Source: Limisphaerales bacterium (GTDB taxonomy: Bacteria; Verrucomicrobiota; Verrucomicrobiia; Limisphaerales; UBA1100). Taken from it: 64,000 nt of DNA. The notes under the pieces are model-generated. The model searched no databases and was not told the origin of the DNA. It saw only the letters and a list, made by a program, of their open reading frames with translations. Both the position numbers and the translations under genes were made by a program. The stretch lies in the NCBI GenBank assembly GCA_014382585.1, contig JACNJL010000057.1:62001-126000 (forward strand). Reading direction: 5' to 3'. This document shows positions 1-64,000 of the stretch, in pieces (position 1 is the stretch's first letter; every line of letters begins with the position of its first letter).

Positions 1-1
1 T

Positions 2-754
2 GTGGTTGGCGATTCCGTCACGCGAGGCTCCAGCGTGGAAAGCTCCTACGCAGGCCAAATCGCCGTAAACCTGAAAGGTCAGGGCATCTCGGCCGAGAGC
101 ATCAACCTCGGCATCGGAGGCCACGGGGCCCGGCGGAAACATCTGACATTGGCGCATTCGCTTAAATACAAACCAGATTTAATCATATTGCACATCAACA
201 ACTCCAATGAATTTGAAGATGAAAGGGAATTCCTGCGAAGCACCGAGTTTGATTCCTGGCACCCAAGAAACTGGCCAATGAAAAGCAGAGCACTGAGGCG
301 CCTGTATGAAATGAAAACTGAAAAAGTTTTATGGAAATGGATCCCCGCCTCTATCCGAATGAAGCACGCAAAAAATGATGCTGATGCCGAAATTGTGGCG
401 ATGTCAGCAGCGGGAGCTTTGGAAAGGTGGAATCAATTGGTAACAAAAATAACCGGTGAAAGCACCCAAGCTGCCGCCTCGAAACAAATTCCCATCCTAC
501 TAATTACGCAGGCCTACAAAATGGAAGACGTAAACAAAGCCCGGCGCTTGGAGGATAACGGGCTGGAGAAAATTGCGGAAAGCCACGTGCGCAGAGGAGT
601 GCTTCACCTGTCGATGAAACAGGTTTTTGGAAGTTTGAATTTCGAGCCCCTCTATTCCGACCGAAGCCACCTCCGCGCCGAAGGCCACGAGGCACTGTCA
701 AAGGCCATCGTGAAGAAACTCATCGAAGCAGGAATTATTACGCCAGAGAATTAG
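2..754 (+). CDS. SGNH/GDSL-type hydrolase, 5'-truncated by window edge
   Basis: The visible 250 residues open directly on the catalytic block I (GDSVTRG), so the true start lies upstream of the window. The later SGNH landmarks are present: a G-rich block II (NLGIGGHG), an N-containing block III (LHINNSN) and a C-terminal D-x-x-H block V in DRSHLRAEGHEAL. Families with these blocks are esterases, lipases or carbohydrate acyl/acetyl esterases, with Ser, Asp and His as the triad. A signal peptide or membrane anchor cannot be judged because the N-terminus is missing. The middle of the gene is more AT-rich than the genes that follow. The substrate is unknown. Confidence 0.8.
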   Translation: MVGDSVTRGSSVESSYAGQIAVNLKGQGISAESINLGIGGHGARRKHLTLAHSLKYKPDLIILHINNSNEFEDEREFLRSTEFDSWHPRNWPMKSRALRRLYEMKTEKVLWKWIPASIRMKHAKNDADAEIVAMSAAGALERWNQLVTKITGESTQAAASKQIPILLITQAYKMEDVNKARRLEDNGLEKIAESHVRRGVLHLSMKQVFGSLNFEPLYSDRSHLRAEGHEALSKAIVKKLIEAGIITPEN

Positions 755-765
755 CGGTCTTCTTT

Positions 766-2040
766 TTAATCAAACTTCCGCTCGCGGTAATCTCCGATCG
801 CGGGGGCGTCTTTGTTGACCTCGGGGCCAAAGTAGCGCAGGAGCACGAGGGGCTCGGTGGCGCTGGTGTTCTCGAAGGTCACCCCCGCCTTGGCCCCGGC
901 TTCGGTGCAGAAATATTCGTCCTCGGTCAGCTCGTGGAAGCGGATGAGTTTGGGACTGTTTAAGGGTTGGCCGTTGATGGTGCCTTTGCCTTGGACGCAG
1001 ATGCCGCCCCACGCGCCTTTGTCTTTGATGGTGCACTTGGTGCCGGGATCGATGGTGAGTTCCTTGGCGGTGAAGAGCTGTTCGCGCTTGATCCGACCGT
1101 ACACGATCCAGCGATCGACGTAGCCTTCGCTGCGCGTGTCGGCCACGGGGATGGGCTCGAGGTAATGGTTGTCCTTGAAATTCGGGTCCACGTTGCCGGC
1201 CCAGTCGAGTTGGTCGACGATGAAATCGATGTCTTTGTGTTTGCTCTTGGGCATGTCTTTCACCAGCAAACTCCACGGGACCTCGCGGCCTTCGACGAGG
1301 TTTTGGTACATGCCGAACACGTCGCTGCCCCATTGCGGCTCGTAAGTGCAGAGGCTGCCGGGCGCGTGCAAAATGCAGGGCGGGATGAGCCAACCGGTGC
1401 CGGGCTTGAGGCGGTACGCGCGGCTGAGGTCGAGGATGCCGTTGTCGCCTTTGTTCCAATCCGCGATGCACTTGCGCACTTGCGCCTTGGTCGTGCCCGG
1501 CTCGAGGCCCATGAAGGTGTACGGAAAATTGTTGCCCACGTTGTTGTGTTGCGGAGGGAAATAATAACTCTCCGGCTTGCCTTCCTGCCCGACCAGTTTC
1601 GCCTGTTTGGCACTTTGGTGCATGTGATGCGGGATGGGCCCCATGTTATCAAAAAACTTCGAATACACTGGCCACTTGCCGTACTTGTTCCAAATGCGCT
1701 TGCCGATGATCTCCGCGCCGCACTCGGCCACCGCATCGCGCAGGGTGAATCGGTTACGCCCGTGCACCACGTAGCTGAGGCCCTCGTCCGGCACGCGCCC
1801 TTCATTGGCCGCCTCGGTGGTGGAGCCAAACCAACGCTCATCAATGCCGCCGCGATTGAGCCCGTAAGCGTACGTGTCATCCGGATGTAGTTTAAGCCGC
1901 AAGCCCGGCTGCAAAAACGACCGCGGCACCCAAGTCGGCGCGAGTCGCAATAGCCCGCCCGTTGCTTCGAGCGCGGCGTCCACGTGTTTGCGCACATTTT
2001 TTTTGACAGTCTTGAGTTGTTTAACAGATGTGAGTGGCAT
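766..2040 (-). CDS. Cupin / mannose-6-phosphate-isomerase-like protein
   Basis: A 424-residue protein without a signal peptide. A His-rich metal-binding motif (IPHHMHQ, about residue 137) and later H/E-containing strands, with a second cupin-like barrel near the C-terminus (KDKGAWGGICVQGKGTI), resemble the double-cupin fold of type I phosphomannose isomerases. Such proteins interconvert mannose-6-P and fructose-6-P, but the full PMI signature is not obvious and many PVC homologues have no assigned substrate. I infer a metal-dependent sugar-phosphate isomerase or related cupin. The gene ends 11 bases from the convergent SGNH gene. Confidence 0.6.
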   Translation of the reverse strand: MPLTSVKQLKTVKKNVRKHVDAALEATGGLLRLAPTWVPRSFLQPGLRLKLHPDDTYAYGLNRGGIDERWFGSTTEAANEGRVPDEGLSYVVHGRNRFTLRDAVAECGAEIIGKRIWNKYGKWPVYSKFFDNMGPIPHHMHQSAKQAKLVGQEGKPESYYFPPQHNNVGNNFPYTFMGLEPGTTKAQVRKCIADWNKGDNGILDLSRAYRLKPGTGWLIPPCILHAPGSLCTYEPQWGSDVFGMYQNLVEGREVPWSLLVKDMPKSKHKDIDFIVDQLDWAGNVDPNFKDNHYLEPIPVADTRSEGYVDRWIVYGRIKREQLFTAKELTIDPGTKCTIKDKGAWGGICVQGKGTINGQPLNSPKLIRFHELTEDEYFCTEAGAKAGVTFENTSATEPLVLLRYFGPEVNKDAPAIGDYRERKFD

Positions 2041-2118
2041 GGTTTGTTGAAATAAGATTAAGCGGCGAGTGGTTAAGTCACCGGAAAACGGAGGGGAAGT
2101 CGAGACTGGATTGGGCGA

Positions 2119-2391
2119 TTAAGCCTCTTCGGGCGCGGCAATTTGCAAACTTGCTGGTTCCAGCCAACCATTCAGTAGGCCTTCGGCGCTCAAGTGATAA
2201 TCCAGTTTTGGCCATTCGATGCCGTAGCCGGCACCGAGGAGTTTGCAATCCTTGCGCGCGGCTGGCTTGGCGTGTTGCAGCGTGGGATAGGGTGACATCG
2301 GAACCGCCATCACGCGACCGTCAGCCAAGGTGACCGTCAATGTTTCGCGCGTGACGCGGATGTCTTTAATTTTGTCGGCTGAAGAATTCAT
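2119..2391 (-). CDS. DUF2442 domain protein
   Basis: A 90-residue cytoplasmic protein with the typical DUF2442 layout: an N-terminal strand pair (VTRETLTVTLADGRVMAVPMS), then YPTL..A..A.R and a C-terminal GYGIEWPKLDYHLSAEGLL block. DUF2442 genes are commonly found beside DUF4160 genes, and a DUF4160 reading frame lies directly upstream on the same strand, 9 bases away. The pair is often proposed to act as a toxin-antitoxin-like or mobile small module, which is inference. This gene looks intact, although its partner is frameshifted. Confidence 0.8.
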   Translation of the reverse strand: MNSSADKIKDIRVTRETLTVTLADGRVMAVPMSPYPTLQHAKPAARKDCKLLGAGYGIEWPKLDYHLSAEGLLNGWLEPASLQIAAPEEA

Positions 2392-2400
2392 TCCACCTGC

Positions 2401-2606
2401 TCAAGATAAAGTTTCGTGCTCTTCTGTCAAACGAATCGCTTCGCGCAATTGGTGCGGGCGGAAACCGTGGTTCACCGCCAAGCGCACGGGATCGAGCCAC
2501 AGTTTACAATCACAGCCGGACTTGATGATGTGAATGTGCGGGGGCTCCTGTCCATCTTGCGCATAAAAATAAACTGATACCCCTTGATGCGAAGGACGGT
2601 GGGCAT
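2401..2606 (-). pseudogene. DUF4160 protein gene with a one-base frameshift
   Basis: Reading from the ATG at 2606 gives the family's hallmark start MPTVLRIKGYQF. The continuation FYAQDGQEPPHIHIIKSG, the classic DUF4160 core with its PPHIH motif, is in another frame and runs to a TGA at 2401-2403. Adding one T in the T/A run at about 2566-2573 restores a continuous protein of roughly 68 residues. This is either a true decay event or a homopolymer sequencing error. It lies immediately upstream of the DUF2442 gene, as is usual for this pair. Confidence 0.75.
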
Positions 2607-2620
2607 AAAATTCGTTGGCG

Positions 2621-2947
2621 TTACGGTTGCGGCGCGGGTTCCGGCTGCGGGGGTTCAGGTTCGGCGGCCTTTTCTTTTTTGCCGCCGAAGATGGAGCCGA
2701 GGAGGTCGATCGGCAACAGCACGGTGTCCAGCGCGAAGCTAAAAGGCCGATCTATGGTGACGATGGCGGGGCCCATTGCCGAGCCAAGGCCGGTGGCGTT
2801 GGCCGCGCCTTTATTGTATTCCGTGCCGGCTTTGATTCCGGGGTACAGGCCGGATTGGGTGCCTTTGCCGCGGGCTTCGAGGGACATGCAGCCGGTGGAG
2901 GCCACAATGAGGGCGGCGGTGGCAATAATCAGACCGATGATTTTCAT
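2621..2947 (-). CDS. YceK/YidQ-like lipoprotein
   Basis: A 108-residue protein starting at the ATG at 2947, with a signal peptide ending in a lipobox (VASTGC). After the Cys comes the YceK/YidQ pattern: MSLEARGKG, then LYPGIKAGTEYN, and the segment ITIDRPFSFALDTVLLPID (here with V in place of I at the first position). The C-terminus is a Pro/Glu-rich tail. The family consists of small outer-membrane lipoproteins of unknown role in Gram-negative bacteria. A longer in-frame extension upstream overlaps the neighbouring gene's stop region and lacks a signal peptide, so I reject it. Confidence 0.75.
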   Translation of the reverse strand: MKIIGLIIATAALIVASTGCMSLEARGKGTQSGLYPGIKAGTEYNKGAANATGLGSAMGPAIVTIDRPFSFALDTVLLPIDLLGSIFGGKKEKAAEPEPPQPEPAPQP

Positions 2948-2991
2948 AGTGAGAAAACTCTGGGCTAATTTGGGCGGGATGCAAAAGAAAA

Positions 2992-5871
2992 TTATTTCAC
3001 CCGCATCGTCCCCCACATCGTGAGGCCGTGGCCGGGGTAGGTGCAGAGGTATTCGTAGTTGCCGGGTTTAGTGGGGGCTTTGAAATAGAGTGTGACTGTG
3101 TTGCGATGGAGGACGAGCGGGGTGTGGGCGATGACTTTGTCGCTCTTGGGGACGAATTCTTTGACGAGACCGGTGGCGCCCATGGCGGCGGCGGCGGCGA
3201 CAATTTCGAAACGCGCGCCGGGTTGGATGAGCACGAGGTTATGGATCATCGGCATGGTGTCGTTGTTCGTAAAGGTGAGCGCGACGGCCGCGCCGGGTTT
3301 CACGCTGAACTCCGCCTTGTCGAATTTGAGCGGATTGGTGACGCCGATTTTTACGGTGACGTCGATGGGAAACGGCGGGCCCGTCTCGATGGTTTCCTGT
3401 TGCAGCGCGTTGATGGTGGCGTGCTCGGCCTGCGGCGCGTGGGCGAGGGCTTCGTTGCGGAAATTTTTCAGGAATTTCGCAAAGCTGTTGCCGCCCCGGA
3501 ATTTTTCCGCCTTGCGAAACCATCGGAAATACTCGAGCCGTTGCCCGGAGGTCCAGTGCGTGCCGAGGTTGCGCAGCTCTTTGGCATAATGGATTTGATC
3601 GCGCTGGGGCGGGCTGGCGGCGGCGGCGGCGAAGGCGCGCGCATAGCCGGAGTTGCGCGAAAGTAAACTCTCGGCCCAGTCGTACTTGGATTGGTCAGTG
3701 GATTGCGCGAGCAACTTCAGCGTCTTGGCGATGACGTTGGGTGACTCGAGATACACGAGCAGCGTGACCAGCTCGTAGTTAAGCAAATTCACTGGCGCGG
3801 GAAAGACCGCGTCGAGTTTCTTCTCCACGGCGGCGGCGTCATCCTCGCTCGGCTTGCCCATGCGAATGAACGCGAGTTGATACACGCGCAGCAGCTCGGC
3901 GCGCTGGCCGATGTTTAGCGTCTCCCAATCGAGCTTGTTCAGTGCGGCTAACAGTTTGGGTTGCCATGATTTATCCCCGAGCCGCGCGAGGGCGCAGAGG
4001 GCGGTGAGCGCGGCTTGCGGGTCGTTTTCGCTCAACGCTTCGTCGGCCCATTCGGAGACGGGCTGATGCTCGATGGCCACGCGCGCGGCCCAGCGGAGGT
4101 GGCGGTCTTGGTTGCCGAGATGTTTCCACGCGCTCACCACCGCGCCGGCTTTACGGGTGTGCAGGGCTTCGAGCGAGTAGCGGGCGGCACGGTCGTCGGC
4201 GTGCAGCGATTTGGTTTTTGCAGGCGCGGTGCTTTGCTTGCCGGTGTACGTTACTTTATAGAGTGCACTTTGCTGGCCGCGGCCGCCGATGGTGAAATAC
4301 ATCGCGCCGTCCTTTGGGTTAATGACGGCGTCGGTGAGGCGGAATCGGCTGCTGGCCACGAACTCTTCGCGCGTGCCGCTGTACGATGCGCCTTCGGCCT
4401 TGAGGTGCATGGCGGAGATGGTGCCGTAAGTCCAGTCGAGGCAATAGATGGCTTTTTGATACTTTTCAGGAAACTTGGCGCCGAGGCCGGAGGTGACACC
4501 CACGGGCGAGCCGGGGCCGATGTCGTAAACCGGCGGTAGGGCGTCGGGATACCACGCGGGCCATTTGCCGGTGCCGGTGCGCCAGCCGAATTCCGCGCCG
4601 CTGGTGATGTGGTAAAGGCGGGTGGGGCGGTACCACGGCGCGCCGGCGTCCCATTCCATATCGGAATCATACGCGAACAGTTCGCCATCGAGGTTGAAGG
4701 CCATGTCGTAGGAATTGCGGAAACCGATGGCGACGGTCTCCCAGTTTTTGCCGTCGGGGCCGAAGCGCGCAATCCAACCTCCGGGCGCACGGATATTGCG
4801 GGCGTGGCCGTTGGCATCGGGCAACCGTTTCAAAAGCAGATCTTCATCCCACACTTCCGGCACCAACGAGCTGTCGGTTTTTGGCAATTTCGTGTGGTTG
4901 CCGGCGATGACGTAAATGTGTTGTTTGTCCGGGCTGAGCACCAACCCGTGCGGCCCGTGTTCGCCACCGCCTTCCAGTAATTTGATGGTTTCTTTTTTGT
5001 CGTAATTCCCATCGCCGTTGGTGTCAGTAAAGCGATACACGCCCGCGCCTCCGCCGTTCACGTTCACCCACAAACTGCCGAATGCGTGCAGCAATCCCTG
5101 TGCGGACGTGATGGCGATGTCGAGTTTTTCCACCTTCGCTTCCTTGCCGGAGACATCGATACGGTAAAGCCCTTTGCCGCCCTGGTCACTGGCGATGAGT
5201 CGGCCTTTGTCGTCCACGCACAGGCAAACCCACGAGCCTTGCTCACCCTTCGGCACGGTGTAAAGCAGCTCCGCATTGAAACCTTCGGCTACTTCAATCT
5301 CGCCACTGGCTGGTTTGATGGATGCGGCGCCCGTGTCATCGCCGCCCTTTGCTTTGCCGGCGAACACATCGCCCCAAGGCGCGCCGCCCATTTTGCCGGT
5401 GACAAAGGGTTTTTTCCAGCCTTCTGCCTTGAACGCCGCCGTCTCCCAGCCTTTGCTTTTTTTGCGCGTGGTTTGCCACGAAGTGTCGGTGACCACGACG
5501 GTCTTTTTGCCGTCGATATCAACCGTCAGTCGCGCCACGAATCCCGCCGGGCTGCCCTCATTTCGCCCCTCGGCGGCGATCACATTGTTTCCCGCGCGCA
5601 GCAGCTTGGACACGTCGGTCGTGTAGTACGTGCCCCAGTTGCCGCCTGCCAGAACTTGTTTGCCGTTGACGAACAGGGTGAAGCCATTGTCGGCGGTCCC
5701 CTCGAATCTCGCGCTCTTCACGTTGCCGGCGGGCAGCTCGATGGTTTTGCGGAAGTAAACCACGTCGCCATTGATCTGGGCTTGGTCCGGCCAAATCCAC
5801 AGCGGTGTTTGGGCGGCGATCACGACTGCGATTGGGAAAATAAAAAGGATGATCGAAAGAATGCGTTTCAT
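2992..5871 (-). CDS. Secreted propeller-cupredoxin fusion (PVC-type dehydrogenase-like)
   Basis: This 959-residue exported protein has a signal peptide (residues 1-20). It is followed by a galactose-binding-like jelly-roll (about 30-150; WIWPDQ...FRKTIELP) and a six-bladed-type propeller (about 190-560) that begins IEVAEGFNAELLYTVP, as in PVC membrane-bound dehydrogenase-like proteins. Next is a helical HEAT-like stretch (about 570-800) and a C-terminal azurin/plastocyanin domain (about 850-959). The cupredoxin has plausible copper ligands: His in MIHNLVL, then Cys, His and Met in CTYPGHGLTMWG. I see no CxxCH heme motif, unlike many relatives. The copper domain suggests electron transfer or oxidation of a sugar-like substrate outside the cytoplasm. 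The substrate is unknown. Confidence 0.75.
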   Translation of the reverse strand: MKRILSIILFIFPIAVVIAAQTPLWIWPDQAQINGDVVYFRKTIELPAGNVKSARFEGTADNGFTLFVNGKQVLAGGNWGTYYTTDVSKLLRAGNNVIAAEGRNEGSPAGFVARLTVDIDGKKTVVVTDTSWQTTRKKSKGWETAAFKAEGWKKPFVTGKMGGAPWGDVFAGKAKGGDDTGAASIKPASGEIEVAEGFNAELLYTVPKGEQGSWVCLCVDDKGRLIASDQGGKGLYRIDVSGKEAKVEKLDIAITSAQGLLHAFGSLWVNVNGGGAGVYRFTDTNGDGNYDKKETIKLLEGGGEHGPHGLVLSPDKQHIYVIAGNHTKLPKTDSSLVPEVWDEDLLLKRLPDANGHARNIRAPGGWIARFGPDGKNWETVAIGFRNSYDMAFNLDGELFAYDSDMEWDAGAPWYRPTRLYHITSGAEFGWRTGTGKWPAWYPDALPPVYDIGPGSPVGVTSGLGAKFPEKYQKAIYCLDWTYGTISAMHLKAEGASYSGTREEFVASSRFRLTDAVINPKDGAMYFTIGGRGQQSALYKVTYTGKQSTAPAKTKSLHADDRAARYSLEALHTRKAGAVVSAWKHLGNQDRHLRWAARVAIEHQPVSEWADEALSENDPQAALTALCALARLGDKSWQPKLLAALNKLDWETLNIGQRAELLRVYQLAFIRMGKPSEDDAAAVEKKLDAVFPAPVNLLNYELVTLLVYLESPNVIAKTLKLLAQSTDQSKYDWAESLLSRNSGYARAFAAAAASPPQRDQIHYAKELRNLGTHWTSGQRLEYFRWFRKAEKFRGGNSFAKFLKNFRNEALAHAPQAEHATINALQQETIETGPPFPIDVTVKIGVTNPLKFDKAEFSVKPGAAVALTFTNNDTMPMIHNLVLIQPGARFEIVAAAAAMGATGLVKEFVPKSDKVIAHTPLVLHRNTVTLYFKAPTKPGNYEYLCTYPGHGLTMWGTMRVK

Positions 5872-5960
5872 ATTTTACTGAATGGGTTGACGGGGAGTTT
5901 GCAGCAGTCATTCAGACGGGGCAAGTTGTTTCTGGGATTGCGGCAAGGGCGGGTCGGCGC

Positions 5961-6713
5961 TTAATCCGTCAGGGCATCATCAACCGCTGGCGGGAATATG
6001 GCTTCGACGTTGCCGGTGAGGCGAAGTGAAACTTGCGGGAGGGTGTCGTGGTCGGTTTCGTCGCGGTTGATAATGACGTACGGCGCGCCGGTTTGGGCGG
6101 CGGCGAGGGGGATGGCGTTGGCGGGGCTGACGGAGAGGGTGGAGCCGAGGGCGATGACGAGGTCGCTGGCTGCGGCTGCCGCGAAGGCGCGGGTTAGGTC
6201 GTCCTCGCGGAGGGGTTGGCCGAAGCTGATGGTGGCGGGCTTGAGGTAGCCGCCGCATTCACAGACGGGCGGTTGGTGGGATTGCTTGAATTGCGCGAAG
6301 CTGGCCTCGACGGGATCGCGCGCGCCGCAGGTTTGGCATTCGGCGAGCGTGCCGGTGCCGTGGATTTCCACGAGTTGATCGTCGCTCGTGCCGGCGGCGC
6401 GGTGGAGGCCGTCGATGTTTTGGGTGACGACCAACTCAACTTTGCCCGCCTGCTCGAGACGGACGATACTTTCGTGAATGACATTGGGCTTCGCGTCGGC
6501 GTGTTCCTCCCACATATCGAGTTTGTATTCCCAATATTCGATGCGAGATTCCGCGTGTTCCATGAAATCCTGATAATACACCGGCTGGCGCGTGGTCCAA
6601 ATGCCGCCCTTGCCGCGAAATGCGGGAATGCCGCTGGGCGTGGAAATGCCCGCGCCAGTGAAGACCAGAATCCGTTCAGCTCCGCGCAACCAATCTGCGA
6701 GGGTTTCGGGCAT
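5961..6713 (-). CDS. Sir2-family NAD-dependent protein deacylase (sirtuin)
   Basis: A 250-residue protein with complete sirtuin motifs: GAGISTPSGIPAFRG for NAD binding, TQNIDGLH, a catalytic His in EIHGTG, a Zn ribbon formed by CQTC and CECGG, then GSTLSVSPA and IINRDET. It removes acyl groups from lysine using NAD+, in the cytoplasm. I chose the ATG at 6713 (MPETLADWL). A GTG at 6728 would add five residues. It is divergent from the SSS transporter downstream of it. Confidence 0.93.
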   Translation of the reverse strand: MPETLADWLRGAERILVFTGAGISTPSGIPAFRGKGGIWTTRQPVYYQDFMEHAESRIEYWEYKLDMWEEHADAKPNVIHESIVRLEQAGKVELVVTQNIDGLHRAAGTSDDQLVEIHGTGTLAECQTCGARDPVEASFAQFKQSHQPPVCECGGYLKPATISFGQPLREDDLTRAFAAAAASDLVIALGSTLSVSPANAIPLAAAQTGAPYVIINRDETDHDTLPQVSLRLTGNVEAIFPPAVDDALTD

Positions 6714-6803
6714 CAACAAGGATAGCACGCGCAGGGCGTGTTGTCATCAACCGAGGCTTGGATTTGGAGTGGCGATCAGGCACGCTGCGCACAGCTTTCG
6801 ACT

Positions 6804-8906
6804 ATGGACGGCATACTCTCGACAACAGATTTCGTGGTATTCTTCGGCTCGCTGCTGGCAGTGATGGCCGTGGGCCTGTGGGCCGGCCGCAAGTCGAGTG
6901 ATTCTGCGCAAAGCTATTTTCTTGCCGATAAAGACATCCCGTGGTGGGGCGTGGCCGGTTCGGTGTTTGGCACTAATGTTTCGGCCAACCACATGGTGGG
7001 ATTCATGGCCATCGGCTTCACGCTCGGCTTTGTGGAGAGCCAATTCGAGATCACCGCCATCGCGGGCTTATTGATGCTCTGTTATTTTTTCCTGCCGATG
7101 TACCGCAAGCTGCACGTGTACACGCTCTCCGATTATCTTGCTCGCCGCTTTGATGACCGCAGCCGCATGGCGTACGCGCTAATCATGCTGGTGATCATTG
7201 TGTTGATTATGATTTTGCCGGCTTTTTATGTGGGCTCGCGCGCGGTGAATATTTTATTGGCCGAACCGGAGCAAATGAAGGCGGCAGTGCAAGCGGGGCA
7301 AAGCATCCAAATCAATCAAGGCTATTACGTCGCCGGAGTGATCATTATGGCGTTGGTGGCGGGGGTGTACACGGTGGTGGGCGGCCTGCGGGCGGTGATT
7401 GTGACTGATGCGATTCAGTCCGTGTTCATTTTGCTGGGCATGTTGATCGTGGCGTGGTGCACGTTTAACCACGATCTCATTGGCGGTTGGGCTACGATGG
7501 TGAAATTCGACGAAGGCCGTGAGTTGGACAAAGTGGTGCAGGGTAAAGACATGCTGCATTTGTATTTGCCGAGCGATCACCCGCAACGGCCGTGGACGGG
7601 CATGCTCTCAGGATTGATGGTGCTGCATATGTATTATTGGGGCGCCAACCAATTCGTCGTGCAGCGCGCGCTGGCGGCGCGGTCGCTCAAAGACGCGCGC
7701 GCGGGCATTATCACGGCAGGTTTTTTCAAACTGCTCATCCCCTTTGTCTCCATCGGTACGGGCATCGCGGCGTATTATTTATTCAAGCAAACCATGCCGG
7801 GGGTCACGCTCGATGGGGATACGGCCTTCCCCATGCTGTTGCGTGAAGTAGTGGCGCCGCTGGCGGTGCCGGGCTTGGTGGGGCTGGTGGCCGCCGGACT
7901 GATTGGAGCAATCCTTTCCAGCGTGGATTCCATGCTCAACTCCGCCTCCACGCTGATCACGTTTGATTTTTACAAAAAATTCATCAACCCCGAAGCCACC
8001 GATGAACAATTGGTGCGTGTCGGCCGTTGGTTGATTGTGGCGATGGTGGCGGGGGCGGCGTTGCTGACGATTGCGGTCTTTGATCCCAACTCCAAAGAGC
8101 CCTTTTTCACTTATGTAGCCAAGCATCAAAGCCGGTTGGTGGCGGGCGTGGTGGCGGCATTCTTGCTGGGGATGCTGTGGCGCGGCGCGACGGCCGCGGG
8201 CGGTTTTGCCTCGATCATCACGGGCGTGGTGGTGTCGTATGGGTTGCCTTCCTTTTACGTGGCGGTTTGGTCGGATAGCCCCGGCGTCACCCGATTTTTC
8301 GGCTACGAATTGAATTTTTTCCATAGCGTGTTCATGGCCTTTATCTTCGCCTTGATCGCCAATGCGGCGATCAGCAACCTGGCACGCGCGAGTGATTTCC
8401 AGCGAAAAGCCGGCACGCTCATCTTGGCGGGCGTATTGTCCATGTTTTGCATTTTTCTGTATTCCTCGGCGATGACCGATTGGATGGGCGGGCATCATTT
8501 CATGATGTCGGGCGCGATGCTCTGTCTCATTTGTGCGCTATGCGGGGCAGGATTTTACCGGATGTTTGTCGGCAACGAAGAACCGGATGAGGCTAAGAGC
8601 AGGATGACTTGGACGGGGCTCAACCTAATTCGGCCGGCTGATTTGCAACATTTTGGTATGAAGCTGCTGGGGTCGATGCTGGTGTACGCGATGCTGGGGG
8701 TGCTGATGACGGGTCAACTGATTTCGCCCATGGCCGCGGGTATGGTGGCGGGGGTATGGACGTTTATGATGTTTATGGATTCGCTCTTCAAGGTGGTGCT
8801 CACCGCTGCGGCCAAAGGACGCGCGTACAGCCTGCTGCGTGAAGACCGATTTTGGGCCGGGCTGCTGGCGGCCAGTGCGGTGTTTATGATGTACTATTTT
8901 AAGTAG
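6804..8906 (+). CDS. Sodium:solute symporter (SSS/SGLT family)
   Basis: A 700-residue polytopic membrane protein. The ATG at 6804 (MDGILSTTDFVVFF) places the first transmembrane helix at the N-terminus; an upstream in-frame ATG would add 22 polar residues and is unlikely. SSS hallmarks include SYFLADKDIPWWGVAGSVFG and TNVSANHMVGFMA early on, and a Na-site-like helix (AGLIGAILSSVDSMLNSAST) around residue 370. About 14 hydrophobic segments are visible. SGLT-like PVC transporters usually import sugars with Na+. The sugar isomerase-like gene convergent on its 3' end, overlapping by 8 bases, fits sugar use but does not prove the substrate. Confidence 0.9.
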   Translation: MDGILSTTDFVVFFGSLLAVMAVGLWAGRKSSDSAQSYFLADKDIPWWGVAGSVFGTNVSANHMVGFMAIGFTLGFVESQFEITAIAGLLMLCYFFLPMYRKLHVYTLSDYLARRFDDRSRMAYALIMLVIIVLIMILPAFYVGSRAVNILLAEPEQMKAAVQAGQSIQINQGYYVAGVIIMALVAGVYTVVGGLRAVIVTDAIQSVFILLGMLIVAWCTFNHDLIGGWATMVKFDEGRELDKVVQGKDMLHLYLPSDHPQRPWTGMLSGLMVLHMYYWGANQFVVQRALAARSLKDARAGIITAGFFKLLIPFVSIGTGIAAYYLFKQTMPGVTLDGDTAFPMLLREVVAPLAVPGLVGLVAAGLIGAILSSVDSMLNSASTLITFDFYKKFINPEATDEQLVRVGRWLIVAMVAGAALLTIAVFDPNSKEPFFTYVAKHQSRLVAGVVAAFLLGMLWRGATAAGGFASIITGVVVSYGLPSFYVAVWSDSPGVTRFFGYELNFFHSVFMAFIFALIANAAISNLARASDFQRKAGTLILAGVLSMFCIFLYSSAMTDWMGGHHFMMSGAMLCLICALCGAGFYRMFVGNEEPDEAKSRMTWTGLNLIRPADLQHFGMKLLGSMLVYAMLGVLMTGQLISPMAAGMVAGVWTFMMFMDSLFKVVLTAAAKGRAYSLLREDRFWAGLLAASAVFMMYYFK

Positions 8907-9705
8907 CTGCCCAAAGCGCCTGCATTCGTTCCAAACCAATCGTAATCACCTCCAGCGGATCCTTCTCCCACGCCTCTGCGTTGAACAATTCCAGACTCAT
9001 CGTTTTGTCGTAGCCAATTTCCTTTAACCCGGAAATTTCTGTTGCGAGATCGATTTGACCTTCGCCAAGCATGACCCGGTCCGGATCGGTTTGAGTGCCC
9101 GCGGCTTTGTCGGGATGCGCGTCGTCGATGTGATAATGGCTGATTTTTTCCGCGGGGATATCGCGCAGCAACTCCAAATCCGAGCTGCTGTTCCACGTGT
9201 GAAAGGCATCAAGAATGAGTGTGGCATCCTCGTCATCGGTTTCCTGCACGATGCGCCAGGCATCGGCAAGATTGTAAACGCTTTTGAAAAAACTGATGTA
9301 TTCGAACGTGGGCCGGATGCCCTCCTCGCGGCCGATTTGCAATAGGTCGCGGTAGCGTGCGGGCAGGTGATCCTGTCGTGCCAGTTCAAGCGGCGGCGTG
9401 GCGACGATGTACGGCGCGCCCAATCGTGCGGCCAGTGCAAAGCGCCGTCGCGCTTCATCTTTCACCAGCTCGAATTCCCAGCCGTCTTGATCGCCCCATT
9501 GGCGGATGGCGATGACGCTGGGCACGATGAGGCCGTGATCGGCCAACGCGTTTTCCACATCGCTAACCTCACCGCCGCGGCCGATGTGGTCGTAAATGTC
9601 ATTGAGCCAAAGCTCGATGCCGTCGTAACCGGCAGTGCCCGCCAATTCGATTTTTTTAAGAATCGGCTGCGGCTTGATGGTGCTGGTGTTTAAACAAAAT
9701 TGCAT
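8899..9705 (-). CDS. Sugar phosphate isomerase/epimerase-like TIM barrel
   Basis: A 268-residue protein starting at the ATG at 9705 (MQFCLNTSTIKPQ). The pattern of AP-endonuclease-2/xylose-isomerase-like TIM barrels is clear: GYDGIELWLND, a middle segment giving PTFEYISFF, then LILDAFHTWNSSSD and ISHYHIDDAHP supplying metal-ligand Glu, Asp and His, and the late GEGQIDL and MSLELFN. These enzymes isomerise or epimerise sugars, inositols or hydroxypyruvate. A longer frame upstream overlaps non-conserved sequence and is not used. The exact reaction is not deducible. Confidence 0.85.
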   Translation of the reverse strand: MQFCLNTSTIKPQPILKKIELAGTAGYDGIELWLNDIYDHIGRGGEVSDVENALADHGLIVPSVIAIRQWGDQDGWEFELVKDEARRRFALAARLGAPYIVATPPLELARQDHLPARYRDLLQIGREEGIRPTFEYISFFKSVYNLADAWRIVQETDDEDATLILDAFHTWNSSSDLELLRDIPAEKISHYHIDDAHPDKAAGTQTDPDRVMLGEGQIDLATEISGLKEIGYDKTMSLELFNAEAWEKDPLEVITIGLERMQALWAAT

Positions 9706-9818
9706 CGGCGCCGAGGGTAAAGGGTTCGCTGCGAATTTCAAGGCGGGGACACGATTCGTGTATCCCAACCCTCCAATTGGGAATTGGTAATGGGGGCTTT
9801 GTCCTTTACCCTCCGGTG

Positions 9819-11963
9819 ATGTCTCAACCGGACAAATCACTGATTTGGCGGCCTTGGTATCGGATGATCCAGTGGAGCGCCGTTTTGGTTTTGCTGCTGT
9901 TGCTGTTGGGTGGGTTTTTATTGGGGCGGTTTCAAGCACCGATGGGGCAGCTGGCGTTTTGCGCGTTTGGCGTTCTGACGGGTGCGGCGTTTGCGCGGAT
10001 GGCGCATCCGTTGGACGGACGGCTCACGCGATTAGGAATAGCGGCCCTCAGTTTTGTGGCGGCGTCGCAGATTTTTTTCCAATTATTGGTGTGGAGCGAA
10101 AGCTGGCGGGTGCAACCCTCGGTGATCGGCTGGCGGCTGTGGTGGGGCACGGTGGTGACGGCGGTGGGCTTGGGCTGGCTGCAAGTGTTGTGGCGCGCGG
10201 GCGCACGGTGGGAATGGGAATCCGGCCGCGCGACGCTGGGCTTCACGGCGGGGCTGGGGGCATTGTTGGTCGGGCTGGCGTTTCGGGTTAGCCCATTTTC
10301 GACGCTGCCCGCTTGGTGGCATTGGGCGGTCACCGTGCTGGCGGTGGGCGCGACGGGAGGGTCATTGGTCATCATCGGCCGGTGGCTAAAAAAACGTCCC
10401 AAGAACGTTCGGCCCCTGCCGCGCTGGATGCGGCCGGCATTGATGACGGTGGGGTTGGGCGTGCTCTGCGCGGGAAGTTTTTATTTTGGCCGCCTGACGA
10501 TGCCGCCGCCCAGTCCGTTTGATAACGCGCACTCGATGCTGGCCGACATTCCCGACGCGGAGTTGGAAACACAATTGAACCGCGATTCGGTGCGGCTCAA
10601 AAAACTTGCCGAGGGGATGGACCATCTGCGGCAGGATTCGGCTGAGCTGCACCAACGCATTGCCGATCGCATGAAGCGGGAAGGCACGGAGGATTATCAA
10701 CCGGAGGAAAGCCGGCAAATTCGGCATTTGTTCATCCGCTACATCGGCTATCGTAAAGAACTGATTCATCTGGCGCGGGTGTACATCGGCTTCAAAAAAG
10801 TGCGGGAGGAAACGCTGCGCGACCGTTGCTTCCTCACCGGCTACGCCGCGGCGGCGGTGGCGCTGGAGGCGGGCCGGGAGTTTGTGACGAAGTATCGCGA
10901 TAACGATCATGCGCGCGCCAAGCTCAACGAAGGTGAACCCGGCTGGCTTAAGCCGGGCCAATTTGAAATCGTGTACCACAGCGTGACCGACCGGCATCAC
11001 CTGAAATTATTTGCAACCTACGGCGGGCATTTCGAAAAACACATCGCGCGTTGGGATCGCGAAGGCTTGCCCGGCACGGATGTGACCTGGCTGGAGGGGC
11101 GCATCCATCGCGGACAGGACGCGGTGAAAGAGACCGATCTCCATCCAGTGCGCGCGTGGTTTTCGCGCATCGGGCGGCAACTTGAGCAGGACGTGAACGT
11201 GCCGTTTTACGAGGCACAAAAAATGATGGCCACCTTCATGGGCGACACCCGCATCGTCCGGCGCGATCCATTTATCTCCGAGCATCTCATTCAGATGACG
11301 CTTAACGATCCCAAGACCCAACTGCTGCCCGGCGACATCATACTCGAACGGCGCAACTGGTATTTATCCAACGCATTCCTGCCCGGCTTTTGGCCGCACT
11401 GCGCGCTGTACGTGGGCACGCCCGCGGAACTGGAAGCAATGGGCATCAACTATTCCGAGCTCGATGCCGAAGCGCGCGCGGCGCATCAACGCCCCGAGCA
11501 CGGCCACCCGCGCGTGATCATCGAGGCGATAAGCGAGGGCGTCGTGTTCACCAGTGCCGAGCATTCGATGCACGCGGATTACGTGGCCGTGCTGCGTCCG
11601 ATATTTAATAAACCTGAGGACAGGACTGCGGCCATCCGTAAAGTCATCCATAAAGCGTTTGGCTACCACGGGCGCGCTTATGATTTTGGATTTGATTTCA
11701 CCGATGAAAGTAAGTTGGTGTGCAGCGAGTTGTTGTATTATTCCTTTGGTGATCTGCTGGAGTTCAAACTGGAGAGCGTGCTCGGCAAAAATGTGGTAAC
11801 GCCGAACGGCATTATGGATAAGTTCGTGAACGAACGCGGCGCGACAGCGCAACTGGAATTTATATTTTTCCTGGATACGCTTCCCGGCAAGCACATTGCT
11901 TATTCCGCCGATGAAAAGGCTTGTTGCGAATCGGCAACGCGGCCCAAGATTTTTAATGAGTGA
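9819..11963 (+). CDS. Membrane-anchored YiiX/YaeF-type permuted papain-like cysteine peptidase
   Basis: A 714-residue protein. The first ~240 residues hold about six hydrophobic helices, followed by a coiled-coil-prone region (LKKLAEGMDHLRQDSAELHQ). The last ~200 residues carry a YiiX-like (permuted NlpC/P60 relative) domain: LLPGDIILERR, a His in WPHCALYVG, and the Cys in KLVCSELLYYSF, consistent with a Cys/His catalytic pair. Family members are thought to be cell-envelope cysteine peptidases or amidases. The N-terminal membrane module makes this a much longer protein than a stand-alone YiiX of about 200 residues. The ATG at 9819 gives a short polar lead before the first helix. Confidence 0.75.
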   Translation: MSQPDKSLIWRPWYRMIQWSAVLVLLLLLLGGFLLGRFQAPMGQLAFCAFGVLTGAAFARMAHPLDGRLTRLGIAALSFVAASQIFFQLLVWSESWRVQPSVIGWRLWWGTVVTAVGLGWLQVLWRAGARWEWESGRATLGFTAGLGALLVGLAFRVSPFSTLPAWWHWAVTVLAVGATGGSLVIIGRWLKKRPKNVRPLPRWMRPALMTVGLGVLCAGSFYFGRLTMPPPSPFDNAHSMLADIPDAELETQLNRDSVRLKKLAEGMDHLRQDSAELHQRIADRMKREGTEDYQPEESRQIRHLFIRYIGYRKELIHLARVYIGFKKVREETLRDRCFLTGYAAAAVALEAGREFVTKYRDNDHARAKLNEGEPGWLKPGQFEIVYHSVTDRHHLKLFATYGGHFEKHIARWDREGLPGTDVTWLEGRIHRGQDAVKETDLHPVRAWFSRIGRQLEQDVNVPFYEAQKMMATFMGDTRIVRRDPFISEHLIQMTLNDPKTQLLPGDIILERRNWYLSNAFLPGFWPHCALYVGTPAELEAMGINYSELDAEARAAHQRPEHGHPRVIIEAISEGVVFTSAEHSMHADYVAVLRPIFNKPEDRTAAIRKVIHKAFGYHGRAYDFGFDFTDESKLVCSELLYYSFGDLLEFKLESVLGKNVVTPNGIMDKFVNERGATAQLEFIFFLDTLPGKHIAYSADEKACCESATRPKIFNE

Positions 11964-11989
11964 AGGTGCTGTTCGTTTGGAGGCGCCGA

Positions 11990-13093
11990 TCACACGTTGA
12001 ACTTAAACAAAATCACATCGCCATCCTGCACGATGTATTCTTTGCCTTCCTGCCGATATAATCCTTTTTCTTTGGCAGCCAAAATGGAGCCGTGGGAAAT
12101 GAGATCGTCGTACCCCACGGTTTCGGCCTTGATGAAGCCGCGCTCGAAATCAGTGTGGATGACGCCGGCCGCTTGGGGCGCAGTGTCGCCAACGCGGATG
12201 GTCCACGCGCGCGTTTCTTTGGGGCCGCAGGTGAAGTAGGTGCGAAGGCCGAGTAAATGATAGGCGGCGCGGATGAGTTGGCCCACGCCACTTTCGGCCA
12301 CGCCAAGGTCGGCCAGAAAATCGGCGGCTTCGGCTTCATCGAGGTCGGCCAATTCGCTTTCGATTTGGGCACTGATGATTGCCGTATCGCATCCGTGATG
12401 TTCGCGGCCGTAGTCGCGGACTTGTTGCACGAAGGGATTCGCATCTGCCTCGGCGAGGTCGCTATCTTTCACATTGGCGGCGAGGATAGTAGGCTTGGCG
12501 CTGAGCAGGAATAATCCGCGCGCGGTGATTTGCTCCTCGGACTCCAATTCAAGCGTGATGGCGGGTTTGCCGGCGTCCAGATGGGGCTCAAGTTTTTGCA
12601 CCACAGCCAGTTTGGCTGCGGCGTCCGCATCGCCACGTTTGGCGTCTTTCTCGAGCTTGTGTAGTTGGCGGCGCAGGCTATCGAGGTCAGCCAGGATGAG
12701 CTCGGTGGTGATCGTTTCAATATCGCGAACAGGATCCACGCTGCCGGCAACATGATGGATATCCTCATCCTCAAAACACCGAATCACTTGCACCACGGCA
12801 TCCACCTCGCGGATGTGGCTGAGGAATTGGTTGCCCATCCCCTCGCCCTGCGACGCGCCGGCCACCAATCCGGCGATGTCCACAAACTCAAACACGGCGG
12901 GAATCATCTCCTCGGAGTTTTCAATTTTGGCCAACGGCGCAAGGCGTTTGTCGGGCACGGTGACGACGCCCAGGTTGGGATCAATCGTGCAAAAGGGATA
13001 GTTGGCCGACTCCGCCTTGCGGGTGCGGGTCAGTGCGTTAAACAGGGTAGACTTGCCCACATTGGGCAGTCCGACGATACCAGCTCGTAACAT
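11990..13093 (-). CDS. ychF: YchF/Ola1-type ATPase
   Basis: A 367-residue protein with the G1 loop GLPNVGKSTLFNAL at the start, then NYPFCTIDPNLGVV, the G3 segment DIAGLVAGASQGEGMGNQFL and a G4-like NVKD. The TGS domain occupies the C-terminal ~85 residues (YFTCGPKETRAWTI...FERGFIKAETVGYDDL). YchF binds ATP preferentially and associates with ribosomes. The length is that of the family, and the gene is convergent with the YiiX-type peptidase. obg follows on the same strand 43 bases upstream. Confidence 0.97.
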   Translation of the reverse strand: MLRAGIVGLPNVGKSTLFNALTRTRKAESANYPFCTIDPNLGVVTVPDKRLAPLAKIENSEEMIPAVFEFVDIAGLVAGASQGEGMGNQFLSHIREVDAVVQVIRCFEDEDIHHVAGSVDPVRDIETITTELILADLDSLRRQLHKLEKDAKRGDADAAAKLAVVQKLEPHLDAGKPAITLELESEEQITARGLFLLSAKPTILAANVKDSDLAEADANPFVQQVRDYGREHHGCDTAIISAQIESELADLDEAEAADFLADLGVAESGVGQLIRAAYHLLGLRTYFTCGPKETRAWTIRVGDTAPQAAGVIHTDFERGFIKAETVGYDDLISHGSILAAKEKGLYRQEGKEYIVQDGDVILFKFNV

Positions 13094-13136
13094 GGGGCGC
13101 GGAGGTTAGGGGAAATGAGTGATGGGTGAAAGTGAT

Positions 13137-14252
13137 TTACGCACGGGCCGCTTCGCGAAAGCGTTCCTTTAGCTCGGGCACGCCTTCGTCGATGGCGGCC
13201 ATGATTTCGAGGACTTCGATTTTGGGGAAGCGTTGGCGAAATTCGGCGAGGTAATCGGTGGACGCATCTTCGTCCATTTTGTTGGCCGCCACGAGATGGG
13301 GCACGGCGAGCATCGCTTCGTCGTACAGCTCCAGCTCGCGCAGAATTTTTTCGTAGTCATCGCACGGATTGCGGTCGTCCGTGCCGGCCATATCGAGGAT
13401 GACGCACAGCGTTTGGCAACGGCGAATGTGCCGCAGAAAAGCGTGCCCGAGGCCGACGTTGTTGTGGGCGCCCTCGATGATGCCGGGGATGTCGCAAACC
13501 GTGTAGCGTTCCCAGCCGTCCATTTCCACCACGCCGATTTGCGGGTGCAGTGTGGTGAATGGATACGCGGCGATCTTCGGCTTGGCGTGGGAGATGGCGT
13601 TGAGCAACGTGCTCTTGCCGGCGTTCGGATAACCGACAAGGCCGATGTCGGCCATCAATCGCAGCTCGAAATGATAATTGCCTTCGCCGCCGGGTTCGCC
13701 GGGTTGGGCGTGGCGCGGTGCTTGGTTGCGCGGCGTGGCGAAGTGATGATTGCCCTGCCCGCCGCGTCCGCCGGTGCAGAGGATGAATTGCTCACCGTGC
13801 TCGGTGAGGTCCACGACGAGTTCGGCTTCCTCGCCGATGGCCAGCTCCGGCGCGGGCGGGGCATCATCAGCTTCGAGGTCAATTTCCATCGCCTGTTCGC
13901 CTGCGGAATTTTCCACGCGGTCGCCGTCCGTTTCCGCTTCGGCGGGTGTGGGGTCGGCCAGTTTCCAAACCACCGTGCCGCAGGGGACTTTGATGATAAT
14001 ATCTTTGCCGGATTTGCCGGTCTTCTTTGCGCCTTCGCCGGGGTTGCCATTTTTGGCGATAAGGCGCGGCACATAAAATTGCGCGATCAAATTATTGAGA
14101 TCGTGACTGGCCTCGAGGATCACAGTGCCGCCGCGCCCGCCATCGCCGCCATCGGGCCCGCCCATGGGCTCGAAGGATTCGCGCCGAAACGAGACGCAAC
14201 CGCGCCCACCGTGCCCGGCGCGGGCGTAAATTTTGACTTGGTCAATGAACAT
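13137..14252 (-). CDS. obg: Obg/CgtA GTPase with an acidic insertion
   Basis: A 371-residue GTPase essential for ribosome maturation and the stringent response in other bacteria. The Obg glycine-rich domain (residues 1-~190) begins with MFIDQVKIYARAGHGGRG. The G domain has G1 GYPNAGKSTLLNA, switch YPFTTLHPQIG, G3 DIPGIIEGAH and G4 NKMD. There is no C-terminal OCT domain. An unusual acidic stretch of about 45 residues (roughly 95-140, rich in Glu, Asp, Ala and Pro) interrupts the Obg domain between VPCGTVV and the VDLTEHGEQF segment. It follows rpmA, separated by a terminator. Confidence 0.95.
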   Translation of the reverse strand: MFIDQVKIYARAGHGGRGCVSFRRESFEPMGGPDGGDGGRGGTVILEASHDLNNLIAQFYVPRLIAKNGNPGEGAKKTGKSGKDIIIKVPCGTVVWKLADPTPAEAETDGDRVENSAGEQAMEIDLEADDAPPAPELAIGEEAELVVDLTEHGEQFILCTGGRGGQGNHHFATPRNQAPRHAQPGEPGGEGNYHFELRLMADIGLVGYPNAGKSTLLNAISHAKPKIAAYPFTTLHPQIGVVEMDGWERYTVCDIPGIIEGAHNNVGLGHAFLRHIRRCQTLCVILDMAGTDDRNPCDDYEKILRELELYDEAMLAVPHLVAANKMDEDASTDYLAEFRQRFPKIEVLEIMAAIDEGVPELKERFREAARA

Positions 14253-14272
14253 TGCGGGATGATTGGCGGGGC

Positions 14273-14299
14273 AAAAAAAAGCGAGGCACAGGGCCTCGC
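14273..14299 (-). terminator. Rho-independent terminator downstream of rpmA
   Basis: On the minus strand, a 7-bp perfect stem (GCGAGGC / GCCTCGC) with a 5-base loop is followed by eight T residues. It sits between rpmA, which ends at 14323, and obg, which starts at 14252. It should therefore end or attenuate the rplU-rpmA transcript before obg. Confidence 0.85.
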
Positions 14300-14322
14300 C
14301 GTGAACTTGATTTTGTTGGCGA

Positions 14323-14589
14323 CTAGTTTTGCACCGTGGCCACTGGCTCGATGTTCACGCGGCTTTTGCCCCGCGTTTTGTCGAACATCACGCGGCCGGT
14401 TTCCAGCGCGAACAGCGTATGGTCGCGGCCGATGCCCACGTTGGCGCCTTTGTGCCATTTGGTGCCGCGTTGGCGGATGAGAATGGTGCCGGCGTTGACG
14501 AGCTGTTGGTTGCCCACTTTGAGCCCGAGGCTTTTGGGGTTACTGTCGCGGCCGTTCTTAACGGAGCCCTGTCCTTTTTTATGTGCCAT
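14323..14589 (-). CDS. rpmA: 50S ribosomal protein L27
   Basis: An 88-residue protein starting [19 protein letters not shown], followed by the [21 protein letters not shown] block. Both are diagnostic of L27, which contacts the peptidyl-transferase centre through its N-terminal tail. It is 12 bases downstream of rplU, the usual rplU-rpmA-obg order. The N-terminus starts directly at MAHKK, without the cleavable extension seen in Firmicutes. Confidence 0.98.
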
Positions 14590-14601
14590 TTTTCTGCGGG
14601 G

Positions 14602-14916
14602 TTAAACTTTGATGTCGGTGATCTTCACAATCGAATGGCGCTGGCGATGGCCGTTCTTGGTGCGGCTGTGCTTGCGGCGTTTCATTTTAAAAATGACGAC
14701 CTTCTTGTCCTTGCGCTCCGATTCCACCACCTCGCCGGTGACGGTTGCGTTCTCCACGGTGGGTGCGCCGATGGTGACTTTGCCGTCGTTGTTCACGAGT
14801 AACACGCGGTCAAACGTTACCGTGGCGCCATTGTCACTGCCGAGCAACTCCACTTTCAGGAGTTCGCCAGCCGAGGCGCGGTACTGTTTGCCGCCGGTTT
14901 CAAATACTGCATACAT
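14602..14916 (-). CDS. rplU: 50S ribosomal protein L21
   Basis: A 104-residue protein. The ATG at 14916 gives the universal L21 opening [15 protein letters not shown]. The C-terminus [21 protein letters not shown] carries the L21 [15 protein letters not shown] signature that binds 23S rRNA. An in-frame extension of 23 residues upstream of this start is not conserved and is rejected. The promoter is presumably in the 87 bases between it and the POT transporter. Confidence 0.98.
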
Positions 14917-15003
14917 AAGCTTAAAAATTGTCCTAAAACTGCGAAAAGGGACGGGGAATAGACCAGAAACACCCCCCCGTGTCAACAGGTCTTTCCGAGA
15001 AAT

Positions 15004-16494
15004 TTAGCTGGCGGTCGGGGCCTCAGTTTCGCTGTCTTCAGCCTCGTCCTGCAAGTATTCCTTGGGCTGATATGCCTTTGCCACGGGCACAAAGACGGCG
15101 GCGACCAGAAAAATCAAGCCGGCCCAGAACCATAATTCCTGCGTCATGCTTAACCGAGAATTACCGTCTTCAGCCGTGTTGAGCCAGGTGACCCCGGCGG
15201 TCAGAAAATTGCCCAGCGACACGGTGAGCAGGAACAGCGCCAGGACAAATGACTTCATTTGGCGCGGGGCCTGCGTGTAGGCAAATTCCAAGCCGGTGAT
15301 GGAAACCATGACTTCCGCCGCGGTGAGCAGGGCGCAGGCGAGGATTTGCCAGCCCATGTGTGGGGTGCCGCCGCCGTCTACGACCATTTGCACCACCGCC
15401 ACCATGCTGAAGGCCGCGCTCATGGCAAACAGGCCGATGCCAATTTTGCGCAGGGGCGTGAGGGGAAATACCCGGTTGATGAGCGGATAAATCCCGTAAT
15501 TAAACACCGGGATCAGCAACAGTATGAACAGCGGATTGAATACCGCCGAGATTTGTGCCGGCAACAATTCCTGGCCCCCAATCCACGGGATGCCCTCCGG
15601 GATCACCCGGTTCAGGCTTTTGGCTTGGATCAGCCAAGTGGTGCCCAGTTGATCGAACAGCGACCAAAACACAATGATGAAGGCAAACACCACACAGATG
15701 CGGCCGATGACCTTGAGCCCGTCACGGGAAAATGTTTCTGAAAAATATGCCTTCCCGCGGGCTTGGATGTGAACAAATTTATGGCGGCCCATCCAAAAAA
15801 CCCAGGTTGCCAGCGCCATCAAAACGCCTGGTAACCCAAACGCATAATGAGGCCCGAACAATACCTCGCCTGGGCCCTTGGTCCCCACCAACCATTGCAC
15901 GTGGGGATAGAGCTTGGCGCCCATCCCTTCGCCCGCGGTGGCTTCCAGCAAAAATGGCGTGAGCATGCCGCTGGCAAACGCGCCCAGGTTGATTGAAAAA
16001 TAAAACCAGCCGAAGATTTTGCTCAGCAAGTGCCCGTTGGATTTGCCAAACTGATCTCCCACATGCGCCGACACACACGGCTTGATGCCCCCCGAGCCCA
16101 CCGCGATCAGGAATAGTCCCGCCAGCAACCATCCCTTCGTGTCGCCCATCACCCCCATGAACGCCAGACACCCGTGCCCGGCGCAATACACCAACGAGAG
16201 CGTGATGATTGTCCGGTACTTGCCCCAAAACGCATCCGCGATCAGTGCCCCGATCACTGGGAAAAAATAAGCCGAGGCCACAAACAAATGCACCCAGCTC
16301 TTCGCCTCCTGATCTGTATAAACATCCAATGCACCCCCCGGCTGGATGAGATAGGTGGTCATAAAAACCATCAGCACAGCGCGCATCCCGTAAAACGAAA
16401 ACCGCTCCGCCGCCTCATTGCCGATGATGTACGGAATGCCTTTGGGCATGCCCTTGCTTTTCACCGGGGCGGTCAGATAAGGCGAATCGGCCAT
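15004..16494 (-). CDS. Proton-dependent oligopeptide (POT/PTR) transporter
   Basis: A 496-residue major-facilitator protein with about 12-14 hydrophobic helices. The PTR2 signatures are present: GNEAAERFSFYGMRAVL, an ExxERFxYY-like motif in helix 1, and GSGGIKPCVSAHVGDQF. The family imports di- and tripeptides with protons across the inner membrane. An M1 peptidase nearby fits growth on peptides. The gene ends 87 bases before rplU on the same strand but is unlikely to be in its operon, since it would lie upstream of it. Confidence 0.93.
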   Translation of the reverse strand: MADSPYLTAPVKSKGMPKGIPYIIGNEAAERFSFYGMRAVLMVFMTTYLIQPGGALDVYTDQEAKSWVHLFVASAYFFPVIGALIADAFWGKYRTIITLSLVYCAGHGCLAFMGVMGDTKGWLLAGLFLIAVGSGGIKPCVSAHVGDQFGKSNGHLLSKIFGWFYFSINLGAFASGMLTPFLLEATAGEGMGAKLYPHVQWLVGTKGPGEVLFGPHYAFGLPGVLMALATWVFWMGRHKFVHIQARGKAYFSETFSRDGLKVIGRICVVFAFIIVFWSLFDQLGTTWLIQAKSLNRVIPEGIPWIGGQELLPAQISAVFNPLFILLLIPVFNYGIYPLINRVFPLTPLRKIGIGLFAMSAAFSMVAVVQMVVDGGGTPHMGWQILACALLTAAEVMVSITGLEFAYTQAPRQMKSFVLALFLLTVSLGNFLTAGVTWLNTAEDGNSRLSMTQELWFWAGLIFLVAAVFVPVAKAYQPKEYLQDEAEDSETEAPTAS

Positions 16495-16633
16495 GGCGGA
16501 GGATGGTTGTCGAGTGCGCCGGCGAAGGCGAGGGAAATTCTGCGCCTCTCAGAGGAGGATGGACGCGAAGGCAATTTGATGGTAGCGTCATCACTGCTCG
16601 GCGCGCGCTCAGCAAAAACTTGGAGGAATTATT

Positions 16634-17398
16634 ATGATGCGATCCGGAAATCCTGTTTTAAATGACACCACATTTACCCGCCACATCGACCTCACCGGCG
16701 AGGATCGGATGACGTTGATGGGCACGGTGCATAAAACCGGCCTGCTGCTGACGCTGTTGGTGGCGGCAGCGGCCGTGACTTGGAATATGGTGTTTCAGGG
16801 CACCAACTCGGAAGGGATGCTGATGATGCATCCGCAGCTGAAATTGTTTATGATCGGCGGCGCGATCGGCAGTTTGATTTTGGCGCTGGTCACCTACTTC
16901 AAACCCACGATCGCATTTATCACTGCGCCGTGTTACGCGATCCTCAAAGGATTGTTTGTGGGTGCGTTATCGGCATTTATGGAGGCCATGTTTCCGGGCA
17001 TCGTCGTGCAAGCGGTGGGGCTGACGTTTGGCGTGCTGTTCGCCCTGCTCGGCGCGTATCGCAGCGGGCTCATTAAGGCTACGGAAAATTTCAAGCTCGG
17101 CGTGTGCGCCGCCACCGGCGGCATCATGTTGATCTACCTCGCCACATTCATCCTCGGTATGTTCGGCGTGAACATTCCATTTATCCACGGCTCGGGCACA
17201 TTCGGGATTGCGTTCAGCGGGTTCGTGGTGGTCATTGCCGCATTAAATCTCGTGTTGGATTTTGATTTCATCGAAAACGGCGCGGAACAAGGTGCCCCCA
17301 AATATATGGAATGGATCGGTGCATTCGGATTGATGGTGACGCTCGTTTGGCTGTACATCGAAATCCTCCATTTGCTGGCCAAGTTGCGCAGCCGCTAA
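16634..17398 (+). CDS. Bax inhibitor-1/YccA-type membrane protein
   Basis: A 254-residue protein with seven hydrophobic helices and the family opening MMRSGNPVLNDTTF typical of the YccA-like 'Bax1-I' branch. A GGAGG Shine-Dalgarno at about 16622 supports the start. TMBIM/BI-1 proteins behave as pH-sensitive Ca2+ leak channels or protease-interacting membrane proteins in other organisms. The role here is unknown. Confidence 0.9.
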   Translation: MMRSGNPVLNDTTFTRHIDLTGEDRMTLMGTVHKTGLLLTLLVAAAAVTWNMVFQGTNSEGMLMMHPQLKLFMIGGAIGSLILALVTYFKPTIAFITAPCYAILKGLFVGALSAFMEAMFPGIVVQAVGLTFGVLFALLGAYRSGLIKATENFKLGVCAATGGIMLIYLATFILGMFGVNIPFIHGSGTFGIAFSGFVVVIAALNLVLDFDFIENGAEQGAPKYMEWIGAFGLMVTLVWLYIEILHLLAKLRSR

Positions 17399-17415
17399 GA
17401 CATCGCATTTTTCTG

Positions 17416-17475
17416 ACACAGATAAGCAGGATATTCAGGATTTAATTTCATCCTGTCCATCGTGAACATCTGTGT
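17416..17475. repeat. 60-bp inverted-repeat element
   Basis: The ends ACACAGAT and ATCTGTGT are perfect inverted repeats. A nested CAGGAT / ATCCTG pair lies inside (17427-17432 and 17450-17455). It has no T-tract on either side, so it is not a classical terminator. It lies between the BI-1 gene and the M1 peptidase. Similar CAGGAT/ATCCTG repeats are dispersed in many genomes; I cannot count copies from one window. Confidence 0.5.
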
Positions 17476-17557
17476 TCATTCAAAAGCCCCCTGTCAAACA
17501 AGCCCCGTTTCCGGCATTGCTTTTTCGGGGGGGAATGGGTAAACCCAACCCATCCCT

Positions 17558-19951
17558 ATGCTGAAATCACTCAGTCTTTTTTGGCGTCGCGTTTGCGCGG
17601 CGGGTCTTCTTCTGGCGTTTTCCCTGTCAGCCGCGCCGAAGGATCCTTTCAAGCAACTCGATGATCTGTGGCCCACGCCGGATGCGGCACGCCGCGCTTC
17701 GGGCGCGCCGGGGCCGGGCTATTGGCAGCAGCGGGCGGATTACGTCATCGATGTGGAACTCGATGAAGCGAAGCACCGCATCACCGGCCGCGAGACGATC
17801 ACGTATCACAATCGCTCACAGGACACGCTGGATTATTTGTGGCTGCAGCTGGATCAAAATTTGTTGGATCCCAAAATGATCGCCGCGCAGTCGCGCACGG
17901 CGCCAGGGTTTTCAGGGCTGTCTTTTGAGAAACTCGATTCGATGTTATTGCAGCGGAAATTTAATGGCGGACACAAAATCACTGCCGTCAAGGATGTCGC
18001 CGGCAAACCGCTCAAGCACGTGGTGGTGCAAACGATGATGCGCGTAATCCCGCCCGCGCCGCTCAAACCGGGCAAGTCGATCACGTTTTCGGTGGAGTGG
18101 AATTATAACATCAACGACACCGCCAAAATCAGTGGCCGCACGGGGTACGAATATTTTAAGGAAGACAAAAACCATTTGTACGCCATTGCGCAGTGGTTCC
18201 CGCGGATGTGCGCGTACACGGATGTCACCGGCTGGCAAAATAAACAGTACCTCGGCACGGGCGAGTTTGCGTTGGAGTTTGGCAATTACCTGGTGCGCAT
18301 CACCGCGCCGGCCGATCACGTGGTGGCCTCCACGGGCGTGCTGCAAAATGCCGATAAAATCTTAACCCAAACCCAACGCGAACGCCTCGCCAAAGCGCGC
18401 ACGTCAAAGAAGCCGGTGTTCATCATCAACCTCGCCGAGGCCAAGGCCAACGAAAAAGAAAAAGCCAAAGGCAAAAAAACGTGGGTGTTCAAAGCCGACA
18501 ACGTGCGTGATTTTGCGTTTGCCAGTTCGCGAAAATTTTTGTGGGACGCAATGGGCGTCAATTTGAATGGCAAAACCATTATGGCGATGAGCTACTGGCC
18601 CAAGGAAGGCGAGCCGCTTTGGAGCCGGTACAGCACCCACGCCGTCGCCCACACGCTGGAGTTGTACTCGCGCTACACGTTTGATTATCCATACCCCGTC
18701 GCCATCTCCGTGAACGCGCCGGTGGGCGGGATGGAGTACCCGATGATTTGCTGGCAACGCCCGCGCCCCGAAAAGGACGGCACTTATTCCAAGCGCACCA
18801 AGTACGGCCTCATCTCGGTGATCATCCACGAGGTGGGCCACAATTGGTTTCCGATGATTGTCAATTCAGATGAGCGTCAGTGGATGTGGATGGACGAGGG
18901 TATTAACTCCTTCCTGCAATTTCTCACCGAACAGGAATGGGAAGCCGATTATCCCTCGCGCATCATGCCCGAGCGCATGGGCGGACTGCTCAGTTACCTG
19001 AAGTCCCCCAATAAAATGCCCATCATGACCGGCGCCGATTCCCTCCAAAGCACCGGCTACAACGCCTATACCAAACCCACGCTCGCGCTCAATATCCTGC
19101 GCGAAAGCGTCCTCGGCCGCGAGCAGTTCGATTACGCCTTCAAACAATACGCCCGCCGTTGGATGTTCAAGAGCCCCACGCCCACCGATTTTTTCCGCAC
19201 CATGGAAGACGCCGGCGGACAGGATCTCGATTGGTTTTGGCGCGGCTGGTTTTACGGCATTGAGCACACCGACATTTCCATTGAAAACGTCCACCACTAC
19301 AAAATGGACACGCGCGATCCGTACAAAGATAAGACCGCCCGGAAAGACAAACGCGATGCCGAGCCCGATCGCCTGTTCCAAAAACGCAACAAACCCCTCC
19401 CCAAACGCGTCGACGCCTTTCCGGAACTCAAAGATTTTTATAACGACTACGACGATCTCGACGTTACCGAAAAAGACCGCGCCGCTTACGAGAAACTCCT
19501 CAAAGGCCTCAGCGAAAAGGAGAAGGCCATGCTCAAAAGCAAAGGCCAGTTTTACATCGTGGACCTAAAAAACCTCGGCGGCCTTGTGATGCCCGTCGTG
19601 ATCAAAATAACGTACGAAGACAAAAGCACCGAAGAAATCCGCTTGCCCGCCCAAATCTGGCGGCGCAATCCCGAGACTGTTTCAAAGATGATCGTCACCG
19701 ACAAAAAAATCGCCAAGATCGAAATCGATCCCCACCGCGAAACCGCCGACGTCGATATCGAAAACAACTACTTCCCCCGCCGCATCCGTGAACACACCTT
19801 CGGCATTTCCAAACCCAAAAAACCCTCCGGCAACAACCCCCTCCGCGACAAACAAAAGGAGGAAGAAAAAGCCCGCAAAGAAGCCGAAGAAAAAAAGAAA
19901 AAAGAAGCCGAAAAGGAAAAGAACAAAAAGCCTGCGCCGAAGAAGCATTAA
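17558..19951 (+). CDS. Secreted M1-family metallopeptidase
   Basis: A 797-residue exported protein: signal peptide 1-25 (WRRVCAAGLLLAFSLSAAP), then an aminopeptidase-N-like N-terminal beta domain and a catalytic domain with HEVGHNWFPMIVNSDERQW and MWMDEGINSF. This is the gluzincin HExxH plus a downstream Glu that bind Zn. The substrate-binding MEYP motif (GGMEYPMICW) replaces the usual GAMEN. The C-terminal ~35 residues are a Lys/Glu-rich tail (KKKKEAEKEK), odd for an exported enzyme and possibly a wall-binding or low-complexity tail. It presumably degrades peptides outside the cytoplasm. Confidence 0.9.
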   Translation: MLKSLSLFWRRVCAAGLLLAFSLSAAPKDPFKQLDDLWPTPDAARRASGAPGPGYWQQRADYVIDVELDEAKHRITGRETITYHNRSQDTLDYLWLQLDQNLLDPKMIAAQSRTAPGFSGLSFEKLDSMLLQRKFNGGHKITAVKDVAGKPLKHVVVQTMMRVIPPAPLKPGKSITFSVEWNYNINDTAKISGRTGYEYFKEDKNHLYAIAQWFPRMCAYTDVTGWQNKQYLGTGEFALEFGNYLVRITAPADHVVASTGVLQNADKILTQTQRERLAKARTSKKPVFIINLAEAKANEKEKAKGKKTWVFKADNVRDFAFASSRKFLWDAMGVNLNGKTIMAMSYWPKEGEPLWSRYSTHAVAHTLELYSRYTFDYPYPVAISVNAPVGGMEYPMICWQRPRPEKDGTYSKRTKYGLISVIIHEVGHNWFPMIVNSDERQWMWMDEGINSFLQFLTEQEWEADYPSRIMPERMGGLLSYLKSPNKMPIMTGADSLQSTGYNAYTKPTLALNILRESVLGREQFDYAFKQYARRWMFKSPTPTDFFRTMEDAGGQDLDWFWRGWFYGIEHTDISIENVHHYKMDTRDPYKDKTARKDKRDAEPDRLFQKRNKPLPKRVDAFPELKDFYNDYDDLDVTEKDRAAYEKLLKGLSEKEKAMLKSKGQFYIVDLKNLGGLVMPVVIKITYEDKSTEEIRLPAQIWRRNPETVSKMIVTDKKIAKIEIDPHRETADVDIENNYFPRRIREHTFGISKPKKPSGNNPLRDKQKEEEKARKEAEEKKKKEAEKEKNKKPAPKKH

Positions 19952-19962
19952 TCGTTGCGGGC

Positions 19963-20772
19963 ATGAATCCCATTCACGATCACAATCGCGCCGCGTGGGA
20001 TGCGCGGGTGAAAGAGGGCCAGCGCTTCACGCGGCCTTCAACGGATGATGAGATGTCGCGGCCGTTGGAGATTCTCGATCCACTCGGCTGGCTCGGCGGT
20101 GAAGTCGCCGATCAACGCATCCTGTGCCTCGGCGCGGGCGGCGGCAGACATGGGCCGATGCTGGCGAGCGCGGGCGCCCGGGTGACGGTGGTGGATATCA
20201 GCCCCGAAATGCTGCGGTTGGATGATGAACTCGCCGAGGCGCGTGGGCTCCAAGTAGAAACGGTGGCGACGTCCATCGATGATCTTTCGATGCTGCCCGC
20301 TGCGGAGTACGATGCGGTGATGCAGCCGGTGAGCACTTGTTATGTGCCGGACATCCGCATCGCCTATCGCGAGCTGGCGCGGGTGATGAAAGCGGGCGGC
20401 GTTTACATCAGCCGTCACAAGCAACCCACCAGTTTGCAAATGGACCTCGCGCCGGGCCCGAATGGGTTTGTGATTGAGGAGCCGTATTTTCTCGATGGCC
20501 CGCTTTCGCCCGCTAAGCGTTCGGGTCCGCATCGCGAACAGGGTACGATGGAATTTCTGCATCGTTGGGGAGACTTGATCGGCGGCCTGTGCGAGGCGGG
20601 GTTTGTGATTGAAGCGGTCACCGAGCCAAAATTCGGCGACGCCTCCGCTGCGCCCGGCAGTTTCGAATACCGCGGCCATTTCATTGCGCCTTACATCCAA
20701 CTCCGCGCCCGCCGCACGGAACAACCCGCCGCCGCCGATAAGCTTTGGGTTCCTGAAGCTTTGGGTTCCTGA
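19963..20772 (+). CDS. Class I SAM-dependent methyltransferase
   Basis: A 269-residue cytoplasmic protein. Motif I is ILCLGAGGGRHGP, followed by the acidic strand VTVVDISPEML, a motif-IV-like MQPVSTCYVPD and the strand VYISRH. This is a Rossmann-type methyltransferase. It starts 11 bases after the M1 peptidase stop, so the two are probably co-transcribed. The substrate is unknown; the family includes small-molecule and lipid methyltransferases. Confidence 0.85.
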   Translation: MNPIHDHNRAAWDARVKEGQRFTRPSTDDEMSRPLEILDPLGWLGGEVADQRILCLGAGGGRHGPMLASAGARVTVVDISPEMLRLDDELAEARGLQVETVATSIDDLSMLPAAEYDAVMQPVSTCYVPDIRIAYRELARVMKAGGVYISRHKQPTSLQMDLAPGPNGFVIEEPYFLDGPLSPAKRSGPHREQGTMEFLHRWGDLIGGLCEAGFVIEAVTEPKFGDASAAPGSFEYRGHFIAPYIQLRARRTEQPAAADKLWVPEALGS

Positions 20773-21076
20773 ATTAAGCCAGTAAACAAGAATAGCGGTG
20801 GAACCGAACGCGGGACAAACTTAGGAGCTGCGCGAGAAATTTGAGCTTCTCGCCCGGAGAGGGCCCCGAAGGGTCGGCTCCTGATGTCCGATTCCACCGC
20901 CACCGACGAGCGCGAATGAAAGGACGCAACCGCGCCCGCCGGTCTGGTGTCTGTGTCTCGTCAACTGGGTCAGCTAGGTCCTGTCCACACTAACCATTGT
21001 AACATAGCACCGGTTCACCCAAAAATCAAATTGGGGGCGCATTTTTTATGGAAAGAAACAGCGGATTGGAGTGGCT
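20773..21076. other. 304-bp intergenic region
   Basis: Apart from the structured repeat at 20795-20900, I see no gene here. The remainder is unremarkable sequence between two convergent genes. No clear terminator is visible. Confidence 0.6.
20795..20900. repeat. 106-bp structured element with 9-bp terminal inverted repeats
   Basis: GCGGTGGAA (20795-20803) and TTCCACCGC (20892-20900) are perfect ends, extending imperfectly to 15 bp. The interior folds further: AGGAGC with GCTCCT, and GCGAGAA with TTCTCGC around a small loop. A 70-residue reading frame on the minus strand covers part of it but looks non-coding. The size and nesting are those of a REP-like/MITE-like dispersed element. Confidence 0.55.
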
Positions 21077-21793
21077 TTATTTTGGCTGCTTGAGCCACGC
21101 CGCGTCGTGCGTTTGCAGCAGTGCCGAGAGCAGCGCTTGGAATTCTTTGGATGAGCCGTCCAAATCACGCCGCACCCAAAAGCCCAGCGACACATTGGTC
21201 TCAAACCAATCCTCCCCTGCTTTGTCTGCCTGATCCGATTCTGGCCGGAAAAATTCCTGCAACCATTCGCCCGCATCCCGTTCAGCCGCCAACATTACGG
21301 CATACCCGTCCCGCGCCTTGGCCGCGCGCGCCGGCATCGTTTGCAGCAGTTTATGCGTGCGAAAATAATGGCGGGCCGTGCGCTTCAAAAATTTTTCATA
21401 AACCAGCTGCAATTCCTTGCGAAGCTTGGCGTCGTGGCGGCCCGGAATTCCATTTTGTAAAGCCCACTTGAGAAACGCCGGATTGTAATGGCCGAAATCG
21501 CCTTCGGCGTTCAAGTCCAGTTTGCCATTGCGATGCGGCCCCGCGCGGAAAATTTTATGGTCCGAAAGTTTTTCAAGCTGCGCCACATTTAGCGCAAACT
21601 GTGCCTTGGCGTACAGCCCGCGCAACCCGCGATTGGGCAGCCACGTGTCCAAATCACGATAAGCTTTGTTCGGCGTATCCTTCGCTAACTGGGGCAACTG
21701 CCGCCACAAAGCCACCACCTCCTTCGGCGATTGATCAGCCCCACTCACCCCAATCGCGAGCCACGGAAAAATAAACAGCGACATCCAGCGCAT
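21077..21793 (-). CDS. Secreted protein of unknown function
   Basis: A 238-residue protein that I do not recognise. The ATG at 21793 gives a hydrophobic leader (MRWMSLFIFPWLAIGVSG), so it is probably exported. A longer in-frame ORF extends upstream through the divergent gene's start region and is not supported. The mature part is helical and Arg/Lys-rich, with DLNAEGDFGHYNPAF and a repeated aromatic/basic pattern. It is divergent from the deacylase/BPL_N gene, with 79 bases between them for both promoters. The function is unknown. Confidence 0.6.
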   Translation of the reverse strand: MRWMSLFIFPWLAIGVSGADQSPKEVVALWRQLPQLAKDTPNKAYRDLDTWLPNRGLRGLYAKAQFALNVAQLEKLSDHKIFRAGPHRNGKLDLNAEGDFGHYNPAFLKWALQNGIPGRHDAKLRKELQLVYEKFLKRTARHYFRTHKLLQTMPARAAKARDGYAVMLAAERDAGEWLQEFFRPESDQADKAGEDWFETNVSLGFWVRRDLDGSSKEFQALLSALLQTHDAAWLKQPK

Positions 21794-21872
21794 GCCAAAA
21801 AATGGCAACAATCCCGCCGCAACAAAAGCGAGAGTTATTGACGCGCTGCCCTCGCTGGCAAACGATTTGCGG

Positions 21873-23360
21873 ATGCGACGATGGTTGGCGTTTGGGTTGA
21901 TGATGTTCACCGTGCTGTTTGGCGCGATGGGTGCGGGTGCGGCGGTGTCCACCGGCGTGATCGCCAAGGGCACGCGGTGGGCGATGGCGTGGCGCGTGTA
22001 CGACAGCGGCCAGCCGGGGCCGACGGTGATTGTGGTCGGCGGCGTGCACGGCAATGAGCCGGCGGGCGCCAGCGCCGCGGGGCAAATTCAGCATTGGCCG
22101 GTGAAACGTGGGCGGCTCATCGTGGTGCCGCGCGCCAACGGACCGGGGCTGAAAGATGGCACGCGGTTTCTGCCGGGGGTGTCGCTCAAGACGCGCGACT
22201 TGAATCGTAATTTTCAAAAAACCAATTCCGAGGAAGGCCCCGTGGGTGAACCGGCGATCGCGTTGTGGAAATTTGTGATCGGGCATCAACCGGATTGGTT
22301 AATTGATTTGCACGAGGGGACGGACTTTCACCAAATCAATTCCAAATCCGTCGGATCATCCATCATCGACGTGCATTCAAACGCTTCAAATGCCGCCGTG
22401 CCGCTGATGCTCAAGGCGGTGAATGCGACCGTGAGTGAGCCCAGGAAAAAATTTGTGCGGCTGCGGTATCCCGTGGATGGCTCGCTGGCGCGCGCGGCGC
22501 ACGAGCGGCTGGGCGCGCACGCGATGATTTGCGAAACGACTTCCAAAGATCAACCCCGCAGCCAACGCGCGCGGCAGCATCGGCTGATGGTGTACGCGCT
22601 GCTTATGCATTTGCAAATGGCGACGGCGGGGCCGCACGTTTTGGTGGGTAAGGATAGTTTCCGCGTGGCGATTTATGATGCCGGCGGCGCGGGAGGTAAT
22701 GGGCCGCGCAATGTGGATCGCGTGCTCGCGGGGCACGCGGTGATGCGGCGCGTGGGTGCGACGGATGTACGCGATGGCGTGCTGGGGCAGTTTCACCTCG
22801 CGGTATTCCCCGGCGGCAGCGGCAGCAAACAAGCCAAGGCATTGGCACCGGCCGGACGCAAGGCGGTGCAAAATTTTGTGCTTGATGGCGGCGGGTTTGT
22901 GGGCATCTGTGCGGGCTCGTATTTGGCGGCGGCCAATTACGAATGGTCGCTCGGCATCAGCAATCACAAAACATTTTGCAAGAGCATCGACATCCCGAAA
23001 GTGGGCCGCAAAAGTATGTGGTACCGCGGCCCTTCCGCCACGGTGCAAATGGAGCTCACCAAAGCGGGCCGGAAAATCTTGGGCGGTAAAATAGGCGCGT
23101 TCGATGTGCGCTATCACAACGGCCCCATTATGTCGCCCATGGGCAAGGCGGGCCCCGCCGCGTTTCAACCGCTGGCGCATTTCCGCAGCGAAGTTTCCTG
23201 TTACGAACCGCAGAAAGGAACAATGACCGGCACCCCCGCCATCATCGCCGGCCAATACGGCAAAGGCCGCGTGCTCTGCATCAGCCCCCATCCCGAATCA
23301 TCCGTAGCGCTGCACGAAATGGTGCGGCGCGGATTATTCTGGGCGGGTGATAAAAAGTAG
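21873..23360 (+). CDS. Exported AstE/AspA-like deacylase fused to a BPL_N (GATase-like) domain
   Basis: A 495-residue protein with a signal peptide from the ATG at 21873 (MRRWLAFGLMMFTV). The N-terminal half is an M14-like succinylglutamate desuccinylase/aspartoacylase domain with GGVHGNEPAGA (Zn-binding HxxE), KTRDLNRNF, a second Zn His in LIDLHEGTDF and a catalytic-type Glu in MICETT. The C-terminal half (about 265-495) is a BPL_N-type domain: FPGGSGSKQAKAL, then VGICAGSYLAA with a nucleophile-elbow Cys as in class I glutamine-amidotransferase folds. The fusion suggests joint processing of an amide or carboxylate substrate in the periplasm. The actual substrate is unknown. Confidence 0.8.
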   Translation: MRRWLAFGLMMFTVLFGAMGAGAAVSTGVIAKGTRWAMAWRVYDSGQPGPTVIVVGGVHGNEPAGASAAGQIQHWPVKRGRLIVVPRANGPGLKDGTRFLPGVSLKTRDLNRNFQKTNSEEGPVGEPAIALWKFVIGHQPDWLIDLHEGTDFHQINSKSVGSSIIDVHSNASNAAVPLMLKAVNATVSEPRKKFVRLRYPVDGSLARAAHERLGAHAMICETTSKDQPRSQRARQHRLMVYALLMHLQMATAGPHVLVGKDSFRVAIYDAGGAGGNGPRNVDRVLAGHAVMRRVGATDVRDGVLGQFHLAVFPGGSGSKQAKALAPAGRKAVQNFVLDGGGFVGICAGSYLAAANYEWSLGISNHKTFCKSIDIPKVGRKSMWYRGPSATVQMELTKAGRKILGGKIGAFDVRYHNGPIMSPMGKAGPAAFQPLAHFRSEVSCYEPQKGTMTGTPAIIAGQYGKGRVLCISPHPESSVALHEMVRRGLFWAGDKK

Positions 23361-23380
23361 CTTGGGGAAAACTGGGCAAC

Positions 23381-23409
23381 AAAAAAGACGGCCCGGAGGC
23401 CGCCTTTTG
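23381..23409 (-). terminator. Terminator shared by convergent genes
   Basis: On the minus strand GGCGGCC-TCCG-GGCCGTC (7 bp with one G.U pair) is followed by six T residues. On the plus strand the same hairpin precedes four T residues. It lies between the 3' ends of the BPL_N fusion gene and the first LTxxQ gene and could end both. Confidence 0.8.
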
Positions 23410-23429
23410 GGGGGATCAATTCAGGGTGA

Positions 23430-24167
23430 TTATTTTTTCTCGCGGGGGACTTCTTTGAGCTGGCGCGGTTGGATGCGGGGTTGGACGCCGCCACCACGAC
23501 CGCCGGGGGCGGGCAGGATGCGGATGCCGCCTTGGCCAAAGCCGCCGCGATTGCCGAAGAGTTCGCGCATTTTCTTTTGATTCGCTTTTTGCTCGTCGGT
23601 GAGGATGGAGTTGTAGTCTTTTTGGTATTGCTCGGAGAGCTTTTTATAAGCGTCCCGTCGCTCTTCCTGCGGGAGTTCGCGGACTGCTTTATAAGCTTCC
23701 TGACGCTTGGCATTCATTTTTTGGAGTTTGGCGCGTTGATCTTCGGTGAGCACGATGCGGAGTTTTTTCATTTGCTCGTTGCGCTCGGCCTGAGCTTTTT
23801 TGGCCTTCTCGATTTCGGCTTTTTGTTCCTTCGTGTAAATACCGTCGATTTGTTTTTGGAAATCCGCTCGCAGGTCGGCCATTTGATCGCGCTTATCCTG
23901 GGGAGTGAGATCTTTGTTTTGGTAAATCTTCCGGTAAGCTTCGCTTTGGGCCTTGCGGATTACCGTCATTTTTTTCTGCTGCTCTTCGGAGAGCTTGATG
24001 CCTCCGATGCCACGCGGGAAAACTGCGGGGCGGATGAGTGCGCCGCCGGCGGCAAAGGGTGCTGCCTGCAGTTGGAGGCGTTTGGGCTTGGGATTATCCT
24101 GTGCGTTGGCGGAAAGGGCGGTGACGCCGGCCAAAGCCAGGGCGGTGATGATTTGGGTTTGTTTCAT
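23430..24167 (-). CDS. Exported LTxxQ/Spy-like helical protein (paralogue 1)
   Basis: A 245-residue protein: signal peptide 1-22 (ALALAGVTALSANA), then two helical LTxxQ-type modules (LSEEQQKKMTVIRKAQSEAY and LTEDQRAKLQKMNAKRQEAY), each followed by a Leu-rich basic helix, and a Gly/Arg-rich tail. This resembles periplasmic chaperone or metal/stress proteins of the Spy/CpxP superfamily. It is the first of three tandem same-strand paralogues, each with its own terminator. Its function in PVC bacteria is unassigned. Confidence 0.7.
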   Translation of the reverse strand: MKQTQIITALALAGVTALSANAQDNPKPKRLQLQAAPFAAGGALIRPAVFPRGIGGIKLSEEQQKKMTVIRKAQSEAYRKIYQNKDLTPQDKRDQMADLRADFQKQIDGIYTKEQKAEIEKAKKAQAERNEQMKKLRIVLTEDQRAKLQKMNAKRQEAYKAVRELPQEERRDAYKKLSEQYQKDYNSILTDEQKANQKKMRELFGNRGGFGQGGIRILPAPGGRGGGVQPRIQPRQLKEVPREKK

Positions 24168-24286
24168 AATGTGTGGTTTGGATTGTTGCGGCTGATTAGA
24201 CGGGAAAAGGGCGGGGTTACGCCATTATTTTCTACCAAAAAATAGGGCGAAAACGGTTGATTTCGTATGATTGCAGACAAGACCAC

Positions 24287-24312
24287 AAAAAAAAGCGGCC
24301 CGAAGGCCGCTT
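24287..24312 (-). terminator. Terminator of LTxxQ paralogue 2
   Basis: A perfect 8-bp hairpin on the minus strand (AAGCGGCC-TTCG-GGCCGCTT, a stable UUCG tetraloop) is followed by a run of T residues. It lies 26 bases beyond the stop of the second LTxxQ gene. Confidence 0.9.
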
Positions 24313-24337
24313 GAATTTGGGTTGTGTGTAGTGGGTT

Positions 24338-25075
24338 TTATGCGTCCGAACGGCCGGGGCGTTGTTTGCCTTTGCCTTCACCTTCGCGTCCGCCGGGACG
24401 GCCACCGGGGCTGCGTTGGGATTGCATTTCTTTGAACTTCTTTTTCTGTTCGTCGGTGAGGATGGCCTCGATTTGTTTGTTGGTTTTCTCGCGTAGCGCG
24501 GTCATTTTTTCGCGCATTCCTTCGCGGTTGCCCCCGCTGAAAAGCTTCCGCATTTCGGTGCGCTGTGCGGTTTGGATTTCAGTGACCTTTTTCTTTTGGG
24601 CCTCCGTGAGCTTGAGCGCGGCATAAGGATCACGCCGACCGGCATCTCCGCCGGGGCGCTGGCCACCGCCGGGGCGATCGGGACGTTGCGGGCCTTTGGC
24701 GCGGATTTCGGCCAGTTTCTTTTTCTGCGCATCGGTGAGGATGGCATCAGTTTGTTTCTGAAACTTTTCACGCAATTCGCCGAATTTAGCGCGCATGGCT
24801 TCGCGGTCGCCGCCGCCGCCACGGAGTTCTTCAAACATTTTACGCATAGTGGCGCTTTGTGCCTCCTGCACCGCTTTCATTTTTGCCTGCTGCGCCTCGG
24901 TGAGGTCGAGCTGAGCGTAAGGGTTGAAACGGTTGAAGCCGCCGCCGGGACGTTGGCCTTTGCCTTGACCGGGACGCTGGCCTTTGCCTTCGCCGGGTTG
25001 TGCTTGGCTGGTGGAGGCGATGAGCAGTCCGCCAGCGATGAGTGCTGTTGCCAGCATAGTTTGTTTGTTTTTCAT
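24338..25075 (-). CDS. Exported LTxxQ/Spy-like protein, internally duplicated (paralogue 2)
   Basis: A 245-residue protein with a signal peptide (ALIAGGLLIASTSQA), a Gly/Arg-Gln-rich linker and two near-identical halves. Each half has YAxLxLTEAQxxKxxxxQ, a helix with KMFEELRGG or KLFSGGNRE, and LREKxxKQxxAILTDxQKKK. A recent internal duplication is apparent. It may be a periplasmic chaperone or stress protein, by analogy with Spy/CpxP. No conserved metal-binding residue set is evident. Confidence 0.7.
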   Translation of the reverse strand: MKNKQTMLATALIAGGLLIASTSQAQPGEGKGQRPGQGKGQRPGGGFNRFNPYAQLDLTEAQQAKMKAVQEAQSATMRKMFEELRGGGGDREAMRAKFGELREKFQKQTDAILTDAQKKKLAEIRAKGPQRPDRPGGGQRPGGDAGRRDPYAALKLTEAQKKKVTEIQTAQRTEMRKLFSGGNREGMREKMTALREKTNKQIEAILTDEQKKKFKEMQSQRSPGGRPGGREGEGKGKQRPGRSDA

Positions 25076-25132
25076 AATGTGTGATTGTTAATCGGTTCTG
25101 AAATGCAGACGCGTCTGGATTAAATTGGATAC

Positions 25133-25155
25133 AAAAAAGCGACCCGCAGGCCGCT
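25133..25155 (-). terminator. Terminator of LTxxQ paralogue 3
   Basis: On the minus strand AGCGGCC-TGCG-GGTCGCT (7 bp with one wobble pair) is followed by six T residues. It resembles the two other hairpins behind the paralogous genes, suggesting that gene and terminator were copied together. Confidence 0.8.
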
Positions 25156-25177
25156 GTGATTTGTATGGAATGAAAGA

Positions 25178-25540
25178 TTAGTCCTTTTTGGGCTTCTTGC
25201 CTTTGCCGGCGGGCTTGTTTTTGGCCACCAACTCTTTGAGCTTGGCTTGTTGTTCCTCGTTGAGGATTTCTTTCAGCTTGGCTTCGATGGCTTTGCGGTT
25301 TTCTTGGTATTTCGCGCGGCGCTCTTCTTTGGGCAATTTGCGGATTTCCGTGGATTTCGAGCGGTTTTCCTTTAAAAACGCGTTGAGCGTTTTCTTTTGA
25401 TCCGCGTTGAGATCCAGCTGTTTTACCAACGCTATTACGTTACTGCCTCCTTTTTTCTTTGGTGCGTCTTTCTTATCATCTGCCTGGGCAGTGCCGAGCG
25501 CGAGGGCTGCGGCAAACGCGAGCATCATTAGTTTCTTCAT
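25178..25540 (-). CDS. Exported LTxxQ-like helical protein (paralogue 3)
   Basis: A 120-residue protein: signal peptide 1-20 (MLAFAAALALGTAQA), Lys-rich spacer, one LTxxQ-like unit (LDLNADQKKTLNAFLKENRS), then EERRAKYQENRKAIEAK and LNEEQQAKLKELV, and a Lys/Pro-rich tail. It is shorter than its two neighbours, consistent with a single module plus half. It is probably periplasmic. Confidence 0.65.
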   Translation of the reverse strand: MKKLMMLAFAAALALGTAQADDKKDAPKKKGGSNVIALVKQLDLNADQKKTLNAFLKENRSKSTEIRKLPKEERRAKYQENRKAIEAKLKEILNEEQQAKLKELVAKNKPAGKGKKPKKD

Positions 25541-25634
25541 TCAGTTTTTTCTTTCTAGGTTTATGGGTTATGGGTGAGAGGTGATTGTGACTGTTCAATC
25601 CAGACGCACAAGGCCAAAAAGCGTTACATTCACA

Positions 25635-26492
25635 TTAACCGTTATATATGACCGCCACCGGATTTTCCAGTGTGCCAATGCCGGAAATGTGGATGCGGAT
25701 GAGGTCGTCCGCGGTCAGTGTGAATTCATCGGGCGGCACCACGCCGGTGCCGGTGAGCAATATCGCGCCGTGTGGGAATGATTGGGAGCGGCAAAGGTAT
25801 TCGGCCAATTCGTCGAATGAACGCTTGAGATTGTTGAGGGAAGTTTCGCCATCAAAAACAGTTTTGTTTGCGCGGATGATTTCCACGCCGATGGTCCACG
25901 CGCGGGCTTCGGCTTCGGTGGGGGCGAGGACGAGCCACGGGCCGATGGCGCAAGAGCGGTCGTACACTTTGGCCTGCGGAAGGTAGAGGAGATTTTCGCC
26001 TTCGATGTCGCGCGAGCTCATGTCGTTGCCGATGGTGCAGCCGACGAATTGTCCGCCCGAGTTGAGGACCAACGCCAGCTCCGGCTCGGGCACGCTCCAC
26101 GTCGCATCGGCTCGAATGCCGACGGGCTCGTTTGGGCCCACGACTTTTTCGGGGAGCGACTTGAAGAAAATTTCCGGTCGCGGCGCATCGTAAACCAAAT
26201 CGTACGCGCTGGCGCTGAAATCGCTTTCCTCCATGCGCGCCGTTTTGCTGCGCAAGTAAGTGACGCCTGCGGCCCACACTTCCTGCTGCTCCACGGGCGC
26301 AAGCAAGGTGACTTCCGCCAGCGGGTAAGTCGGCAAATCCGTGAGCGCCTCCACGCGCGAAATGGCGTTGGCGTCTTCCAGCAATTCGGTGATAGAGGGG
26401 ATGCCGCCTGCGGTGAGATCGGCAAGGGTGGTTTCATCGACAGCAAGGCCGATGCGGGCCGCGTCATTAATTTTGAATCTGCAGAGTTTCAT
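25635..26492 (-). CDS. Fumarylacetoacetate hydrolase-family protein, possible 2-keto-3-deoxy-sugar-acid dehydratase
   Basis: A 285-residue protein from the ATG at 26492 (MKLCRFKINDA). The FAH-fold markers are VTYLRSK, PEIFFKSLPEKVVGPNEPV, PEPELALVLNSGGQFVG, GNDMSSRDIEGENLLYL, and a C-terminal LLTGTGVVPPDEFTL with conserved acidic metal ligands. In bacteria this branch includes 2-keto-3-deoxy-L-arabinonate/xylonate dehydratases. An aldehyde dehydrogenase directly upstream on the same strand fits the next step. A longer upstream start is not supported. The assignment to sugar acids is inference. Confidence 0.75.
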   Translation of the reverse strand: MKLCRFKINDAARIGLAVDETTLADLTAGGIPSITELLEDANAISRVEALTDLPTYPLAEVTLLAPVEQQEVWAAGVTYLRSKTARMEESDFSASAYDLVYDAPRPEIFFKSLPEKVVGPNEPVGIRADATWSVPEPELALVLNSGGQFVGCTIGNDMSSRDIEGENLLYLPQAKVYDRSCAIGPWLVLAPTEAEARAWTIGVEIIRANKTVFDGETSLNNLKRSFDELAEYLCRSQSFPHGAILLTGTGVVPPDEFTLTADDLIRIHISGIGTLENPVAVIYNG

Positions 26493-26503
26493 TTCGATCG
26501 CGG

Positions 26504-26555
26504 GTAGGGCGGTTTCTCCGAAACCGCCAAGGCGCGCTTGGAGAGCACGCCCTAC
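26504..26555. repeat. 52-bp palindromic cloverleaf-like element
   Basis: The outer stem is GTAGGGC / GCCCTAC. Inside are two hairpins: GGCGGTTTC-TCC-GAAACCGCC, and CCAAG...CTTGG around GCGCG. The element sits between the aldehyde dehydrogenase stop (26570) and the FAH-family start (26492), so it would be in the leader of the downstream gene. It looks like a dispersed REP-type sequence. Confidence 0.6.
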
Positions 26556-26569
26556 CATCTACAAGCCCT

Positions 26570-28027
26570 TCACGCTGAGTAATCCAAGTAAACTGATTTC
26601 ACTCTCGTGTAAAAGTCGATGGCGGTTTGGCCCTGTTCTTTGAAGTTGTTGGTGCTGGAATGTTTGACGCCGCCGAAGGGGGCTTGCAGGGCGAGGCCGG
26701 TGGAGATTTGGTTGATCTTCACGACGCCCGCTTCGATTTGGTCGGTGTAGCGCATCGCTTTGGTGATGTCACGGGTGATGATGGACGCGCTGAGGCCGTA
26801 CTCGATGTCGTTGGCGAGCGCGATGGCTTCGTCAAAGTCGCCGGCTTTTACGACGCCCACCACGGGGCCGAAGACTTCTTCCTGCGCGATGCGCATGGAA
26901 TTTTTCACATTGGCGATTACGGCGGGGCTCATAAAATGGCCGTGCTCGAGATCGCCTTCGCCGAGGCGTTCGCCGCCCCAAACGCATTCGGCGCCTTCGT
27001 CATTGGCGATTTTGATGTAATCGAGATTGCCGTCCAATTCGCCGGCGCTCACGGCGGGACCCATTGTCACGCCATCGTTCATCCCGTTGCCCACGTTGCG
27101 GGATTGGGCTTCGGCGATGAGTTTTTCGGTGAACTCGTCCGCCACCTCTTCACTCACAATCACGCGACTGGTCGCAGTGCAAACTTGGCCCGTTTGGCCG
27201 AAGCTGGCGAGTCCGACGATTTTTGCCGCGAAATCAAGATCGGCATCAGCGAGTACGATGGTTGGATTTTTGCCGCCCATTTCCATTTGCGCGCGGGTCA
27301 TGCGCGGGGCGAGTTGCTGATAAATCCCGTGGCCCACGTCGTGCGAGCCGGTGAAGGAAAGCGCCTGCACCGCTTCGTGATTGGCCAGTTCATCGCCTAC
27401 TTCTTTGCCGCTGCCGACGACGACGTTGAGCACGCCCGCGGGCAAACCCGCCTCATCGAAGGCGCGCGCGAGTTCGAGGGCCATCGCGGGTGCCTGGGTG
27501 GCGGGCTTGAGCACGACGGTGTTGCCGCTCACCAACGCGGGCGCGAGCTTCCACGCGGGGAGCGCAATGGGAAAATTCCACGGGGTGATGAGTGCCACGA
27601 CGCCGAGCGGCTCGCGTTTGGTGAAGAGCATGTTGTTCGGCAAATCGTGCGGCACCACGCTGCCACCGATGGTGTAGCTCAGCCCGGCCATAAACCGAAA
27701 AATATCGACCGTGCGACCGACTTCCATTCCGGCTTCCACTTTGGTTTTGCCTTCTTCGCGACAAAGAATTTCCGCCAGCTCATCTTTGCGACCGGCGATG
27801 ATGTTGGCTACCGCGCTGAGAATTTTCCCGCGAGCGGGTGCCGTCGTCGCCCGCCACGCGGGGAAAGCCGTTTGCGCGGCATCGATCGCCGCCTGCGCTT
27901 CGGCGCGTCCACCCAGCGCATATTCGGTGACCACCTCGCGCGTGTCGGCGGGGTTGAGATTGGTGTGCGTGTCGCCCGAAACGGCGGACACCCATTCGCC
28001 ATTAATGAAATTTTTGTACTGCTTCAT
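26570..28027 (-). CDS. NAD(P)-dependent aldehyde dehydrogenase, 2-oxoglutarate-semialdehyde-like
   Basis: A 485-residue ALDH from the ATG at 28027 (MKQYKNFINGEW). The conserved sites are present: PWNFPIALPAWKLAPAL, cofactor loop SFTGSHDVG, catalytic Glu in MEMGGKNP and catalytic Cys in FGQTGQVCTATSR. It oxidises an aldehyde to the acid. Its opening and overall sequence resemble alpha-ketoglutaric-semialdehyde dehydrogenases, and its pairing with the FAH-family gene suggests they finish pentose or uronic acid oxidation to 2-oxoglutarate. This is not proven. Confidence 0.85.
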   Translation of the reverse strand: MKQYKNFINGEWVSAVSGDTHTNLNPADTREVVTEYALGGRAEAQAAIDAAQTAFPAWRATTAPARGKILSAVANIIAGRKDELAEILCREEGKTKVEAGMEVGRTVDIFRFMAGLSYTIGGSVVPHDLPNNMLFTKREPLGVVALITPWNFPIALPAWKLAPALVSGNTVVLKPATQAPAMALELARAFDEAGLPAGVLNVVVGSGKEVGDELANHEAVQALSFTGSHDVGHGIYQQLAPRMTRAQMEMGGKNPTIVLADADLDFAAKIVGLASFGQTGQVCTATSRVIVSEEVADEFTEKLIAEAQSRNVGNGMNDGVTMGPAVSAGELDGNLDYIKIANDEGAECVWGGERLGEGDLEHGHFMSPAVIANVKNSMRIAQEEVFGPVVGVVKAGDFDEAIALANDIEYGLSASIITRDITKAMRYTDQIEAGVVKINQISTGLALQAPFGGVKHSSTNNFKEQGQTAIDFYTRVKSVYLDYSA

Positions 28028-28096
28028 AAATCTGTAAGCCGCAAGTGTGCCGCAACGCGATGGGTGGGGCAAGTTCCGCCTTGCTCCGGTTCGTGG

Positions 28097-30748
28097 CTAT
28101 TTGGAGCGGTTACGCAGAATGATCAGGGGCACGGGGTTTGCCTGCCAACGGACTCGAATGGCGGTGGGGTAGCCGCTTTCGGAGGGGCCGTTGTTGTACG
28201 CGCCGAGAACAATATCTACATCGCCATCACCATCGAGATCGCCGGCGTCCATTGCCAACCAGCGACTGTCGGCGGCGGGCAAGGCGAGCGGGGTGAACTT
28301 CAGGGGTTGGTCTTGACGAAGGAAAACAAACCCGCCGGCGGGGTCGCGTTGGTAGTCGGCAAAGAAGGCGGTGGAGGCGATGTCGAGATCCCCATCGCCA
28401 TCGAAATCATGAGCCACGGCCCGGAACGCGCCGGGTTGTTGGTGGAACAGCGCTTCGCGAAATTGATTATGGCCGTCGTTCAAATGCAGTCGCACACCGT
28501 GGTAAGATTTGATGGGTGCGGGATTGACCTCACCGTTGTCCCCATTGGTGATGAGTAAATCGGGGTGGCCGTCCCGATTGAAATCCAAGATTTCTATGTG
28601 GGTGTGGCCCCATGCGGGGTGGCGCTTGAGGATTTCGCGGTGATCGAATTTGCCCGGCCCGGTGCTGATAAATAAATGAACGGCCTCACGTGCTTGGCCG
28701 GTGAGAATGGCGAAGTCCGGGATGCCGTCGTCATTAAAGTGGGCGCTGGCTACGCTGACGGAGCCGGGCTGGTTCAGCAACGGGTGGCGCTTGAAAGTTC
28801 CGCCGGTATTTTCCAGCCAAAATGCGCTGCCGAGCATGTGACCATATTCGCAAACCACGAGGTCTTCGCGGCCGTCGTTGTTGAGATCCACGGGCAACAC
28901 ATCCGCCGGCCGGTGCAGGGGGGTTGGGAGGAGCGGAGTGGTTTTGCCTTGCTCCCATCGCACCAGCGCGCCGCGGGGATCGACTGAGGGCCGGAAGCTG
29001 CCGATGAGCGTGCCCCAAGCGCCGGTTTTATCGAGTTGCCAGCGGGAAACTGATCCACCGGGGTTAATGGGTTTACGCCACTTACCGTCCGAGCCGAGCC
29101 GGTGCAATGTGCGGGTGGGCTCGTGCGCGACCCATAAATTTTCTGCGCCAATGTTGACGTGCATGCAATGCGCGTCAAACGGGGTGGCGGGGTGTTCCAC
29201 GGCAAATAATTGAAGCAATTCAGGCGGGTTGGGATTCAGGGTGACGGGTTTTTCGTACTCAGATTTTTCGATGTAATAATAGCAGACATCAGTCCACTGC
29301 TTTACCGACATGACCGGGGCGGCCGGAAAAATATTGGCGGCCAGCACGCGTTCAAATCCGTTGGTGGATGCCAGGCCGGTATGCGGCGGCATCATCCCCA
29401 GCCACGGCATCATCCGTTGGAGTGCGAGATCCCATTTTTCACTGCTCAAAATTGAGGGCTCCGGCCGCACATGACAAGTGACGCATAGGGTTTTGGAAAC
29501 CGCCTCACCGTTTTTCAGCTGCTCCAGTTCGGTGGGGGAATGTTTATATTCGGACGCGGGGTCGGGTGCGGGAGGTTTGGCCGGCGGGGAGTGGGTGCCG
29601 GTGATACCCCATAAATTTACTTTTCCATCGAAGCTACTCACGGCCAGGCGCCCGTCGTTCGGATCCCAAGCCAAACTATGGACCGCGCTGGAATGTCCTC
29701 CGAGGCTATCGAGCAGCTGACCGGTTTTGGCGTTCCAAACGTTGGCCGTACCGTCATCGCTGGCCGTGGCCAATTGTTGATCGCCCGGGCTCCATTGGAT
29801 TAAATTAATGAAGCCGGTGTGGCCGCTTAAGGTTTGCAACAACTTACCTTGGCTGGGATCCCACACTTTTGCGGTTGTATCCCAGCTACTGCTGGCTAAC
29901 CGGTCACCGGCACGATTCCACGTCACACAATGAGCGCACGCTTGATGGCTTTGCAGGATGTGGATTGAACGGCCGGTGGTGGCATTCCAAATCCGCACGG
30001 TGCGGTCGTCGCTGCCACTGGCCAGGCGTTGGCCATCCGGATTCCACGCTGTGGTCCAGACGCCCCCCTCATGCCCTGTCAGTGTATGTGCCAACGCACC
30101 GAATTGTGCGTCCCATATTTTGATCGTGTTATCGTTACTTCCGCTGGCCAACCGTTTGCCGTCCGGGCTCCACGCCACATTCCATACGGTGCCGGTATGG
30201 CCTTCGAGCAGATGTAGCAGTTTGCCGTTTTCCGTATCCCAAATTCGTACGGATTGATCCGGACTTCCGCTGGCCAATCGTTTGCCGTCCGGGCTCCACG
30301 CAATGCAAAAGGCAACTGACGAATGGCCGGACAACGAGTGTTCGAGCCAAGTGCCATCCCAAATCTTAATTTCCCCATCCCAGCCGCAGCTGGCCAAGTG
30401 TTTGCCATCCGGGCTCCAGGCAATTTTGTGGACCCGGTTTTTGTGCCCGCGCATAGAGTGCTGTAATTTGCCTGTGTCGGCATTCCAATACTTGATGGTA
30501 TGATCCCAGCTTCCGGTGGCAATTTGTTTGCCGTTCGGGTTCCACGCCACGCTCCAGATCGAACCTCGATGGCCTTGTAATGTGTGCAGCAGGCGCACCT
30601 CGCGGGTTGCCGATTTGCCGGCGGCTCCGCCGTTGGCAGGGTTCGTTTTTTCCCCGGTTGGGGATGCGGGGGCCGCCGGTCGCTTTCGGCTGCAGCCTGA
30701 GAGACCGATTAACAGTGCCGCCCCCAAAATGATTGTTCGTTGCAACAT
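28097..30748 (-). CDS. Lipoprotein fusing WD40 propeller, heme-binding motif and FG-GAP repeats
   Basis: An 883-residue lipoprotein (lipobox LIGLSGC at Cys19). Residues about 55-385 contain eight WD40 repeats, several ending in recognisable WD/WN-type pairs (for example GSWDHTIKYWN, GSNDNTIKIWD, GSDDRTVRIWN). A single c-type heme motif CVTCH is at about residue 420. The C-terminal half contains at least five FG-GAP/VCBS-type calcium repeats (DLNNDGREDL, DFNRDGHPDL, DFDGDGDLDI, DLDGDGDVDI). I infer an envelope-anchored redox or binding protein. The combination is unusual outside PVC bacteria. Confidence 0.75.
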   Translation of the reverse strand: MLQRTIILGAALLIGLSGCSRKRPAAPASPTGEKTNPANGGAAGKSATREVRLLHTLQGHRGSIWSVAWNPNGKQIATGSWDHTIKYWNADTGKLQHSMRGHKNRVHKIAWSPDGKHLASCGWDGEIKIWDGTWLEHSLSGHSSVAFCIAWSPDGKRLASGSPDQSVRIWDTENGKLLHLLEGHTGTVWNVAWSPDGKRLASGSNDNTIKIWDAQFGALAHTLTGHEGGVWTTAWNPDGQRLASGSDDRTVRIWNATTGRSIHILQSHQACAHCVTWNRAGDRLASSSWDTTAKVWDPSQGKLLQTLSGHTGFINLIQWSPGDQQLATASDDGTANVWNAKTGQLLDSLGGHSSAVHSLAWDPNDGRLAVSSFDGKVNLWGITGTHSPPAKPPAPDPASEYKHSPTELEQLKNGEAVSKTLCVTCHVRPEPSILSSEKWDLALQRMMPWLGMMPPHTGLASTNGFERVLAANIFPAAPVMSVKQWTDVCYYYIEKSEYEKPVTLNPNPPELLQLFAVEHPATPFDAHCMHVNIGAENLWVAHEPTRTLHRLGSDGKWRKPINPGGSVSRWQLDKTGAWGTLIGSFRPSVDPRGALVRWEQGKTTPLLPTPLHRPADVLPVDLNNDGREDLVVCEYGHMLGSAFWLENTGGTFKRHPLLNQPGSVSVASAHFNDDGIPDFAILTGQAREAVHLFISTGPGKFDHREILKRHPAWGHTHIEILDFNRDGHPDLLITNGDNGEVNPAPIKSYHGVRLHLNDGHNQFREALFHQQPGAFRAVAHDFDGDGDLDIASTAFFADYQRDPAGGFVFLRQDQPLKFTPLALPAADSRWLAMDAGDLDGDGDVDIVLGAYNNGPSESGYPTAIRVRWQANPVPLIILRNRSK

Positions 30749-30756
30749 CAGTGTTG

Positions 30757-31101
30757 TTAAAGGAGTGCGTCAGCTTTGGCAGCGAAGATGAAGTCAGCTT
30801 CGTTGAGGCCGTCGATTTTATGGGTCCAGAGGGTGATCTTCACTTTGCCCCACGCGAGACAGATGTCGGGGTGATGAAAAATATCTTCGGCGAGCGCGCC
30901 GACCTGATTGGTGAAGGCCAGTGCCTCGGCGAAGTTTTTGAAGCTGTATTCTTTTTCGAGATGATGGCCGTCGATGACGTGCCAGTCATTGCCGAGTTCG
31001 GCGGCCAGTTGTGCCAATGCCTCGCCCGCGAGCGGCGGCACGCCGCCTTGGCAGGGTTTGCATTCGCGTTGGGAGAGGCTGCAGGATTCTTCGCTCATCA
31101 T
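30757..31101 (-). CDS. 4a-hydroxytetrahydrobiopterin dehydratase (PCD)
   Basis: A 114-residue protein (or 113 from the second Met). The catalytic segment has W.V.DGHHLEKEY, DIFHHPDI and WGKVKITLWTHKIDGLNEADF, the PCD/PhhB pattern with its three essential His residues. It recycles the pterin cofactor of aromatic amino-acid hydroxylases or acts as a DCoH-like protein. The N-terminus has a CKPC motif, not typical of the family. The frame continues upstream but into the divergent gene's promoter region, so I chose the ATG at 31101 or 31098. Confidence 0.85.
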   Translation of the reverse strand: MMSEESCSLSQRECKPCQGGVPPLAGEALAQLAAELGNDWHVIDGHHLEKEYSFKNFAEALAFTNQVGALAEDIFHHPDICLAWGKVKITLWTHKIDGLNEADFIFAAKADALL

Positions 31102-31157
31102 CGGTTGGGTGTGTAGGCTTGTTTTGCTGTTTGGAAACCCTAAACTGCCGGACGCGA

Positions 31158-31595
31158 ATGACCGAGCAGAAAAAACACTGCATTCTCTACGATGACGAAT
31201 GTTGGATGTGCACGTTCCAAATGCGTTTGCTGACGTGGCTGGATTGGTGCGGCGTGGCGCGGTTGGTGCCCGCATCGGATCCCGAGTGCCTCAAACTCGC
31301 GCCGGGGCTGACGCGGGAGGGGCTGATGGAGGCGATTCATTGCGTCAATGCAGAGGGCAACGTGCTGCGCGGCGCGCGGGCGTTGCGGTTCATTGGGCTG
31401 CGAATGCCGCTGCTGGTGCCGATGGCGTGGGTGCTTTGGGTGCCGGGAATTATCTGGATTGCCGAAGCAATTTACGCAGGCGTGAGCCGCAATCGGCACC
31501 TCATCAGTAAGGTTTTTGGCTGCCAAGGCGCCTGCGATATTTTGCCCCAACGCCGGCGTGATGGGGAAACCACCACAAAACCAGCGGAAAAATGA
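31158..31595 (+). CDS. DCC-family thiol-disulfide-like protein (DUF393)
   Basis: A 145-residue protein starting [18 protein letters not shown], with the family's CxxC (YDDECWMC) and a C-terminal hydrophobic stretch ([22 protein letters not shown]). DUF393 proteins are thioredoxin-like in motif and of unclear function. I chose the ATG at 31158, since the upstream extension overlaps the divergent PCD gene and is not conserved. Confidence 0.85.
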
Positions 31596-31650
31596 CCGAA
31601 ATTCACGCTTGCCAAGTATCCTGTGGCTGTTAGATTCCCCGCCCCGATTT

Positions 31651-31935
31651 ATGAAGACGGACATTCATCCTGATAAATACCGCCCGATGGTTTTTCGTGA
31701 CACGAGCAATGGCGAGGAATTCCTCACCCGCTCCTGCGCGCCCACGAGGGAAACAACCACCTTTGAGGGCGAAGAATACCCGCTGTACCAAATGGGTATT
31801 AGCAGCACCTCCCATCCCTTTTACACCGGCCAACAAAAATTTGTGGATACTGCCGGTCGCGTCGACAAGTTCCAACAACGCGCCGCCAAGGCCAAAGCCA
31901 TCGCCGAGGCTCGCGCCGCTAAAACAAAAAAATAG
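31651..31935 (+). CDS. rpmE2: 50S ribosomal protein L31 type B
   Basis: A 94-residue protein with the type B opening [20 protein letters not shown], then FLTRSC, and a [31 protein letters not shown] block. It lacks the zinc-binding CxxC of type A L31, so it is the zinc-independent paralogue often used under zinc limitation. An Ala/Lys-rich tail extends it. A terminator follows directly. Confidence 0.95.
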
Positions 31936-31947
31936 CGAATCCTTTTT

Positions 31948-31990
31948 AACCGCCCGCCCGGTTTGTGCCGTGGCGGGTGGTTTCTTTTTT
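31948..31990 (+). terminator. Terminator between rpmE2 and prfA
   Basis: An 11-bp stem (AACCGCCCGCC with GGCGGGTGGTT, one G.U pair) with a 13-base loop is followed by TCTTTTTT. It starts 13 bases after the L31 stop and ends 25 bases before the prfA start. Confidence 0.85.
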
Positions 31991-32015
31991 CCCGCCCTTC
32001 CCCAATTTTTTCCGG

Positions 32016-33086
32016 ATGGACCTGCAACCCCACATTGAAAAATTCGCCGCCCGAATGGCCGAGGTGGAGATCGAGCTGGGCGACCCCAAGGTTTTTGAAA
32101 ACAACCGGCGCGCACAGGAACTGGGCCGCGAATATTCGCGCCTAAAGAATTTGGTGGTCAAAGGTGAACAATATTTGAAAGCGCGCGAGGAATTGGCGGA
32201 AAATCAGGAATTGGTCGATGGCGGTGATGAGATGGCTGAGATGGCTGCAGAAGAAGTTACGCGTTTGGAAACTGAAATTCCCTTGCTCGAAAAGGAAGTG
32301 GAACTCGGCCTCGTGCCGCCGGATGCCGCGGACTCGCGCAATACAATTATCGAAATTCGCGCGGGTGCCGGGGGCGATGAAGCCGCGCTTTTTGTCGGTG
32401 ATCTATTTCGGATGTATATCCACTTTGCCTCCGCCCAAGGCTGGAAACACGAGCTGATGAGCACCAGCGACGCAGCGATGGGCGGTTACAAAGAAATCAT
32501 TTTCAGCCTCGGGGGCGAAGAAGTTTACAAGCAAATGAAATTCGAAAGCGGCGTGCATCGCGTCCAGCGCGTGCCAGCCACCGAGGCGAGCGGGCGGATT
32601 CACACCAGCACGGTCACTGTGGCAGTGTTACCTGAGGCGGAGGAAGTAGATATTGAAATTAAGCCTGAGGAACTGGACATCTCCGCAACGCGCGCCAGCG
32701 GGCCAGGCGGGCAAGGCGTAAACACCACGGATTCCGCAGTGCAAATAATTCACAAACCGACCGGTCTAATCGTGCGATGTTCGGATGAACGCAGCCAAAT
32801 CAAAAACCGCGCCAAGGCAATGAAAGTGCTGCGTGCGCGTTTGCTCGATCAAATGCTCGCTGAGGAAAATGCCAAGTACGCCGCCGAGCGCAAAGCGCAA
32901 GTGGGCACCGGCGAACGTAACGAACGCATTCGCACTTATAATTTCCCGCAAAGCCGCGTGACCGACCATCGCATTGATCTCACGATGCACAGTCTGTCCA
33001 CATTCATCGAGGGCGACATTGGCGAGATGATCGCGCCCCTCATCCAAAATGACTTGGAGGAAAAACTCGCCGCCCTCCAAGCCTGA
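32016..33086 (+). CDS. prfA: Peptide chain release factor 1
   Basis: A 356-residue class I release factor with the catalytic GGQ in SGPGGQGVNTTDSAVQ, GDEAALFVGDLFRMY in the middle and RTYNFPQSRVTDHRI near the C-terminus. It terminates translation at UAA and UAG. The ATG at 32016 (MDLQPHIEKFAARM) gives the normal length. Its TGA overlaps the ATG of the HAD gene by one base, a translational-coupling arrangement. Confidence 0.96.
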   Translation: MDLQPHIEKFAARMAEVEIELGDPKVFENNRRAQELGREYSRLKNLVVKGEQYLKAREELAENQELVDGGDEMAEMAAEEVTRLETEIPLLEKEVELGLVPPDAADSRNTIIEIRAGAGGDEAALFVGDLFRMYIHFASAQGWKHELMSTSDAAMGGYKEIIFSLGGEEVYKQMKFESGVHRVQRVPATEASGRIHTSTVTVAVLPEAEEVDIEIKPEELDISATRASGPGGQGVNTTDSAVQIIHKPTGLIVRCSDERSQIKNRAKAMKVLRARLLDQMLAEENAKYAAERKAQVGTGERNERIRTYNFPQSRVTDHRIDLTMHSLSTFIEGDIGEMIAPLIQNDLEEKLAALQA

Positions 33087-33676
33087 TGCAACCCCGCGCC
33101 CTCATCTTCGACTGCGACGGCACGCTTGCCGACAGTATGCCTCTGCACTGGCGCGCGTGGAACAGCGTCTGTCAACACAACGGCATCAAACTTTCCGAGG
33201 CACGCTTTTACAAACTCGGCGGCGTGCCTTCGCAAAAAATTCTGGCGATGCTCAAACAGGAACAAGGCCTCGACTTTGATCCTGCGGAAATTTCCCGACA
33301 AAAAGAAGAGGCTTACTTACCACTGATGGACGAGGTGGAACTCATCGCCCCCATCGCCGCCATCGCCCGCGAACACATCGGCAAGCTCCCGATGGCCATC
33401 GCCACCGGCGGCCGAACGAAATACATTCGCCCGCTGCTCGAGCGCCTTGGCGTGGCGGATTGGTTTCAGGCACTCGTCACGAGTGACGACGTAAAAAATC
33501 ACAAACCCGCGCCGGATACTTTTTTGAAAGCCGCCGCATTGCTCGGCGTGCCGCCAGAAGATTGCCGCGCATTTGAGGATACTGATTTAGGTCTGGAAGC
33601 CATCCGCGCCGCGCATATGGACGCCGTTGATGTGCGCACTATCGCCGGCGTGCTGCCGGAAAATATCACCGATTAA
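33086..33676 (+). CDS. HAD-superfamily phosphatase (beta-phosphoglucomutase-like)
   Basis: A 196-residue protein. HAD motif I is FDCDGTLADSMPLHWRAWN, motif II is in IATGGRTKYI, motif III is the Lys of NHKPAPDTFLKAA, and motif IV is FEDTDLGLEAIRAA. The cap region between motifs I and II is that of small-molecule phosphatases or phosphomutases. It is translationally coupled to prfA and overlaps the convergent permease gene by four bases. Confidence 0.9.
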   Translation: MQPRALIFDCDGTLADSMPLHWRAWNSVCQHNGIKLSEARFYKLGGVPSQKILAMLKQEQGLDFDPAEISRQKEEAYLPLMDEVELIAPIAAIAREHIGKLPMAIATGGRTKYIRPLLERLGVADWFQALVTSDDVKNHKPAPDTFLKAAALLGVPPEDCRAFEDTDLGLEAIRAAHMDAVDVRTIAGVLPENITD

Positions 33677-34869
33677 AGCACTTCCATTTGCGTGGCCTTC
33701 TCAGGCATCTGCCGCCGCACCCACACGTACCGGAACAACACCGTGCGCAACGCCATCGCCACTGGAATGGCGAGCAAACCACCAATTACACCGCCCACCA
33801 GTGTGGCACCCATTAGCACCGAAATGATCACCGCCACTGGATGCATTCCCACGCGGTCACCAATGATTTTGGGTTGGATCACTGTTTTCTCCAAAAACAA
33901 AACCAACGCACAAACCATTAATGCCACCATCGGCGCCGCTGCCCCGTCCACAATCATTTGGTCGCCATACGCCAGCGACAGTAATAGGACCGGAATGGCC
34001 GAGGCGATCACACCGAAGTATGGAATGATGCCGAGCAGCCCCGCCGCCAGCCCGATGAGGATCGCGTACGGCAGCCCAATGATTGAAAATCCAACCGAGA
34101 GGCAAACGCCCACACAAAACGCCACCAACACCTGGCCGCGAAAAAACACCACGAGACAATCGTTAAAGGACGACAGCACGAATACCGCCTCTTCTTTGAA
34201 TCGCGATTCCTTGAGCGGGAGGTAATCGCTCCATTTCATTTCAATGGTGCGCGCTTCCAACAGGAAATAAAAAACGTAAACCGGCACCAACGCCAAGCCC
34301 GCCAACAGCCCAATCAACGCGATGGCTTCGGAAAATCCCTTCTCGGAAAACCGCGTGAGCTGTTGTTCGCCCGCAACCATCAGTGCGCTGAGATCGATTG
34401 TTTCCAGTTTGCGCACCATCATCACCTTGCCCCAATCGGTGTCCTTGTGTTCAGCCGCCCAGTTGCGAATGTTTTGCTGCACGTATTCCACTTTGGTTTC
34501 CTCGGCCAACTTCAACATCTCCGGCACCACCGTGGTGAGCATAACCATCGTGAGCGCGGTGATGATGCAAAACCCAATCATCAACACCAACAAGATCGCC
34601 TTCACACGTTTTGGATTTCGGATTTTGGCAAACAGGAAACTGACTTTGGCAGACATTTTAGGTTCAAAATAATCCACCAACGGATTCAGCAGAAACGCCA
34701 AGATGCCCGCGATGGCCAATGGCAATAGCACCGGCGAGAGGCGGTCGAGCATCCAACCCACGCCGTAAAACATCAGCGCCAGAAGTGCGAGGAACACAGC
34801 GATGGCCAGCACTGTGACGGAGAACCACAGCACTTTCGCCTGCTTATCCGATGGCGAAGGGAAAGGCAT
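33673..34869 (-). CDS. AI-2E-family membrane permease
   Basis: A 398-residue protein with about eight hydrophobic helices: an N-terminal pair (VTVLAIAVFLALLALMFYGV and VLLPLAIAGILAFLLNPLVD), a cytoplasmic-like domain near residues 100-170, and late GLAAGLLGIIPYFGVIAS and GDRVGMHPVAVIISVLMGA motifs of the family. Members have been linked to autoinducer or ion export. The substrate is unknown. Confidence 0.88.
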   Translation of the reverse strand: MPFPSPSDKQAKVLWFSVTVLAIAVFLALLALMFYGVGWMLDRLSPVLLPLAIAGILAFLLNPLVDYFEPKMSAKVSFLFAKIRNPKRVKAILLVLMIGFCIITALTMVMLTTVVPEMLKLAEETKVEYVQQNIRNWAAEHKDTDWGKVMMVRKLETIDLSALMVAGEQQLTRFSEKGFSEAIALIGLLAGLALVPVYVFYFLLEARTIEMKWSDYLPLKESRFKEEAVFVLSSFNDCLVVFFRGQVLVAFCVGVCLSVGFSIIGLPYAILIGLAAGLLGIIPYFGVIASAIPVLLLSLAYGDQMIVDGAAAPMVALMVCALVLFLEKTVIQPKIIGDRVGMHPVAVIISVLMGATLVGGVIGGLLAIPVAMALRTVLFRYVWVRRQMPEKATQMEVL

Positions 34870-34881
34870 CTTACTTTATTG

Positions 34882-35694
34882 TTAATCCCCGAGCGTGCCT
34901 GCTTTGTCTGCCGAGGCGCGCACCGCATTGATCAACGCGTTGCGCACACCCGCTGCTTCCATTTCGTGGAGGCCCTCGATGGTCGTGCCGCCGGGGCTGG
35001 CCACGCGGTCTTTGAGTGTGCCGGGGTGTTCGCCGGTTTCCAACACCATTTTCGCTGCGCCGAGCATTGTCTGCGCCGCCAGTTGCGTGGAAAGCTCACG
35101 CGGCAAACCCGCCGCTACTCCGCCATCGCTCAACGCCTCAATGATTTGAAATCCATACGCCGGCCCGCTGCCGCTCAAGCCGGTCACCGCGTTGATGAGC
35201 CGCTCCGGCACTTCAACCGCTAACCCCACCGCGCCCAACATCCGCGCCGCCAGTTTTGCATCCGCCACCGTTGCACGCGTGCCACGCGCAAACCCCGCCG
35301 CGCCCTCGCCGACCAACGCCGGCGTATTCGGCATCACCCGAATCACCCGCGCCTTGCCGCCGAGCGCCGCTTCCAATTGCGCAATCGTCACGCCGGCCGC
35401 GATGGAAATAAAAAGATGTTTGGAAGTGACGTCATCCGCGAGTGAGCTCAGCAACTCCTCCACCTGATGCGGCTTTACTGCGATGACGATGACGTTCGCT
35501 TTTTGAAGCACCTCGGAATTCTTCCTGAGCGCCTTGCCGCCCGTGGCTTTCGCAAATGCCTTCGTTGCGGCAGTCACCACATCCGCGGCAAATAACGCGC
35601 GCGGCGTAATAAGCTTTGCCTTCACCATCCCTCCCGCCAACGCCGTGGCCATTCGCCCTGCGCCGAGGAAACCCAATGTTTGTTTAGCGGCCAT
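34882..35694 (-). CDS. proC: Pyrroline-5-carboxylate reductase
   Basis: A 270-residue reductase that makes proline. It has the N-terminal Rossmann motif FLGAGRMATALAGGM, VIAVKPHQVEELL, VIRVMPNTPALVGEGAAG, the conserved TGLSGSGPAYGFQIIEAL and a C-terminal VASPGGTTIEGL. The length is standard. It lies 12 bases upstream of the AI-2E-type gene on the same strand. Confidence 0.95.
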   Translation of the reverse strand: MAAKQTLGFLGAGRMATALAGGMVKAKLITPRALFAADVVTAATKAFAKATGGKALRKNSEVLQKANVIVIAVKPHQVEELLSSLADDVTSKHLFISIAAGVTIAQLEAALGGKARVIRVMPNTPALVGEGAAGFARGTRATVADAKLAARMLGAVGLAVEVPERLINAVTGLSGSGPAYGFQIIEALSDGGVAAGLPRELSTQLAAQTMLGAAKMVLETGEHPGTLKDRVASPGGTTIEGLHEMEAAGVRNALINAVRASADKAGTLGD

Positions 35695-35750
35695 GCGATT
35701 TCCTTAACAGAAAACCGCGTGCGTCACGAGCCAAAAGCCTGCGCCTTCGA

Positions 35751-36524
35751 TCAGTGTTTGAGGAAAAAACCGCGCTGCTTGTCGCTGATGGGCAGCCCTG
35801 TTTTTTCCATCACCGCCAGAAGATCTTCCCACACCGTGCGTTTGTTCTGCATCGATTCCTGATGCAGGAGGTATGCTGGATGAAAGGTGGGCATCAGAGG
35901 GATGCCACGATAGGTTTGCCAAGTGCCGCGCATTTTTGTAATGGGCGCATTGTCCATTTCCAATAATCCCCCCGTCGCCACTTTGCCGAGCGCCACGATG
36001 ACTTTGGGTTGGATGAAATCAATCTGCCGATGCAGCCAGTCAGAGCAAGTTTCCATTTCCTTGGGCGTGGGCGCGCGGTTACCGGTGCGTTGATTGGGCG
36101 TGTCCGGTCGGCACTTAAGAATGTTCGCGATGTAAACACCGTCGCGCGTCAAGCCCATCGCTTTGAGCATTTTGGTCAGCAACTGCCCCGCCGCACCGAC
36201 AAACGGTTCGCCCTGCGCATCCTCATCCGCGCCCGGTGCTTCGCCCACAAATAAAATATCCGCCGCCTCATTGCCCACGCCAAACACCACTTGCTTTCGC
36301 GAACCCACCAGGTGCTCGCATCGCGCGCAAGCCAACGCTTGCGTTCGTAAATCCGCCATCGAATCACAAGCCGTATCTGGAATTGATTCCACTGGGAGCT
36401 TTGGCAATGGCCGAAACAGCACCGACAATTTTTCGGAATCCACATTGACATGCCGCCGCCCAAGCGCCCGCTCGCCTTCCAGATAATCCACCGTGGCATT
36501 GAGCAATTGATGATAAGCCGTCAC
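35751..36524 (-). CDS. Family-4 uracil-DNA glycosylase (Fe-S)
   Basis: A 257-residue protein. The Udg4 core has [40 protein letters not shown] and METCSDWL, giving the four Cys of the [4Fe-4S] cluster, plus [10 protein letters not shown] with the catalytic-region His. It removes uracil from DNA. An N-terminal extension of about 60 residues precedes the core. The start is the ATG at 36524. Confidence 0.92.
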
Positions 36525-36723
36525 GCACCCAACATAAATGCAACGCCCGCCCGCGCACGGAAAACTTGTCCAGAGTTATCCCAAGAAAAGCCGTTAAGGG
36601 ACATATCGGGCCGAGGAAACTGTTGTTTTCGCAATAGGCGAATCTTGTTATTGCATCCCATTATAATCTTTCTGATTTATTGTAGTCGGTGGGTGCGAGG
36701 AGTTTCCTGTAGGGTCGCGGCAC

Positions 36724-38235
36724 ATGAAACAGATTCTATTGATTTTAGCCGTGGTGGCGTTGGTGGGGTGCGGGAAGAAGGAGGATGGCAATACAAGTGC
36801 GGCAAACCCCGAAAAGCTCATTTCCGACCCCATCGTGGAGAAGGCGATTCGCAAGCAACTCAAGAAATCCACAGGAGAACTCACCAAGTCGGACTTGAAG
36901 AAGGTGACTCGGTTCGAAAGGAACTATTTGAAAAATATCACCGACCTTAAGGAATTGGCCAAGCTGGAGAACCTAACCACGCTATACTTGAGTAGCACTC
37001 AAATCACAGATGCAGACCTTAAAGAGTTAGCCGCGATGAAAAATCTCACCGGCTTAGATTTGGGCTTCACCCAAATTACCGACGCGGGCCTCAAGGAAGT
37101 AGCCAATCTGGAGAACCTCACTTATCTGCGCTTGGACAGCACCCAAATCACTGACGCGGGCCTTAAGGATGTAGCCAAGCTCAAGAACCTCACCAAACTA
37201 AGTTTATGGTACTGCACACATATTACTGATTTAGGCCTTAAGGAAGTGGTTAAACTGAAGAACCTCAAATGGCTAAGCTTGATCGACACCCAAGTAACAA
37301 AGCCGGGTTTGGCTGAGTTACACAAGGCGTTACCGAATTGCTCGAATCTCCTGAGCACCCCCCCTTTAACCAAGGAAGAATCGGCAAAGGTTATTGAGGC
37401 TGCGATTCGGAAAGCTTCCCAAAAAACCACAGGCGAACTTACCAAGGCGGACTTTGAGAAGGTGACGAAGCTGGATATGTGGGAGAAGGGACTTACCGAT
37501 ATTAACGGGCTGGAGAAGCTCACGAAGTTAACGAGTTTGAATCTCGATTACAATCAGCTGGCTGATGTGGAGGGCTTGAAGAAGCTAAACCAGTTAACGC
37601 GTCTGCGTCTCAGTAATAACAGATTGGCCGTGTTGCCGAAAGGTCTGGAGAATCTCACACAGTTAACGAGTTTGAATCTCGATTACAATAAATGGATCGA
37701 TGTGGAGGGCTTGGAGAAACTTAATCAGTTAACGCATCTGTCTCTCAGTAGTAACAGATTGGACGCGTTGCCTAAAGGTCTGGAGAAACTCACGCAGTTA
37801 AAGGGTTTGAATCTCCACAGGAATAAATTTAGTAATGTGAAGGTTCTAGAGAAGTTAACGGAGTTAAGGACGCTGACCCTCAGTGATAATCAACTGACCG
37901 ATGTGAGGGGGCTGGAGAAGCTCACGCAGTTAACGTATCTGAATCTCAATAACAATCTACTGTCCTCTATCAAAGGTCTGGAGAATCTCACGCAGTTAAA
38001 GAAGTTGCATCTTAGTGACAATCCACTGACCGATGTGAAACGTCTGGAGCAGCTTAACCAGTTAACGGTGCTGTATCTTTATAACAATCAACTGGCCGAT
38101 GTGCAGGAACTGGAGAAGCTCACGCAGTTAACGGAGCTTCATCTCAGTGGCAACCCCGCTCTCACCAAGGCACAGATCGATGAACTGAAAAAGGCGTTGC
38201 CGAAGTGCAAAATCTACAGCAACCCCACGAAGTAA
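36724..38235 (+). CDS. Lipoprotein with two leucine-rich-repeat modules
   Basis: A 503-residue protein with signal peptide and lipobox (VALVGCG). A first cap (IRKQLKKSTGELTKSDLKKV) leads into GALA-like LRRs (ITDAGLKEVANLENLTYLRL). At about residue 215 a second cap (IRKASQKTTGELTKADFEKV) leads into internalin-like LRRs (LEKLTQLTSLNLDYNQLADV). The internal cap repeats, and the near-identical DNA repeats such as AAGCTCACGCAGTTAACG, indicate internal duplication. Related proteins are surface-binding; no ligand is known. A sequence similar to the second cap starts the next gene. Confidence 0.8.
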   Translation: MKQILLILAVVALVGCGKKEDGNTSAANPEKLISDPIVEKAIRKQLKKSTGELTKSDLKKVTRFERNYLKNITDLKELAKLENLTTLYLSSTQITDADLKELAAMKNLTGLDLGFTQITDAGLKEVANLENLTYLRLDSTQITDAGLKDVAKLKNLTKLSLWYCTHITDLGLKEVVKLKNLKWLSLIDTQVTKPGLAELHKALPNCSNLLSTPPLTKEESAKVIEAAIRKASQKTTGELTKADFEKVTKLDMWEKGLTDINGLEKLTKLTSLNLDYNQLADVEGLKKLNQLTRLRLSNNRLAVLPKGLENLTQLTSLNLDYNKWIDVEGLEKLNQLTHLSLSSNRLDALPKGLEKLTQLKGLNLHRNKFSNVKVLEKLTELRTLTLSDNQLTDVRGLEKLTQLTYLNLNNNLLSSIKGLENLTQLKKLHLSDNPLTDVKRLEQLNQLTVLYLYNNQLADVQELEKLTQLTELHLSGNPALTKAQIDELKKALPKCKIYSNPTK

Positions 38236-38325
38236 CCGCCCTCATTCCTCCCCGTGAAACTCCTTGAGGGCAGTTAATGAATGCCCCCTTGCCCTGAGGT
38301 GGGCCAATCGTTAGCCTCCTCGAAG

Positions 38326-39183
38326 ATGAAACAACGCCTCTTGATATGTGCGGTGGTGATGGGCCAATCCGTATTGGCAGCGGATAAGAAGCCTTTAACC
38401 AAGGAGGCATCGGCGAAGGTCATTGAGGCAGCAGAAACTATTCTGGCTGAAAAGAAATTCGGGTACGATGCCATACTTGGCCCTCGTGGCTCACACCTTC
38501 AGCTTGTCTTTAACAGTTTGTTCCACATAGGGCCCCCAACAGGGTTGGTCAAATCTGAGGATTATAAAATTTTTAGGGAGAGATATAAACGCTTTTACCG
38601 ACAGGCTGTGCCAATTGCAGTTGGAGACAATTATAAGGGATATCGAATTGTAGGAACTACATTAAATTTTTTTGACGTCAAGTATGCCGCAAGTAGGAAA
38701 TACGACTTATCTAAAGGTGAATTCTTTATTCAGAATGAGAAACAATGGAATAAGGAGGCTGTAATTGGAGATACGGTGGCGCGTAAACTTGAGCTGCAGA
38801 TAAACTCAAAATTCCATCCTTATCATGGTCTTAATTTCAACCCAAATAAGAAACCCCATAAGGATCAATATACAGTAACGGGAATTCTCAAGACAACCGG
38901 CACTCCGGCGGATCGGGTGATTTGGATTCCTGTTGAAGGACTGCAATAAATGGATGGGCATAACTCACGTTCCGCAGGCGCTGTGAGTGCGGTGCTAATT
39001 CAGATGAGTGATAATACCACAGCACGTGCATTTGCCATGAACTCACTTGACGCAATTTACAATAGGGGCACTGATCATCTGACGTTCGTGAGATCAATTA
39101 ATAACACCTTGATTTCCTTAGATTCGCAAATCGACACTATCAAGGAAGCGCAAGGAATAATCAAAAGATGGCCAAGGGAGTAA
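38326..39183 (+). pseudogene. Chimeric FtsX/MacB-like permease fragment with in-frame stop
   Basis: From the ATG at 38326 there is a signal peptide (MKQRLLICAVVMGQSVLA) and a segment KKPLTKEASAKVIEAA that matches the LRR gene's second cap (LTKEESAKVIEAA). It then switches into the periplasmic part of an FtsX-like permease: GPRGSHLQLVFNSLFHI, VPIAVGDNYKGYRIVGTT, YTVTGILKTTGTPADRVIWIP. A TAA at 38947-38949 interrupts it; the same frame continues as MDGHNSRSAGAVSAVLIQM to 39183. Both flanks of transmembrane helices are missing. This looks like a fused, decayed remnant; function is unlikely. Confidence 0.7.
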
Positions 39184-39406
39184 TTTTTAGCCCGGTGATC
39201 TCCCTCCCCTTAATCATATAAACCACCGAGCGATTTCTGTTTGTTTCATTATGGGATTCATCCAACGCGCCAGCGTTAAAAGTGGGACACAGCCGGGACA
39301 AGATAATCACAAACAAACGTGATCTTCATTTGAGCCTTAAAAAACAAGGCCAGCGTTTTTTGTCTCGCTGCTTGTCCAGACTTACTCACGCGATTACCCT
39401 CAACCG

Positions 39407-39712
39407 ATGACGCGGCATTGTTTCAACTGCGGGAAAGACTGGGCGCTGGCCACTGCGCCGGGGCGGCGCGATGCGTGCGAGGACTGCAACACCGATTTCC
39501 GGTGCTGCCGCAATTGCGTTCACTTCGACATCGTCGTGGCGCATCAATGCCGCGAGCGCCGCGCCGAGCCGGTCGATGAAAAAGACCGCGCCAACTATTG
39601 CGAGTACTTCGATTTCGCGCGGCGCAACTTCAAAAAAATTGATCCCTCAAAAGGCGAAATCAGCCGTGAGGAAGCGGCAAAAGACACCTTGCGCAAACTA
39701 CTGGGCGACTAA
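39407..39712 (+). CDS. Cys-rich putative zinc-binding protein
   Basis: A 101-residue cytoplasmic protein with paired Cys motifs (HCFNCGK, ACEDC and CCRNCVHF, then HQC and YCEYF), consistent with one or two zinc ribbons. The C-terminal helix is charged (SREEAAKDTLRKLLGD). I do not recognise a named family. The nearest upstream gene is a pseudogene, and the next downstream sequence is the ncRNA candidate. Confidence 0.7.
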   Translation: MTRHCFNCGKDWALATAPGRRDACEDCNTDFRCCRNCVHFDIVVAHQCRERRAEPVDEKDRANYCEYFDFARRNFKKIDPSKGEISREEAAKDTLRKLLGD

Positions 39713-39814
39713 AAAACCCACAGGATTTTGCGTTGTGTGAATTTGTCCACCCAACCGGTTGTGGTTTTCTTGTTCACCGAGCTTGACATTTCCGTGAATA
39801 TGTGGCTTTTTTAC

Positions 39815-39985
39815 CTGCAGCACTGCAGCCAAGGGGCAGTGCAAAAAACGAACTCACAAACAAATAATTTCGATTCCTTCCCAGTACAGTTGGAATCAAA
39901 AATCCTACAGTAGCCTACTTTGTACTGTTTCTGAGTTCACCGGACCAGGAAGGCTCTCTTCAGGCCACCTGGTCCGGCTTTTTTT
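39815..39985 (+). ncRNA. Candidate structured non-coding RNA
   Basis: A ~170-base stretch between genes folds as a chain: hairpin GCACTGC/GCAGTGC (39820-39842), an 11-bp stem with one mismatch from GAACTCACAAAC (39850-39861) to GTTTCTGAGTTC (39927-39938), a small inner GATTCC/GGAATC hairpin, and the terminator hairpin at its 3' end. A TTGACA at 39783 could be a -35 element, but no good -10 follows. There is no convincing ORF. The class is unknown; I found no match to SRP RNA, tmRNA or 6S RNA that I would trust. Confidence 0.4.
39940..39985 (+). terminator. Strong Rho-independent terminator
   Basis: A 10-bp perfect stem (CCGGACCAGG / CCTGGTCCGG) with an 18-base loop is followed by CTTTTTTT. 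The nearest plus-strand gene ends 228 bases upstream, which supports a separate transcript ending here. Confidence 0.9.
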
Positions 39986-39997
39986 GGGCTGATTTTT

Positions 39998-41251
39998 TTA
40001 ACGTCCGCGCGGTTCCATCGGCTGTACCCAGGCGGATTGAAATTCCGGATAGCCGCGCGGATTGCGCACGCGATTGGAGGCGGTGACTTTGGCGCGCACA
40101 TAAATTTCGTCGCCTTTCAAACGATACTCCGCGTGCTTGCCTTTCACCGTGGCGAGCACCGTGCCGATGTCATCGCTGTATTGATGAGTAACGCGCAACT
40201 TAGCACCACTGGCCACCGAGTATGGTTTGTGTGCTTTATCATAATTCTTACGGGTGCCAATAAATTGTGTGGTGTATTCCACGCCCGGCTCGGTGGCGAT
40301 GGTGAGCGATAACATTTTCGGCGAGCGTTGAACCTCGCTCAATGTCACGCCCGTGCTTGAGTAAAAATCGCCGGCTTCCAGTGCGCGCACCAGCGCGTTG
40401 GCCTCCAACTTATCCGCGCGCACCATCACCCAGCCGCGGCCGGTGTTGCTGTGTTTGGGATTGATGCCGTGATAGTTGTGAGCGTCATCAGTGGCGAGCC
40501 CGTACAAGGTGCCGAGGTTGAGTTCGGCGAGGCGGCGGGTGAGAATGATGTCCCACATACGCTCGGTGCTGGCGTGGAGTTTGTCACCGCGGTCGCGCAC
40601 GATGGGGTGGCCGTTGTACACTTCAAAAAATCGTTCGCCCTTCACGCGCATGAGTTCTTCCGCCGTGACGCCCCAGCCAAAATTAGGATGATTGAGGTGC
40701 AGGATCATTGGCTGGCCGGTGGCTTTGCGTTGGGCGAGCAGCGCGTTCATATTGCGCTGCATCACATCGTAAACACTGTCCCCGCCGCTGGGCTTGATGA
40801 GTGTTTTGAGGTTGGTGGCGTTCATGTGCACCGGCGCGGTTTTCCAGCGGTCGGTGATTTCTTCACCTTGGATCAACAGGAATTTTTCGGGCACCTCTAG
40901 TCGGCCCCGAAATTCGGACAGCGTTTTCAGGCGTACTTCCATTCGGTCGTTGCGTTCGCGGGTTTGCACCCAGTCGCCCCAAGCCGCGCGGTACTTGGCC
41001 AGTGCGGGTGGGCCGCCTTTGCTCTTCATCACATCGATCCACCGCTCGCCCGCCTGCAAAGTGTTGTGGTCGGTGAGCGTGAGAAAATGGTAGTCGTGAT
41101 CCTTGTACCACTTGGCGATTTGCTCAGGGTAATCATCGCCATCGCTCCACAGCGTGTGCGTGTGGAGGTTGCCCTTCCACCATTGAGCTTCGGCCAAGGT
41201 GGAACCCACCAGCGCCAAGCTGGCCCAGCAAAAAAGAAACGTGGCTTTCAT
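39998..41251 (-). CDS. Secreted PHP-domain phosphoesterase-like protein
   Basis: A 417-residue protein: signal peptide 1-20 (LLFCWASLALVGSTLA-type leader), then a PHP metal site with KGNLHTHTLWSDGDDYP and FLTLTDHNTL, and later LATDDAHNYHGI. The PHP fold uses a trinuclear metal site to cleave phosphoesters. The exported location suggests that it acts on extracellular or periplasmic phosphate esters. A C-terminal beta domain (about 300-417) has no recognised signature. Confidence 0.85.
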   Translation of the reverse strand: MKATFLFCWASLALVGSTLAEAQWWKGNLHTHTLWSDGDDYPEQIAKWYKDHDYHFLTLTDHNTLQAGERWIDVMKSKGGPPALAKYRAAWGDWVQTRERNDRMEVRLKTLSEFRGRLEVPEKFLLIQGEEITDRWKTAPVHMNATNLKTLIKPSGGDSVYDVMQRNMNALLAQRKATGQPMILHLNHPNFGWGVTAEELMRVKGERFFEVYNGHPIVRDRGDKLHASTERMWDIILTRRLAELNLGTLYGLATDDAHNYHGINPKHSNTGRGWVMVRADKLEANALVRALEAGDFYSSTGVTLSEVQRSPKMLSLTIATEPGVEYTTQFIGTRKNYDKAHKPYSVASGAKLRVTHQYSDDIGTVLATVKGKHAEYRLKGDEIYVRAKVTASNRVRNPRGYPEFQSAWVQPMEPRGR

Positions 41252-41292
41252 GCGCGAACGGTAGCGGCCCGCGCCCGCGCGTCAAGCATGGG

Positions 41293-41889
41293 CTAGGGGA
41301 AGCGCGCGCCCTGTTTTTTGCCGTGATCAGTTTTTTGGTCGTACTCCAGTTCCATTGCGCGATGGAGCTTCAGAATTTCCTGTGCCTTGAGCCGCACGGC
41401 TTCCTTGAGTTTTGCGCTGGAGGGGTACACTTTGATATTTGCGAAGGCTTTGTTCGCCGCATCGCCGGCGAGCTCGGCGAGTTTGGCGTGTCCGTTTTCG
41501 TGCAGCGTGAGTCGCGCCATGTAAACCTGCCAACGGCGTTGCTCCAACGGGTTTGCCTCATCGAACTCAACCCAGCGCGGAAGGATGACGGTGGACTTCA
41601 CATTCACCGTCCATTCGCTAAGCCGATAAAATCCTGCTTGTTGCGCGAGCTTGCCGTCCCATTGATAAGTCCACTGCAATGTCCAATCCGTGCGTGCGTC
41701 GAACCGTTTTTTCCCATCCAGACTCAAGGGCCCCTGCGCGTCCAACGCCTTGCGCAGGGTGTTGGGAGTGCGCCCGCGGATGTCGTAAAATTGAGTGGCT
41801 CGTTTGGCGGTCAACTTGCCGCCGGGCCGATCAGCTGCCGGAAGTGTCCAGCTGACGAGCAAGGCCAAGAGGATCAAAGTCGGTTTCAT
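41293..41889 (-). CDS. Secreted DUF922-type zinc-protease-like protein
   Basis: A 198-residue protein with a signal peptide (MKPTLILLALLVSWTLPAA). It follows DUF922: FYDIRGRTPNTLRKAL, a W-rich strand region (TDWTLQWTYQWD), LTLHENGHAKLA (HExxH-type site) and a late EYDQKTDHG that could provide a third metal ligand. The family is annotated as putative secreted Zn-dependent proteases. The substrate is unknown. Confidence 0.82.
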   Translation of the reverse strand: MKPTLILLALLVSWTLPAADRPGGKLTAKRATQFYDIRGRTPNTLRKALDAQGPLSLDGKKRFDARTDWTLQWTYQWDGKLAQQAGFYRLSEWTVNVKSTVILPRWVEFDEANPLEQRRWQVYMARLTLHENGHAKLAELAGDAANKAFANIKVYPSSAKLKEAVRLKAQEILKLHRAMELEYDQKTDHGKKQGARFP

Positions 41890-41893
41890 GCCC

Positions 41894-43468
41894 TCACGGT
41901 TTGCCGCGGTTTGTTTTTGTAGTTTGAATACCGCTGGTGTCCAAATGACGATTCACCGCATTTAAATAAGCGCGCGCGCTGGCTTCGATGATGTCCGTGC
42001 TGGCGCCGCGGCCGGCCACCAGTTTGCCGTCACCGAAATCCACTTTCACTGACACCTCGCCCAACGCGTCCTTGCCTTGCGATACCGAGTGCAGCGCGTA
42101 ATCCATCAACTTGCCGGTCGTGTGCGTGATGCGATCGATCGCTTTGAGCGCGGCATCCACCGGCCCATCGCCGATGCCGGCGTCTTGTTCAGATTCTGTT
42201 TTTTTCCCGTTGGTTTTCAGCAAGCGTACCGTGGCCGTCGGCACGGTTTGGTTGCCGGTGGACACATTCAAATAATCGAGTGCCCACGTCTCCGGCACAG
42301 TCGTGAGAATGTCTTCCACCAAGGCGGAAAGATCCTCGTCGTACACAAATTTTTTCTTGTCGCCGATCTCTTTGAAGTGATTGAACAACGCGGCGACATC
42401 CGAAGTGGACAGCTTAAATCCCAAATGCTTCAAGCGCGCCGCCACCGCCGCGCGGCCGCTGTGCTTGGTGAGCGGCAGCTCGGTTTTGCCCCACCCCACT
42501 TTACGTGGATCCATTATTTCATACGTCTCACGTTTCTTCAAAATGCCGTCCTGATGAATGCCGCTCGAGTGGGCAAAGGCATTTTCGCCGACAATCGCTT
42601 TGCTGCGTTGCACCGGTAACCCACTCATCCGCGCAACGAGTTTGGACGCTTTCACAATTTCTTTGGAATTGATACCGCACGAAAAACCGCGGAACACATC
42701 CTTCCGCGTTTGGAGCGCCATCACGATTTCCTCCAACGCGGCGTTGCCCGCGCGTTCGCCAATGCCGTTCACCGTGCACTCCACTTGCCGCGCGCCGGCC
42801 TTCACCGCCGCCAACGAATTGGCCACCGCGAGGCCGAGGTCATTATGGCAATGGACGCTGATGATCGCTTTGCCGGTTTGGAATTCCGAAACCTTGTCGT
42901 GCAAGTGCGCGATGAGCGCGCCGTACTGATCGGGCACGGCCCAGCCGACGGTGTCCGGGATATTGACCGTCGTTGCGCCGGCCTTGACTACCGCTTTGCA
43001 AATCTCCACCAAAAAATCCGGTTCGGTGCGCGAGCCGTCTTCCGGAGAGAATTCTACGTCCTTTACATATTTGCGCGCTCGCTTCACGCCATCCACCGCC
43101 AGTTTCAAAATTTGATCCTGCGCTTTGCCGAGCTTGTGTTCGCGATGAATTTTTGAGGTCGCCAAAAAAACGTGTATGCGGCCGCGCTTCCCCGCGGGCT
43201 TCACCGCTGCACCGGCGGCGTCAATGTCCTTGTTTACGCAACGCGCGAGGCCGGCGATTTGCGCGTTCTTGATTTGTTTGGAAATGGTTTGCACCGCGGT
43301 GAAATCGCCTTCGCTTATGACCGGGAAGCCTGCCTCAATGACGTCCACATTCAACCGGCTCAACTGCCGCGCTACTGCGAGCTTTTCGCGCAGATTCATT
43401 GAGGCCCCCGGACATTGCTCGCCATCGCGCAGCGTGGTGTCGAAAATTAAAACTTTGTTGTTGCTCAT
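41894..43468 (-). CDS. leuA: 2-isopropylmalate synthase
   Basis: A 524-residue enzyme that condenses acetyl-CoA with 2-oxoisovalerate, the first step in leucine synthesis. It has the TIM-barrel start IFDTTLRDGEQCPGASMN, VHCHNDLGLAVANSLAAV (metal-binding His pair) and NGIGERAGNAALEEIVMAL, plus a C-terminal regulatory LeuA dimer domain with leucine-feedback potential. The ATG at 43468 is preceded by GGAAGG. A longer frame extends 48 residues upstream into the pgi promoter region and is rejected. Confidence 0.95.
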   Translation of the reverse strand: MSNNKVLIFDTTLRDGEQCPGASMNLREKLAVARQLSRLNVDVIEAGFPVISEGDFTAVQTISKQIKNAQIAGLARCVNKDIDAAGAAVKPAGKRGRIHVFLATSKIHREHKLGKAQDQILKLAVDGVKRARKYVKDVEFSPEDGSRTEPDFLVEICKAVVKAGATTVNIPDTVGWAVPDQYGALIAHLHDKVSEFQTGKAIISVHCHNDLGLAVANSLAAVKAGARQVECTVNGIGERAGNAALEEIVMALQTRKDVFRGFSCGINSKEIVKASKLVARMSGLPVQRSKAIVGENAFAHSSGIHQDGILKKRETYEIMDPRKVGWGKTELPLTKHSGRAAVAARLKHLGFKLSTSDVAALFNHFKEIGDKKKFVYDEDLSALVEDILTTVPETWALDYLNVSTGNQTVPTATVRLLKTNGKKTESEQDAGIGDGPVDAALKAIDRITHTTGKLMDYALHSVSQGKDALGEVSVKVDFGDGKLVAGRGASTDIIEASARAYLNAVNRHLDTSGIQTTKTNRGKP

Positions 43469-43581
43469 GCGCTTCCTTCCGAAGTTGTCCTTCGCGGAAA
43501 TGTGTTTACCAAAAAACAGGCTCCACTGCCAGTCACGATATACAATGTAGAGAAGGTTGAAAGTTCCCCCGTTTGCGCGGT

Positions 43582-45219
43582 ATGCTGCTCCGCCCCGTGG
43601 AAACTCATTCATTAAAACTTTGGGCGCGCTATAAAAAGCGCACCACTTTTCATCCCGAAATCGATCTCTCGCTGGATCTTAGTCGCATCGATTTCGCCGA
43701 TGACTTTTTCGAGACGATGCGGCCCGCGATGGATCGCGCTTTCACCGCGATGACTGAGCTTGAAGGTGGCGCCATTGCCAATCCCGACGAAAACCGAATG
43801 GTCGGACATTATTGGCTGCGGAACGCATCGCTTGCGCCCACCGAAGAAATCACAACCCAAATCACATCCGCGCTGGACGATATCAAATCATTCGCCGCCG
43901 ATGTACACGAAGGCAAACTCGCCGGACCCGATGGCCCGTTTGAAAATCTACTACTTATCGGCATCGGCGGCTCCGCGCTTGGCCCGCAATTCGTGTCACA
44001 CGCCCTCGGTCAACCCAATTTAGACCGCATGAGACTATGGTTTTTTGACAACACAGACCCGAACGGTATCGATAAAGATATCGAAGAAATAGGTGAAACT
44101 CTGTCAAAAACACTGGTAATCGTCATTTCTAAGTCCGGTGGAACCAAAGAAACCCGCAACGGAATGCTGGAGGCAAAAGCAGCGTTTGAGCGTGAAGGTT
44201 TGGATTTTGCCAAACACGCCTGCGCGGTAACCGGTGAAAGCAGCAAGCTCGATAAAATTGCGGAAGCTGATGGCTGGCTGAAACGGTTCCCAATGTGGGA
44301 CTGGGTGGGCGGTCGCTCCAGCGAAACCGCCACGGTCGGTTTATTGCCTGCTGCGCTTCAAGGAATCGACATCGACCAATTCCTGGCCGGGGCCGCAGCT
44401 TGTGATGAATTGACCCGAAAACCCGACGCAAACACCAACCCGGCCGCCCGCCTTGCCCTGGCGTGGCATTATTGCTGCAACGGTAAAGGGGATAAAGATA
44501 TGGTAATATTGCCATATAAAGACCGATTAGAATTACTTTCACGTTATCTACAGCAATTAATAATGGAATCCTTGGGCAAGGAAAAAGACCTGGATGGACA
44601 AGTGGTCAATCAGGGAATCGCAGTTTACGGCAACAAGGGATCGACTGATCAGCACGCATATATTCAGCAATTGCGAGATGGCGTGCCGAATTTTTTTGCG
44701 ACATTTATCGAGGTGTTGGAAGAGCGGGCGGGGGAAATGTTCCACGTGGAACACGGGATGATTACTTCGGGAGACTATCTCAGTGGGTTTTTCCAAGGCA
44801 CGCGCAAGGCGCTTTATGAGAGCGGGCGGGAATCAATCACGCTGACGATTCCGGATGTTTCGCCGTTTTCGGTTGGAGTGTTGATTGCGCTTTATGAGCG
44901 GGCGGTGGGTTTTTATGCGTCGCTCATTAATGTAAATGCTTATCATCAGCCGGGCGTTGAGGCTGGCAAAAAGGCTGCCGAAAGGGTGATTGAGGTGCAG
45001 TTGGCTATTTTCGAGTGCTTAATGCGGCGGGATGGAAATCCGATGTCGGTCGAAGATTTGGCGATGGAAACGTTGTCGGTCGACGACACGGAGACGGTTT
45101 ACAAAATTTGCGAACATTTGGCTGCGAATGGTCGGTTAGAAAAAATCGACGGGGAATGGCGGTTTGATGCTCTGTATGGTTTGCCAAGAGGCGAAGAAAA
45201 TGAGTTTCCGATATCCTAA
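43582..45219 (+). CDS. pgi: Glucose-6-phosphate isomerase
   Basis: A protein of about 545 residues. It has [27 protein letters not shown], the [16 protein letters not shown] active-site region and a C-terminal [14 protein letters not shown]. It interconverts glucose-6-P and fructose-6-P in glycolysis. A perfect parS palindrome is embedded at 44738-44753, coding for FHVEH. The gene overlaps mnmG by 20 bases. The start is uncertain: the ATG at 43582, or a GTG at 43594. Confidence 0.93.
44738..44753. promoter_or_regulatory. parS site (ParB-binding palindrome), perfect
   Basis: TGTTCCACGTGGAACA is a 16-bp perfect palindrome and an exact match to the bacterial parS consensus (TGTTNCACGTGNAACA). 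It lies inside pgi and encodes the residues around FHVEH. Confidence 0.9.
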
Positions 45220-47092
45220 AGATTTTGACGTGATCGTTGTGGGCGCCGGCCACGCGGGGGTGGAGGCTGCGCTGGCGGCGGCGCGGATGGGCTGCGAGGT
45301 GCTGATGTTGACCACGAATGTGGACACCATCGGCCAAATGAGCTGCAATCCGGCGATTGGCGGGTTGGCAAAAGGCCATTTGGCGCGGGAAATCGACGCG
45401 CTTGGCGGTGAAATGGGCAAGTGCACGGATATGACGGGGTTGCAGTTTCGAATGCTCAACCTGAAAAAAGGCCCCGCTGTTTGGGCTCCGCGGGCGCAAT
45501 GCGACAAAAAGGCGTATCAGTTTCGAATGAAATGGGTTTGCGAGCGCGAACCCAATCTTACTATCCAGCAAGGGCAGGTTTCCAGATTAATGCACAAGGA
45601 TCGCGAAGTGCTCGGCGTCGAGACGGCGATGGGGGTTCAATATTATGGGAAAACGACCGTTATCACCACGGGCACTTTTTTGCGCGGACTAATGCACGTG
45701 GGTGATGCGAAACAAAAAGGCGGCCGCTCCGGCGAAGCGGCTGAAACGGGGTTATCCGGATCACTGCAGGAAGTGGGCTTGGAGCTGGGCCGGCTGAAGA
45801 CGGGGACGCCGCCGCGGTTGCTGAAGCGTTCCATTGATTTTTCCCAGCTTGAGGAACAGCCCGGTGATGAGCCGGTGCCGTACTTTTCCTTTTGGAAAGA
45901 TGCTGAGCAGGATGAGGCGTTCCACGTGGAACATTCGGGGAGCAAGTATCCGAAAGGATCTATTTTAGACCAAATTGGCGGCCAATTAAAATGCTGGATT
46001 ACGTGGACATCGAGCAAAACAGCCTCAATTATCAAGGAAAACCTGCATAAATCGCCGATGTATTCGGGCGTGATCGACGGGGTTGGGCCGCGTTATTGCC
46101 CCTCGATTGAGGACAAAATTGTGCGGTTTGAGGACAAGGAGACCCATCAAATTTTCCTGGAACCGGAAGGCATTGCTACGGATGAAATTTACGTGAACGG
46201 GTTTTCGACTTGTTTGCCTTTTGAGGTGCAGATTGAGATGGTGCGCACGATTAAGGGTTGTGAGAACGCCGAGATTCTTCGTCCGGCTTATGCGGTGGAA
46301 TACGATTTTGCCTCGCCGCGCCAGCTACACCCTTCCCTCGAATCCAAGCCCTGTCGCAATCTGTTTTTGGCCGGTCAAATCAATGGCACTTCCGGCTATG
46401 AAGAGGCCGGCGCTCAAGGGCTGATGGCGGGGATCAATGCCGCGCTTCGTGCCCAGGAAAAGGAGCCGCTGGTGCTTCGGCGCGATCAAGCGTACATCGG
46501 CGTGCTCATAGATGATCTCATCACCAAAGGCACACTCGAGCCATATCGGATGTTCACCAGCCGCGCAGAATACAGATTGTTGCTACGTCAGGACAACGCA
46601 GATATGAGACTTTCAGAAATCGGCAACGATAAAGGAGTGCTTTCTGGTCGGTTATTTGATGTTTTTTCTAAGAAAAAGATAGCAGTGGAAAATGAGATTG
46701 AGCGGTTGGGGAAGACGTTTGACGGGTCGAATTCGTTGGCGCAGGTGTTGCGGCGGAATGATGTGAAGTATGAAAACTTGCCGCAGAGTGATGAAACGTT
46801 GTCAGAAGAGGTGCGGCGGCAAGTGGAGATCACGGTGAAATATGCCGGCTACGTGGAGCGACAAGAAGCCGAAGTGGCGCGTTTTCGCACGATGGAGGAC
46901 AAGCAGATTCCCCGGTGGCTAGATTACGCCGGCATCACGGGCTTACGAAATGAGGCCCGGCAGAAGCTCATCGACCATCAACCCGCCACGCTCGGGCAAG
47001 CCTCGCGCATCTCTGGCATTTCGCCTTCAGACATTAGCCTCGTGATGGTTCAAATGAAACGCGGGCCGAAAGAGGCCGACGTGAGTGAGTGA
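45200..47092 (+). CDS. mnmG: tRNA uridine-5-carboxymethylaminomethyl modification enzyme MnmG (GidA)
   Basis: A 630-residue FAD enzyme that, with MnmE, modifies U34 of several tRNAs. The N-terminal FAD motif is [21 protein letters not shown], followed by [39 protein letters not shown] and [18 protein letters not shown]. Between YFSFWKD and the CWITWT strand there is an insertion of about 20 residues relative to E. coli MnmG, and the second parS site lies within it. The start overlaps the pgi stop. mnmG is often near the replication origin. Confidence 0.96.
45918..45933. promoter_or_regulatory. parS-like site, 15/16 match
   Basis: CGTTCCACGTGGAACA differs from the consensus only at the first base. 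It lies in mnmG about 1.2 kb from the perfect site and encodes FHVEH. Confidence 0.8.
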
Positions 47093-47173
47093 GTTTGGAA
47101 ATCTCAAAGACCAAACGCCAAAGGCCCGAGAAAAACCCGATCCACAAGCGCGACCTGAAAAGGGGGAGCCGCT

Positions 47174-47905
47174 CTAGCGGTTGATCGTCGCTTGAGGCAT
47201 CGACTCAATGAGATCGGCGACCATTCGGTCAGTGATGAAATTTCCTTTTATATTTAGAAACTTCAGAAAGTCGTATCCCTTGAGCCACTTGGCGCCTTCA
47301 TCGGAGATGCGGTTGTAATTCAGCGTGAGGCTTTCAAGATTCACCAGTTTGGAGAGATGCTCCACTCCGTCATCGCGGATGTTGTTTTCTCCGAGATCGA
47401 GATGGGTGAGGTTATAAAGATTCTTCAAATGCCGTAGTCCCCGGTGGGTCACGCTGGTGTTGGAAAGATTGAGCGACTGCAGGTTGTGCATATTGGTGAG
47501 ATGCTGCAGGCCGACATCCGTCACGCGCGTGGCCGAAAGCGAAAGGCGGCTGAGGCATTCCATTTTGGAAAGATGCGCCAGTCCATCATCGCCCACCTCG
47601 GTGATATCGAGAATCAACTCCCGTAGCCTCGTCAGTTCACCGATCGATTTGAGACCTTTGTTCGTGAGGGCGCAATCCGTAGCATCGAGCACTTCTAGAT
47701 GCTCCAACTGCCCCAGCAATTTAAACCCCTCATCGCCCACGCGCACATTGTAACGGATAAACAACAAATTTGTCTCGGCGTCCTCATTCGTCTCAACCCG
47801 CCGCGCAATCGCCCGCACCCCCATCGCCAAATTCCCATCATGCTCCGCCACCGCCACAACCAAAGGATCCGGCGGCGCTTTTTTTTCTGAGCTATTGTCG
47901 GACAT
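47174..47905 (-). CDS. Cytoplasmic LRR protein (GALA-like)
   Basis: A 243-residue protein with no signal peptide (MSDNSSEKKAPPDP at the ATG at 47905). About seven LRRs of the GALA-like type are visible (for example VGDEGFKLLGQLEHLEVLD, VTDVGLQHLTNMHNLQSLNL). A longer in-frame extension runs through the tRNA gene region and is rejected. The function is unknown. It is convergent with mnmG. Confidence 0.8.
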   Translation of the reverse strand: MSDNSSEKKAPPDPLVVAVAEHDGNLAMGVRAIARRVETNEDAETNLLFIRYNVRVGDEGFKLLGQLEHLEVLDATDCALTNKGLKSIGELTRLRELILDITEVGDDGLAHLSKMECLSRLSLSATRVTDVGLQHLTNMHNLQSLNLSNTSVTHRGLRHLKNLYNLTHLDLGENNIRDDGVEHLSKLVNLESLTLNYNRISDEGAKWLKGYDFLKFLNIKGNFITDRMVADLIESMPQATINR

Positions 47906-47962
47906 AAAATTTTGTTTCGTCAAAAGTACCTTTTCAATCGGCAATTGGGAGCAAAAAGAAAA

Positions 47963-48047
47963 TGGTGGGAGGAACAGGATTCGAACCTGTGAAGGCATAG
48001 CCAGCAGAGTTACAGTCTGCCCCGTTTGACCGCTTCGGTATCCTCCC
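47963..48047 (-). tRNA. tRNA-Tyr (GUA), CCA encoded
   Basis: On the minus strand the acceptor stem pairs GGGAGGA with TCCTCCC, followed by discriminator A and CCA. The anticodon loop CTGTAAC lies between CAGA and TCTG, giving anticodon GUA. It has the long variable arm of class II tRNAs and a TTCGAAT T loop. Confidence 0.95.
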
Positions 48048-48188
48048 ACTCGGAGGGCGGGAAACCTAGTGGAAAGCTTTGGGTGTGACAACCCCAAATC
48101 CTCCGGCCCCATCAGGCACCCTATCGGGCACGGTGTTCCGAGCTGCCGTGCTTGCCTTCGCCGCGCGCGGGATCTAAGTTGCGCGCCG

Positions 48189-49535
48189 ATGTTCGATACT
48201 CTCAGCGGTAAATTACAGGGCGCGTTCAAAAATCTGCGCGGGTTGGGCAAAATCTCCGAGGAGAATGTCGCCGAATCCTTGCGTGAGGTGCGGCTGGCCT
48301 TGTTGGAGGCGGATGTCAATTTCAAGGTGGCCAAGGGGTTCATCGCCAGCGTGAAGGAAAAATCGCTGGGCGAAGCGGTGCTCGCCAGTGTGCAGCCAGG
48401 GCAGCAGATTGTTAAAATCATTCACGACGAGCTGGTCACGTTGCTCGGCGACACCAATGCCCAACTCGAAACCGGCGGCAACCCGAGCTGCCTGATGATG
48501 GTGGGGCTGCACGGTGCGGGCAAGACGACTTCCAGTGGTAAGCTCGCCAAGTTGCTCAAAAAACAAGGGCGGCAGCCGATGCTCGTGGCGGCGGATGTCT
48601 ATCGGCCGGCGGCGATGGAGCAGCTCGAAACACTCGGCCAACAGGTGGACGTGCCGGTGGTGGCACTCAAAGGCGAAAAGGATGTGAGCAAAATCGCGAA
48701 GGCCGCGCTGGAGGCGGCGCGGGCACAGGCGTGCAATGTATTGATTTTTGATACGGCGGGTCGTTTGCAGATTGATGAAAATCTGGTGCAGGAATTGGTC
48801 GACCTCAAAGGCATCATCAAGCCGCAGGAAATTTTGCTGGTGCTCGATGCGGCCACCGGACAGGAAGCGGTCAGCGTGGCCACGCATTTTGATGAAGCGC
48901 TGGGCATCACCGGGTCTATTCTTACTAAGCTCGATGGCGACGCGCGCGGTGGCGCGGCGTTGTCGATGAAAAGTGTCACTGGCAAGCCCATCAAATTTGT
49001 GGGCCTTGGTGAGAAGCTTGATGAATTTGAAGCGTTCCATCCCGAGCGAATGGCCGGTCGCATTTTGGGGATGGGCGATGTGGTGAGCCTCGTTGAAAAA
49101 GCCGCCGAGGCGATTGATGAAGATGAAGCCAAGCGTATGGAAGAAAAAATGCGCAAAGGCAATTTCACGCTGGAGGATTTTTTGGAGCAAATGCGCGCAA
49201 TGAAAAAGATGGGGCCGCTGGAAAATATTGTGGGGATGTTGCCCGGCGGCGATCAGGCGATGAAGGGTGCGGACCTCGATAAAGGCCAAAAAGAAATGAG
49301 CCGAATGGAGGCATTGATTTGCGCAATGACGATTCAGGAACGGCGCAACCCGAACATCTTAAATGCCAGCCGCCGCAAACGCATCGCCACCGGGACAGGC
49401 GTGAAAGTTTCTGAACTGAACGGCGTGCTCAACAAATTTTTCGAGATGCAGCAGATGATGAAAAAAATGGGTAAAATGCAAAAGATGCTAGCCAAAATGG
49501 GAGGCGGCGGCCTCGGCGGGTTGATGGGCCGGTAG
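48189..49535 (+). CDS. ffh: Signal recognition particle protein Ffh
   Basis: A 448-residue SRP54 GTPase that targets membrane proteins to the translocon together with 4.5S RNA. The N domain is followed by the G domain: [27 protein letters not shown] and [13 protein letters not shown]. The C-terminal M domain is Met-rich ([19 protein letters not shown]), as expected for signal-peptide binding. The ATG at 48189 gives [18 protein letters not shown], the family start. An upstream in-frame extension is rejected. Confidence 0.97.
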
Positions 49536-49577
49536 ATGCATTTGCTGACTCATTCGGGGCAAGTCCTTCATATTGAT

Positions 49578-50519
49578 TTAATTCCTTCGTAAGAAAAAAC
49601 CGACGAGGAAGATAAATACGGCGCCGCTGATGATGAGCTTGATGAGGCGGGACGTGGTTGCCACGGCGGAGGGTGAATTGGGCTGCCTGGGGCGTTGATA
49701 TTTTTCCAGTTCGGCAATGAAGGTGCCGTGTTTGATCTTGGTCTTGATGCGGAGAGGTATTCGATGGGCGTCGTCGCTGAGCCAGATTTGCAGCTTGGCG
49801 TTAGGATTCTTCTTAAAGATGCCACGAAAATTGCCGAGATCCGGCTCCACGAGAATGGTGTGGTAGGCTTGGCCGCCGATCTTAATCGCTTGTTTGCCGA
49901 CCACGTTGACCGTGACCGGAAAGGTGGCCTTACCATCGCTCACGGCACTGGAGAATTTGCTGGCAGCGGCGAGATTCATTTCGCGAAATTTGAAAATGAT
50001 GCTGAGCGGATCAAGTGTTTCCATTTCGGTGACTACTTGGCCGTCAGGATGTCCATCGAGCGTGCGTTTGCAGACGCGGTTTTTTTCATCAAAGGCAAGG
50101 TCCACCTTGCGCGAGGAAAGATCGGACTGGACGGTGTGATATTCGCGGGAATGGGTGAAGCTGGCATTAACGATGGAAGTGGCATCATAGTGTATCAACC
50201 CGCCGATTGCGCCGCCCTTGAGGGTGAATTCCCACAGCGCCATCCCATTGCGATCCAGCTTCCGGACAGCAAAGGTGACTTTGCCGGCTGGTAGCACGAG
50301 GAATCCGTTCTCAAGGCGAATCTTATAGGCACTCATCTCTCCATCGGTGAAATGTTCCGGCTGATAAATGCCTTGTGGGGCGGCAACAGCCTTGGCTTCT
50401 GCGCGCGAGATGGCGGGTTGACGATAAGTGCTTTCCGTGATGCTCAGCCACGCGAGCAGCAGCCACAGGCAGCCGGCGCTGCTAAACACGATGATGCCGA
50501 TGAGGGCGCCGCGTTTCAT
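49578..50519 (-). CDS. DUF3108 exported/membrane protein
   Basis: A 313-residue protein with an N-terminal hydrophobic segment (IVFSSAGCLWLLLAWLS), a DUF3108-type periplasmic beta domain (VLPAGKVTFAVRKL, TLDPLSIIFKFREM, NPNAKLQIWLSDDAHRIPLRI) and a C-terminal transmembrane helix. The function is unassigned; the family is envelope-associated. It overlaps the class II DAHP synthase stop by four bases (ATGA), so the two are translationally coupled, although they have no obvious functional link. Confidence 0.78.
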   Translation of the reverse strand: MKRGALIGIIVFSSAGCLWLLLAWLSITESTYRQPAISRAEAKAVAAPQGIYQPEHFTDGEMSAYKIRLENGFLVLPAGKVTFAVRKLDRNGMALWEFTLKGGAIGGLIHYDATSIVNASFTHSREYHTVQSDLSSRKVDLAFDEKNRVCKRTLDGHPDGQVVTEMETLDPLSIIFKFREMNLAAASKFSSAVSDGKATFPVTVNVVGKQAIKIGGQAYHTILVEPDLGNFRGIFKKNPNAKLQIWLSDDAHRIPLRIKTKIKHGTFIAELEKYQRPRQPNSPSAVATTSRLIKLIISGAVFIFLVGFFLRRN

Positions 50520-51889
50520 CGGTTAGGCGTTGCCGTTCCTGCGGTGCGGCGGGATTGCAAACGCTGCGCGATGCGGAGGGCGAGCTCGAGGCTTTGGGCG
50601 TAATTGAGGCGGGGATCGCAGTAGGTTTCATAACTGCGCGAGAGATCGGCCTCGGAAAGTTCCTGCGGGCCGCCGGTGCATTCGGTGACATCTTCGCCGG
50701 TGAGCTCAAAATGTACGCCGGCGAGTTGGCCGCCATCGGCGGCGTGGAGTTCGAAGGCGGCCTCGAGTTCTGCAAGAATGCAATCGTAGTCGCGGGTTTT
50801 CAATCCGCTCTCAGTGGTGGTGGTGTTGCCGTGCATGGGGTCGCACGACCACGCGACTTTTTGGCCGGCCTCGCGCACGGCGGCGATGAGTGGCGGCAAC
50901 GCTTCGCGCACATCGGCCGCGCCGATGCGCGAGATGAGCGTGATGCGGCCGGGGCGATTGGCGGGTTCCACGGCGTTGATGATTTCGACCAATTCGTTCG
51001 GCTGCATTTGTTTGCCGACTTTGATGCCGATTGGGTTCTCGATGCCGCGAAAGTATTCGAGATGCGCGTCGCCAAGGTTGCGCGTGCGATCGCCGATCCA
51101 GAGAAAATGCGCGCCGAGGTTGTAGTGGCGGTCGCCGACTTTTTCGGTAAGCGCTTCCTCGTAATCGAGCAGCAACCCTTCGTGCGACGAAAATAATTCA
51201 ACCGTTCGTAGCGCGCCGGTGCCGCGCACGCCGGTGGATTCCAGAAAATCAATGGCATCGCGAATGCGCTCAACCATATCTTCGTACTCGGCGCGATGCG
51301 ATTGGCTGCGCACAAAGCCGAGGTCCCAATGTTGCGGATGATGCAAATCGGCAAAGCCGCCATCGACCAGCGCGCGCGCGTAATTCAGCGTGGCGGCGGA
51401 GAGATGGTACGCCTTCACAAGCCGTTTCGGATCCGGCCGGCGCGCGGCGAGGTCGGGCGTGATGGCGTTTACGTTGTCGCCGCGGTAGCTTGGCATTTCG
51501 ATTCCGTCAACTGTTTCCGTGTCGCTGCTGCGCGGCTTGGCAAACTGGCCTGCCATCCGGCCCACACGGATGATTGGAATGCGTGCGCCCCATGTGAGGA
51601 CGAGGGACATTTGCAACAGGATTTTCAGCTTCGCCTCGATGGCGCTCTTTGTGCAGTCGGCAAAACGCTCGGCGCAATCGCCGCCTTGGAGCAGAAACGC
51701 CTTACCGCGGGCGGCCTCGGCGAGGTGGGCGCGAAGGGCATCGACTTCGCCGTGGTTCACCAAAGGCGGCAGAGCGCGTACTTCGTCCAGTGCAGCTTGC
51801 AATGCGCCGGCATTGGGCCAGGGCGGCTGTTGCTGAATGGGCTGGGCGCGCCACGAGGCGGGGGTCCAGTGGGTGGCGGTGTGATTCAC
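50516..51889 (-). CDS. Class II DAHP synthase
   Basis: A 457-residue enzyme that joins phosphoenolpyruvate and erythrose-4-P to begin shikimate synthesis. The plant-type (class II) signatures are present: LLQGGDCAERFADC, IIRVGRMAGQFAKPR, PSYRGDNVN, GDRTRNLGDAHLEY and VAWSCDPMHGNT. It is metal-dependent, with Cys, His, Glu and Asp ligands. It overlaps the DUF3108 gene by four bases. Confidence 0.95.
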   Translation of the reverse strand: MNHTATHWTPASWRAQPIQQQPPWPNAGALQAALDEVRALPPLVNHGEVDALRAHLAEAARGKAFLLQGGDCAERFADCTKSAIEAKLKILLQMSLVLTWGARIPIIRVGRMAGQFAKPRSSDTETVDGIEMPSYRGDNVNAITPDLAARRPDPKRLVKAYHLSAATLNYARALVDGGFADLHHPQHWDLGFVRSQSHRAEYEDMVERIRDAIDFLESTGVRGTGALRTVELFSSHEGLLLDYEEALTEKVGDRHYNLGAHFLWIGDRTRNLGDAHLEYFRGIENPIGIKVGKQMQPNELVEIINAVEPANRPGRITLISRIGAADVREALPPLIAAVREAGQKVAWSCDPMHGNTTTTESGLKTRDYDCILAELEAAFELHAADGGQLAGVHFELTGEDVTECTGGPQELSEADLSRSYETYCDPRLNYAQSLELALRIAQRLQSRRTAGTATPNR

Positions 51890-51967
51890 GGCGTAGGCTA
51901 TACCGCGTGGGCGGGTGTGGGGCGAGATTAATTGGTGTTGTCGCTCGGCTCGGTGGCCCGGTCGACA

Positions 51968-52714
51968 TTACGGGCTCGGCTCGGGCACCGGGCCTTGTAC
52001 GGGGGGGAGGTTGACTTTGGGATCCTGCACGAACACCCAGCCGTGATCAGATACCTTGGCGAGGACAAGGGTGAGCGTGATGTTCAGTGGTGTGGCGCCT
52101 TTGGCAAACCAAACGGTCACCGGCCCGCCGTGCATCTCGATGCCCTGATATTGATCGGTGAGTGTTGAGGTATCCACGCGCGATACCGTGAGCTGCGCGG
52201 GATCCAGTCCGGCGTTCTTGAATTGCAGCACCACATCGAGAAAGCCGCGTTGCAGGAATTTTTCGCGCATTTCGGGCAGCTCGATGGTCAGTCGTTTGAG
52301 GCTGTTGGTGAAGGCAAGATCCATTTGGCGGCGTTGAGCCATGAGGTTGAAAATGCGCGTTTGTTCGGCGTCAGTGCGTTCTTCGCGCGGCTTGGCCTCC
52401 TGAAGGTCGGCTAAATTTTTCGCGAGCAACTGACTGGAGTGCTGATACATTTTTCCGGTGAACTCCATCCACGCATTGGTGGGCGCGCCCAGCATCGAGA
52501 GGTGCATCATTTGGATGGCGTCGTTGGCGGAGAGCGATTCGTGAAATTTCCGTGCGAGTGCCTCGGGCGATTTGTGCGGATTCACCGGCGCGGTTAGGGA
52601 ATTGGCCTTCCCACCTTTGGGGGGGGCGGGCTTGGGAGGAGTGGAGTCGCCGCAGGCGGCGGCCAGCAGCAACGCGCCGCACAGCGCGATGGGATAAAAA
52701 ATAATCCTATTCAT
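51968..52714 (-). CDS. Lipoprotein of unknown function
   Basis: A 248-residue protein with a lipobox (LLAAACGDS), a Pro-rich spacer and a helical body (FHESLSANDAIQMMHLS, then RRQMDLAFTNSLKRL) that resembles part of the larger lipoprotein immediately upstream. The C-terminal part is beta-rich, ending in a Pro-rich tail. The function is not recognised. It overlaps the upstream lipoprotein by eight bases, so the pair is probably co-expressed. Confidence 0.65.
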   Translation of the reverse strand: MNRIIFYPIALCGALLLAAACGDSTPPKPAPPKGGKANSLTAPVNPHKSPEALARKFHESLSANDAIQMMHLSMLGAPTNAWMEFTGKMYQHSSQLLAKNLADLQEAKPREERTDAEQTRIFNLMAQRRQMDLAFTNSLKRLTIELPEMREKFLQRGFLDVVLQFKNAGLDPAQLTVSRVDTSTLTDQYQGIEMHGGPVTVWFAKGATPLNITLTLVLAKVSDHGWVFVQDPKVNLPPVQGPVPEPSP

Positions 52715-53777
52715 TTTCTGGATTGAGTTTCTTTTTTAATGCCCCCACCCACACGAGGACATCTTCATTGTCGTAGCCCTCAATGCGGTGGAGCACTGTG
52801 CCGTCGGCATTGAGTAACAGGAAGGTGGGAAACCCCTGGACGGCGTATTTGTGAACGAGCAATTTATTGGCGTCGGCCTGCGCCTTGGGCGGGGAGGTGT
52901 GACGCGGGAAATTGGCGCGCACGAGCACGAGCTTTTGGGCGGCCCAATCGCGAAACCCCGGTTGCGTCAGCACGCGGTCGTGCAGCGCGATGCAGGAAGG
53001 GTTCCAGTCCGAGCCGGTGAATTCGAGCAGCACACGCTTGCCCTCAGCGCGGGCCTGCTTGAGGGCGGCGGGGAGGTCGGTGCCCCAATCCTTCTCGGTG
53101 GCGGCCTCGGCGGTGAGGTCGATGAAGCGCAGTTCTTCGGCGACGCGCCAGCGTTGCCCGGGCAGTTTGGCGCAGTTGGAAAGCTGTAGCCGATAGCTCT
53201 TGCCGCCGGCGCTGAACATCAGGTCCACCCGCGCCTCGGGCAGGATGAGATCGGTTTGCGGGTTTATGGAAAGCACCACGGCAGGCTTGCCCGCTTGGGC
53301 CCAATCCAGCGGAGCGTTGGTGGTGGTGTGGTGATGAAAAAACGTTAATTGCGATTTGCTTAATTCGCTGACGAGCGTTTGCATCGCGGGCCATTCGGTG
53401 GCGAACGCGGTTTTGGGGTTGGCCAGAAACGCCTTGGACAGACGTAGCGTGTCAAGTTGCAGCGCGTTGCGTTTGTCCACCGGGATGGCTTCGAGCCGGG
53501 CGATGTATTGGCGCGCTTCCTTTGCACGCACGGTGCGCAGGGCGGTTTCCAGTTCGGGTGCGGTCAGGCCGGCGACGGTGAGGGCTTGAAACTTCGCGGC
53601 ATCACCTTGCTTAAACGCGTCGAAGACTTGTTGGCCGAGTTGTTGAAGTGCCTTTTCGTCAGCGGAAGGCAATGGCGAGGCCGGCTTGGGAGACGCGGGT
53701 TCTGGGGGAGGTGCCGAGGGGGTTTGTTTGCGTCCACACCCCGCCATCACCAACAGAGTGGCGAGCAGCGGCAACAT
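52707..53777 (-). CDS. Lipoprotein with C-terminal thioredoxin-like domain
   Basis: A 356-residue protein from the ATG at 53777 (MLPLLATLLVMAGCGRKQ with a lipobox); a start at 53801 adds eight residues. After a Pro-rich spacer and a helical region, the last ~120 residues form a thioredoxin_7-like domain: GKRVLLEFTGSDWNPSCIALH, then KYAVQGFPTFLLLNADGTVL with the cis-Pro. The active site is WNPSC, so the first Cys of CxxC is missing, unlike classical redox thioredoxins. It probably acts outside the cytoplasm. Confidence 0.75.
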   Translation of the reverse strand: MLPLLATLLVMAGCGRKQTPSAPPPEPASPKPASPLPSADEKALQQLGQQVFDAFKQGDAAKFQALTVAGLTAPELETALRTVRAKEARQYIARLEAIPVDKRNALQLDTLRLSKAFLANPKTAFATEWPAMQTLVSELSKSQLTFFHHHTTTNAPLDWAQAGKPAVVLSINPQTDLILPEARVDLMFSAGGKSYRLQLSNCAKLPGQRWRVAEELRFIDLTAEAATEKDWGTDLPAALKQARAEGKRVLLEFTGSDWNPSCIALHDRVLTQPGFRDWAAQKLVLVRANFPRHTSPPKAQADANKLLVHKYAVQGFPTFLLLNADGTVLHRIEGYDNEDVLVWVGALKKKLNPENE

Positions 53778-53853
53778 CGTGTGGGCCCAAATCGGGTGCA
53801 CTGGGAAAAGCTACGGTGCCGGGCCGGGGTTGTCGACTGTGATTCATCCACCA

Positions 53854-55671
53854 CTAATCCACCGCCGAGAGCCGTAATGTGAATTCCAGTCCGCCCCCGT
53901 TGCGGATGCGGCAGCGGACGGTGCCGCCGCACGATTCCACCGTGCTTTTTACGATGGCCAAGCCGAGGCCGGTGCCGCCGGTGTCGGGCGATCGGGAAAT
54001 TTCCGGCCGGTAAAACGGGTCGAATAGTTGGGGGAGATTTTCGGCGGATACGCCCGGGCCACGATCGGCGAATGTGAGTTCGACGGCGTCACCTTGCCGC
54101 TGTGCCCGCACCTCCAGCGTGCCGCCGGTTTGGGCGTATTGTTCGGCATTGCGGGCGAGATTGCCCAGCGCGCGGGCGAGGCGGTCGGGTGCGGCGTTCA
54201 CGTGCATCGCTTCGGGCACGTCGATGTGGTGCGATAGTCCGGGGGCTTCGCGGCACAGGGCTTGTTCCACACAATCTCGCAGCGGCACGGGCTCCAGCCG
54301 AGGCTCAGTGTGCGCGCCGGTGCGGGTGAAAAACAAAAGCTCATCCACCAGCGCGGCCATTTGTTCTACCTCTTCCTGTAGATCGGTGAGTTCTTCCTGT
54401 TGCTCCGGCGAGGCGGTTTGGGCGAGCACGCAGAGGGCCATTTGCACTCGAGCCAGTGGCGCGCATAATTCGTGAGCCACGTCGCCGAGGAACCGGCGCT
54501 GGCCGCCGACTAATCCCTGCAGGCGCTCGGCCATTTGATCGACCGCGTGGGCGAGCCGTCCGATTTCACCCCGTTGCTCAAGTCCCACGCGATTTTGAAA
54601 ACGGCCTTCGGCAATTTGCTCGGTGAGGTCTGTGACTTCCGCTAGTGGCCGCGTGATGCGCCGCACCAACGGGAGCCAAAATAAAATCGAGAGCCCGAGC
54701 ACCAACAACAGAATGGTGAGCCACGGCCACGGTTCAGCGAAAAAGCTGCCACTGTCCATGGGGTTACTGGCCATCAGCAGGATCGCGTTGTAGCGCGAAT
54801 GATCGGGCGCGGCGCGCAGGTCGGCAACGTCCCACGATGAAAATGGCGGGCCGGTGCCGGGCACGCGCACGGGGATTTCCAGTGCGGCCCACACCTGGCG
54901 TTTCCCCGGCACGGATCGTGTGAACACTGCCGGTCGCACGACTGGCAGCGACTGGGTGACGGCGGGTTGTGGCGTGGGCGGGGCGTAGGCGTTCAGCACG
55001 GTGGCGAGTTCGGCGGCATTGAGTTCGCCGTTGGCGTCGCGATCGGCCTGCTGTAGCCATTCCGCCGGCGTGGTGGGCGTGGTGGCGATGAGCGGATGCA
55101 AATGGCGCGGTGCCAACGCGGCAAACTGCGTGCGTTGGTGGTCAGAAAGCACGGCGCGCACTCGGGTGTTGTAGGCCTCCACCGCGGCTTGGGGGTCGGG
55201 GGTTTGGCGAAATTGACGGAGGCTTTCGAGCCAAATGGTTTCAATTTGGCCGAGTTGTTCGGGTGAAAGATGGAGGGATTCGAATTGGCGCGTAAGATGC
55301 CGGCGCACGGGCGAAACGGCTACGGGCGAAAAGGATTCATTTAATAATGTTTGCACCGCATCGTCGGCCTGAAAATCATCCTCCAACAACGAGCCGCCGT
55401 GCGCGTGGCATAGATGAAATTCCACCCGGTGCCGTTCGCTGTGGCGTTGGACGATTTGCAGCCAATGGGTGCGTGGCGCGCTGATGAGTTGATCGCTCAA
55501 GGCCGCGGCGGCGTGGCGCACGCGCTCCTCGGATAATCCCGCGAGCGGGGAGGCGGGGCCCATTTGAAACCGGTACAGCCCCCACAAGCCTGCGCCCACC
55601 AAAATGAGGTTCAGCAAAAATCCGCCAAGAATGCGGGCGAGTAACGTGTCGCGAAATCGAATCGTGCGCAT
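53854..55671 (-). CDS. Membrane sensor histidine kinase
   Basis: A 605-residue kinase paired with the response regulator upstream. It has an N-terminal transmembrane helix, a periplasmic region (about 45-310) with LTxxQ-like helices (LHLSPEQLGQIETIWLESL, LSDHQRTQFAAL) and an EF-hand-like loop (DRDANGELNAAEL), a second transmembrane helix and HAMP. The HisKA helix is FLGDVAHELCAPLARVQ, with a phosphoacceptor His and an unusual HELCAP. The ATPase has NLARNAEQYA, ADRGPGVSAE and GGTGLGLAIVKS. The LTxxQ-like sensor resembles the Spy-like proteins at 23-25 kb. The signal is unknown. Confidence 0.88.
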   Translation of the reverse strand: MRTIRFRDTLLARILGGFLLNLILVGAGLWGLYRFQMGPASPLAGLSEERVRHAAAALSDQLISAPRTHWLQIVQRHSERHRVEFHLCHAHGGSLLEDDFQADDAVQTLLNESFSPVAVSPVRRHLTRQFESLHLSPEQLGQIETIWLESLRQFRQTPDPQAAVEAYNTRVRAVLSDHQRTQFAALAPRHLHPLIATTPTTPAEWLQQADRDANGELNAAELATVLNAYAPPTPQPAVTQSLPVVRPAVFTRSVPGKRQVWAALEIPVRVPGTGPPFSSWDVADLRAAPDHSRYNAILLMASNPMDSGSFFAEPWPWLTILLLVLGLSILFWLPLVRRITRPLAEVTDLTEQIAEGRFQNRVGLEQRGEIGRLAHAVDQMAERLQGLVGGQRRFLGDVAHELCAPLARVQMALCVLAQTASPEQQEELTDLQEEVEQMAALVDELLFFTRTGAHTEPRLEPVPLRDCVEQALCREAPGLSHHIDVPEAMHVNAAPDRLARALGNLARNAEQYAQTGGTLEVRAQRQGDAVELTFADRGPGVSAENLPQLFDPFYRPEISRSPDTGGTGLGLAIVKSTVESCGGTVRCRIRNGGGLEFTLRLSAVD

Positions 55672-55680
55672 AGTGGCGGG

Positions 55681-56439
55681 TTAGTGCTCGATCATCAGGT
55701 AGCCCACCGAACGTACGGTGCGGATATAGTTTGGTTTTTTTGGATTGTCACCGAGTTTTTGGCGCAGGGCGCAGATGTGGACGTCGATGGAGCGGTCGAA
55801 CACCTCATGCTCGCGGTCGGCGATGGCTGAGAGGAGTTGCTCGCGCGTGCAAACGCGTCCGGCGGATTTCATTAGCGTGCTGAGTAGATCGAATTCCAGC
55901 GCCGTGAGCTGCAGGGGTTGATCGCCGAGCGCTGCGGTGCGTGAATCGGGCCGTAGCCGCAAGGGGCCATTGCTCAATTCGCCGATTGCTTCGGGAGTGT
56001 TGTGGGCTTGGGCCGGGGCTGAAGCGCGGCGCATCACCGCGCGCAGGCGGGCGAGCATTTCGCGCGGGGAAAGGGTTTTGAGCATATAATCATCGGCGCC
56101 CAGTTCAAGGCCCACCACGCGGTCGGTTTCCTCTCCGCGTCCGGTGAGCATCAGCACAGGCACGTTGGATTCGCGCCGGATGCCTTTGAGTATTTCGAAA
56201 CCGTCCATTTCCGGCAGCATCACGTCGAGCAATATCGCGTCGGGCACCCACTCCAAGGCGCATTGCAAGCCTTTGGGGCCCGTGTGAACGGCTTTCACCT
56301 CGTAGCCCAACGGCCCGAGATATTTGCCGATTAACCGGCAGAGCTTCGGATCATCATCGATGATCAACAAACGCCGGCCGGCATTTTTTGAGGCATTCAC
56401 GGCGGGAGGATGCGCGGGTTCAAGATCAAAAGCGTTCAT
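55681..56439 (-). CDS. OmpR/PhoB-type response regulator
   Basis: A 252-residue protein. The receiver has LLIIDDDPKLCRLI, the phospho-Asp in ILLDVMLPEMDGFEIL, MLTGRGEETDRVVGLELGADDY and MLKTLSP, where the usual KPF is KTL. The C-terminal winged helix has LTALEFDLLSTLMKSAGRV and RSIDVHICALRQKLGD. It lies nine bases upstream of the kinase gene. Confidence 0.92.
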   Translation of the reverse strand: MNAFDLEPAHPPAVNASKNAGRRLLIIDDDPKLCRLIGKYLGPLGYEVKAVHTGPKGLQCALEWVPDAILLDVMLPEMDGFEILKGIRRESNVPVLMLTGRGEETDRVVGLELGADDYMLKTLSPREMLARLRAVMRRASAPAQAHNTPEAIGELSNGPLRLRPDSRTAALGDQPLQLTALEFDLLSTLMKSAGRVCTREQLLSAIADREHEVFDRSIDVHICALRQKLGDNPKKPNYIRTVRSVGYLMIEH

Positions 56440-56514
56440 CTTTACTCAATCTTAACAATTTTCCCGTCCGCTGGAAATAATTTGTTAACATAGCCTGCCT
56501 AAGCTGCGCCCTTT

Positions 56515-57432
56515 ATGAACGTAACTTCGGACACAACAATGCGCCCGCGCACATCGGGATTTACCTTGATTGAATTGCTGGTGGTCATCGCCATCATCGG
56601 CATCCTCGCCTCGATGTTGCTGCCCGTTTTGGCGAAGGCCAAGACTAAGGCGCGCGGGGTTGTGTGTATCAATAATTTTAAAAATCTCTCCGCCGGTTGG
56701 CAAATGTATGTGGATGAAAATGATGACCTGATGATGCCGGGCCGGTTTGCCAAAGAATTCGGCGGCAAAACTAATCCAAAGAACTGGTACGAAGTGGGTA
56801 ATGGAATGAAGTACCGCCCGCGGTGGGTGGCTTTCATGGGAATGCATGTGGGGGTTTATGCGTTTGATAAACCGCTGACCACCAGCGACCGGCAGGATTA
56901 TGACAACCCGGTTTACATCAATCCGCTCCGGCCGACGTGGAAGGATGAGCGCAATTACGCCTTTGGCTATAACCACCAATTCCTCGGCAACGGCCGCAAG
57001 AGCAACGGGGAGTTTCATAACTATCCGGTGTACAGCGCCTCCATCGTTAATTTTTCCAGCACCGTATTGGGTGGCACTTGCATGGGCACGGCGGCGGGTT
57101 TTTCAGAAAAAGATCGCACCGCATACGTCAATAGCGGCGGGAGTTACAGCAGTTGGGGGAATCACGGCTGGTCGCTGGATCCTCCGCGCCTCACTACCCG
57201 GTCCGACATTGGCACGGGCGACCCCGGCAGCCCGCGCACGGCGGTAGATCCCTGCCTGAACGGCCGCGCGATTGTGGCTTTCCTCGACGGAGCCGTCTCG
57301 GCCCAAACGCCCAAAGAGCTTGGCTATGTGCAGGATGAATCCGGCAAGTTTCTCAATGATGGGGGTGCAAGCAACCGTTACTTCAGCGGCGAAGATCGTG
57401 ATATGGATCCTCCCGTGGTACCCGGGAAATAG
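56515..57432 (+). CDS. Prepilin-type N-terminal methylation protein (DUF1559-like)
   Basis: A 305-residue protein with a type IV/pseudopilin leader (GFTLIELLVVIAIIGILASM) to be cleaved before Phe, then a transmembrane-like helix and a globular C-terminal part. A late FLDGAVS resembles the DG motif at the end of PVC prepilins, but the expected His is missing. It is probably part of a type II/IV-related assembly or an exported surface protein. It is divergent from the response regulator, with 75 bases between them. Confidence 0.82.
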   Translation: MNVTSDTTMRPRTSGFTLIELLVVIAIIGILASMLLPVLAKAKTKARGVVCINNFKNLSAGWQMYVDENDDLMMPGRFAKEFGGKTNPKNWYEVGNGMKYRPRWVAFMGMHVGVYAFDKPLTTSDRQDYDNPVYINPLRPTWKDERNYAFGYNHQFLGNGRKSNGEFHNYPVYSASIVNFSSTVLGGTCMGTAAGFSEKDRTAYVNSGGSYSSWGNHGWSLDPPRLTTRSDIGTGDPGSPRTAVDPCLNGRAIVAFLDGAVSAQTPKELGYVQDESGKFLNDGGASNRYFSGEDRDMDPPVVPGK

Positions 57433-57463
57433 GTTGAGTGAACAGTGAGCGGGGGAGAGGGTT

Positions 57464-58168
57464 TCAGTACCGAAACAAATCACCGTTTCGATCCCAGTGC
57501 CTGCCGCGGATGAGTCGGCCTTTCACGTAATCCGCCCGCATCTTGAGCGCGCCGGAATCTATATAGTACCAAAATGCGTAGCCTTCAAACAGGCGATCGT
57601 GCTTGAACACTCCTTCGTAGCGGAGCTTACCATTGGGGAACCATTCCATGCCTTCGCCTTCGCGGCGGCCTTCCTTGAATGCGCCGTCAAATTTGCGTGC
57701 GCCGTTTTCGTGCAACAAAGTAGTGCTGCCGGTGAATGGCTTTGGATCACCCGCTTGATAAAACAGGAGGTCCGCCTGACTGCGTGTTACGCTGCCGACC
57801 CATAGCGGGGCTCCAACCGTGGCGCCAGGGTTTAGGGGAGGCTCTAGTACCGCTGGCAACACGGGCGGGATGGGATGATGCGGCGCGATGGGGGCGAGGT
57901 TCCCCGGCCCCGCGGGTTCGGTTTGAGGGATGTTTAAATTCGCACTTACCGCGGGAATCAACGGCGTGACCTCCGCCGGTGGCGTTGCTGCGGGCGTCGC
58001 CGGCCCAACCGGCCCAACCGGCGCGGGTGGCACATCAAGCACCGCCGGGAGTGGGGCCGTTTCCGCCGTTTCTTGCCATGGCAAATATTTGCAGCCGTTG
58101 AAAATGCAAATCAAGCAAAGGCCACTCAGCGCCAAGACAGCGCTCTTTATAGAGTACACGGGTTTCAC
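57464..58168 (-). CDS. Lipoprotein with MORN-like repeats
   Basis: A protein of about 234 residues. A GTG start at 58168 gives a short leader and lipobox (LCLICIFNGC); a TTG 16 codons upstream is possible but less likely. A long Pro/Ala-rich linker is followed by two or three MORN-like units (KFDGAFKEGRREGEGMEWF, LRYEGVFKHDRLFEGYAFW). MORN repeats bind lipid or shape membranes in other proteins. The gene is convergent with the prepilin-like gene. Confidence 0.65.
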   Translation of the reverse strand: MKPVYSIKSAVLALSGLCLICIFNGCKYLPWQETAETAPLPAVLDVPPAPVGPVGPATPAATPPAEVTPLIPAVSANLNIPQTEPAGPGNLAPIAPHHPIPPVLPAVLEPPLNPGATVGAPLWVGSVTRSQADLLFYQAGDPKPFTGSTTLLHENGARKFDGAFKEGRREGEGMEWFPNGKLRYEGVFKHDRLFEGYAFWYYIDSGALKMRADYVKGRLIRGRHWDRNGDLFRY

Positions 58169-58433
58169 AGTGGTGTTGACGCAGCAAATGTAGTGCCAGT
58201 AACATAGAAAAAGCAAAATGGTGCGAATAATTCAGAAAAAACCGAAAATTTAGCGAAATATGGCAAAAAATGTGTTTTTCCGGTGGGTCATCAGTTTGGG
58301 TTTTCTGGAGATTCAGCACACATGCCGCCCATTCTCCCGCTCTCGCTTGTGATTGCAAATACTTGTTTTTGAAAATCGGAGTTGACATCCGTGGATCATT
58401 TCGCGTTCACTCCGCGCCTCTCCGGGAGGTTGA

Positions 58434-58538
58434 ATGACTAAATCCAACAAGCCTAACTCATTTGATGTGATTATGGCGGCGATCGCAATTTTTGCGTTGG
58501 TCGGCTTTTGTGTGGCTTTGTGGAAAATCATGGGCTGA
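58434..58538 (+). CDS. 34-residue small membrane protein
   Basis: The short frame encodes a polar start (MTKSNKPNSFDV), one hydrophobic helix (IMAAIAIFALVGFCVALW) and a short basic end. A GGGAGG Shine-Dalgarno is 5 bases upstream. I do not recognise it. Size and composition suggest a single-pass peptide, possibly a regulator of a membrane partner. Confidence 0.5.
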   Translation: MTKSNKPNSFDVIMAAIAIFALVGFCVALWKIMG

Positions 58539-58672
58539 GCACCCGCGGAAATCTGCCTTTTTTTAGTGAAATACAGTCCAATTCGGACTTGATCGTTTTT
58601 CACCGTTTTGGCATCGTTCGCCAGATTAATAGTTGAATTGCGGCGCCACAAAGGCGTCCAATTTCCAGCACC

Positions 58673-61477
58673 ATGAAAATTCGGAATCTCTTTTTCACAA
58701 TGGCCGCAGTCGCGGTGTGTTTGCCTGCGATGGCAACGGAAGCCAAAGAAAAACTCCCCACGGCCGAGCAGCGCTTTGGCGGCAAGATTGAAGACGCGGA
58801 GAATCCCAGCTTCCGTCGGCACGTGGTGCCGCTCGCCAGCAAGCTCGGCTGCAGTGGGCGCGAGTGCCACGGATCGTTTCAGGGACGCGGTGGATTTCAG
58901 CTTTCGCTCTTTGGTTATGATTTCAAAAAGGATCACACCGCCATTACCAACGACACGAAGGATGATATCCGTGTGGATATGGAAAACCCGGCGAAAAGTT
59001 TGTTCATCCAAAAACCGCTGAAACAAATCAAGCACAAGGGCGGCGAGATTTATGAGGAAGGCAGTTGGGAACATAACCTAATGCTGAAATGGATTCAGGA
59101 AGGCGCGAAGCTGGACGTCGCTGAAACAGGCGCGTTTGATCGGTTGGAAATTTTCCCGAAAGAAATCGTCGCCCGCAAGGCCGGTGAAAGCATCCAACTC
59201 AAAGTACTCGCGCATTGGGCCGACGGCACGGTGGAGGATGTGACCGAGTTCACGCGGTTCCGCACGAATGACGAGAGCGTGGCTGAGGCGCACGAGGGCG
59301 GGCGCGTGGAAATCAAAGGCAAAGGCGATTCGCACGTGGTGGCATTTTACGACAACGGCGTGGTGCCGGTGCCGGTGATGCTGCCGGTCAGCCATTTGGT
59401 GGGCAAAGATTATCCAAAAGTGATGACGCCCACGAAGGTGGACGCGTTGGTGGTGGACAAGCTGCGCAAGGTGGGCCTCGTCCCTTCGGAGACCTGCACG
59501 GACACCGAATTTTTACGGCGCGTCACGCTGGATGTGACCGGCACATTGCCGACTTCCGATGAAGTCAAAACATTCCTCGCCGATAAATCCGAAGACAAGC
59601 GCACGAAGAAAATCAATCAACTCCTCCAGCGCCCTGCGTACGCCGCGTGGTGGGCCACGAAGCTCAGCGATTTCACCGGCAACAGCCCGCAACAAATCCG
59701 CGTTAATAACCTTCCGCGTGACGCCAACCTCAGCGGGATGTGGTACGATTGGCTTGAGCATCGTGTGGCGGAAAATGTCTCGTACGATAAGATCGTCGAA
59801 GGCATCGTGATGGGTTCCACCCGCACCTCACCCGACCAAACCTTCGAAGAAATGTGCGAAGAAATGGGTAGTTATTTCCGCGACAAAAATCCGAAAGACT
59901 TTGAGGATCGCAAAAATATGCCCTTCTTCTGGGCGCGCCGAAACCTCCGCCAACCCGAAGCCAAAGCCATGGCCTTCGCGTACAGTTTCCTCGGCGTGCG
60001 CATTCAGTGCGCCAACTGCCACAAACATCCGTTTGACCAATGGACCCAGCAGGATTTCAAATCCTTCCAAGCCTTCTTCACCCCGATCATTTCCGGCACC
60101 AATAACCGGAGCGAGGGAAAAGGCAATATGGATTACCGCACGCTCACTGCCGAGTTGCGGAAGGAAGCGGATTACGATCGCAACGATCCCAAGCAAAATC
60201 TGAACCGTCTCCTGCGGCCCATTATTGAAAAGCGCATCAAAGCCGGCAAACCCATCCCGTGGCAGGAGGTTTACATTCGCCAACAGGTGCAAAACAAATA
60301 CACCGAGCGGCAACTTGAAAAAATCCGGAAGCGCAACCCGGACTTTAATGCGCGCGTCATCACCCCGCGCGTGCTCGGCGGTGAGGATGTTTTGGGAGCC
60401 AAATACAAAGACCCGCGCGCGCCATTGATGGAATGGCTGCGTGCACCGGAAAACCCCTATTTCGCACGCGCCTTTGTGAATCGCGTATGGGCGCATTACT
60501 TCGGCCGCGGCATCGTGGAGCCGGCTGATGACTTAAATCTCGCTAACCCGCCCAGCAACAAGGCGTTGATGGATCACCTCGCCAAAGGATTTGTGGCGAG
60601 CGGTTATGACATGAAATGGGTGCACCGCGAAATTATGAACAGCGACACCTACCAACGCTCGTGGCGCGTGAATGATACCAACAAGTTGGATGAGAAAAAC
60701 TTTAGCCGCTACGTCCTCCGCCGGTTGCCCGCCGAGGTAGTGGCCGATTCCATTATGCAAGCCACCGCCTCCGACGACCGCGTGGAGGAATTCGTCACCA
60801 ATATGGACACCCGAATGATTGGCAGCGCCAGCACCACAAACTATCGCGGCCGCAATGGCGCGGCGTATATGTTGCAGCTGTTCGGCAAACCGTTGCGCGA
60901 AAATAATTGCGACTGTGAACGCACCAGCAGCCCCACGCTCTTGCAAACCATCTTTACGCGGAACGATCCGGAAATGCTCGCACGCATCGAGGGAACCGCA
61001 CGCGGCAGCAGCAGCTGGATCAGCGAATTGCGCGTCGCCCACGGCGAAAGCCCAAGTGATCGCGCCAATGCCGCGAAGGCCCTGCAAATGCGCCGTACCT
61101 TGGAAGGAATGCGCACCCGTGCCAAACGCTTCGCCGCCAACAAGCCGCGCAAGCCCGAAGGCGACGACCCCGCCCTCCTCAAACAGTTTCAGGCGCGGCT
61201 TAAAACATATCAGAAATCGATGGCAAAAATGCAGGGCACGATTGCGGGTTACGAAAAAAGCATTGCCAAGCTCGTGCCGCCAAAAGCAAAGCTTTCGGTC
61301 AAAGAAATCGATGCGATGATCACCGAGGTCTTCCTGCGCACGGTGAGTCGGTATCCTTCGCCGGATGAAATGAAAAGCGCCAAGGCCGATGTGGCCGCCG
61401 CAAAAGATGCCGTTACCGGTGTGCGCGATTTGCTTTGGGCGATGCTCAACACCAAAGAATTTATGGTGAATCACTAA
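58673..61477 (+). CDS. DUF1549/DUF1553 (PSD1-type) secreted protein
   Basis: A 934-residue exported protein. Residues 1-22 are a signal peptide. A GCSGRECHG motif at residues 60-67 is the family's CxxxxCH variant, and CANCHKHPFDQWTQ near residue 445 is a classic CxxCH. A beta-sandwich like Big_2 is at about 160-245, DUF1549 at about 250-460 and DUF1553 at about 600-850. These large PVC proteins are often beside DUF1501 genes; none is present here. They are thought to act in extracellular polysaccharide breakdown or electron transfer. Confidence 0.88.
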   Translation: MKIRNLFFTMAAVAVCLPAMATEAKEKLPTAEQRFGGKIEDAENPSFRRHVVPLASKLGCSGRECHGSFQGRGGFQLSLFGYDFKKDHTAITNDTKDDIRVDMENPAKSLFIQKPLKQIKHKGGEIYEEGSWEHNLMLKWIQEGAKLDVAETGAFDRLEIFPKEIVARKAGESIQLKVLAHWADGTVEDVTEFTRFRTNDESVAEAHEGGRVEIKGKGDSHVVAFYDNGVVPVPVMLPVSHLVGKDYPKVMTPTKVDALVVDKLRKVGLVPSETCTDTEFLRRVTLDVTGTLPTSDEVKTFLADKSEDKRTKKINQLLQRPAYAAWWATKLSDFTGNSPQQIRVNNLPRDANLSGMWYDWLEHRVAENVSYDKIVEGIVMGSTRTSPDQTFEEMCEEMGSYFRDKNPKDFEDRKNMPFFWARRNLRQPEAKAMAFAYSFLGVRIQCANCHKHPFDQWTQQDFKSFQAFFTPIISGTNNRSEGKGNMDYRTLTAELRKEADYDRNDPKQNLNRLLRPIIEKRIKAGKPIPWQEVYIRQQVQNKYTERQLEKIRKRNPDFNARVITPRVLGGEDVLGAKYKDPRAPLMEWLRAPENPYFARAFVNRVWAHYFGRGIVEPADDLNLANPPSNKALMDHLAKGFVASGYDMKWVHREIMNSDTYQRSWRVNDTNKLDEKNFSRYVLRRLPAEVVADSIMQATASDDRVEEFVTNMDTRMIGSASTTNYRGRNGAAYMLQLFGKPLRENNCDCERTSSPTLLQTIFTRNDPEMLARIEGTARGSSSWISELRVAHGESPSDRANAAKALQMRRTLEGMRTRAKRFAANKPRKPEGDDPALLKQFQARLKTYQKSMAKMQGTIAGYEKSIAKLVPPKAKLSVKEIDAMITEVFLRTVSRYPSPDEMKSAKADVAAAKDAVTGVRDLLWAMLNTKEFMVNH

Positions 61478-61515
61478 CTGAAACTTTTTAACAAAACTCA
61501 ATAAGGAAATCAAAA

Positions 61516-62391
61516 ATGGAAGAATATAGACATAACTTTGAGCGAAATGGTTTTTGCATCATACGTGGAGCTATCAATCAAGATATCATAAAAAACGCGA
61601 ATCTCGTTATTGATGAGTTTTTGGCTAAACATAAACATATGTTGCTAAAAGAAGGCTTGCTTGCAGATGGATTATTACAACGAGTTGTAAATTTTCATCA
61701 CTGCATAACACCTCTAAAAAATGTTTTTGTCGAGGCAATGGAGAGTTCGTCAGAGGTAACGGACAAATTCGGTAGAGCAACGCTATACACGTCACTATTT
61801 TTTGAGTTGGGCAGCCAACAACCATTACATAGAGATACACCCTATTTTTTCTCAGGAAGCCAAAGTGGATACATGGGGGTGTGGGCGGCTTTAGATGATG
61901 TCGATGATACTAATGGACCTCTGGTAGTCGTAAAGGGAAGTCACAAGTTAGGGGAGCCCAATTTGGAGAAGCTCAAAATGAAATATCACCCTAACGAGCC
62001 AGTTCCCCCATCATCATCGGAATTATTTAACGCATACAATGAAGAGCTTGTTTCATTTGCTAATAGTGCTGGCTTAGAGACTGTTGTTTGTGAGGTGAGT
62101 AAAGGCGATGTTATCGTTTGGGATCCTGCGACATTACATGGCGGGCTTCCTCACTTAAACAAAGAAAAGACTAGACGCAGTTTTGTAATGCACGTCACGC
62201 CGAAGAACATGCCGATCAAACACATGGATTATTTTTTCAATCCCAATAAGCCCATAGGGGAAACCAATAAGGACTACGAAAATTATTCAGGGCGTTTAAT
62301 TGAAGTTGGCGACAAAGTCGATTTTATGCACAAGAAAATCATGCCTGTGGAGTTACTTGGTCGGTTTGATAATAAAGGGGAGAAAAATTAA
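61516..62391 (+). CDS. Phytanoyl-CoA-dioxygenase-family (PhyH) enzyme 1
   Basis: A 291-residue putative Fe(II)/2-oxoglutarate oxygenase. The metal site looks intact: HxD in PLHRDTPYFF and the distal His in LHGGLPHLNKEKTRRSF, where Arg probably binds 2-oxoglutarate. A Shine-Dalgarno AAGGA precedes the ATG. The gene is notably AT-rich compared with its upstream neighbour. PhyH enzymes hydroxylate lipids, small molecules or natural products. The substrate is unknown. Its TAA overlaps the next ATG. Confidence 0.85.
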   Translation: MEEYRHNFERNGFCIIRGAINQDIIKNANLVIDEFLAKHKHMLLKEGLLADGLLQRVVNFHHCITPLKNVFVEAMESSSEVTDKFGRATLYTSLFFELGSQQPLHRDTPYFFSGSQSGYMGVWAALDDVDDTNGPLVVVKGSHKLGEPNLEKLKMKYHPNEPVPPSSSELFNAYNEELVSFANSAGLETVVCEVSKGDVIVWDPATLHGGLPHLNKEKTRRSFVMHVTPKNMPIKHMDYFFNPNKPIGETNKDYENYSGRLIEVGDKVDFMHKKIMPVELLGRFDNKGEKN

Positions 62392-63407
62392 TGACAAACA
62401 AACAAGTCAAGGAATTAGGAATCCCTCACATTGAAAGCCCATTTTTTCCCATATTATTTGATTCTGAACACCAATATTATCGTTACGCAGAAGACATGAA
62501 TAGAAATGGCTATACAATAATAAAGGCAAATCAACTGTTACCGACTTCCGATTTTGCCGATCGTTTGGTAAAGGAAATTCGCGAAAAATTTAAAATAGAT
62601 ATACCTAGAAGAATTCAAGATTTACGTGACTCTGTTTCGATTGTTGAAGAATTCATCCATCATCCAAAACTACTAGAGCTCTTAAAATATCTCTATGGGA
62701 GAAATCCATTTCCTTTCCAAACACTACATTTTACACATGGCAGTGAACAACATTTTCATAGCGATGCAACACATTTTAATTCAATGCCTGAACGTTACAT
62801 GTGTGGGGTATGGCTTGCACTAGAGGATATTGGAGAAAGCCAAGGCCCCTTAGAATTTTATCCCGGATCTCATAAATTCCCAATTATTGAAAATGAACAT
62901 CTTGGAATTGACCTGCTCGTTGAGGAAAAAGTTGACCAAGAAAGCTATGAAGGGGTTTGGCGTGAACTCGTGCAAACAGCCGGTATAGCTAGAGAAAAAT
63001 TTATAGCTAAAAAGGGGGACATAATTATTTGGGCCGCCAATTTACTTCATGGTGGTTGTAAGCATACGGACTATAACAAATCAAGGTTCAGCCAAGTAAC
63101 ACACTATTATTTTAATAATTGTACCTATTACTCCCCAATGGATTCAGATAAGCAACATTGCTTCATTAAGCAACGATTTGATAATATTGAAGGTCACCAA
63201 GGTAATGATTTACATGATTCTCGTAAAAATGTTGTTGATGAATTCAGGGCTAGCTATCAGTCTCTTATTGATCAACATCGAAAGTTACCAAATGATTTCG
63301 ACGCAGAAAAATATTTATCTCTTCATCGAGATGTAAGGGACGGGGGAATCAACCCCGTAACGCACTATATTTTGTACGGTCGATATGAAGGGAGATCGTA
63401 TAAATGA
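62391..63407 (+). CDS. PhyH-family enzyme 2 with C-terminal HYxxxGxxEGR motif
   Basis: A 338-residue oxygenase with an HxD site in HFHSDATHF and a distal LLHGGCKHTDYNKSRFSQ. After the catalytic domain, the last ~35 residues carry YLSLHRDVRDGG and HYILYGRYEGRSY, a motif seen in enzymes of polysaccharide and glycan assembly. The GGGGAG Shine-Dalgarno and the one-base overlap with the previous gene show a tight operon. The AT-rich composition continues here. The reaction is unknown. Confidence 0.8.
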   Translation: MTNKQVKELGIPHIESPFFPILFDSEHQYYRYAEDMNRNGYTIIKANQLLPTSDFADRLVKEIREKFKIDIPRRIQDLRDSVSIVEEFIHHPKLLELLKYLYGRNPFPFQTLHFTHGSEQHFHSDATHFNSMPERYMCGVWLALEDIGESQGPLEFYPGSHKFPIIENEHLGIDLLVEEKVDQESYEGVWRELVQTAGIAREKFIAKKGDIIIWAANLLHGGCKHTDYNKSRFSQVTHYYFNNCTYYSPMDSDKQHCFIKQRFDNIEGHQGNDLHDSRKNVVDEFRASYQSLIDQHRKLPNDFDAEKYLSLHRDVRDGGINPVTHYILYGRYEGRSYK

Positions 63408-64000
63408 ACGATGCACTGCAGAATATATGTGATCTTTCAAAGATACTAAAAAGTTCATACGGTGAGAGCCTTAGCGAAACTTCGGGTGGAGGTGATCCGG
63501 CTGTCGTTGCCAAAAATTGGAGAGATCTTGTTGCAAGACATCTTCAGATGCCAAAAAATAGTACAGTTCTAGATTATGGGTGTGGAATCGGCCGTTTGGC
63601 AATTGGTTTATTGGAAGATAGGAATGATTTAAAATACTTTGGCATCGATGTGGTTCCTGAATTTATTGAGTTCGCAAAAAAATACATTACCAAAATAAAT
63701 GAAAATTTCATTTTTTTTCTTGTCGATGATGCGAATGAATATTATGAAAAATATACAATAAAAGATAAGACAAAATCCGATTATACTCGTTTTGATTTTT
63801 TAGAATGCAAGCCTGATTTTATTTTCGCTCTTTCCCTCTTTAGTCATCTAAATATAGTAGAAGCGCAGAAAGTGTTAAAAAACATCTCTTCATGTATGCA
63901 CGATGACAGTGTGGTCTTTTTAACGACATTCATTATCGATATTGAAGCGAAAAATTCTATGAGATCGAGTGAAACTTTTCCATTCAATCCAAATTCAACT
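63404..64000 (+). CDS. SAM-dependent methyltransferase, 3'-truncated by window end
   Basis: A frame of at least 199 residues begins at an ATG overlapping the previous TGA by four bases. It contains the SAM-binding VLDYGCGIGRLA, then FGIDVVPEFIEF and a LSLFSHLN region, typical of class I methyltransferases. It is strongly AT-rich and continues past the window. With the two oxygenases it forms a coupled trio, probably for modification of a lipid, sugar or small molecule. Confidence 0.8.
   Translation, partial: MNDALQNICDLSKILKSSYGESLSETSGGGDPAVVAKNWRDLVARHLQMPKNSTVLDYGCGIGRLAIGLLEDRNDLKYFGIDVVPEFIEFAKKYITKINENFIFFLVDDANEYYEKYTIKDKTKSDYTRFDFLECKPDFIFALSLFSHLNIVEAQKVLKNISSCMHDDSVVFLTTFIIDIEAKNSMRSSETFPFNPNST

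Follow-up and report, generated by a model that had tools for sequence, protein, structure and literature searches.

The AT-rich genes at the end of the window belong to a 3,575 bp block of foreign composition that lies between two host genes, one encoding a DUF1553 protein and the other a DUF1501 protein. Its gene content is that of a known kind of locus in truncated form; its physical status is uncertain. We favour, with moderate confidence, the reading that a broken piece of a foreign glycan tailoring and export operon was recently inserted here by illegitimate recombination. The window is a 64,000-nucleotide stretch of contig JACNJL010000057.1 (C57:62001-126000) from a Limisphaerales draft genome of 3.70 Mb in 70 contigs, with an estimated completeness of 95% and contamination of 0.32%; the view was extended along the same contig to C57:122001-142000 (locus L002, in which position x corresponds to window position x + 60000).

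The original prediction placed an AT-rich coupled operon at 61478-64000 and took it to be the possible front of a larger cluster. The foreign DNA in fact starts at about 61510 and runs on the forward strand to C57:127084, 1,084 bases past the end of the window. The expectation of a larger cluster failed: the block ends about 1.1 kb beyond the window in a truncated wzt gene, and the sequence immediately downstream consists of this one further foreign gene (a Wzt-type ATPase) followed by host sequence, with the DUF1501 gene next. Unrelated genes downstream were one of the outcomes that the original prediction had itself named as refuting it. The block thus holds four consecutive open reading frames, PhyH1, PhyH2, a methyltransferase and the Wzt-type ATPase, all on the forward strand. 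The tight coupling noted originally is confirmed (PhyH1 and PhyH2 overlap by one base in TAATG, PhyH2 and the methyltransferase by four in ATGA) and is extended by a third overlap of four bases between the methyltransferase and the ATPase. With overlaps of 1-4 bases throughout, the four frames make up one natural operon fragment. Shine-Dalgarno sites are evident in the block genes, as predicted (AAGGA, AGGGGAG and GGGAG), but the first ribosome-binding site, AATAAGGAAA, lies within a 220 bp segment of host origin; it is the leader of the host DUF1501 gene and does not belong to the AT-rich DNA.

The contrast in composition with the GC-rich neighbours also holds. The G+C fraction is 0.40 for PhyH1, 0.37 for PhyH2, 0.34 for the methyltransferase and 0.41 for the ATPase in a genome of 57% G+C, and at third codon positions it falls to 0.39, 0.28, 0.28 and 0.37, respectively, compared with 0.58-0.72 in three GC-rich genes of the same contig. 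When 1 kb windows were taken from about 1.2 Mb sampled across the genome (mean 0.568, SD 0.038), the lowest of the 1,221 values fell within the block. No integrase or transposase was found in the block among the open reading frames or with Pfam, and no replication, mobilization or recombinase gene was seen there; the block ends share no long inverted repeat, and C57:122001-142000 contains no tRNA gene. The block does not classify as a transposon or a genomic island. The duplication that flanks it measures 220 bp and is not a short target duplication; it is no hallmark of transposition, and there is no mobile-element gene to account for an insertion.

The two PhyH-type oxygenases named in the original prediction are borne out as putative Fe(II)/2-oxoglutarate dioxygenases. 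PhyH1 (61516..62391; 291 residues) matches PF05721 with an E-value of 6.1e-21 and PhyH2 (62391..63407; 338 residues, including a C-terminal domain discussed below) with 1.2e-16, scoring 76 and 62 bits, respectively, against a curated cut-off of 22. The predicted iron ligands and 2-oxoglutarate-binding arginine are found in the HxD and distal HGG...R motifs (HRD and HGG...RRSF in PhyH1; HSD and HGG...RFSQ in PhyH2), and these motifs are conserved in both of the relatives that were aligned. Weak matches to solved structures of PhyH-superfamily hydroxylases were obtained for PhyH1 (human PhyH, PDB entry 2a1x, and MysH, 9c9n) and for PhyH2 (EctD, 3emr, and PHYHD1, 2opw), with E-values from 7e-5 to 7e-3 across the four, and all four are too distant for the substrate to be deduced. 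A weak match of PhyH1 to chlorinating enzymes was considered, and a role as a halogenase was rejected because the iron-binding aspartate of the HxD motif is present.

The third gene (63404 to C57:126321, running off the window) encodes a class I SAM-dependent methyltransferase of 305 residues, which was likewise predicted correctly (PF13489, Methyltransf_23, 2.5e-11, among other matches) and in which the glycine-rich SAM motif VLDYGCGIGRLA is present. The HYxxxGxxEGR motif that had been noted at the C-terminus of PhyH2 is indeed there, and a related HWxxxGxxEGR occurs in the methyltransferase. The two C-termini are related copies of one short domain (FDxxxYL...DV...H[YW]xxxGxxEGR; 17 of 47 residues identical), hereafter the EGR domain, for which Pfam gave no match at E <= 1. 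The motif is also carried by glycosyltransferases, other methyltransferases, a sulfotransferase, and GH99-like and rhamnan-synthesis proteins. Many proteins of glycan assembly, from different classes of enzyme, share the EGR domain, which in some large proteins of the phylum is present in several copies. PhyH1, PhyH2 and the methyltransferase are intact, with their iron-ligand or SAM motifs kept, although a substrate for them need not exist in this host. The methyltransferase and the ATPase also match the defence-system models mads_2 and mads_3; these matches most likely arise through generic domains, and a defence system was rejected.

The last gene (C57:126318-127084) encodes a fragment of an ABC ATPase whose nucleotide-binding domain is of the Wzt/TagH type. 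TagH and galactan Wzt models match it with E-values from 2e-66 to 7e-54, below their full-length cut-offs, and a phmmer comparison with Aquifex aeolicus Wzt gives 1e-67 across the nucleotide-binding domain. The similarity stops at about residue 254, whereas the two Wzt relatives that were aligned are about 455 residues long; when the scaffold gap that follows is filled from the left copy of the flanking repeat, the frame closes at residue 281, inside the repeat. The C-terminal carbohydrate-binding domain of the closest relatives is missing. In A. aeolicus this domain recognizes the methylated end of the chain, and changes to the cap-binding residues nearly abolish binding to LPS (PMC9445017). 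There is no gene for a Wzm permease in the block or beside the ATPase, and the three ABC2_membrane matches in the genome, two of which exceed the cut-off, all lie on other contigs; none was recognized as Wzm. Since the sugar-binding domain of Wzt has been lost and no Wzm was recognized, the export part is probably dead in this host. The block shares its ATPase family with the Wzm/Wzt O-antigen exporters (A. aeolicus WzmWzt, PDB entries 8dku, 8dl0 and others; PMC9445017), and a methyltransferase next to the ATPase would fit those systems that recognize a modified chain end before export. It differs from the A. aeolicus system in lacking both the carbohydrate-binding domain and an adjacent Wzm, and in having two PhyH genes upstream.

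Relatives of the block genes point away from the host lineage. Neither PhyH2 nor the ATPase has a relative in the same-genus genomes that were searched; at the level of the order PhyH2 gave a partial match at 38%, and the next best ATPase of the host is only 29% identical to that of the block. Among plasmid records, PhyH2 has relatives of 40-43% identity in Sphingobium and Novosphingobium and one partial match at 49%. The two such loci that were viewed, on S. xenophagum pSH3 and N. pentaromativorans pLA5, encode glycosyltransferases and DUF5672 proteins, and their PhyH2 relatives share the N-terminal GIPxIESPxF; the polysaccharide locus of pLA5 additionally contains Wzz and an ABC permease/ATPase pair. 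Unlike the block, these loci are complete, have a single PhyH gene without the EGR tail, and have other neighbours. The closest Wzt relatives found (60-66%) are on Citrobacter braakii pF217-3, Pseudomonas asturiensis pCC1524 and Escherichia coli pKTa005_1. In contrast to the block, these plasmids carry complete Wzm-Wzt pairs, the Wzt of the first two being about 455 residues long, and the stretches that were viewed contain no PhyH gene. Two of the three are typed as conjugative, which indicates that such loci can travel.

A search for the donor gave one distant match for PhyH2 across 84,980 species genomes and weak or partial matches in 293 relatives and 387 genomes of the phylum, while the block as DNA was matched in its Wzt part alone (66-70%, in plasmids and E. 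coli genomes). A phage origin was rejected, as viral contigs contained no relative of PhyH1 or PhyH2 and phage records none of PhyH2. A foreign origin of the block is supported by these comparisons, with a Wzt apparently of gammaproteobacterial type. The idea of a transferred tailoring module, for which a lipid, a glycan or a small molecule had been proposed as the target, consequently stands in part: the foreign origin holds, and the link is to glycans, through the sphingomonad loci, the other carriers of the EGR motif and the neighbouring Wzt.

The site that the block occupies is empty in related genomes. Upstream lies an intact host gene for a DUF1549/DUF1553 (PSCyt2 and PSD1) protein of 934 residues (58673..61477, forward strand; PF07583 and PF07587) and downstream lies the DUF1501 gene (C57:127365-128666), which is present in 54 of 58 related genomes. 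The gene order was compared in 19 relatives, one of which (L012) is cut by a contig end. In all 18 that could be evaluated the block is absent and DUF1553 directly adjoins DUF1501; the DUF1553 match extends to the C-terminal residue and stops no more than tens of bases short of DUF1501, which leaves no room for an insert. In the closest relative (L005) the two proteins are 97% (DUF1501) and 93% (DUF1553) identical to those of the host, and the site is empty.

Both ends of the block are bounded by copies of the 220 bp host segment, which comprises the last 188 bp of the DUF1553 gene and the leader. The left copy (61290..61509, forward strand) ends in the ribosome-binding site (61500..61509) and switches directly after it into TCAAAAATGGAAG, the start of PhyH1, so that PhyH1 sits behind the host DUF1501 ribosome-binding site. 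The same site precedes DUF1501 after the right copy, where the leader reads CTCAATAAGGAAACTAAAATGGCTAAA; the leader in the closest relative reads CTCAATAAGGAAAAACAAAATGGCTAA. The right copy (C57:127085-127359) consists of 55 identical bases, 165 N and another 55 identical bases, the 55 bp at either end matching the left copy exactly. In the left copy the two 55-mers are separated by 110 bp, and 110 + 55 = 165. Sixteen pairs of contig ends in the assembly overlap by exactly 55 bp, from which an assembler k of 55 follows. With this k, the size of the gap identifies the two 55-mers as graph vertices and the gap as the repeat edge expressed in k-mer units.

The block is an unresolved loop of a de Bruijn assembly, as three structural features of the sequence establish. 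The graph gives the order DUF1553, repeat, block, repeat, DUF1501 and leaves open the number of turns around the loop. Flanking sequence could be read for five gaps in the stretches examined, and it is repeated only at the block. A second scaffold gap on this contig (149 N, L002:7896-8044) lies within a gene for an alanine-rich coiled-coil protein, and the 55-mers on either side of it do not recur in the stretches examined. Both junctions of the block are written out as contig sequence at k = 55, and the behaviour of de Bruijn assemblers implies that reads across both existed. As a graph loop between 220 bp repeats, one of which contains a scaffold gap, the block is a candidate rather than an established part of the chromosome.

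Several explanations are compatible with such a loop. A well placed competitor, which we regard as a real possibility though short of probable, is an artefact, a chimera arising before or in the course of assembly, in which AT-rich DNA of another organism was joined to host DNA by chimeric molecules formed during amplification or library preparation by template switching that left and rejoined a single locus, and was then traversed by the assembler as a loop, the true chromosome running directly from DUF1553 to DUF1501. The coincidence of the loop and the scaffold gap with the block, at the sole gap of the five with repeated flanks, is in keeping with this explanation, as are the operon broken in mid-gene, the empty site in all evaluable relatives and the lack of recognized partner genes in the genome, and a chimera formed by template switching in vitro would leave the same marks as an insertion. 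Such an artefact would, however, need both junctions to be abundant enough to outlast error removal and both to fall on the same 220 bp host segment; the placement of the PhyH1 start codon behind the host ribosome-binding site and the estimates of 95% completeness and 0.32% contamination also speak against it. The graph topology would be identical if a circular molecule apart from the chromosome, or a tandem array, of about 3.8 kb had the 220 bp segment in common with the chromosome and the assembler had merged the two, and direct 220 bp repeats would permit excision by homologous recombination, but the block has no visible gene for replication, mobilization or a recombinase and we consider this origin improbable. 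That the block is a resident, functional tailoring module of unusual composition within the host PSCyt/DUF1501 operon is scarcely credible: the frames other than the ATPase are intact and the first gene could use a host ribosome-binding site, yet the relatives that can be evaluated all lack the block at this site, the same-genus genomes searched have neither PhyH2 nor the ATPase, and the ATPase is truncated, so that this reading is already contradicted.

An insertion in the chromosome, the reading that we favour, would explain with one event the two junctions, the 220 bp duplication, the survival of both neighbouring genes and the well placed start codon. It would have arisen from illegitimate recombination of a kind that resembles template switching: between DUF1553 and DUF1501 of the host, 3.6 kb would have been copied in a single event, with a return to the host 220 bp upstream of the point of departure, which would have duplicated 220 bp of host DNA. 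The second copy of the repeat would restore the DUF1501 leader, leaving both host neighbours intact, and the ribosome-binding site of the host DUF1501 gene would serve the translation of PhyH1. One event suffices for this, while independent random chimeras must hit the same 220 bp twice; the PhyH1 start is suitably spaced from the host ribosome-binding site, and the flanking genes are intact. Against an insertion, the right copy of the repeat is mostly scaffold gap, the loop is left open by the assembler, neither the size of the duplication nor any mobile-element gene points to transposition, and no donor was found whose sequence might show microhomology at the junctions. In the donor, the locus probably served to decorate and export a surface glycan of the O-antigen or capsule type: the two PhyH-type enzymes would hydroxylate, and the methyltransferase would methylate, sugar residues or the end of the chain, and a Wzm/Wzt ABC exporter would then recognize and export the modified chain. 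A more specific proposal, which we put forward tentatively and think rather unlikely, is that a template switch in vivo placed a foreign polycistronic fragment at a host ribosome-binding site and kept both neighbours intact through the 220 bp duplication, as a mobile-element-free intermediate of operon acquisition, and that in the donor the two oxygenases and the methyltransferase made a glycan cap not described before. One study (PMC11111574) describes gene activation after transfer through tandem duplication; it is not drawn on as evidence here.

If the block is real, it records how surface-glycan genes were recently captured with no mobile element involved, and host genes can survive such an insertion unharmed. 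If it is an artefact, small foreign loops can enter well scored draft genomes and pass for horizontally acquired operons. In either case, the comparison of repeat ends with the assembly k-mer, confirmed by the overlaps of contig ends, is a simple and reusable check.

Further along the same contig (L002:13983-20000 and L003; C57:135983-142080) are genes for Cas9 (1,093 residues), Cas1 and probably Cas2, and after them a CRISPR array, which has at least 23 repeats and spacers of 29-30 bp and runs to the contig end. No spacer of this array matches the block. Three spacers match another contig of the same genome (C19; L073, 19,661 bp), over 29 of 30 bases, 28 of 29 bases and an 18-base stretch. 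Judging by its genes for a portal protein, a terminase large subunit and an integrase, C19 is probably a phage or prophage that this array targets. A separate AT-rich stretch (about 41% G+C) on contig C35 (L089:1001-6000), which encodes an integrase-like protein (phrog_1, 1e-11) and an 839-residue protein without a PHROG match, is possibly a mobile element.
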